Of a stretch of DNA of 25,923 nucleotides, positions 1-25,923 are shown one piece after another. The position numbers and the translations under genes were made by a program. The notes beneath the pieces were generated by a model. That model was given only the letters and a program-made list of their open reading frames with translations. It ran no database searches and was not told the origin of the DNA. Origin of the DNA: a virus; the IMG/VR virus record IMGVR_UViG_3300042556_002798, positions 1 to 25,923 of that record, one strand, 5' to 3'. Numbering within the stretch: position 1 is the stretch's first letter; every line of letters starts with the position of its first letter.

Positions 1-666
1 CACCAAGACAGCCTCACCGCTTGGGCCCCCGAGGGCGTCTTCCCCGTCGGCACCCCGTCGGGCGGCAGCGCGGTCGGCGGCAGCCTCGACCACCGTCGGT
101 CCTTCCTCGGCCTGCGCGCCCGCGCGCTCAAGATCGGTACCGCGGCCAAGAAGGATCTGGCCTCGACCTACACCTTCGCGAAGATCCAAGAGATGCACAG
201 CCAGATGAGCGCCGGCTGCGGGCAGGACATGTCCCGCGTCGCGGTCTTCGCCTCCTTCGCCGAGATCCTGAGCAAGTTCAGCACGATGGATCAGGTCGCG
301 ACCCTGGAGAAGTTCGGCCCGCAGGCGACCATCCTCAGCGGGCAGGTCGCTGCCATCGGTGGCCGCCCCGTCATCCGCGCGTGGCCGCTCGGCCGCACCG
401 GCGCGGAGACCGGCGCCTTCGACACCGCCGGCGTCCACAACGCCACCAGCGGCAGCAACACCAAGGGCGGCGTGGTGATGGTCGACCTCAACCGCTACAT
501 CCTCGGCACCCGCCAGGGCCTGCGCGTCGAGTCGGACGTCAACATCCTCAACAACACCGGCGCGCTGGTGGCCTCCGGCCGCTACGCCTTCGAGAGCCCC
601 GACCACGCGAGCGCGCCGACCAGCGGCAGCATCGTCAACGTGGTGTACGGCTACAACGCCTCCTGA
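1..666 (+). CDS. Major capsid protein, C-terminal part (5' truncated by window edge)
   Basis: The reading frame is open from base 1 and ends at TGA 664-666, giving the last 221 residues; the start lies outside the window. The protein should be the HK97-fold shell subunit. Support comes from the C-terminal pattern of a loop, a segment ending RPVIRAWPLG, a VVMVDLNRYILG strand and a closing ASGRYAFE motif just before the end, which resembles HK97-like capsid proteins of siphoviruses. Its position directly ahead of connector and tail genes agrees. There is no sign of frameshift or decay. The family assignment comes from motif memory and gene order, not a search. Confidence 0.8.
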   Translation, partial: HQDSLTAWAPEGVFPVGTPSGGSAVGGSLDHRRSFLGLRARALKIGTAAKKDLASTYTFAKIQEMHSQMSAGCGQDMSRVAVFASFAEILSKFSTMDQVATLEKFGPQATILSGQVAAIGGRPVIRAWPLGRTGAETGAFDTAGVHNATSGSNTKGGVVMVDLNRYILGTRQGLRVESDVNILNNTGALVASGRYAFESPDHASAPTSGSIVNVVYGYNAS

Positions 667-695
667 TCCACCCCCAGCGCCTCTGAGGTGACCCC

Positions 696-1103
696 ATGTC
701 CCAACCCATGACCCGGCAGGTTGACCTCCTGCTCATCCGTGCCGCCGCCGGCACCGTCGACGGCGATGTGTACGTCAACCCCCTGCCCGTGAAGCTCCGC
801 ATCATCAGCGGGTACTTCACGCCGCAGGCTGCCGTCACCGCGAACGACACCAACTACGCGACGGTGACCCTTGCGAACGGCGCGACCACGCTGCACAGCT
901 TCGACACCCGGACCAGCGGCAGCGGCGGCACCGGCGACCTCGCCGCGACCACGCCGATCGCCCTGACCCTCGCGACGGCCGCGGTCGGCACGATCCTTGA
1001 GATCGCGCCGGGCGCTGCTATCAAGCTGAACAAGGCCGTCACCGCGTCGGGCGTGGCCATCTACGGCCGCTACTCGCTCCTCTGCGAAGAGGTCCGCGTC
1101 TGA
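696..1103 (+). CDS. Putative capsid accessory/decoration protein (135 aa)
   Basis: Starts at ATG 696 after a GAGGTGA ribosome site and ends at TGA 1101-1103. The protein has no membrane segment and is rich in alternating beta-type residues. The middle carries a DTNYATVTL strand, then a Gly/Ser-rich loop, then ALTLATAAVGTILEIAPG and a terminal strand. Small beta-rich proteins of this pattern directly after the capsid gene are common in siphoviruses and often bind the capsid surface or form spikes. That role is inferred from position and composition; I do not recognise a specific family. It overlaps the next gene by one base (TGATG). Confidence 0.6.
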   Translation: MSQPMTRQVDLLLIRAAAGTVDGDVYVNPLPVKLRIISGYFTPQAAVTANDTNYATVTLANGATTLHSFDTRTSGSGGTGDLAATTPIALTLATAAVGTILEIAPGAAIKLNKAVTASGVAIYGRYSLLCEEVRV

Positions 1104-1378
1104 TGCCCCGCACCCCCGCCGACGCCCCCACGCCGGCGGGGGCCGCCCTGCCGGGCGCTGAGGCCCCTGCAGCCGCCCCCGCGGTCGCAGGTGGCCCGGC
1201 GCCCGGCCATCCCCTCCCGCGCGCCTACGCAGCCGTAGGCCGCGCCCCGGCCGGCCCCGCGTACCTCACGCGCCGGCTGGTCACCGCCCCGGGGCCCCAG
1301 CGCGCCCCGGGCGACCCCGACGCCCCGGACGGCCCCGCCGAACCGACCGACCCGTATGGGGTGCCCCCGTGCCCGTGA
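1103..1378 (+). CDS. Pro/Ala-rich small protein of unknown function (91 aa)
   Basis: ATG 1103 overlaps the upstream TGA, and the stop (1376-1378) overlaps the next gene's GTG start by 10 bases, so it fits the tightly coupled head operon. The protein is mostly Pro, Ala and Gly with charged residues near the end and probably disordered. No domain is visible. Third codon positions are almost all G or C, as in its neighbours, which supports coding, although high GC makes open frames cheap here. It could be a flexible accessory protein of the capsid or connector. If it were not a gene it would leave a 265-base gap in an otherwise gapless operon. Confidence 0.6.
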   Translation: MPRTPADAPTPAGAALPGAEAPAAAPAVAGGPAPGHPLPRAYAAVGRAPAGPAYLTRRLVTAPGPQRAPGDPDAPDGPAEPTDPYGVPPCP

Positions 1379-1965
1379 TCACCGCCGCCGCCGCGCGCCT
1401 GCAGATCCCCGGCCTGACCGGGACTGCGGAAGACACCAAGATCGAGACGCTGATCGACGTGGCCGACGCGATGATCGCCGCGGCGGTCTGCAGCGCCATG
1501 CCCGACAACGGCGCGCCGACGCTCGGGTCCACGACCTACACCCTGATCGAGCCCGAAGTAGTCGTGTCCGAGGACGGTTACACGCTGCTGGTGCGCGTTC
1601 CCAACATCACCGCCGTCACCTCGATCCACGTCTCCACCTCGCGGGTCTGGGATGCCTCAACCCTGCGAGACAGCGCCGGCTACGTCCTCGACGCCCGCAC
1701 GTCGATGATCGAGATCGACCCGTCATACCCGCCGCTGCCGCTGACCCGCCGGTCTGTGCGCGCTGTGGTGACCGCGGGATGGGCGACCCTGCCCGATGAC
1801 CTTGCGCACGCGGTCGCAGTCCTCACGCGGCATCTCTTCGACCTGCGGCACGGCCAAGGCCGGACCTCTGTCAGCGAGGCCGGCATCTCCACATCCCTTC
1901 GCCCCGAGACAATGCCGGACGCCGTGCGCCAGATGATCGCCCGCTACGTCATCCCGGTGGTCTGA
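1369..1965 (+). CDS. Head-tail connector, gp6-like (198 aa)
   Basis: Starts at GTG 1369 inside the tail end of the upstream gene and ends at TGA 1963-1965. The likely role is the adaptor ring that sits under the portal and joins head to tail. The N-terminal helices (about residues 1-45) and the segment VTAGWATLPDDLAHAV followed by a helix ending HLFDLR, then a Ser/Thr stretch and a proline before the terminal helix, match the pattern of HK97 gp6 / DNA-packaging adaptor proteins. The order capsid, gp6-like, gp10-like, terminator is the usual siphovirus order. The family call rests on motif recognition and context. Confidence 0.7.
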   Translation: MPVITAAAARLQIPGLTGTAEDTKIETLIDVADAMIAAAVCSAMPDNGAPTLGSTTYTLIEPEVVVSEDGYTLLVRVPNITAVTSIHVSTSRVWDASTLRDSAGYVLDARTSMIEIDPSYPPLPLTRRSVRAVVTAGWATLPDDLAHAVAVLTRHLFDLRHGQGRTSVSEAGISTSLRPETMPDAVRQMIARYVIPVV

Positions 1966-2552
1966 TGACCCCCGCCGAGGCCGCTGCGATGATCAAGCGC
2001 ATGGGGGCCGGCGGCTTCCGCGCGGCAGTCCAGCGGACGATGGTTGAAGTGGCGCTCAGAGGCGAGGGCTATGCGAAGGGCAACGCCGCGACGGTCCTCA
2101 ACGTCCGCACCGGGCACCTGCGCCGCTCCATCGCCGGGACCGTGCGGGACACCCCCGAAGGCCCCGAGGCAGTCATCAGCGCCGGAGGCCGCGTCAACGG
2201 CGGGGCGTCGGTGCGCTACGCCGGGGTCCATGAGTACGGCACCAAAGACCCCATCCGCCCGAAGCGCGGCCGCTACCTGCGCATTCCACTCCCGCCCGCG
2301 CGCACCGCCGCCGGTGTCGACCGGTTCGGCGGGCCCCTGCGGCAGTCCGGCGCGGGCCTGTTCACGGTCTTCAAGGCGAAGTCCGGGGCGCTCTACCTGC
2401 GGCACAAGCCGTCGGGGCAACTGTGGTATAAGCTGGTGGAGCAGGTCAGCATCCGCGCGCGCCCCTTCCTGCGCCCCGCCGCTGACCGCGCCGCCGCTGA
2501 CCTCCCCCGCGTCCTCGCCCGCAACATCACCGCCGAGCTCAAGCGTGTCTGA
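1965..2552 (+). CDS. HK97 gp10-like head-tail joining / neck protein (195 aa)
   Basis: ATG 1965 overlaps the previous stop (TGATG). The sequence shows the usual HK97 gp10 pattern: an N-terminal helix, then NVRTGHLRRSIAGTV (about residues 45-60), later RYAGVHEYGTKD (about 85-97) and near the end IRARPFLRPAAD (about 165-176). The last two match the 'YA..vEfGT' and 'aRPFLrPA' signatures of this family of head-tail joining or minor tail proteins. It would act at the neck between connector and tail. At 195 residues it is somewhat longer than the usual 130-150; the extra is an insert rich in Arg and Gly around residues 98-150. Confidence 0.8.
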   Translation: MTPAEAAAMIKRMGAGGFRAAVQRTMVEVALRGEGYAKGNAATVLNVRTGHLRRSIAGTVRDTPEGPEAVISAGGRVNGGASVRYAGVHEYGTKDPIRPKRGRYLRIPLPPARTAAGVDRFGGPLRQSGAGLFTVFKAKSGALYLRHKPSGQLWYKLVEQVSIRARPFLRPAADRAAADLPRVLARNITAELKRV

Positions 2553-2997
2553 CCGCGATACCGCCATCACCGACGTCATGACCGCCGTGGGGACGATGCT
2601 CCTCACCGCGTCGGGCTTGACGGCGGAGCGCGTGACCTACGGCGCAACCGACCGCCCTCCGGTGACCGGTGACTGTGTGGCGTGGCGGATGATCACGTCG
2701 TCGGTGAACGTGACCGCCCCGGCGGCACTGACTCGCGCTGAGACAGTGACGACCTTCGAGCTGCGCATGTGGGCGCAGGGCACGGCGGATACCCCGTTGT
2801 CCCGAGACGTCGCAGCCGTGGGTCTGTGGCAGCGCGTGCGCGCCGCGACCCTGACCGACCGGACGCTCGGGGCGACGGTGCGGGACGTGGTTCTGGGCGA
2901 GCTCACCGCGCCGTCCGCAGCCGCCGACGTCGGCGTGCCTGTGGGCTGCGCAACCGCGATCCTCACTGTCCGATGGCAGTGGAAGGCGACGGCCTAA
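2545..2997 (+). CDS. Tail terminator / tail completion protein candidate (150 aa)
   Basis: The frame is open far upstream, but the credible start is GTG 2545, which overlaps the gp10-like gene by 8 bases, in keeping with the operon. An internal ATG at 2578 is a weaker alternative. The stop is TAA 2995-2997. Size, position immediately after the gp10-like gene, and the pattern of an N-terminal helix followed by a beta-rich domain suit the family that caps the end of the tail tube where it meets the head. No decisive motif is visible, so the function is inferred mainly from gene order. Confidence 0.6.
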   Translation: MSDRDTAITDVMTAVGTMLLTASGLTAERVTYGATDRPPVTGDCVAWRMITSSVNVTAPAALTRAETVTTFELRMWAQGTADTPLSRDVAAVGLWQRVRAATLTDRTLGATVRDVVLGELTAPSAAADVGVPVGCATAILTVRWQWKATA

Positions 2998-3809
2998 TGG
3001 CTTGGATCACCGCATCCAATGGGTCAAACTACGCTTTCCGCGTCGCTGTGACGTGCGACACCACCGGAGCGACCCCCGGCGGCGCCGCGGTTGTGGCGCG
3101 CTTGACCTTGGGGCCTGACCTCGCGCACTTCTGGGAGACTGTCCAAAGCAACGGCTACGACGTGCGCTTCGCCACGGCGGGCGGGTCGGTCATCACGCAT
3201 GAGCGCGCGACGTGGACCTACGCATCAAAGGTCGGGATCTTCGACTTCGAGATCGACGTCCCCGCGACCGCCCCGGCCGGCGCCGTCCGCACGATCTACC
3301 TGTACTACAGCCCCGCGACCGCGGTTGCCGTCGACCCGTCCGCCGGACCCTTCGCGAACACCGTCGGCGCCTACGCCGAGGCCGGGCGCATCATGCCCGC
3401 CGGCCGCGCCATCCTCTGGGACAGCCCGTCGTGGGGCCAGTCCGCGGGCTCCAACACCCCGACCCCCGCGCAGACCGCCGTGGTCGGCGTCGACGAGTTC
3501 CGGCACATCTACGCGGTCTTTGGCTGGTCCCTGCGCTTTCAGGCAGGGTACAACTACAACGGCAGCGACGTCTTCGAGGACGTCGATTGGCTCTACGTCG
3601 CAACGACCGGCGGCCACGCCAGCGCGCCCAACTGGATGCTCGCCGCGAACCTGCGCCTCTTCACCGATGAGACCGGCCACACCGTGCGCGCTTTGGTCAA
3701 CGTCCAGAACGCCAGCGACGGGCTCGCGGTCCTCCGCGTCGGCTGGTCAGGGTTCTTGACCGAAGAGCGGCACTACCTGAAACTCCGCGGCATCGCCCCC
3801 GCGATCTGA
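2997..3809 (+). CDS. DUF2341-like beta-sandwich protein in tail module (270 aa)
   Basis: Starts at ATG 2997, overlapping the previous TAA, and ends at TGA 3807-3809. Residues about 10-110 follow the DUF2341 pattern: a strand at FRVAVTC, NGYDVRFATAGGSVITHE (52-69), a Trp at 73, then VGIFDFEIDVPA and RTIYLYYSPATA (98-109), equivalent to the family's 'iylYYGn' ending. The remaining 160 residues are beta-rich with several Trp and Tyr and no family I know. DUF2341 domains are usually found in secreted or carbohydrate-associated proteins, so a surface-exposed tail or capsid decoration is possible. Being between the terminator and tube genes is unusual. The upstream part of the open frame, before 2997, is a shadow. 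Confidence 0.65.
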   Translation: MAWITASNGSNYAFRVAVTCDTTGATPGGAAVVARLTLGPDLAHFWETVQSNGYDVRFATAGGSVITHERATWTYASKVGIFDFEIDVPATAPAGAVRTIYLYYSPATAVAVDPSAGPFANTVGAYAEAGRIMPAGRAILWDSPSWGQSAGSNTPTPAQTAVVGVDEFRHIYAVFGWSLRFQAGYNYNGSDVFEDVDWLYVATTGGHASAPNWMLAANLRLFTDETGHTVRALVNVQNASDGLAVLRVGWSGFLTEERHYLKLRGIAPAI

Positions 3810-3839
3810 TAGACCCCCACCGACACTCCGGAGGCCCCT

Positions 3840-4769
3840 ATGGCAGTCCCTTACAGCGCTCGCGGTTCCGGCGTCATGGTCGGCGTCGAGGTCACCCCCG
3901 GCACGGCCGTCAGCCGCACGAAGTCTTGGCCGATCAACGGGTCGACCCTCACCTCGACCCGCACCCGCAACGTCCGCGGCCGCCTGTCGCACGGGACCGG
4001 TGGGTTCGTCAAGGATGAGTTCGTCGCCAGCGTGGAGGTCGGCGGTGCTCTGACCATCCCCGCGTCCTACAGCGGCCTCGGGCTGTTGATGCGCGCTGCC
4101 CTCGGTGCTGCCGCGTCGTCTGGCACCGGCCCCTATACCCACACCTACGGCCCGGCCGCGGCCCTGCCCTCGCTCACGATTGAGCAGATCTACGGCGACA
4201 GCGGCCGGTCGATCCTCAACGCCGGGTGCAAGATCAACAGCCTCGGCCTGTCAGTCACCCCCGGCGGCGAGGTGCTGTGGAACGTCGACATCATCGGCAT
4301 GAGTGCTGCCGCCGACGGGTCCGCCGGTTCGCCGTCCTACCCGTCGGTGGTCTTCGCTGAGGCATACGAGTGCGTCGTGACGTGGGGTGGTAGCAGCATC
4401 GGCACCGTCAAGAGCGCCGAGGCAGTCATCACCAACGGCGCGACCCGCCGCCCGCAGGTCGGGGCCCTGACCAGCGCCGAGCCGTCCGTGGGCGTGCCCC
4501 GCCGGGCCACCGCGACCATCGTCGTCGACAAGGACAGCTTTGCCCCGCGCATCGCCGAGACCGCCGACACGACCGGCGATCTGGTGCTGACCTTCACCGA
4601 CACCGCGACCGGCGCGAAGACGATCACGATCACCCTGCAGGACTGCCGGGCGACCGTGACTGAAACGGTCGGCGGGTCGATGGCTGACCTGACCACGTCG
4701 ATTGCCTTCGCCAGCAACGACCTCCCGTCCATCGTCATCGTCAACGCGGAGTCGAGCGCCGATGCCTGA
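3840..4769 (+). CDS. Major tail tube protein (309 aa)
   Basis: Starts at ATG 3840 behind a strong GGAGG at about 3829-3833, the best ribosome site in the late module and consistent with a protein made in hundreds of copies. The N-terminus (GSGVMVGVEVTPGT) is typical of siphovirus tube proteins that begin with a short strand and a 'E.t.GT' turn. A long beta-rich body follows, with a GGEVLWNVDIIGM segment and a DTTGDLVLTFTDTATGAKTI segment near the end. It precedes the chaperone and tape-measure genes as expected. The 30-base gap upstream is one of few in the operon. Confidence 0.75.
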   Translation: MAVPYSARGSGVMVGVEVTPGTAVSRTKSWPINGSTLTSTRTRNVRGRLSHGTGGFVKDEFVASVEVGGALTIPASYSGLGLLMRAALGAAASSGTGPYTHTYGPAAALPSLTIEQIYGDSGRSILNAGCKINSLGLSVTPGGEVLWNVDIIGMSAAADGSAGSPSYPSVVFAEAYECVVTWGGSSIGTVKSAEAVITNGATRRPQVGALTSAEPSVGVPRRATATIVVDKDSFAPRIAETADTTGDLVLTFTDTATGAKTITITLQDCRATVTETVGGSMADLTTSIAFASNDLPSIVIVNAESSADA

Positions 4770-5292
4770 CCAAACCGGACAGACCCCCGCCGCGCCGGAC
4801 GTGCTCAGCGTTCTGCGCGCCGCTGCCGTGCCCTTCACCGCCGTCATGCAGCCCGCCGACGGCGACCGCCCCGCGCTCTACTGGCGCGTCCGGCGCCTGT
4901 CGCCGGGGCAGGCCGCGCAGGCCGGCGTCTTGGAGGGCCTTGTCGGCGGGGCGCTGGCGAAGATCGAGGCCGCCGCGAAGGCGCCCGCCAACGCGCCGGA
5001 CCTTGACCTGTCGGCGCTCGGGGCATCGGTCCTCCGCAGCGCCGCGCAGGCCGCCGACCGGGTCGTGATGGCCGCGGTCGACGGGGTGTCGCTTGACGGG
5101 GTGACGTGGACCCCGATGCGCGTGGTCCTCCCCGGCGATGACGACCCGGCCGCCGGGACCGTCGGCATCCAGACGATGCCTTGGGGCACCGTGTGGGCGT
5201 GCGCTGAGGCCGCGACAGGCTTCGCACGGGAGGCGGCCGCGCTGGTGGCTTCGTTTCGTGGCCGCGCAGCCGGGGCTACCGCTGACCGCTGA
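4762..5292 (+). CDS. Tail assembly chaperone candidate, first frame (176 aa)
   Basis: The real start is ATG 4762, which overlaps the tube gene by 8 bases; the frame is open further upstream but that part is shadow. The protein is mostly helical with no membrane segments. The position between tube and tape measure, and a second overlapping frame downstream, are typical of the paired tail assembly chaperones (lambda G and GT type) that coat the tape measure during tail assembly and are absent from virions. It ends at TGA 5290-5292, beyond the beginning of the second frame. No family motif is decisive; assignment is by location and architecture. Confidence 0.6.
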   Translation: MPDQTGQTPAAPDVLSVLRAAAVPFTAVMQPADGDRPALYWRVRRLSPGQAAQAGVLEGLVGGALAKIEAAAKAPANAPDLDLSALGASVLRSAAQAADRVVMAAVDGVSLDGVTWTPMRVVLPGDDDPAAGTVGIQTMPWGTVWACAEAATGFAREAAALVASFRGRAAGATADR

Positions 5293-5458
5293 CCTCGCCG
5301 CGCGACGGTACGGGGTGCGCCCCTCGGCGCTCATCGGGATAGACTGCCCGTGGCAGGCGCTCTATCTTGACGCCGCCGCCGCCCTCGCAGGCGAGCGCCA
5401 CGACGCCGAGCACAGCCCCCTCGCTGCCCTCCTGACTGCGCTGACCGGCGCCCGGTGA
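5258..5458 (+). CDS. Second-frame partner of the tail chaperone (66 aa if started at GTG)
   Basis: This frame is +1 relative to the 4762 gene (equally reached by -2). It can begin at GTG 5258, but no Shine-Dalgarno precedes it, so it may be made as a fusion by ribosomal frameshift instead. Candidate +1 sites are TTT-C at 5254-5257 and GGG-G at 5272-5275, both in the first frame and both allowing the tRNA to re-pair. The product has an RRYGVRPSALIGI segment and a WQALYLDAAAALA helix, a pattern I associate with small proteins just ahead of tape measures. It ends at TGA 5456-5458, 6 bases before the tape measure start. Confidence 0.55.
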   Translation: MAAQPGLPLTADLAARRYGVRPSALIGIDCPWQALYLDAAAALAGERHDAEHSPLAALLTALTGAR

Positions 5459-5464
5459 CCACAG

Positions 5465-7771
5465 ATGTCCGACGTGATCAACGTAGTCATCAGGGCCCGC
5501 GATGAGGCGACCAAGTCCTTGCTGTCCGCCGGGAACGCGGCCGATGCCCTCGCCGAAGCGCAGGCCGAGGCCACGAAGACCGGCGCGGCCCTTGAACAGC
5601 AGGCCGCAGAGACCGCCGAGGCCCTGAAGGGACAGGCCGCAGCGACGCAGGCAGCCGCAGACCGGACCGCCGGCGGGGATGCTTCGCCCGATGGTGCGCC
5701 CGGGGCGATCAAGAAGACCGCCGACGCAGCCGACGACGCTGCGGGGTCTGTCAGCAACCTACACGGCCGCGTGATGACGCTGCGCTACAACCTCGCGGAC
5801 GTCGCACAGCAGTTGGCCGGCGGCGCCAACCCGTTCATGGTCATCATGCAACAGGGCCCCGAGATCGCGGGCGCCCTCGGCAGCGCGTCTGAGGCCGCCG
5901 ACGTGCTCAAGGCCGCGCTGGGCGGGTCGATGACTGTCGCTGCCGCGGCCGGTGTCGCGGTCGCCGCGTTGGTCGCTGCCTACGCGGTCCTTGCGAACCA
6001 GTCCGAACAGGCAGCAGAGGCCACCGGACGGCTTGCCGCGCGCATGGAGGAGGCCGGCGCGCGCGCCGATGCGGCCCGCCCTTTGCTTGAGGGCATCCAT
6101 GCGGCGCTGGTGAGGCTCCGCGGCGCGAACGACGACGCTGCGCTTGCTTTCAAGGAGTTGACCGGCGAGATCGACAAACACGAAGCCGCAGCCACGCGCT
6201 CGCGCAATGCGTTGGCCGAGGACTACCACGACCAAGAGCGCAACCTTGCCGGCATCATCGAGAAGGAGCGCGAGGTCATCCGCACGCGGGAGACTGCGAT
6301 CAAGGCCGCAGAGACCGCCATCGGCCTGACCAACAGCATGTCAGCCGACGAGGTCGTTCTCGCGCAGAACGAGATCGAGAACGCCCGTGCCCGGCTGCGC
6401 GCCGCCGAAGAGACGTCGGTGGCGTTGAAGGCCGAGAAGGGTGAAGCGCTCGCCCTGATCGACGCCAGCGAAGAGTACAGCCGGGAGTTGGAGGCGCAGA
6501 GCGAGGCCGAGAAGGAAGCCAACCGCGCGCGTGCCGAAGCCGCCAAGCGCCTCGCCGAGATGCGGCGCGAGTACGACAGCCTCGTCAAAGCGCTGGAGGC
6601 GTTTCAGGACGCCGAGCGCGCCGCATCCGCGTTGGGCCCGGTGTCGAACCTCATCCCCGCGCAGGCGATTGACGATCTGCGCGCCCTGCAGGCCGAGCTT
6701 GACCAGCTTGCGCCGCCCAAGGACGCGTTGACAGCCTTTCAGGCCATCGAGCTCAAGCTGCTCGACATCGAGCGCGCAGCGGCCCAGATTGGCGCCCCGC
6801 AGGTAGCCGAGGCAGCCCGTGAGCAGGCGCAGGCGGCGATGCAGGACTTGACGTCAAAGGCGATGGCAGAGGCCGCCGCCGCCATCGAAGAACTCGGGAC
6901 CATCTTGGGCAAGATGTACCAAGAGTCCATCCAGAAGGCCGCCAACGCCGGCAAGATGATCGGCCAAGTACTCGCGGGCGACATCAGCGGCGTCCTGTCC
7001 AGCATCATCCCCAAGCTTGGTGCAAAGCTGGGGGAGGCCCTCGGAAACGTCGCTGGTGACGGCATGTTTGCCAAGCTCGCCGCAGCAATCCCGCTGATCG
7101 GTGAGGCCATCGCAGCCGGTATCAGCGGCCTGCAGTCCTTGGGCGAGAATGGCGCCAAGGCGACGTCCAACGCAATCGTGCAGCAGATCCAGAGCATCAT
7201 CAAGGGGCTAAGCAACCTACCTGCGCTGATCGTCCAGTTGGTGCCGGACCTTATCGTGAAGGTGCTCCCTGATCTGATTGTGCACCTCGTCAGCATCATC
7301 CCGCGCCTCGCCGTGGCGCTGGTCATCGAGTTGCCCGTGGCCATCGTCCGGGGCATCGTCGGTTGGTGGCGCGACATCGGCGGCTTCCGGGGCATCGCGG
7401 CATCCATCGCTGATGGCGTGCGCACTTGGTGGCGAGAGACCTGGGACCGCGTGCGCGCATGGCTCCGCGACATCTTCACCCCGGGCGACCAAGGCCGGGG
7501 CCGGCGGGTCAGCGATGCCCGCGCCGATGAGCTGCGCGCCATGAGAGATGCGGCGATGGCAGTCACAGACCCCCGCGGGCGCCCGGGGCAGCCGACCGAT
7601 GCGCGCACCTACAGCCGCCGCGGAGGCGGGCCGCAGCCTGCAGGGCCGACGCTGGTCATCCAGGCCGCATCGCTCCACCCCGACGTGGTGCCCGCGACCC
7701 TGCGAGACCTCGACAGGATGACAAGGCCGGGTGGCCTGCGCCGTGGTACAACGGGCCTGGGGGGCACCTGA
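5465..7771 (+). CDS. Tail tape measure protein (768 aa)
   Basis: The longest gene in the window, starting at ATG 5465. It sets tail length and is packed inside the tube; at about 0.15 nm per residue the implied tail is near 115 nm. The N-terminal 130 residues are Ala-rich helix and include LRYNLADVAQQLAGGANPF (about 103-121) and a QQGPEIAGALG stretch typical of tape-measure proteins. A hydrophobic helix lies at about 158-178. Residues about 230-400 are charged and coiled-coil-like. A long hydrophobic block (about 585-636) may be the membrane-inserting part used at DNA entry. The C-terminus is Arg/Gly/Pro-rich. Confidence 0.85.
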   Translation: MSDVINVVIRARDEATKSLLSAGNAADALAEAQAEATKTGAALEQQAAETAEALKGQAAATQAAADRTAGGDASPDGAPGAIKKTADAADDAAGSVSNLHGRVMTLRYNLADVAQQLAGGANPFMVIMQQGPEIAGALGSASEAADVLKAALGGSMTVAAAAGVAVAALVAAYAVLANQSEQAAEATGRLAARMEEAGARADAARPLLEGIHAALVRLRGANDDAALAFKELTGEIDKHEAAATRSRNALAEDYHDQERNLAGIIEKEREVIRTRETAIKAAETAIGLTNSMSADEVVLAQNEIENARARLRAAEETSVALKAEKGEALALIDASEEYSRELEAQSEAEKEANRARAEAAKRLAEMRREYDSLVKALEAFQDAERAASALGPVSNLIPAQAIDDLRALQAELDQLAPPKDALTAFQAIELKLLDIERAAAQIGAPQVAEAAREQAQAAMQDLTSKAMAEAAAAIEELGTILGKMYQESIQKAANAGKMIGQVLAGDISGVLSSIIPKLGAKLGEALGNVAGDGMFAKLAAAIPLIGEAIAAGISGLQSLGENGAKATSNAIVQQIQSIIKGLSNLPALIVQLVPDLIVKVLPDLIVHLVSIIPRLAVALVIELPVAIVRGIVGWWRDIGGFRGIAASIADGVRTWWRETWDRVRAWLRDIFTPGDQGRGRRVSDARADELRAMRDAAMAVTDPRGRPGQPTDARTYSRRGGGPQPAGPTLVIQAASLHPDVVPATLRDLDRMTRPGGLRRGTTGLGGT

Positions 7772-8544
7772 TGGCTTCGCGGTTCTACTGGTACGCCCCC
7801 GGGTCTGCGCGCCTGTTGACGCTCGACGTGTACCCGGCCGCCCTGCAGGCCGATGTCGAGGCCGTCGCTGAAGGGGTGTCACCCCTGTCCGGCCGTGCGG
7901 TGCGGGTTCAGCAGGGCGTGCGCTGGCGCGTGACCCTCGACCTGCAGGCGGTGTCGGAGGATGACCGGTACGGCCTGCGGACGCTGGTCTCGCACCTGCA
8001 GCGCGGCGGCGCGGTCGGCTTCGCCCGCGACCCGGGCAAGGCCCTACTGGCATGGACCGTCAGCGCGATCACGCCGGGCACATCGTCGTTCTTGACGTCG
8101 GGCGGGGCGCAGATGCTGGCATGGGAGCCGTCTGCGGCGCTGGTGTCGGGCGACAGGCTCATCGCCCAGAGCCAAAACCCCGAGGGCATCATCGAAGAGC
8201 CCATCGCAACGTCGGTGTCATCAGTCGGGCTGGTCACGCTGTCCACGCCGATCCGGTCACGGATGGCACAGACCCCCATCGCCGTCCGGCCCTATGGGTT
8301 CTGGCCTGTGCTGGTGATGGAGCCCGGCGACGCGCCCGAAATCCGCAGCGACCGCGAGCTCTACTACGACGTGACGATGACCCTGACCGAGCACCCCGCG
8401 CACCTCGCGGCCCTGCGCGGGGTGACCCTTGGGGGCGCGACCACGCCGCACACCGCCCCGCTGGCGATGTCCTTGGATCAGGCCATCGGCCGCGCACCGG
8501 GGCCATCCGGCTTCGTGGCATCGGCCTTCCGGGTGCGGTCATGA
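7771..8544 (+). CDS. Distal tail-like protein (257 aa)
   Basis: ATG 7771 overlaps the tape measure stop. The protein is beta-rich with no membrane segments. It has an N-terminal RFYWYAPGSARLLTLDV stretch, then GVRWRVTLDLQAV and FARDPGKALLAW, then a C-terminal REL-YYDVTMTLTEHP segment (about 197-212). Coming directly after the tape measure, it is in the slot of the distal tail protein, which forms the ring at the tail tip. That assignment is from position and fold-like pattern; I do not recognise a diagnostic signature. It overlaps the next gene by 4 bases. Confidence 0.55.
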   Translation: MASRFYWYAPGSARLLTLDVYPAALQADVEAVAEGVSPLSGRAVRVQQGVRWRVTLDLQAVSEDDRYGLRTLVSHLQRGGAVGFARDPGKALLAWTVSAITPGTSSFLTSGGAQMLAWEPSAALVSGDRLIAQSQNPEGIIEEPIATSVSSVGLVTLSTPIRSRMAQTPIAVRPYGFWPVLVMEPGDAPEIRSDRELYYDVTMTLTEHPAHLAALRGVTLGGATTPHTAPLAMSLDQAIGRAPGPSGFVASAFRVRS

Positions 8545-10127
8545 GTTGGCCGGCCGACTTCCGCGCGCGCCTCGACAGCGGGGCGCTGGCGCCGATCTAC
8601 GCGCTGACCGTCGACGGGTCGCCTGTCATCCTGACCACCGCCGACGTCGCGGTGTCGGGTGGCTTGGGCTTGACCGTCGCCCCGTGGCTCGACATCGGGG
8701 CGCTGACCTTCGGGTCTGCCGGGGTCGCCCCGATTGAATGGACCCCCGAGGCCGGCGCGTGGCGCTTCGGGGTGTTGGTCGGTGGACCGGGTGACGGCAG
8801 GCTACTGACCGCCCTGCGCGCCCTGCGCCGGGGCAACCTCGTGCGGCTACGCATGGGCTTTCCGGGGATGCCCTACACGGACTACCAGCCAGTCGCCGCG
8901 GGCCGCATCGCTGGTCTGGCCAACGACGGCCGGGGCACGCTGACCTGCGAGGTCTGGGATCTAGTGTCTGCCCTCGCCGGCCGGATGCGCGGCGACGGTG
9001 ACCTGCGCAGCGAGCCGCAGTTGTTCAGCGCCTACCGCGCGCCCGGGTCCATCAGCGGGGTCGGGTACGTCGTCGGCGACACGACCCTGCGCCTCGCCGC
9101 CGCGCCGCCGTCCGGGGTGCGCTTGACCGGCGGGACCGGGGCGGTCAAAGTCACCCCCGCCAGCGGCGCCGAGGCGTTCTACCTGACATACACCGGCATC
9201 GCTACCGGACCCGACCGCCTGACCGGCGTGGCGACTGCCGACGTACACGGGACGGTGCGCGTCAACGCAGCCATCGGGTCGGTCGTCGAGTTCGTCCCCT
9301 TCGTCTATGGCGACATCCGGCAGTTCGTCGCGCGCATCCTGACGTCGACGGGATCGGGCGGCAACGGGCCCTATGACGTGCTCCCGCGCGACTGGGGATA
9401 CGCGCTGCGGGATGGCTTGGAGGTCGACATCGCAGACATCTTCAGCAGCGTCAACGATGCCTTGGCCCCCGGCAGTGCAGGCGCCAACGACATCGAGGCC
9501 ATCGTCGACCCCCTACCCGCAGACGGCGGGCAATGGCTGACCGGCATCCTGCAGGGCTTCGGGGCCTTCTTGACGCTCAGGCAGGGCCTTTTGACACTGC
9601 GGTGCGCGCAGGACATCCGGCCGCAGTCGCGCGCGACAGCCCGCATCCAGCGGCTTCGTGTCACCGATGCGCAGGCCGTCGAAGGCCCGGCGGTTGAGCA
9701 GGCGACGTGGAGCAACCTCACCTATGGCCCTGTCGGCATCAAGAGCACGTCGGGCACCACGACCGGCGCGGCGCCCGCGTCGCAGTACCCGATGGGTGGG
9801 CTCAAGGTCTACGACGTCACCGAGTACCTGTGGTCAAACGAGACGGCCATGCGCGCCGCCGCGGCCGACCGCCTGTCGGTCTGGGCGAACGTGCTCCCCG
9901 AGGTCATCAGCGCCGACTTCGCGGGCCTCTGGCACTGGACCCTGTGCCCCGGCGACGTCGTGCTCTACAGCGGCACGCAGACCGGCGGGCTGTACCTGTC
10001 GACCGCTGGGGGATGGGCCGACCGGATGGCGATGGTCGTCTCCGTGCAGCCTGACCCGCTCCGTGGTACGGTAGCGCTGATGCTGGCGACCCTGCCCGAT
10101 GACGCGGCAGACCGCCTGGAGGTGTGA
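8541..10127 (+). CDS. Tail tip / baseplate hub-like protein (528 aa)
   Basis: The true start is ATG 8541 in the ATGA overlap with the distal tail gene; the upstream 490 bases of the same open frame are shadow. The N-terminal region begins WPADFRARLDSGALAPIYALTVDG, a pattern like other hub or tail-associated proteins in which the tail surface domain begins with a short helix then strands. Trp-rich beta segments follow (WTPEAGAWRFGVLVGG; VWDLVSALAGRM), and near the end there is WHWTLCPGDVVLYSG. In siphoviruses, the gene two after the tape measure encodes the hub or a tail-associated enzyme. I see no lysozyme, peptidase or lipase motif, so only the structural role is suggested. Confidence 0.55.
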   Translation: MSWPADFRARLDSGALAPIYALTVDGSPVILTTADVAVSGGLGLTVAPWLDIGALTFGSAGVAPIEWTPEAGAWRFGVLVGGPGDGRLLTALRALRRGNLVRLRMGFPGMPYTDYQPVAAGRIAGLANDGRGTLTCEVWDLVSALAGRMRGDGDLRSEPQLFSAYRAPGSISGVGYVVGDTTLRLAAAPPSGVRLTGGTGAVKVTPASGAEAFYLTYTGIATGPDRLTGVATADVHGTVRVNAAIGSVVEFVPFVYGDIRQFVARILTSTGSGGNGPYDVLPRDWGYALRDGLEVDIADIFSSVNDALAPGSAGANDIEAIVDPLPADGGQWLTGILQGFGAFLTLRQGLLTLRCAQDIRPQSRATARIQRLRVTDAQAVEGPAVEQATWSNLTYGPVGIKSTSGTTTGAAPASQYPMGGLKVYDVTEYLWSNETAMRAAAADRLSVWANVLPEVISADFAGLWHWTLCPGDVVLYSGTQTGGLYLSTAGGWADRMAMVVSVQPDPLRGTVALMLATLPDDAADRLEV

Positions 10128-10129
10128 CG

Positions 10130-10507
10130 ATGGCCACCCTTGACCTGTCCGGCTACACCCGGGCCCCTGCGACCCGCTTGATCGGGGCATCCATCGGCAC
10201 CGACTGGCAAGAGGTCATCGTGCCGCCTTGGTGTACGGTCGTCGTCCTGACCGCGACCCATAGCTTCTACTACGCGCTGGCCAACGTCGAGGCGGGCCGG
10301 ACGCAGCCGGTCGACGGCGCGGCGGCTTCGGGCACCGATGACAAGGTCAGCGTTCATGTCTCGGGCTCCGAGGGCAAGTACGCGGTCAAGATGCGTGACC
10401 CCGAAGATCGGCCCGTGACGGTAGGGGTCACCCCGAACCGCTCGATCTTCGTGGCCGCGCAGAGCGGCACCACCGCCATCAGTGCTGAACTCGGGGTCGG
10501 GCGATGA
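10130..10507 (+). CDS. Small tail-module protein of unknown function (125 aa)
   Basis: ATG 10130 follows GGAGG at about 10118-10122 at a good distance; a GTG at 10124 in the same frame is the alternative start. It ends at TGA 10505-10507, overlapping the next ATG. The protein is predicted beta-rich: the pattern DWQEVIVPPWCTVVVLTATHSFYYAL, followed by repeated short strands up to IFVAAQSGTTAISAEL. It resembles small virion proteins with a single beta-barrel found between hub and fibre genes, but I recognise no specific family. A structural role in the tail tip is inferred from neighbours. Confidence 0.7.
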   Translation: MATLDLSGYTRAPATRLIGASIGTDWQEVIVPPWCTVVVLTATHSFYYALANVEAGRTQPVDGAAASGTDDKVSVHVSGSEGKYAVKMRDPEDRPVTVGVTPNRSIFVAAQSGTTAISAELGVGR

Positions 10508-11556
10508 GCGACCGCCGCGGGTATGTCTTCACCCGGGCGCCGGGGGAGGCGGACGAACTCACCGCCCCCACACCCCCCGCCGTCCAAAGCCTCGCCAGCG
10601 GCACCACGTCCGCGTCAGCGACGTGGACCCACCCCGGTGCGCCCGACGGAACCAGCTACACCTGCGCCGTCCGGGGCAGCGACGGCAGCACGCCGACCGC
10701 CAGCGGCAGCGACCTCGGCCCGTGGACGTGGACCGTCGCCAGCGGGGTCGCCTACGCCGCGACCCTGACCGCGTCGTCGGGCGGGCAGACTTCGCAGAGC
10801 AGCGCGCTGGTCAGCGTCGCCGGCGATGCGGCCGGCTGGACCGCCGCCCTCGACCTCGACCTGACCGGCCTGACCACCGCGACGCTGACCGACGGCGTCG
10901 TGAACACCGTCACCCGGGCATCGGGCGGTGCCACGGTCGCATCGGTGTGGGCATCGTCGGCGTCGAACGCCGGCACCGTCACCGCCGGCGCGGCCGGCCT
11001 GCGGTGCGACGGTGCGAGCGGGACGGGCAGCGTCAACGCGCTGATCGACCTCGAGGCCGCCGCGGGGCTGACCCTCCCCGCCGACGCGATGAACGGCCTC
11101 GCCGTGACCTTCTACCTGACGAACCTGACCGACTGGACCGGCACCGGCACCGCGTGGCGCGTCGGTCTCAGCGCCGACCAAGCCCGGTTCTCGACCGGCA
11201 CATCGAATACCGTACAGGGCCTGCTCTCTACGACGCAACAGCAGAGACGGATCGCGACGAACGAGTCATTCACCAACTGGGGATCGGCGGAGGCCACGCC
11301 GACCGGCGCATGGTGCGTGACGCTGCTGATCCAAGGCGGGTCGGTGCTGTGGGCCTTCTACGGCACCACCGCCCCGAGCGACGCCGACCTGACCGCGCTG
11401 ACCGGGGCGGTGCTCCTGTCCTCGACCGTCACCGCCGACGTGACCGACGCCCCGGCCGGCACCCGCTTCGGCGCGTCGCTCTTCGGCGGCATCATGGCTC
11501 AGCTTCAAGCCGGGTTCACCCTGACCCGCGTTGTCGTCAAGACCCGCAACGTCTGA
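10504..11556 (+). CDS. Fibre-like protein with FN3-type domain (350 aa)
   Basis: ATG 10504 overlaps the previous stop. Residues about 20-108 look like a fibronectin type III domain: PPAVQSLASGTTSASATWTHP at the start, then a Tyr-containing strand YTCAVRG, and YAATLTASSGG near its end. The rest (about 112-350) is Thr/Ala/Gly-rich beta sequence, with strands such as MNGLAVTFYLTNL and a closing LQAGFTLTRVVVKT, compatible with a concanavalin-like lectin fold. It is the last large gene of the tail module, the usual slot for the receptor-binding protein. The FN3 call is fairly good; the lectin and receptor-binding calls are inference. Confidence 0.6.
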   Translation: MSDRRGYVFTRAPGEADELTAPTPPAVQSLASGTTSASATWTHPGAPDGTSYTCAVRGSDGSTPTASGSDLGPWTWTVASGVAYAATLTASSGGQTSQSSALVSVAGDAAGWTAALDLDLTGLTTATLTDGVVNTVTRASGGATVASVWASSASNAGTVTAGAAGLRCDGASGTGSVNALIDLEAAAGLTLPADAMNGLAVTFYLTNLTDWTGTGTAWRVGLSADQARFSTGTSNTVQGLLSTTQQQRRIATNESFTNWGSAEATPTGAWCVTLLIQGGSVLWAFYGTTAPSDADLTALTGAVLLSSTVTADVTDAPAGTRFGASLFGGIMAQLQAGFTLTRVVVKTRNV

Positions 11557-11563
11557 GGCTTCA

Positions 11564-11812
11564 ATGTCGACCCCGACCGCCGCCGCATCCGTCATCGAAG
11601 TCGCGTGGATGGGCGAGGACAACGTCCCCGCCGTACATCTGCGCCTGACCCTCACGCAGCCCCCCGCCCGCGTCTGCGCCACCACCACGGCCCCGACCGA
11701 CCCCGACGACCTCGCTGCCTACGACGCCGGCCGCACCGCCATCGCCGATGCAGTCTGCGCGGGCTTGGCCGCTGCTCTCGCCGCAGGCCAGCTTGACGGC
11801 CTGCCGTCGTGA
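11564..11812 (+). CDS. Hypothetical protein (82 aa)
   Basis: Starts at ATG 11564, 7 bases after the fibre-like gene; TGA at 11810-11812 overlaps the next gene's GTG. Sequence features are a beta-type start (VIEVAWMGEDNVPAVHLRLTL), a Cys/Thr-rich middle and a C-terminal Ala-rich helix DAVCAGLAAALAAGQL. No family is recognised. Tight coupling on both sides supports it being a real gene; its job could be accessory to the fibre or simply a spacer of the tail-to-lysis junction. Confidence 0.6.
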   Translation: MSTPTAAASVIEVAWMGEDNVPAVHLRLTLTQPPARVCATTTAPTDPDDLAAYDAGRTAIADAVCAGLAAALAAGQLDGLPS

Positions 11813-12120
11813 CCCCCGCCGTCGACCTCGCCCTCCACGACTGCGGTCCGTGCGACACCGACGGCCCCGCCGTCCGCGACCACCTGCCCGCGACACTTAC
11901 CCCCGAGGCCCGCGCCTTCATCCTGACCCGCCTTGACCACGGCGAAGCGCACTACGGCGCGCCGCTGCGGATCGGCTGGCCCGGCGCGGCCATCGAGGCC
12001 CCGCAAGAGTCCGCCGACTTGGTCGCCTACCTGCGCGCCGCCAACGCCCCCGCTGACCTGATCGACCGCGCCGCCGCGCTGCACAACGACGTGCTGCGCT
12101 GGGCACAGGCCACCCGATGA
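11809..12120 (+). CDS. Hypothetical phage protein with helical C-terminus (103 aa)
   Basis: GTG 11809 overlaps the previous stop, and the stop 12118-12120 overlaps the next ATG. Residues 40-75 read LTRLDHGEAHYGAPLRIGWP then EAPQESADLVAYLRAAN. The 'HGE..YG.pL' and 'E..EE.aDlvaYL' pattern is one I associate with small helical phage proteins in which acidic residues (a MazG-like or dimeric helical bundle) are grouped, but the motif is too degenerate here to call an enzyme. No membrane segment. Function unknown. Confidence 0.65.
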   Translation: MTPAVDLALHDCGPCDTDGPAVRDHLPATLTPEARAFILTRLDHGEAHYGAPLRIGWPGAAIEAPQESADLVAYLRAANAPADLIDRAAALHNDVLRWAQATR

Positions 12121-12233
12121 TCGTCATCGTCCGCCGATCCGGCGCTGCGCCGCACGTCCACCGCCTGACCGCCGCCGACCTGTGCGCCTACGCCACCCGT
12201 CGCGCAGCCCGCATCCCGACCCCGGAGTGCTGA
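12117..12233 (+). CDS. Tiny hypothetical protein (38 aa)
   Basis: ATG 12117 overlaps the previous gene's stop (ATGA) and the frame ends at TGA 12231-12233, one base ahead of the next start. The peptide starts with a hydrophobic strand (MIVIVRRSG) and ends in an Arg-rich helix. It is short enough that chance is possible, but the ATGA coupling and the precise fit between two genes support translation. Function unknown. Confidence 0.5.
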   Translation: MIVIVRRSGAAPHVHRLTAADLCAYATRRAARIPTPEC

Positions 12234-12234
12234 C

Positions 12235-12390
12235 ATGAAACCGGCCTTGATCGCCCGCCTTCTGCGCCTCGCCGCGCGCGTCACCATCGCTTCGGCCGGC
12301 GGCTTCACCCCCGCCGAGATCCGGCGCTTGGCTGCCGACTTGGCCGAGCTCGCCGCCGACTTGGTGGCCGACCTCGCGGACAAGGACTGA
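12235..12390 (+). CDS. Small helical protein (51 aa)
   Basis: ATG 12235 lies 7 bases after GGAG (12224-12227), a well-placed ribosome site, and the frame ends at TGA 12388-12390. The peptide has a basic N-terminal helix (KPALIARLLRLAARV) and an amphipathic, acidic C-terminal helix built of LAADLAELAADL-type heptads. It probably forms a small coiled coil. No family is recognised. The GGAGTnCTGACATG leader is repeated ahead of the gene at 13845. Confidence 0.55.
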   Translation: MKPALIARLLRLAARVTIASAGGFTPAEIRRLAADLAELAADLVADLADKD

Positions 12391-12394
12391 ACCG

Positions 12395-12766
12395 ATGGGG
12401 ATGCCCAAGGGGTGCGGCAGCGACAACTGCCAAGCGATGCTCTACCGCGACCGGACCGCCAACGGCGTCAAGGTCCGGTCTTGGTGCATGCGCTGTCAGC
12501 ACACCCCGCCCGGGTCGCCCCCATTCGTCGCGGTCAAGTCGATCCCGGCTGACGCGCTCGCCGCCCTGCCGGAATGGCCGCAGGCTGCAGCGGATGCCGC
12601 GCCGTGTGCTGTGTGCGGGACCATGGCCCACCTTGAGACGCATCACTTCGCCCCGCGGCACCTGTTCGGCAGCGACGCCGACCGATGGCCAACCGCCCGC
12701 ATCTGCGGCCCGTGCCATCGGCGATGGCACGACCTCGTGACCCCCAACATGTGCAAGAGGCCCTGA
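12395..12766 (+). CDS. HNH-endonuclease-like zinc protein (123 aa)
   Basis: Starts at ATG 12395 (a second in-frame ATG is at 12401) and ends at TGA 12764-12766, overlapping the endolysin start. Zinc pairs are visible: CAVC at 71-74 and CGPC at 104-107, plus an earlier pair at 31-34. Between them lies LETHHFAPRHLF (80-91), and after the last pair HRRWH (108-112). The order C-x2-C, a His-rich beta turn, C-x2-C-H-x3-H matches the zinc-stabilised HNH fold, in which the His at 83 or 84 would be the general base. Small HNH proteins are frequent in phages as packaging helpers or homing nucleases. The missing classical Asn makes catalytic activity uncertain; a non-catalytic zinc protein is possible. 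Confidence 0.6.
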   Translation: MGMPKGCGSDNCQAMLYRDRTANGVKVRSWCMRCQHTPPGSPPFVAVKSIPADALAALPEWPQAAADAAPCAVCGTMAHLETHHFAPRHLFGSDADRWPTARICGPCHRRWHDLVTPNMCKRP

Positions 12767-13206
12767 TGCCCTACGCCTTCGGCCCTACCTCTGTCGCGCG
12801 CCTGCAGACCTGTCACGAACTTCTGCGGGAGCTCTTCGCCCGCGTGATCAAGCGCCCCGACCTGCCGCACGATCTGACCGTCCTCTACGGCCATCGGACC
12901 AACGCTGAACAGGCCGAGCTCTACGCCAAGGGCCGGCGCGGCATCCCGGGCGAGAAGACTGTCACGAACGCGAAGCCGGGGCAGTCGAAGCACAACCCCC
13001 TGCCGTCGCACGCCGTCGACGTCGCGCCCATCGTCAAGGGTTCGGTGTCGTGGGATTGGGCCGCCTACCACGCCATCGCGCCGGTCATCAAGGCCGAATG
13101 GGCGAAGATGACCAACGAGGGCCTGACGCACGGGGTGACCCTGTCGTGGGGCGGCGACTGGGAGCGCACCAAAGACGGCCCCCATTGGGAAGTCCGCGGG
13201 GTATGA
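12766..13206 (+). CDS. Endolysin, M15 family peptidase (146 aa)
   Basis: ATG 12766 overlaps the previous stop; upstream in-frame sequence is shadow. The protein should cut the peptide side-chain of peptidoglycan (L-alanyl-D-glutamate or D-Ala-type peptidase) at the end of infection. Zinc ligands are seen: His76 and Asp85 in SKHNPLPSHAVDVAP (74-88), and His140 in DGPHWEV near the C-terminus. The YGHRTNAEQAELYAKGR segment (41-57) is also typical of the VanY-like/M15 group. Length is about that of single-domain phage M15 endolysins such as T5's. No signal peptide, so export would depend on a holin; a holin-like gene follows directly. Confidence 0.85.
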   Translation: MPYAFGPTSVARLQTCHELLRELFARVIKRPDLPHDLTVLYGHRTNAEQAELYAKGRRGIPGEKTVTNAKPGQSKHNPLPSHAVDVAPIVKGSVSWDWAAYHAIAPVIKAEWAKMTNEGLTHGVTLSWGGDWERTKDGPHWEVRGV

Positions 13207-13616
13207 TGCCATCCATGCCCGCCCTCCCCCGCATCCCCGCCCACCTCCGCGGCCCCGCCCTCGTCGTCGTCGCGGGTGTCGTCGCCTTCGCCGTCGCTGC
13301 CTTCGCCGCCACAGCCGGCGCGCAGGTCGACGGCGCGCCTGTGTCGGGCGCCGCGCCTGCCGGTGACCTCGGCGCGCTCGCCCCGCTGCTACAGGGCGCG
13401 GGCCCGTCCGGCGTGATCCTCGCCGCCCTCGCCGCGGCGTGGAAGCAATGGCGGGACGAAGCCGCACGGCACGCCGAAGAGCGCGCGAAGATGCGGGAGG
13501 CGATGGCCGCGCTTGAGCACCGCGTCGACCTTGAGGCCGCGAAGACCGCCGCGGCGCTTGAGCGAATCCGCGACCTGATCGCCGTGGCTGAAGCGGCCGC
13601 CCGGAGTCGTCAATGA
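13203..13616 (+). CDS. Holin-like membrane protein with coiled-coil tail (137 aa)
   Basis: ATG 13203 overlaps the endolysin stop (ATGA); ATGs at 13206 and 13215 are alternatives. A clear hydrophobic segment spans about residues 18-40 (start PALVVVAGVVAFAVAAFAA), a shorter one about 69-80 (GVILAALAAAW), and residues 81-135 form a highly charged coiled-coil helix. Position next to the endolysin suggests a role in lysis as holin. The first hydrophobic stretch ends in ATAGA-Q, so a cleaved signal peptide, and therefore a spanin-like or secreted partner, is an alternative reading. Confidence 0.6.
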   Translation: MMPSMPALPRIPAHLRGPALVVVAGVVAFAVAAFAATAGAQVDGAPVSGAAPAGDLGALAPLLQGAGPSGVILAALAAAWKQWRDEAARHAEERAKMREAMAALEHRVDLEAAKTAAALERIRDLIAVAEAAARSRQ

Positions 13617-13843
13617 ACCTCGCCCTCGTCCAGCCCGCCGCCCCCGCGCCGATGCCGTCGCGCCGACCCCCTGTTGCACCCGCACTGCCCGAACCAGCCC
13701 CCGCGACAGAGCCCGGCCTGTCAATCGCCGCGATGGTCCTCGGGATGGCCTTGTCGGTCGCTGACAACCTGATCGCTGACCTCCACACGTCCACCGCCGC
13801 GCCCGGCCCCGCCTCGGTGCCCCGCGGCCCTCTGGAGTCCTGA
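13613..13843 (+). CDS. Small protein with Pro-rich N-terminus and one hydrophobic helix (76 aa)
   Basis: ATG 13613 overlaps the previous stop (ATGA) and the frame ends at TGA 13841-13843. The first 34 residues are Pro/Ala-rich and likely disordered; residues about 35-57 (LSIAAMVLGMALSVADNLIA) form a hydrophobic helix with a few polar residues, possibly a membrane segment or an amphipathic helix. No Cys lipobox is visible. Neighbourhood suggests an accessory lysis or membrane role; otherwise unknown. Confidence 0.55.
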   Translation: MNLALVQPAAPAPMPSRRPPVAPALPEPAPATEPGLSIAAMVLGMALSVADNLIADLHTSTAAPGPASVPRGPLES

Positions 13844-13844
13844 C

Positions 13845-14159
13845 ATGGGCAAGATCGAGACGAACAGCGGCAACGACACGTTCAGCGCCACCCACCGCGA
13901 GGTCTGGGTCGGCATGGAAGAGTGCCCCGACGGCCGGATGCTCCACATTGCGACCGGCACCGGGGACAGCCCCACCAACGCGCAGTTCGCCACGCTGCAG
14001 GCCAGCGCCGACGACGTGCAGCTCAGCACCGCCGACTGGTACGACGACTGCGCCGTCAAGCTGCCCGCGTGGACCGGGCGCCTCATGGCTGCCGCGACCG
14101 CCCGCGGCATGACTGCTGCCGCGGTCAAGGCGGCCGCCCGGCGCGCCTTCAAGTCGTAG
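13845..14159 (+). CDS. Hypothetical protein, last gene of the late module (104 aa)
   Basis: ATG 13845 is preceded by GGAG at 13834-13837, within a leader nearly identical to that of the 12235 gene. It ends at TAG 14157-14159, overlapping the convergent minus-strand gene by 11 bases. The sequence has an EVWVGMEECPDGRMLHIATG beta-like stretch, an acidic WYDDC patch and a basic, Ala-rich C-terminal helix (AAVKAAARRAFKS). No membrane segment and no recognised family. Confidence 0.65.
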   Translation: MGKIETNSGNDTFSATHREVWVGMEECPDGRMLHIATGTGDSPTNAQFATLQASADDVQLSTADWYDDCAVKLPAWTGRLMAAATARGMTAAAVKAAARRAFKS

Positions 14160-14475
14160 GCGGCATCGGCCCGCCCCACCGGGCGACGACGACAGCGCAG
14201 CGCCAGACCAGCCGGGCCCACGCCACCGCCAGCGGCAGTCGCCCGGCCCCGGCGAGCTCTGCGGCGAGAAGCCCGCCGACGGCCGCGTGCACCGCCCACA
14301 GGTCCGCGTGGGCCCGGTCGGTGCGCACGGCCGCGGTGATGTCCGCCCGCACCCCGAGGCACGCCTCCACGACGTCAGGGCGCGGCGCGAGGACCGGCGC
14401 GGGCTGGCCCTCGGGGGCGGTGCTGGGCTGCGGGTGGGCCTGCCTGCGGGTGTCGGTCACGCTCCCCCCGGGCAC
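14149..14475 (-). CDS. Hypothetical protein, end of early module (108 aa)
   Basis: Runs from GTG 14475 (a further GTG at 14460 is possible) to TGA at 14149-14151, converging on the late module. No good Shine-Dalgarno is seen before GTG 14475, which lowers confidence. The N-terminal third is Pro-rich. From residue 34 on there is an Ala/Leu-rich helical region with two Trp-containing helices (AHADLWAVHAAVGGLLAAELAG and LVWRCAVVVARW), the last fairly hydrophobic. Function unknown; the helical pattern resembles small phage proteins with no assigned role. Confidence 0.5.
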   Translation of the reverse strand: MPGGSVTDTRRQAHPQPSTAPEGQPAPVLAPRPDVVEACLGVRADITAAVRTDRAHADLWAVHAAVGGLLAAELAGAGRLPLAVAWARLVWRCAVVVARWGGPMPPTT

Positions 14476-14516
14476 GCCGCGACCGCCGGGAGGGGTGGGG
14501 CGAGCCTGCCCGGAGT

Positions 14517-14729
14517 CTACCGCGCGGGCGGGGTGGCCGGGATTTCACGCGGTGACAGCGACCGGCGCACGGTGCGGGCTGGACGTTCGCGCCCAACGTC
14601 GGGCACCGGGGCGGGCTCGGGCTCGCGGTAGACCTCGCCCATGCACCGGACCGAGCACCACGGGGCGGGCCCGGGGCTGCGGTAGCGGCGGCCGCAGACG
14701 GGGCAGACGGCCGTGATGGGTGTCCTCAT
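14517..14729 (-). CDS. Small zinc-finger-like protein (70 aa)
   Basis: ATG 14729 follows GGAGGT at an ideal spacing and overlaps the upstream gene's stop (ATGA). Residues 9-30 contain CPVCGRRY followed by WCSVRC, a C-x2-C...C-x3-C arrangement that could bind one zinc ion, as in small treble-clef or zinc-ribbon proteins of phages. The remaining 40 residues are Pro/Arg-rich. It could bind nucleic acid or be a structural zinc knuckle; no family is recognised beyond the finger. Confidence 0.65.
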   Translation of the reverse strand: MRTPITAVCPVCGRRYRSPGPAPWCSVRCMGEVYREPEPAPVPDVGRERPARTVRRSLSPREIPATPPAR

Positions 14730-15058
14730 GCCCACCTCCGCGCAGCCGCGCCCCAGCCGTCGGCGGCCACCTCGGCGCGCCGGGCCCACCCCAGCGCCGC
14801 GTCCCGCCATCGCTCACCGGCGGGGCCCCAGCACATCTGGACCGCGGAGGGCGGGTGCTCACCCCTCGGCCGACGGAAGATGTAGGCCCGCAGTGCCAGC
14901 GGGCCGGCGGCCACAGCCCCGCGCCACCCCGAGGCAGCGGCCAGCGCAGCCTCCCACGCCCCGAGCGCAAGCACGTGCGCACGCAGCCGCGCGGCCGCCG
15001 ACGTGCGCCGCCCGCCGGGGCGGACCCGCAGGCGGCGGTGGTGCCAGGGGCGGGTCAT
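14726..15058 (-). CDS. Arg/Ala-rich hypothetical protein (110 aa)
   Basis: ATG 15058 lies in the recurring GGGGGCCAGCCATGA stop/start junction with the gene upstream, and the end overlaps the zinc-finger gene start. The protein is basic and Ala/Arg/Trp-rich, with a very basic N-terminus (HHRRLRVRPGGRR) and several Trp-containing helices (GERWRDAALGWARRAEVAADGWGAAARRW). Nucleic-acid binding is conceivable from charge alone. No family recognised. Confidence 0.6.
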   Translation of the reverse strand: MTRPWHHRRLRVRPGGRRTSAAARLRAHVLALGAWEAALAAASGWRGAVAAGPLALRAYIFRRPRGEHPPSAVQMCWGPAGERWRDAALGWARRAEVAADGWGAAARRWA

Positions 15059-15483
15059 GGCTGGCCCCCGCTTGCGCAGGTCTGCACTGCCGCGAGCACA
15101 GCCTGCAGGTCGCGCGGCGTAGGCTCAGGGGCGCCGACGACCTGCGCCACCGCCTGCGCGAACGCCTGCCAGACCTGCGCCTCCGCACGGGCAGCAGCGG
15201 CCTCCGCGCGGGCGGCGCGCACCTGCTCAGCGGCCTCCTCACGCGCCCACCGGACATTGTTGTCGGCGATGTACTTGGCCGCCGCAGCAGACTCGACGGC
15301 GTTCTTTTCAGCCAAGTCGGCAGCGTGGGCGCTGGCCTTGGCAAGCTGCTCACCCTGCCGCAGCCGCGCGACCTCGCCGGCCAACCGCTCGATGTCGCGC
15401 AGCCTGCACTCGGCGACGATGCGTGCGTCACGGAGGCACTCGTGTAGGCGTGCGATCTCCGCGGCCATTTGTTCAGCGGTCAT
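15055..15483 (-). CDS. Coiled-coil protein sharing a helical repeat with the 306-aa protein (142 aa)
   Basis: ATG 15483 is in the recurring junction GGAGGGCCAGCCATGA. Residues 1-90 are heptad-rich helix (ARLHECLRDARIVAEC... LAGEVARLRQG). Residues 92-133 (start RAEAAAARAEAQVWQAFAQAV, then TPRDLQAVLAAV) repeat the pattern found three times in the gene at 16261-17181: an Ala/Arg/Glu helix, Trp-x-Ala-Phe-Ala, a VA.VVaP turn and a (T)..DL.A+L..V helix. It ends ASGGQP. The function of the repeat is unknown; oligomerisation is likely. Confidence 0.65.
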   Translation of the reverse strand: MTAEQMAAEIARLHECLRDARIVAECRLRDIERLAGEVARLRQGEQLAKASAHAADLAEKNAVESAAAAKYIADNNVRWAREEAAEQVRAARAEAAAARAEAQVWQAFAQAVAQVVGAPEPTPRDLQAVLAAVQTCASGGQP

Positions 15484-15878
15484 GGCTGGCCCTCCTCTTT
15501 GAGCCGCAGCAGCGACCGCAGGCCGTCGAACTCCTGGATGAGCGCCGACAAGAGCGGCAAGCCAGCGGCCGCGGCCTCTTCGGGGTCGACCACGCGCCCG
15601 ATGCGGTCAATCTCAGCGAACCAGTAGCCCTCGCGGGTGCCGACGCTGGCGTGGATGCCGCGCGCGTGGAAGCGCTCAAGGTGCCGCCCGAGCAACACCC
15701 AAGGGTGACCCGCGGTGTACTGCCACACGTCGAGCACGCGGGCCTCGGTCCAGTGCGCCTCGGCGATCATGCGGCAGCCCCGGAAGAGCGCCGAGGCCGG
15801 CGCCCGGGTGCGGCGGGCCTCAGCGAGCACCTGCGCGGCGGCGACTGAGGGGTTGGTGTCGTCAGGGATGGGCGTCAT
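15480..15878 (-). CDS. Hypothetical protein (132 aa)
   Basis: Starts at ATG 15878 (the longer open frame above it is shadow), in the junction GAGGGGGCCAGCCATGA, and overlaps the next gene by 4 bases. It has an Ala-rich helix near residue 12-30, a middle section with two Trp/His-containing strands (TEARVLDVWQYTAGHPWVLL), then GYWFAEIDRIGRVVDPEEAA and a C-terminal amphipathic helix. The compact pattern suggests a small alpha-beta domain. It ends EEGQP. No family recognised. Confidence 0.6.
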   Translation of the reverse strand: MTPIPDDTNPSVAAAQVLAEARRTRAPASALFRGCRMIAEAHWTEARVLDVWQYTAGHPWVLLGRHLERFHARGIHASVGTREGYWFAEIDRIGRVVDPEEAAAAGLPLLSALIQEFDGLRSLLRLKEEGQP

Positions 15879-16264
15879 GGCTGGCCCCCTCGGCGCGCGG
15901 CGGCGGCTTCGAGGGCGGCGACGAGGGCGTCGGCTTCGGTGGGGCCGTCGCTCAGCTTGCCCATGCCGGCCCCGCTGCCGCGCATGACGGTCCACCCCGA
16001 GGCGGTCGGCCGGGCGAACAGCGTCGGTGACGCCCACACCTCGCGCACGGCGGCGAGCAACACCCCAACGGTCGCGGGGTCGGTGAAGTCGGGCACGACG
16101 TGGTCACGGTCATAGTCGTGCATGTCCGGCCCGTCGGGCACTCGCCCGGCGATCTGCAGGTGCCGTGCCGTGCCGGGCGCCCAGCGGAGCCACCGCATCC
16201 CGGGCGCCCATTCGTCGCGGTTGAGGGCGTGGCAGGCGGCAAAGTAGCGGTCGGCGGCGGTCAT
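15875..16264 (-). CDS. Hypothetical phage protein, small alpha/beta family (129 aa)
   Basis: ATG 16264 overlaps the stop of the 306-aa gene. Residues 9-28 (ACHALNRDEWAPGMRWLRWA) and 58-78 (FTDPATVGVLLAAVREVW) follow a pattern I have seen in small phage proteins: a helix with 'W.pGM', then 'p.l.DpaTlG.LLalvReaw'. Between them is a short insert with HDYDRDHVVPD. These proteins have no established function that I know. It ends RRGGQP, the recurring C-terminus of this run of genes. Confidence 0.65.
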   Translation of the reverse strand: MTAADRYFAACHALNRDEWAPGMRWLRWAPGTARHLQIAGRVPDGPDMHDYDRDHVVPDFTDPATVGVLLAAVREVWASPTLFARPTASGWTVMRGSGAGMGKLSDGPTEADALVAALEAAAARRGGQP

Positions 16265-17181
16265 GCGCCCTCCACGGCGCGGACGTGGGCGCCGGCTTCG
16301 ATGTAGGCGACATGGTCGCGCAGGGCCACGGCCACAACCGACCGGCCAAACCCGGAGTGAGCGTCCGCCCCGCCATGCAGGCAGGCCACAACCGCCGCCC
16401 GCTCAGCCGCCGCCCCCTCCGCCCGCGCGGTGGCCACCGCGGCCTCGGCGGCCTCGGCGCGGGCGCGCTGGTACTCCACCTCGGCGCGCAGGCTCGCACG
16501 GTCGTCAAGTGCGACACCGAGCACGTCGAGCAGGTCCGGCAGGTCGTCAGCCGCGGCGCCGGCGCCAGTAAGCGCCAACGCGACCGACCCCGCAAAGACC
16601 TGCAGGACCTCGGCGCGGGCGCGCAGGGCGGCGGCTTCGTTCTCGGCGACGACCTTGCGGGCATAGGCGCGGTCGGCGCGCTGGTCAGCGCGATCGCGCT
16701 CGGCGACAACCTCGCGCAGCGCCTCGGCCACCGCAGGCAGGTCGCGGACGGTGGTCTGGGCGGCGCGCTGCTCCTCGCCGAGCGGGGCCACCTGCAGGGC
16801 CACTTCGAGAGCGAAGGCGCGCCACTGGTCTGCGATGAGGGCACGGGCGCGCAGGGCGTCGCGCTCGGCCTCGGCGGCCTCGGCGCGGGCGATGGCGATG
16901 ACGTGCTGCTCTCCGGCTCCGCGCACCATCCTGAGCAGCGCCGGCAGGTCGTCAACACTGGTTTGGTGCGCACTGTCCTCTGCATCTACAGGAGCGACCT
17001 CGCGGGCGACATCGATGGCGAAGCCGCGCCACGTCTCAGCGTCGCGCTCGGCGGCATCGGCGCTGGCGCGCAGGGCGTCGCGCTCGGCGCGCAGGGCGCG
17101 GGCCTCGGTGCGAGCATGTCCAATCCAGCGGAGAAGGTCGTCGACGTCGGTGAACTCGTCATCATCAATCTGGTCGCTCAT
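16261..17181 (-). CDS. Repeat-containing coiled-coil protein (306 aa)
   Basis: The real start is ATG 17181, in a CAGGAGCAGCCATGA junction; the open frame beyond it is shadow. The protein is almost entirely charged, Ala-rich helix. Three tandem units are visible at about 33-86, 107-157 and 180-222: an ERDALRA-type helix, then W-R-x-F-A (51-55, 120-124; QVFAG at 194-198), VAP or equivalent, and a (T).(D/R)DLP helix (75-80, 144-149, 212-215). A distinct C-terminal part (about 260-300) has VVACLHGGADAHSGFGR. It could be a filament or scaffold. Function unknown. Confidence 0.65.
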   Translation of the reverse strand: MSDQIDDDEFTDVDDLLRWIGHARTEARALRAERDALRASADAAERDAETWRGFAIDVAREVAPVDAEDSAHQTSVDDLPALLRMVRGAGEQHVIAIARAEAAEAERDALRARALIADQWRAFALEVALQVAPLGEEQRAAQTTVRDLPAVAEALREVVAERDRADQRADRAYARKVVAENEAAALRARAEVLQVFAGSVALALTGAGAAADDLPDLLDVLGVALDDRASLRAEVEYQRARAEAAEAAVATARAEGAAAERAAVVACLHGGADAHSGFGRSVVAVALRDHVAYIEAGAHVRAVEGA

Positions 17182-17381
17182 GGCTGCTCCTGTCGGGTGT
17201 GGTGCCGCGCCACCGCGTGCGACGCGGCCTCGGCTCCGGTGAGGGCGCCGCACAGGGCGGCGATGGCGAAGGTGGCGGCGAGGGCCAGCCACATCACGGC
17301 GTGCAGGGCGCGCAGGCGGGCCTCGGCGGCGAGGCGGGCGGTGCGCTCGGTCTGCCAGAGGGCGGGCCAGTCGGGGGTCAT
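17178..17381 (-). CDS. Single-pass membrane protein (67 aa)
   Basis: ATG 17381 follows GGAGGGCGAGGA and overlaps the stop of the gene upstream. A basic/amphipathic N-terminal helix (DWPALWQTERTARLAAEARLRALH) precedes a hydrophobic segment at about residues 29-51 (VMWLALAATFAIAALCGAL) that should span the membrane. The short C-terminus is His-rich and ends RQEQP. It resembles the size and layout of an early-region inner-membrane protein or small holin; there is no lysis gene beside it, so no function is claimed. Confidence 0.6.
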   Translation of the reverse strand: MTPDWPALWQTERTARLAAEARLRALHAVMWLALAATFAIAALCGALTGAEAASHAVARHHTRQEQP

Positions 17382-17536
17382 TCCTCGCCCTCCTCTTCAG
17401 TCTCGGCGTCCTCGTCCTCGCCCTCGTCATCGAGCGGCGTGCCGTACTCGTCACAGAGCGGCCGGCGCGCCTCGGCGCGGGCCAGTCGGGCGGTCCACCA
17501 CGCGGGAGGGCCGTCGTAGTCGCTGTAGTCGGTCAT
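17378..17536 (-). CDS. Small acidic protein (52 aa)
   Basis: ATG 17536 follows AGGAGACCGACC, a variant of the recurring leader used at several early genes. The peptide begins MTDYSDYDGPPAWWTARLARAEARR, has one Cys, and its last 15 residues are nearly all Glu and Asp (DDEGEDEDAETEEEGEE). The polyacidic tail could mimic DNA or act as a chaperone-like tail, which is speculation from composition. The stop overlaps the start of the 67-aa membrane protein gene, which uses the Glu codons as its ribosome site (GAGGAGGG). Confidence 0.6.
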   Translation of the reverse strand: MTDYSDYDGPPAWWTARLARAEARRPLCDEYGTPLDDEGEDEDAETEEEGEE

Positions 17537-17616
17537 GGTCGGTCTCCTGTCGCCCCATCCCGAGGGGCGGTTGCATCGGCAGCGGGCGGGCCGGCGCGCG
17601 GTGTGCGCGGCGGTGC

Positions 17617-17637
17617 CGGGGCCTTGCGGCGGCCCCG
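17617..17637 (-). terminator. Hairpin after the pentapeptide-repeat gene (possible terminator)
   Basis: A perfect 7-base stem (CGGGGCC / GGCCCCG) with a 7-base loop, 14 bases past the stop codon of the pentapeptide gene. No U-run follows, so it would be a weak or non-canonical terminator, or a structure that affects the leader of the acidic-protein gene. A second hairpin (CGCCCC-N7-GGGGCG, 17551-17569) lies just before that gene's ribosome site. Confidence 0.3.
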
Positions 17638-17650
17638 TGGCCGGGGGAGG

Positions 17651-18331
17651 TCAGCCGCGGCTGCGGTCACCAGCGCTGCCGGCCGGTGGTTCGGTCGAGC
17701 GGTAGTCGGCATCCGCCATCTGCGCAGACAGGCCGGTCGCTCCGTGCATCGTCGCTCCGGTGTAGCGTCCGCCAAAGATCTTGGCGCCGGTGAGGTTTGC
17801 GCCGATGAAGTTAGCGTAGGTAGCCTCGACTCCCCTCAGGGTGGCACCGGTCAGATTGGCGCCACCGAAGTCGGCACCGTGCAGCCGACACTGCCCAATC
17901 TTGGCACCACTCAGGTCGGCGCCCGCAAGCCGGAGGCTGTTCGCAATGCCCGAGAAGACCGCACCCCTCAGGTTGGCGCCGCTAAAGTCCGGCGCGCACA
18001 TGAGATCCGCGTGCGCAAAACTGACGCCCTCGCAGTTGGCGCCCCTCAGGCTGCCTACGATGGTGGAGCCGGTGAGCGCGGCTCCACGCAGGTCTGCGTG
18101 GTCCAGGGTGACCCACGACAGCTCTGCGGAGCCCAAGTTCGCATCGCGCAGATTGGCGCCGGTGAGGTCACCGCTGATGATGATCCCGCTGAGGTCAGCA
18201 CCACTCAGGTCGGCCCCGACAAGGCTGGGTCCAGTCCACCCCGGGGGATGCTGTTTGGCGGCGCGCGCGGCGCGGCAGTTTGCGGCGTGGGCGATGGCGG
18301 CATCACGGGGCGAGATTTCAGTGGTGGACAT
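17651..18331 (-). CDS. Pentapeptide-repeat protein (226 aa)
   Basis: ATG 18331 is chosen because AGGAG lies 6 bases before it; the upstream in-frame ATG 18337 directly abuts that site. From about residue 38 to 205 the protein is runs of A(D/N)LXX pentapeptides: LVGADLSGADLSG, LTGANLRDANLGSAEL, LSGANLRGAVFSG, FGGANLTGATLRG, FIGANLTGAKIFGG. This forms a right-handed square beta-helix. In cell hosts such proteins (Qnr/MfpA type) can mimic DNA and protect or inhibit gyrase; in a phage early region a host-takeover or anti-defence role is possible but not shown. The C-terminal 20 residues are a Pro/Ser/Gly tail. Confidence 0.85.
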   Translation of the reverse strand: MSTTEISPRDAAIAHAANCRAARAAKQHPPGWTGPSLVGADLSGADLSGIIISGDLTGANLRDANLGSAELSWVTLDHADLRGAALTGSTIVGSLRGANCEGVSFAHADLMCAPDFSGANLRGAVFSGIANSLRLAGADLSGAKIGQCRLHGADFGGANLTGATLRGVEATYANFIGANLTGAKIFGGRYTGATMHGATGLSAQMADADYRSTEPPAGSAGDRSRG

Positions 18332-18348
18332 GGTCATCTCCTGTCATC

Positions 18349-18396
18349 GCCCGCCTGCGCGGGCTGTGTTGCGGATGGGCCCGGCACGTTGCCGGG
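18349..18396. other. Intergenic hairpin pair between pentapeptide and 70-aa genes
   Basis: The 85-base gap between the 70-aa gene's stop (18417) and the pentapeptide gene's start holds two inverted repeats: GCCCGC-N4-GCGGGC at 18349-18364 and CCCGGCA-N3-TGCCGGG at 18380-18396. Neither is followed by a U-run. They could form a partial terminator or mRNA-stabilising structures. No promoter matching the TTGAC/TA-type sites of the other minus-strand gaps is seen here. Confidence 0.3.
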
Positions 18397-18416
18397 AAGA
18401 AGCGCTGATGGACGGG

Positions 18417-18629
18417 TCAGGCGATGTGCCAGCGCGCCGGCGCGGTCACATCGGCGGGCACGTCGGTGACGACGATGACGTCGCGGTCGCCGTCTTGCCA
18501 GGACGCCTCGCCGCGCCAGGACGGAATCCCGGTCAGCGCGCGCAGCTCGTCAAGGGCAGCGGCGAGGGAGTCATCGCGGTGGGCGAAGCGGGCGGCGGTG
18601 GTGACGAGGGTCTTGGCGGCGGTGGTCAT
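18417..18629 (-). CDS. Small protein transcribed from its own promoter (70 aa)
   Basis: ATG 18629 follows GGAGCCGACC, the leader shared with the 21717 and 21440 genes. A sigma70-like promoter sits at 18675-18703. The protein starts with an amphipathic helix (TTAAKTLVTTAARFAHRDDSLAAALDELRAL, residues 2-32), then a Trp-rich beta stretch (SWRGEASWQDGDRDVIVVTDVP). It looks like a small alpha/beta regulator or inhibitor, but I recognise no family. The N-terminal in-frame extension (to 18674) is untranslated leader. Confidence 0.6.
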   Translation of the reverse strand: MTTAAKTLVTTAARFAHRDDSLAAALDELRALTGIPSWRGEASWQDGDRDVIVVTDVPADVTAPARWHIA

Positions 18630-18703
18630 GGTCGGCTCCGGGTGGGCTCGGGGCTCCATCGCCCCGGCCCCCAAACCTTATCGCCGCCCTCGCCAGCGGT
18701 CAA
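18630..18703 (-). promoter_or_regulatory. Promoter P-18.7 plus leader with two GGAGCC boxes
   Basis: On the minus strand the -35 TTGACC (18698-18703), 17-base spacer and -10 TAAGGT (18675-18680) form a sigma70-like promoter, with transcript start expected near 18668. The leader carries GGAGCC at 18652-18657 and again at 18634-18639, the second serving as ribosome site for ATG 18629; the two boxes are 12 bases apart, as in the copy at 21722-21745. The octamer AAGAAAGT (plus-strand orientation, 18726-18733) lies 22 bases upstream of the -35, overlapping the last codons of the 192-aa gene. Confidence 0.75.
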
Positions 18704-18723
18704 TAGCCGCCGGACAGATACAG

Positions 18724-19302
18724 CTAAGAAAGTTTGCAGCCCGCCGGAAGCCGCTTGCGCACGTCAATCGCGGCAAGCCCGCCGAGCAGCGCGCCCGCTT
18801 CGCCTGCCGTCCAGGGCCGCCCGTCGCGGGGGCACGCCCTGTCGAGCTCGGCGGCGATGCCCTCCACGTCGCAGCCGGACCGGTGCCAGAACCGCGCGAC
18901 CTTCGCCGGATCGGCAGGCCGCACGCACGCAGGGTTCGCCCCGCGCTCCGACGGGTCGGCCTTCGGCGCGCGCACCCGCACCACCGGGCGCCGGGGCACA
19001 GGCACCGGATCGGCGGCAGGCACCCACGCCCCGGGGCGCGCAGGCGGCCGCGGCCGGACGATCAGGCCCGCGTCCCGCAAGACCGCCACGGCCCGGATCG
19101 TGACGCCGCTGCCGGGCCATCGCTGGCGCCTGCAGACCAGGGCGTAGACGCGCTCGATGTCCTCGGCGACCACCTCCCGGCCGTGCGGGGTGAGCCACGG
19201 CCCGCCGGTCAGCAGCGTGGCGAGGGCAGCCGCAGCGGCGGGCGAGGGCGGCACGTAGGCGGGCACAGGGAGGCGGGGGTAGACGACGCGGGCGGTGCTC
19301 AA
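18724..19302 (-). CDS. Hypothetical protein with Pro/Arg-rich linker (192 aa)
   Basis: Starts at TTG 19302, supported by GGGAGGACCA 5 bases upstream and by overlap with the stop of the previous gene; no better start is near. Residues about 22-83 are helical with a charged stretch (VVAEDIERVYALVCRRQRWPGSGVTI then AVLRDAGLIV), compatible with a winged-helix-like fold but without a certain recognition helix. Residues 85-118 are a Pro/Arg linker. A C-terminal helical domain (about 130-185) has ARFWHRSGCDVEGIAAELDR. It may bind DNA, given charge and layout. Unrecognised family. Confidence 0.6.
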   Translation of the reverse strand: MSTARVVYPRLPVPAYVPPSPAAAAALATLLTGGPWLTPHGREVVAEDIERVYALVCRRQRWPGSGVTIRAVAVLRDAGLIVRPRPPARPGAWVPAADPVPVPRRPVVRVRAPKADPSERGANPACVRPADPAKVARFWHRSGCDVEGIAAELDRACPRDGRPWTAGEAGALLGGLAAIDVRKRLPAGCKLS

Positions 19303-19487
19303 TGGTCCTCCCTACCGGCACGCGCCAGAAGCGGCCCGATGAATGGCGCGAGCATCGGAATGGCGCCGACGGCGGCGCAGAGCAAGACGAGCGCGACACA
19401 GCAGACGACCCCGGGACTGACGAGCCATGCCAGCGTCTCCCATGCCTGTGCGGCGACAGCATCGGAACCGGTGCAAGTGGCGCTCAT
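19299..19487 (-). CDS. Small membrane protein (62 aa)
   Basis: ATG 19487 overlaps the stop of the thyX gene; the long in-frame upstream stretch is shadow. The protein has a hydrophobic region at about residues 15-55, long enough for two short membrane helices (LAWLVSPGVVCCVALVLLCAA and IPMLAPFIGPLL) around a Gly/Pro break. It contains three Cys. It ends AGREDH, with its stop overlapping the TTG start of the 192-aa gene. Size and topology resemble small phage membrane proteins; function unknown. Confidence 0.6.
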   Translation of the reverse strand: MSATCTGSDAVAAQAWETLAWLVSPGVVCCVALVLLCAAVGAIPMLAPFIGPLLARAGREDH

Positions 19488-20335
19488 CGGCCACCCCCCG
19501 CGATCCACGCCTCGACGTCGGCGCGCTCCCGCGGCGGCAGGCCGGACAGGTCCGGCGCGGTGCCGGTGCGCAGGGCGGCGGCGAGGGCGCGCTGGGCGGA
19601 CGCGGACAGGGTGACGGCGTCGCGGACGTGCTCGATCCAAGCTGCGTGGGTCAGCGGGAAGGCGGCGGAGACGATGCCCTCGATGGCGTTGGCGTACTCG
19701 CGGATCTCGTCCTGCGCGTTGCCGGCGCCGCGCAGCTTCAGGAAGTGCAGCAGGTTGTGCAGGTCGCTTGCCCACGTCCATTCGGTGTAGGTCGACATCG
19801 GCAGGACCATCCGGGCCTGTTCCTTCGCCACGCCGAGGTCGCGCAGGCTGCGATAGCCGCCCACCGCGCCACGCTCGGCGCGCATGAGCACCCCGCAGGC
19901 ATCGTTCAGCCGTTCCGGGTCAAGCCGCCCGCCGTGGCCCTGTTGGTTGGCGCCCGGTGCGGGCTCAGCATGCAGCGCGGGCGGACGGTAGCAGTCGGCG
20001 GGCAGGTCGGTGTAGCGGGCGGAGACCTCGTTCACGCTGGCCATCCGGTGCCGCATCCACTGCCGGGCGACGAAGAAGGGCGCGCGGATGTGGAATACCA
20101 GCCGGGCCATCTCCATCGGCGTTGTGTGCCGGTGCCGCACAAGGAAGCCGATCAGGCGCGCATCAGCGTCGGCCCCGCGGTCGGCGTCATGCCGGCCGTA
20201 GGACACGCGGGCGGCGCGGGCGATGGCGGCGTCGTTGCCGTGGTAGTCCACGAGGCTGACGAAGCCGGCGGGGCCGATGGGGATGCGCACGCCGATGAGG
20301 CCGTCGGCGGCGAGGTTCTGTGGGCGGAGGGTCAT
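19484..20335 (-). CDS. thyX: Flavin-dependent thymidylate synthase ThyX (283 aa)
   Basis: ATG 20335 follows GGAGCCGACC at a slightly longer spacing. The enzyme makes dTMP from dUMP using FAD, NADPH and methylenetetrahydrofolate, without dihydrofolate as product. Diagnostic residues: the ThyX motif RHR at 95-97 followed by seven residues and Ser105 (RHRMASVNEVS), preceded by HTTPMEMARLVFHIRAPFFV (70-89) and followed by ARYTDL. A conserved-type STYTEWTW and DLHNLLHFLKLR segment lies near 190-215. Length is in the usual 220-300 range with an N-terminal extension of about 20 residues. Phages carry it to raise dTMP for replication. The small protein at 20332-20658 overlaps its start by 4 bases. 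Confidence 0.92.
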   Translation of the reverse strand: MTLRPQNLAADGLIGVRIPIGPAGFVSLVDYHGNDAAIARAARVSYGRHDADRGADADARLIGFLVRHRHTTPMEMARLVFHIRAPFFVARQWMRHRMASVNEVSARYTDLPADCYRPPALHAEPAPGANQQGHGGRLDPERLNDACGVLMRAERGAVGGYRSLRDLGVAKEQARMVLPMSTYTEWTWASDLHNLLHFLKLRGAGNAQDEIREYANAIEGIVSAAFPLTHAAWIEHVRDAVTLSASAQRALAAALRTGTAPDLSGLPPRERADVEAWIAGGGR

Positions 20336-20658
20336 GTGGTCGGCTCCTTCGCGGCCTTGGTGATGGCAGCGTCAACGATCTTCAGCACCGTGCGCAGGCC
20401 GAGCGCCTCAAGGGCCGCGCGAGTGGCGCAGTTCTCGTGTAGGCGGATGCGCTCCGCGTCCGTGAGGTGCAGAAACCCCGCGGCAGCAGGGGCCGGCCGT
20501 CCAGCCGATGCGGCAGCTCGGCATGCCAGCGCGTCGCTGCGGGATGCCGCCGCATGGGCATCGCAGGTCTGTATCTCCTCATCCAACACCCGCAGGATGA
20601 GCGCAAGGTGCGCCTCGGCCTTCTCGGCGCGGGCGCGCAGGGCGTCCTCGGTACTCAT
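20332..20658 (-). CDS. Small helical protein coupled to thyX (108 aa)
   Basis: ATG 20658 overlaps the stop of the 261-aa gene, and its own stop overlaps the thyX start. The N-terminal helix (EDALRARAEKAEAHLALILRVLDEEI) is a coiled coil with the same 'DALRARA' beginning as the repeats of the 306-aa protein. The rest is Ala-rich, with a His/Arg-rich stretch (LTDAERIRLHENCATRAALEAL). Contains three Cys. No family recognised. Confidence 0.6.
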   Translation of the reverse strand: MSTEDALRARAEKAEAHLALILRVLDEEIQTCDAHAAASRSDALACRAAASAGRPAPAAAGFLHLTDAERIRLHENCATRAALEALGLRTVLKIVDAAITKAAKEPTT

Positions 20659-21440
20659 GCGTCCACCCGCTTCGCCGCCCACAGCAGCGCGCTGACGGTC
20701 ATCACGACGCCGGGGCCGCTGGGGAAGGCCAGCAGCACGCAGTCAGCGGTCACGAAGGGCTCGCCGTAGGCGGCGATGGCGACGTGCTCGCGGACCACGC
20801 CGAAGATGCCGTGCGGGTTGCTGCTCAACACAGACAGGCCCATCGCCCCGGCCGGGGCGTACAGGCCGTCGTCGGCGAAGCGCCAGACCGAACCGACCGG
20901 GGCGCGCTGCGCCCACGCGGACGGCGCAGGGGCGGACACAGGGACCGGCGCAGGGACCGGCGCAGGCATCGGCGCAGCCTTGATCTGCGATTCCCACGCC
21001 GCCTCCTCCGCGGCGCGGCACCATTCCGCCAGCGCCTGGGTGGTCGCGGAGGCCGGCGCGGCCGGCGCGGCCTTGATCTGCGCCTCCCACGCCGCCTCCT
21101 CCGCGGCCACGCGGGCGCCTTCGCCGTCGGCGGGCTCGGGGAAGTCCTCGCCGGGGAAGGTCGGCTCGGCGCTGCGCTGCGCGGCGGGGTGGTCCTCGGG
21201 GGACAGGCCCTCGACAGCGACGGACGCGGGGATCAGGGACCGCGCGGTCTCCCACACGAGCACGCCGCCGGCGCCGCCGGGGAGCAGGCCGGTGTCGGCG
21301 CACTCGCGCAGGGCCAGCGCGAGGTCGTCGCTGTGGATGGTCTCGCCGCCGTCGGTGTCGGTGGAGATGTAGCCCATGATCACCTGGGCGACGTTGCGGG
21401 CGCGGTGCGTGATCTGGGCGGAGTTCAGGGGTTCGGTCAT
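20655..21440 (-). CDS. Large protein with internal duplication and Pro/Ala linker (261 aa)
   Basis: ATG 21440 follows GGAGCCGACC; the longer open frame is shadow. The N-terminal domain (1-75) is helical (SAQITHRARNVAQVIMGYISTD... SDDLALALRECADTGLLP). The middle has two copies of AEEAAWE(A/S)QIKAAP (residues 113-126 and 144-157), encoded by 41-base direct repeats. A Pro/Ala/Val linker follows (about 158-178), then a C-terminal beta-type domain with GSVWRFADDGLYAPAGAMG and GEPFVTADCVLLAFPSGPG. No family is recognised. Confidence 0.6.
   Translation of the reverse strand: MTEPLNSAQITHRARNVAQVIMGYISTDTDGGETIHSDDLALALRECADTGLLPGGAGGVLVWETARSLIPASVAVEGLSPEDHPAAQRSAEPTFPGEDFPEPADGEGARVAAEEAAWEAQIKAAPAAPASATTQALAEWCRAAEEAAWESQIKAAPMPAPVPAPVPVSAPAPSAWAQRAPVGSVWRFADDGLYAPAGAMGLSVLSSNPHGIFGVVREHVAIAAYGEPFVTADCVLLAFPSGPGVVMTVSALLWAAKRVDA
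20974..21014. repeat. Direct repeat copy 1 (41 bp) within the 261-aa gene
   Basis: This 41-base stretch matches 21067-21107 at 38 positions and encodes AEEAAWESQIKAA on the minus strand. The pair is separated by 52 bases. A triplet of shorter repeats (ACCGGCGCAGGG type, 20942-20975) lies beside it and encodes part of the Pro/Ala linker. Confidence 0.85.
21067..21107. repeat. Direct repeat copy 2 (41 bp) within the 261-aa gene
   Basis: Matches 20974-21014 at 38 of 41 positions and encodes AEEAAWEAQIKAA on the minus strand. The reading frame is kept in both copies, so this is an in-frame duplication within the gene. Confidence 0.85.
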
Positions 21441-21510
21441 GGTCGGCTCCAAAGTGCGCCGGTGCCGGGCGGCGCGCGAAGGGGTGCCCGTCCGCGGCGG
21501 GCGGGAGGGG

Positions 21511-21717
21511 TCAGGCGGCGAGGAAGAAGCAGCCGGCGCCATTGTCGACGAGTTGCATCCCGCGGCTGCGGACAGCGCTCCGCAGGAGGTCGCACCCGGA
21601 CTCGCCGATCAGGTCGGTCAACTCGGGCCAGATGACCAGCGCGCCAACCGGCAGGTAGTTGGCGACGGCGTTGGCGAAGGTCAGCAGGAAGTCGGTGGCA
21701 GCGGGCTGGGTGTTCAT
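21511..21717 (-). CDS. Small protein under its own promoter (68 aa)
   Basis: ATG 21717 follows the leader GGAGCCGACC and a promoter at 21765-21793; the in-frame upstream part (to 21747) is leader. A hydrophobic helix-like first half (TDFLLTFANAVANYLPVGALVIW, 8-30) is followed by DLIGESGCDLLRSAVRSRGMQLVD and a hydrophobic end (GCFFLAA). It may be an amphipathic helical protein; no family recognised. It is separated from the next gene (ATG 21440) by 70 bases that hold a GC-rich imperfect hairpin (CCCGTCCGC/GCGGGCGGG, about 21487-21505). Confidence 0.6.
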   Translation of the reverse strand: MNTQPAATDFLLTFANAVANYLPVGALVIWPELTDLIGESGCDLLRSAVRSRGMQLVDNGAGCFFLAA

Positions 21718-21823
21718 GGTCGGCTCCAGGTTCGTCCGCGGCTCCACCGCCGCCGGACACCTTCACCCTATCGGACCGCTGCGCACCGGTCAATAGCCTT
21801 TCGCTACAAAGACGAAAGAAAGT
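21718..21823 (-). promoter_or_regulatory. Promoter P-21.8 plus leader and upstream element
   Basis: On the minus strand: -35 TTGACC (21788-21793), 17-base spacer, -10 TAGGGT (21765-21770). The leader carries GGAGCC boxes at 21740-21745 and 21722-21727, spaced 12 bases as in the 18.7 kb copy. Upstream, an AAGAAAGT octamer (21816-21823, plus orientation) is exactly 22 bases from the -35. A perfect inverted repeat CTTTCG-N9-CGAAAG (21798-21818), 4 bases upstream of the -35, and a direct repeat of CTTTCGCTAC at 21847-21856 could be protein binding sites. Confidence 0.75.
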
Positions 21824-21852
21824 GCAGAAGCCGCGCCAGCGCTACGCTTTCG

Positions 21853-22443
21853 CTACTCGACCCACCCGCGGGCGCGCGCCGCGTCCGCAGACCAGCGCGA
21901 CACCCATCGCCGTTTGGGGGCCGCGAGCTCGCCGGCCCGCACGTCGCGGGGGCGCTTGTCGTTGCCCCACTGCCCGCCGCCGGTGACCCCCGCAGGCACC
22001 CATCCGGCCGCGATCAACGACGTGCCGGGTTCGGAGGCGAGCGTGTAGGTCACGATAGGGCGCGGGTCCGGCGCGGTCCGGGGCAGCCTGCGCAGCGCGC
22101 CGCCGGGCGCCGGGGCGTGGCCGGGGCCGTAGAGCGGCAGCGTGTGGTCCCGGGCGGCGCGGGCTGCAGCGGCGAGGACCGCCGACGCGCACCCGGGCGG
22201 CGCGCCCTCGGGCACGATCCCGCGCACCAGCTCCCACCACCCATCGGCGTCCAGGTGCCGCGACGACGGGCGGCCGACGACGCCCCAAGCGCAGGGCCAG
22301 CGCGTATCGGCACGCACTACCTCGACACCGAAGAGCCCCCCCGCGCAGCGCGGCAGGTGCCGGTGGTGCCGGGCGCACTGCCGGATCGGCTCGCTGATGC
22401 CGATGATCCGCGTGGTTAGCGGGACAGCGCCGGGCGGCCTCAT
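21853..22443 (-). CDS. XF1762-like phage protein, possible GNAT-type fold (196 aa)
   Basis: ATG 22443 overlaps the RuvC-like gene's stop. The sequence follows the XF1762 family of phage proteins: an N-terminal HHRHLPRC segment, then CAWGVVGRPSSRHLD (51-65) and the hallmark YTLASEPGTSLIAAGW (133-148). In this family the segments recall the acetyl-CoA-binding core of GNAT acetyltransferases, though activity is not established to my knowledge. Compared with others, an insert of about 20 residues rich in Pro and Arg lies near 108-128. A DNA- or nucleotide-modifying role is possible, given the RuvC and RecT genes nearby. Family call by memory of motif. Confidence 0.7.
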   Translation of the reverse strand: MRPPGAVPLTTRIIGISEPIRQCARHHRHLPRCAGGLFGVEVVRADTRWPCAWGVVGRPSSRHLDADGWWELVRGIVPEGAPPGCASAVLAAAARAARDHTLPLYGPGHAPAPGGALRRLPRTAPDPRPIVTYTLASEPGTSLIAAGWVPAGVTGGGQWGNDKRPRDVRAGELAAPKRRWVSRWSADAARARGWVE

Positions 22444-23105
22444 CCCCGCGCCTTCGCCCCGGCCCGCACGTCCGCGCCCTCGCCCTGCGCCGCGGCCCAG
22501 AGCGCGACGCCGAGGGCCTCCGCCGTGTGCTCAGGCACGCCGTCGGGCCAGACGTCGGCGGACCCCTCGGGCCAGCCCGCGGTCTGGGCGATCAGGCCGG
22601 ACGGGTCCGGCTTGCCGGCAGCGCGGGTGCGTCCGGGGTAGGCGACCGAGCGCCATGCGGACGGGGTAGGCCACAGGACGCGCCCGTGCCACGCTGCGCA
22701 GACGCCCCCGGCGAGCTCACCCGCAGCGCGCGCGACGGCGAGACCGGCGCCGGGCAGGCCGGGGCGGGCCTGGGCGGCTTCGATGGCCACGGCGTCGAGT
22801 ACGACGTGCCCCGCCAAGGCGGCCGCCTCGATGGCGATGCCGCGGGCGATCCCGCCAAGCGCGACGTCGATAACCTCGCGGCGAAAGACGGGCCCGGTTG
22901 CGAGCACGCGCAGGCACGGCAGTTTCTGCCGCACCACCGGCGCCCATGACCACGCCCCCAGCACCTGCGGCAGCGCGCCGGGCGCCGTCCAGAGCGCCAC
23001 CGCGCCGCCGGTCTGGCCGGGGTCGATGCCCAAGACCACGCGGGGGCCGGGTAGGCGGGGCTGGACGGGGGCGGCCGGCTTCGGGGCGCGCTTGCGGGCG
23101 GTCAC
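22440..23105 (-). CDS. RuvC-like Holliday junction resolvase / nuclease (221 aa)
   Basis: Starts at GTG 23105, overlapping the stop of the 145-aa gene. An RNase H-type fold is indicated by RVVLGIDPGQTGGAVAL (22-38; first catalytic Asp28), VLDAVAIEAAQARPG (103-117; Glu109 in the second position) and VLWPTPSAWRSVAYPG (143-158), a common late RuvC-like segment. The expected final acidic pair, usually D..DA, appears as EHTAEALGVALW (192-203), so Glu192/His193/Glu196 would have to serve. Such proteins resolve recombination junctions of phage DNA before packaging; together with RecT this forms a recombination set. The basic N-terminus (about 1-20) is an extension. Confidence 0.75.
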   Translation of the reverse strand: MTARKRAPKPAAPVQPRLPGPRVVLGIDPGQTGGAVALWTAPGALPQVLGAWSWAPVVRQKLPCLRVLATGPVFRREVIDVALGGIARGIAIEAAALAGHVVLDAVAIEAAQARPGLPGAGLAVARAAGELAGGVCAAWHGRVLWPTPSAWRSVAYPGRTRAAGKPDPSGLIAQTAGWPEGSADVWPDGVPEHTAEALGVALWAAAQGEGADVRAGAKARG

Positions 23106-23539
23106 TTGCGCGCCTCTGCGATGCCGTCGATCACGGCGCGCACCACGGCAGACAGCTTGGTCCCGGCCGGGCGAAGTTGCTCAAGCAGCGCGGGCGCGTC
23201 GTCGCGCCATGCGTCGCCAGACAGCGTCATGATGCCGTAATCGTGCTCGTTCTCGGACTGCGAGCGCTTGGCTAGCGCCGCGGCCCGGATCGGCATCGGC
23301 AGCGAGGCCCGCGGGTGCCGGGGCTGAACCAGCGCCAGCGTCTTGCCGGCGCCCCGGGGCCAGTGGTGAAGCAGCCAGCCGCAGCGGGTCATCCCGGCGA
23401 TGGCCGCCTCGGCATCGACGAAGGCCAGCCGCTCCCATCCAACGTGGGCGGTGGTCTGCTCATGCGGTGCGTAGGCACGCGTCCGGCGGCGGGACGTGTC
23501 GAGGGCCGGGGCGTCGGTGGTCGGCTCGGCGCTGGTCAT
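23102..23539 (-). CDS. Hypothetical protein (145 aa)
   Basis: ATG 23539 overlaps the stop of the HTH gene; the in-frame extension to 23581 is shadow. Contains WERLAFVDAEAAIAGMTRCGWLLHHWPRGAGKTLALVQPRHP (a GAGKT-like loop at about 79-83 is present but not followed by Walker B; it may be chance) and a C-terminal helix (LSAVVRAVIDGIAEARK). Acidic-rich middle with HDYGIMTLSGDAWRDDAP. No family recognised. Sits between the HTH regulator candidate and the RuvC-like gene. Confidence 0.6.
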   Translation of the reverse strand: MTSAEPTTDAPALDTSRRRTRAYAPHEQTTAHVGWERLAFVDAEAAIAGMTRCGWLLHHWPRGAGKTLALVQPRHPRASLPMPIRAAALAKRSQSENEHDYGIMTLSGDAWRDDAPALLEQLRPAGTKLSAVVRAVIDGIAEARK

Positions 23540-23838
23540 GTGCTCTCCACGGGCGCGACCGGCACCCACCCCGGGATCCACGCCGCGGCCGCAGCGTTGA
23601 GCGCGTCGGCACGGCCGGGGCGCGCTGTGACCTCGGCGACAGCTTCGGCACGGAAGACGGCCTGCACACCCACGTCGTCAACGAAGGCCCGCGGGTCGAC
23701 CGCCGGGATGCCGCGCGCCGTGCGGTGGTGCCCGATGGCCGGCCGGGTGACGCCGATCAGGCAGGCCAGCAGGCCGTCGGGCACGCGGCCGATCAGGTCG
23801 GCGGCGGGGTGTTGGGGGATGACGGCACGGCGGGTCAC
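23536..23838 (-). CDS. Helix-turn-helix protein, candidate early regulator (100 aa)
   Basis: Starts at GTG 23838, with GGAGCCCGCC 5 bases upstream, and lies directly under the promoter at 23869-23897. Residues 17-44 (GRVPDGLLACLIGVTRPAIGH then HRTARGIPAV) match a helix-turn-helix of the 'lG.vpDaelA...GvsR.aV..rR...gIP' type, with DGLLACLIGV as first helix and TRPAIGHHRTARG as recognition helix. The rest is an acidic Ala/Val helix region that may dimerise. It could bind the operator-like sequences near the three promoters, but that is inference. Confidence 0.65.
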   Translation of the reverse strand: MTRRAVIPQHPAADLIGRVPDGLLACLIGVTRPAIGHHRTARGIPAVDPRAFVDDVGVQAVFRAEAVAEVTARPGRADALNAAAAAWIPGWVPVAPVEST

Positions 23839-23868
23839 GGCGGGCTCCGATGGGGCGGGTCTGTCCGC

Positions 23869-23897
23869 AGGCTATCCGCCGCGCGTCATGCCGTCAA
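23869..23897 (-). promoter_or_regulatory. Promoter P-23.9
   Basis: Minus strand: -35 TTGACG (23892-23897), 17-base spacer, -10 TAGCCT (23869-23874). All three minus-strand promoters also share CTATTGAC around the -35. The expected transcript start is near 23862, about 24 bases before GTG 23838. No AAGAAAGT octamer is seen at the expected upstream distance, unlike the other two. Confidence 0.65.
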
Positions 23898-23969
23898 TAG
23901 CGGCGGGGAAGCGGCGCGCCGGAGGCCCGGTCGGCGCGCGGGGATGGGGCCACGGGCGGCCCGGGACTG

Positions 23970-24080
23970 CTACATCCAGCCGCCGTTGCACTCGGCGGCG
24001 CAGTTGTCCATGAGGCCGCCGTTGCAGGTCTTCGGGGCGAGGTTCAGGCTGATCAGGATGGCGATGAGGGCACAGGTCAT
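23970..24080 (-). CDS. Cysteine-rich micropeptide (36 aa)
   Basis: ATG 24080 lies 6 bases after GGAG (leader GGAGTCCGACATGA) and the frame ends at TAG 23970-23972. The first 14 residues are hydrophobic (TCALIAILISLNLA), like a signal peptide or membrane anchor; the rest carries a Cys-Asn-Gly-Gly motif twice (CNGG at 19-22 and 31-34) plus Cys27, with Cys3 early on. The sequence ends in GGWM. Small size means it would be missed by usual gene callers. It could be an exported or membrane-bound disulphide peptide; no family is recognised. No gene lies between it and the 171-aa gene at 24154. Confidence 0.6.
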   Translation of the reverse strand: MTCALIAILISLNLAPKTCNGGLMDNCAAECNGGWM

Positions 24081-24153
24081 GTCGGACTCCGTTGGCAGGC
24101 TGCCGACCGTCCCCGGACGGCGCGGCGGGTTGGGGTGCGCCGGGGCGCGGGTG

Positions 24154-24669
24154 TCAGGCGGTGCGGTACCACTTCGCGATCAGGTCGCGGAGGTGGTCAG
24201 GGCGGCCGGGGCGGTGGATGGGGATGCGGTGCGGGTCGGCGGTGCCGTTGTACAGGGCGCGATCAACCGCCAAGGACCGGTCAAACTCGGCGCGCGCCGC
24301 GGGCGGCATGACGCCCCAGCCCCTTTGCCGCGGCGAGAGGACAACCGGGCGGCCTTCAAGCCGGCGGGCGATGGCCCTGAAGGCGACGCGCAGGCTTGTT
24401 GCGCGGCCGGGCGACTCCGTCTCGATCCCGCTGCCGCTCCACACGTTCACGCACCAACCGGCGCGGCTGTACCGGCCCTTCCGCTCCCACCATGCCATCC
24501 CGGTGACGCCGATCTCGGGGTTGGACCAGCCGCGCTCTTTAGTCTGCATGTCCGGCTGGCGGCTGTGTTCGCGCAGCAGCTTGGCCAGCGCGCGGGCCTC
24601 GGGCGTGCCGGTGTAGGGGTAGCGGTCGGCGGTGTAGCCGCCGGGATGGGTGCGCTTGGCTGCAGGCAT
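24154..24669 (-). CDS. Hypothetical protein (171 aa)
   Basis: ATG 24669 overlaps the RecT stop by one base. N-terminus with YTADRYPYTGTPEARALAKLLREHS, then EIGVTGMAWWERKGRYSRAGWCVNVWSGSG, a beta-like Trp-rich section, then AFRAIARRLEGRPVVLSPRQRGWG and a C-terminal helix (DHLRDLIAKWYRTA). Arg/Trp-rich; might be a nucleic-acid-associated protein of the recombination set, judged only from its coupling to RecT. No family recognised. Confidence 0.6.
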   Translation of the reverse strand: MPAAKRTHPGGYTADRYPYTGTPEARALAKLLREHSRQPDMQTKERGWSNPEIGVTGMAWWERKGRYSRAGWCVNVWSGSGIETESPGRATSLRVAFRAIARRLEGRPVVLSPRQRGWGVMPPAARAEFDRSLAVDRALYNGTADPHRIPIHRPGRPDHLRDLIAKWYRTA

Positions 24670-25862
24670 CAGACCTCCCGGGCCGGCGGGTTGCCGGCGA
24701 TCTCGCGGGCCTTGGCCATCAAGCGGGGCATCGCAGCGCGGGCAGCCTCGACGGTCGGCGCGCGGCCGGCCTTGCGCATGCCCTCAATCCAAAGATCGAC
24801 GGCGTCCTGCCCGAAACGCTCAGCATCCTCGTCAGTGATGATCAGGCCGTCGAATGCAGAGGCGGCGACATCCCCACCGAGTCGCTCCATGTCGCGCACG
24901 GTCATCTCAACCGTGGCGCCTTGCGGCAGGAACAAGCGCGACTCCGAGGACAGCGACGGATGCCCCTTGGGCTCGTCCGGAAGGTAGAGCCCTGAGCGCG
25001 TCGCAGGGGCCTCCGTGGGCGCTTGCTCCACCTCGGCGGGCGCTGACACGTCCGGCGCGGCGGGCGCGGTCTCAGGGGCCGTCGGCGCGGCAGGCGGGGC
25101 GTCGGCGGGCTCGGGCTCGGCGGGCGCGGGCAGGGCGCGGGCGGCGGGGGCCTCGATGGTGGGCAGGGCGGGCGCCGGGGCGGTGGCGTACCACTCGCGC
25201 AGGCCGGGGATGGGGATGGGCGCTTGGGGCAGGATGCCGCGGTCGACCAAGATCTTGACAGCCTTGCCGCGCGCCATGCCCACCGGGTCGGACTGCCACG
25301 GGCCGCCGCCCTTACTGCGGACCTTGCGGACTTCGATCTCGCCAGCGCTGATCCAGTGCCGCCGGACCGCGCCGGTCCCGTCCTCGGTGCGCACGATGAC
25401 GCCGCGCAGGTGTTCCCACTTGGTCGGGCGCTCGTCCGGGTTCGGCTTGACCTCGGCGACATCGCCGTCGACGTCGAGCGTGATCTCGTCCTTGACGCCG
25501 ACCGGGTAGGTCTCCACCGCGACGCCGGCCGCGCGCGCCAAGGCGATCCGGCCGCGCGCCGAGGGCACACCCATCGGGCCGCCCTGCCCGGGGTACAGGT
25601 AGCCGGTCGCGCTCGCGTCGCCGGGGATGCCGGGCATCAGACCCATCTTGGCAAGGTTGATCACCGCGGCGCCCAAGGCGGCCGGGGCGGCCTTGCACAG
25701 CGCGGGGGTCGCGGTCAGGATGGCCTCAGCGTTGCTTCGCCATGCCTTGACCCATCCCAACAGCGGCGGCGGGGCGGTCTTCGGGGTGTGGCCATACAGG
25801 GCGAGGATGCCGAGGCCGAAGGCACGGGCAAGGCCCTCGGGATCGGTGGGGATGTCAGTCAT
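24669..25862 (-). CDS. recT: RecT-family single-strand annealing protein with C-terminal extension (397 aa)
   Basis: ATG 25862 is preceded by AGGACGCCCAACC. Residues about 15-225 match RecT recombinases: NAEAILTATPALCKAAPAAL (44-63), AKMGLMPGIPGDASATGYLY (71-90), the IALARAAGV segment (106-114), KWEHLRGVIVRTEDG (148-162) and GPWQSDPVGMARGKAVKIL (187-205). RecT anneals homologous single strands during phage recombination. Compared with the usual about 270 residues, this one has an extra 170: a Pro/Ala/Glu linker (about 226-288) and a C-terminal helical region (about 290-397; DMERLGGDVAASAFDGLI and MRKAGRAPTVEAARAAMP). The partner exonuclease is not in the window and would lie beyond 25923. Confidence 0.85.
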   Translation of the reverse strand: MTDIPTDPEGLARAFGLGILALYGHTPKTAPPPLLGWVKAWRSNAEAILTATPALCKAAPAALGAAVINLAKMGLMPGIPGDASATGYLYPGQGGPMGVPSARGRIALARAAGVAVETYPVGVKDEITLDVDGDVAEVKPNPDERPTKWEHLRGVIVRTEDGTGAVRRHWISAGEIEVRKVRSKGGGPWQSDPVGMARGKAVKILVDRGILPQAPIPIPGLREWYATAPAPALPTIEAPAARALPAPAEPEPADAPPAAPTAPETAPAAPDVSAPAEVEQAPTEAPATRSGLYLPDEPKGHPSLSSESRLFLPQGATVEMTVRDMERLGGDVAASAFDGLIITDEDAERFGQDAVDLWIEGMRKAGRAPTVEAARAAMPRLMAKAREIAGNPPAREV

Positions 25863-25923
25863 GGTTGGGCGTCCTGTTCTTGCGTAGGGGCGCGCGCCGC
25901 AGTCCCGGGCGGCGCGCTTGGGG

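Follow-up and report, generated by a model that had tools for sequence, protein, structure and literature searches.

The window, a 25.9-kb virus record from IMG/VR with a GC content of 72%, carries two copies of one block on its minus strand, each placed ahead of a small open reading frame (ORF; Table 1). In both copies of this block, which we refer to as a cassette, ACTTTCTT is followed by 22 nt, the hexamers TTGACC-N17-TAAGGT or TTGACC-N17-TAGGGT, a leader and GGAGCCGACCATGA; on the plus strand, the ACTTTCTT of cassette 1 reads AAGAAAGT. The leader of cassette 2 also contains two GGAGCC motifs that are 12 nt apart. All of the block elements named in the original prediction were present in both copies, on the minus strand. 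Searching for the upstream box, which begins with ACTTTCTT, together with the promoter, allowing up to three mismatches, returned exactly 2 matches in the window compared with 0.00 expected from shuffled windows, and the promoter pattern TATTGAC-N18-TAnnnT with at most one mismatch returned 3 matches compared with 0.04 expected. For the promoter, the original count of two copies was therefore incomplete, as a third copy (23899–23869) lies without a box ahead of a gene for a 100-residue protein.

Other genes on the minus strand include one for a ThyX-type thymidylate synthase (19484–20335) and one for a 228-residue protein (17651–18337) that has the look, by eye, of a pentapeptide-repeat protein and matches several unnamed PHROGs. 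The ORF at 20655–21440 contains two 45-nt direct repeats (20970–21107), which are 93% identical and encode a repeated peptide.

Table 1 Features of the two cassettes, the third promoter and neighbouring genes in the window
Feature	Position	Strand	Details
Cassette 1, whole block	18733–18627	minus	ACTTTCTT 18733–18726; 22 nt; TTGACC 18703–18698; 17 nt; TAAGGT 18680–18675
Cassette 1, leader elements		minus	GGAGCC 18657–18652; 12 nt; GGAGCC 18639–18634; ATG 18629
Cassette 1, box (candidate operator)	18716–18733	minus	ACTTTC-TTAGCT-GTATCT; exact in the left half, with a degenerate right half
Cassette 1, predicted promoter	18675–18705	minus	TA-TTGACC-N17-TAAGGT, sigma70-type; predicted +1 ~18668
Cassette 1, predicted leader hairpin	18646–18668	minus	GCCGGGGC-GATGGA-GCCCCGAGC; -16.3 kcal/mol, z -3.3, p 0.006; upstream GGAGCC in loop/3' arm
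Cassette 1, predicted Shine–Dalgarno and start codon	18627–18639	minus	GGAGCCGACCATG
70-aa accessory ORF	18417–18629	minus	behind cassette 1
Cassette 2, whole block	21823–21715	minus	ACTTTCTT 21823–21816; TTGACC 21793–21788; TAGGGT 21770–21765; ATG 21717
Cassette 2, box	21806–21823	minus	ACTTTC-TTTCGT-CTTTGT
Cassette 2, predicted promoter	21765–21795	minus	TA-TTGACC-N17-TAGGGT; predicted +1 ~21758
Cassette 2, predicted leader hairpin	21734–21758	minus	GTCCGGCGGC-GGTGGA-GCCGCGGAC; -17.6 kcal/mol, p 0.028
Cassette 2, predicted Shine–Dalgarno and start codon	21715–21727	minus	GGAGCCGACCATG
68-aa accessory ORF	21511–21717	minus	behind cassette 2; unrelated ORFs instead in both relatives at this locus
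Mom-like DNA-modification gene	21853–22443	minus	phrog_1384, 5.2e-9; at this place in the window only; its end adjoins cassette 2 on the upstream side
Third promoter copy (class B)	23869–23899	minus	TATTGACG-N17-TAGCCT; without box and leader hairpin
100-aa conserved HTH-like protein	23536–23838	minus	behind the third promoter; possible regulator
RecT-like annealing protein	24669–25862	minus	phrog_148, 3.4e-5 (weak); candidate for promoting cassette recombination

Protein and pattern searches of IMG/VR recovered four relatives, G1 (3300034101_004157), G2 (3300009081_000018), G3 (3300042914_003281) and G4 (3300042314_001732); all five genomes are metagenomic contigs. Compared with the window, ThyX is 87% identical in G1 and G2 and 50% identical in G4, and the tape-measure protein is 96% identical in G3. 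The relatives contain 17 full (class A) cassettes, with 5, 4, 3 and 5 in G1 to G4, respectively, and the two of the window bring the set to 19. Each contig has the sigma70-type promoter as a full cassette in 2–5 copies, which lie between small accessory genes and all face one way within a contig, and in the relatives' contigs the cassettes and the class B promoters occupy the non-structural region. No relative was found at the DNA level among annotated phages and plasmids, a looser promoter-to-start pattern yielded no sixth relative, and no Rfam family matched the block. The nearest ThyX matches are in Rhodobacter and Thermus phages (about 44%); the terminase is weakly nearest to those of Arthrobacter and Microbacterium phages (about 28%), and helicase matches are widely scattered. 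Further genes in G1 specify a ribonucleotide reductase, a DnaN-like DNA polymerase sliding clamp and a DNA methyltransferase, which, for a contig of about 50 kb, is an extensive complement of nucleotide and replication functions. In the early region of G1, ARAGORN predicted a tRNA-Arg(gcg) on the strand opposite the genes (L053, 7090–7181, minus); this call is probably spurious.

TATTGAC is invariant across the cassettes, being the search pattern that found them, and the -10 hexamer is TAnnnT in 17 of 19, with CTATAAACC in G1 16718 and G1 17474. These are hexamers of the sigma70 type, TTGACN and TANNNT, 17 nt apart, suggesting that the host primary sigma factor would read the promoter, with a predicted transcription start 7 nt after the -10 hexamer. 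Class B promoters, which precede core genes, keep TATTGAC-N18-TAnnnT without the box, and their leaders fold no better than mononucleotide shuffles. The genes behind class A cassettes are mostly private to one phage; those behind class B promoters, the helicase and HTH-like genes among them, are common to several relatives.

Across the five phages, every one of the 19 cassettes has its box beginning 28 nt ahead of TATTGAC, and 17 keep ACTTTC exactly. The 18-bp consensus of the box, ACTTTC-N6-GAWWGT, forms a perfect palindrome in five copies; most copies have a degenerate right half. Outside cassettes, ACTTTCTT does not occur in the window, G1, G2 or G4; G3 adds a single match, the palindrome partner inside a cassette. 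Of the dyads scored across the aligned region, the 6-6-6 dyad at the box ranked first, with 3.6 of 6 matches compared with a mean of 1.5 (s.d. 0.5); many positions were scanned and the copies are related to each other. One G4 copy has the perfect dyad ACAATC-N6-GATTGT, in which the halves are altered on both sides. The box probably acts as a dyad operator of 18 bp with its centre near -56, and we regard it, not the paired GGAGCC, as the candidate for a conserved control site. The G4 cassettes 38017 and 40015 (L103, ~2017–2080 and ~4015–4080), alone among the 19 copies, carry terminator-like 13-pair stems, the second with one mismatch.

Downstream of the promoter, a GC-rich hairpin starts within a few nucleotides of the predicted +1. 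A hairpin was predicted in all 19 leaders, and in 18 it was more stable than dinucleotide shuffles, giving a combined p of 6e-11, or 5e-8 in a reduced set; both values ignore relatedness between copies. Two types of loop, GNTGRA and (A)GC-n-AACCA, were seen, each of them also present in the distant G4 on different stems. Covariation support for the hairpin is thin: among six leaders, a single base pair showed compensation and one change produced U-G, and the AACCA-loop leaders gave a count of zero in a MAFFT alignment that misplaced the stems. The hairpin is followed by CGGAGCCGACCATGA, or in G4 by GACACCGACCATGA or similar. The distance from box to ATG is about 107 nt, and the conserved island, including some upstream flank, extends over about 145 nt.

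Of the two GGAGCC motifs in this leader, the downstream copy reads as the Shine–Dalgarno part of the standard GGAGCCGACCATG leader; the upstream copy, where present, would be the junction of the loop (GGA) with the 3' arm of the hairpin (GCC). At the same locus in relatives, the pair is 14 or 16 nt apart, and one of them has GGAAGCC; most copies lack the upstream motif. The exact 12-nt spacing is therefore coincidental, and the pair is not a conserved feature, as the upstream motif joins the hairpin in only some copies. Thus, in related phages, the promoter geometry and the distance from box to promoter were kept as the original prediction had anticipated, but the spacing of the GGAGCC pair was not.

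Several other readings of these elements can be considered. The original prediction had proposed the paired GGAGCC as an RNA- or protein-binding control site. Both copies in the window do have the pair at 12 nt, but relatives keep neither the spacing nor the upstream motif, and hairpin geometry accounts for that motif, so that a conserved binding site of this kind is very improbable. The box, for its part, might be an UP element or an A/T-rich phasing tract for the C-terminal domain of the RNA polymerase alpha subunit rather than the site of a regulator. The box is A/T-rich although the genome is 72% GC, and about one helical turn downstream of it comes another A/T-rich patch, aTTGTag. This explanation is possible and we entertain it tentatively, although the conservation of particular bases goes beyond mere A/T content and the region's best dyad falls on the box, with its five perfect copies and the changed halves of one in G4. 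It is considerably harder to assign the box to an intrinsic terminator of the upstream gene, as its U-tract, in a terminator–promoter composite like the promoter early stem-loops (PeSLs) of T4-type phages. The two G4 stems do overlap the box (GAGTCGAGAGCGC...GCGCTCTCGACTT-TCTG) and one terminator-like site lies at 18754–18736 in the window; however, the other 17 copies have no strong stem before the box, the site in the window falls within the coding end of the upstream gene, and terminator-like sites are no commoner in the region than in shuffles (3 versus 2.5). We therefore consider a terminator improbable and retain the dyad operator as the preferred reading of the box.

To follow the genes around the cassettes, we used pairwise identity profiles, in which the background was 0.49 and its 95th percentile 0.55. 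At the locus of cassette 1 (18705/26344/16863), the upstream gene is 94–97% identical (profile mostly 92–99%) and the leaders are 87–90% identical, and the first gene behind them is non-homologous, at or near background. No homologue of the 70-residue ORF was found in the four relatives, in which the cassettes at that locus precede other proteins. Similarly, G2 7578 and G3 3595 are identical in box and promoter (100%) and nearly so in the leader (98%), with the gene at background. The gene can also be kept where the upstream side differs, as in G1 17474/G3 3595 and G2 13721/G3 1117. The window cassette at 21795 and G2 13721 share a 146-nt island of 95% identity (-58 to +86) flanked by different genes on both sides, within which the 31-nt promoter is identical (31/31) and the leader 96% identical. 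The shared upstream flank ends at -654 in the window, compared with -56 in G1 and G2, in which it meets the cassette directly.

Three-way comparison showed one clean parental switch inside each of three chimeric cassettes. G3 3595 combines the upstream half of G1 16718 with the downstream half of G1 17474, with the switch between about +20 and +40; G1 19275 combines G3 1117 with G3 562, switching near +20; and G2 13721 combines G1 23566 with G3 1117, switching between +60 and +80. In the case of G3 3595 and G1 19275, one cassette corresponds to two tandem cassettes of another phage fused together, so that an entire unit of cassette plus gene (756 or 555 nt) has been gained or lost. The original prediction that a promoter–leader module was copied as a unit ahead of unrelated small proteins is strengthened by the many more copies in relatives and by the exchange between them. 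The cassette thus appears to be a gene-exchange joint: recombination within it exchanges, adds or removes genes, so that an incoming gene would come under the promoter and start signal that the phage uses as standard. Beside G1 16718 (~16580–16740, L052), G2 7578 and G3 3595, there is also a divergent promoter, whose leftward gene is, by eye, MazG-like in G1 and G3 and DUF262-like in G2; the leftward side therefore exchanges genes too. A divergent immunity region was rejected, as this promoter drives a MazG-like or DUF262-like protein and no recognised repressor.

One concern is that the chimeric cassettes could be repeat-driven assembly chimaeras, which is possible; the short identical runs between cassettes of the same contig (28 of the 30 pairs share no run above 25 nt; the remaining pairs reach 33 and 42 nt) and the homologous flanks that resume on both sides beyond the replaced genes argue against this. 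A different explanation is that the cassettes are ordinary early promoters, kept independently and alike through the same host RNA polymerase and regulator, with gene turnover as general mosaicism in which the cassette has no role. Class B promoters share the TATTGAC-N18-TAnnnT pattern without the rest, so part of the likeness between cassettes is functional constraint, and phage genomes are mosaic anyway. However, the match between the window cassette at 21795 and G2 13721 includes the spacers and lies between unrelated flanks, far beyond what constraint would give, and the parental switches fall at three different points within the cassette. This explanation is therefore unlikely. We instead favour, with a probability of roughly 0.8, the interpretation that the block, about 145 bp long, is a mobile expression cassette comprising a regulator box, an early promoter of the host sigma70 type, a 5' hairpin, a Shine–Dalgarno sequence and an ATG, and serving as a joint for gene exchange.

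From these sequence comparisons, one can envisage how such a cassette would work. The phage family would maintain several diverged copies in its early region, and annealing recombination of the RecE/RecT type would use their homology. A RecE-like protein is encoded (phrog_434, 2.7e-20), and in G1 and G2 a cassette sits between the RecE-like and RecT-like genes. A small ORF that arrives in this way would find a promoter and start site already in place and would come under the shared control of the box, where a dimeric regulator may bind near -56, with activation as likely as repression. The hairpin may protect the 5' end and stabilise the message, or insulate the ribosome site from the variable sequence downstream. 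The conserved 100-residue protein (92–97% identical in G1 and G2, 38% in G4) has a promoter of its own without a box. Its structural model (pLDDT 88.8) gave weak fold matches mostly to DNA-binding HTH domains, the best being the GcrA DNA-binding domain (Z 3.1), and no family stood out in the fold search, making an HTH identity plausible. More speculatively, the whole may be a dedicated gene-acquisition device, in which the diverged cassettes are standing landing sites and the phage's own RecE/RecT pair captures or swaps small ORFs, perhaps anti-host, from co-infecting relatives into one regulon of a dimeric regulator acting on the ACTTTC-N6-GAWWGT box; we put this forward tentatively. In phage genomes that otherwise lack annotation, the cassette could serve to flag accessory genes, some of which may encode anti-host or anti-defence proteins, and leader reuse as a phage means to standardise the expression of newly acquired genes becomes a testable question.

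The closest functional parallel is provided by the PeSLs of T4-type phages, reportedly described by Arbiol et al. in 2010 and Comeau et al. in 2014. Like a PeSL, the cassette is a repeated non-coding element with a putative early promoter and a predicted stem-loop, located between small accessory genes and apparently acting as a joint for modular shuffling. The role of PeSLs in modular gene shuffling has been described (PMC4503421). Unlike in PeSLs, the predicted stem-loop here follows the promoter, within the 5' leader, and is not an upstream terminator, a strong upstream stem being found in only 2 of 19 copies, and the cassette adds the upstream dyad box, the Shine–Dalgarno sequence and the ATG. 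Its carriers also differ, as this is a high-GC tailed phage with a tape-measure protein in which no T4-type genes were recognised. Stoperators of cluster A mycobacteriophages are repressor sites scattered genome-wide that stop transcription; the box resembles them as a short repeat tied to transcription control, but occurs only attached to a promoter.

In layout, the cassette resembles the ESAS and SAS of cluster K mycobacteriophages, in which SigA-like promoters with 17–18-nt spacing and imperfect inverted repeats (ESAS) are followed by a conserved start-associated sequence (SAS) with AGGAGCC next to the ATG (PMC3203893; PMC11373665). Both are repeated, nearly one-directional and limited to non-structural genes, and the cassette matches the ESAS in having a predicted promoter, TTGACN-N17-TAnnnT, and a dyad, ACTTTC-N6-GAWWGT, that is degenerate in most copies. 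In the cassette, however, the 6-6-6 dyad sits upstream of the -35 at a constant distance and a leader hairpin is added, and chimeric cassettes and gene exchange are documented; a search for the 13-bp SAS consensus GGGATAGGAGCCC with up to two mismatches gave no match. The cassette thus appears to work like PeSLs and to be laid out like ESAS/SAS while belonging to neither, because its carrier is not a T4-type phage, it has no general terminator part and it lacks the SAS consensus. These comparisons suggest that promoter-borne gene shuffling, known for T4-type phages, also operates in an unrelated high-GC lineage, with a different layout of operator, promoter, 5' hairpin, ribosome site and start codon.
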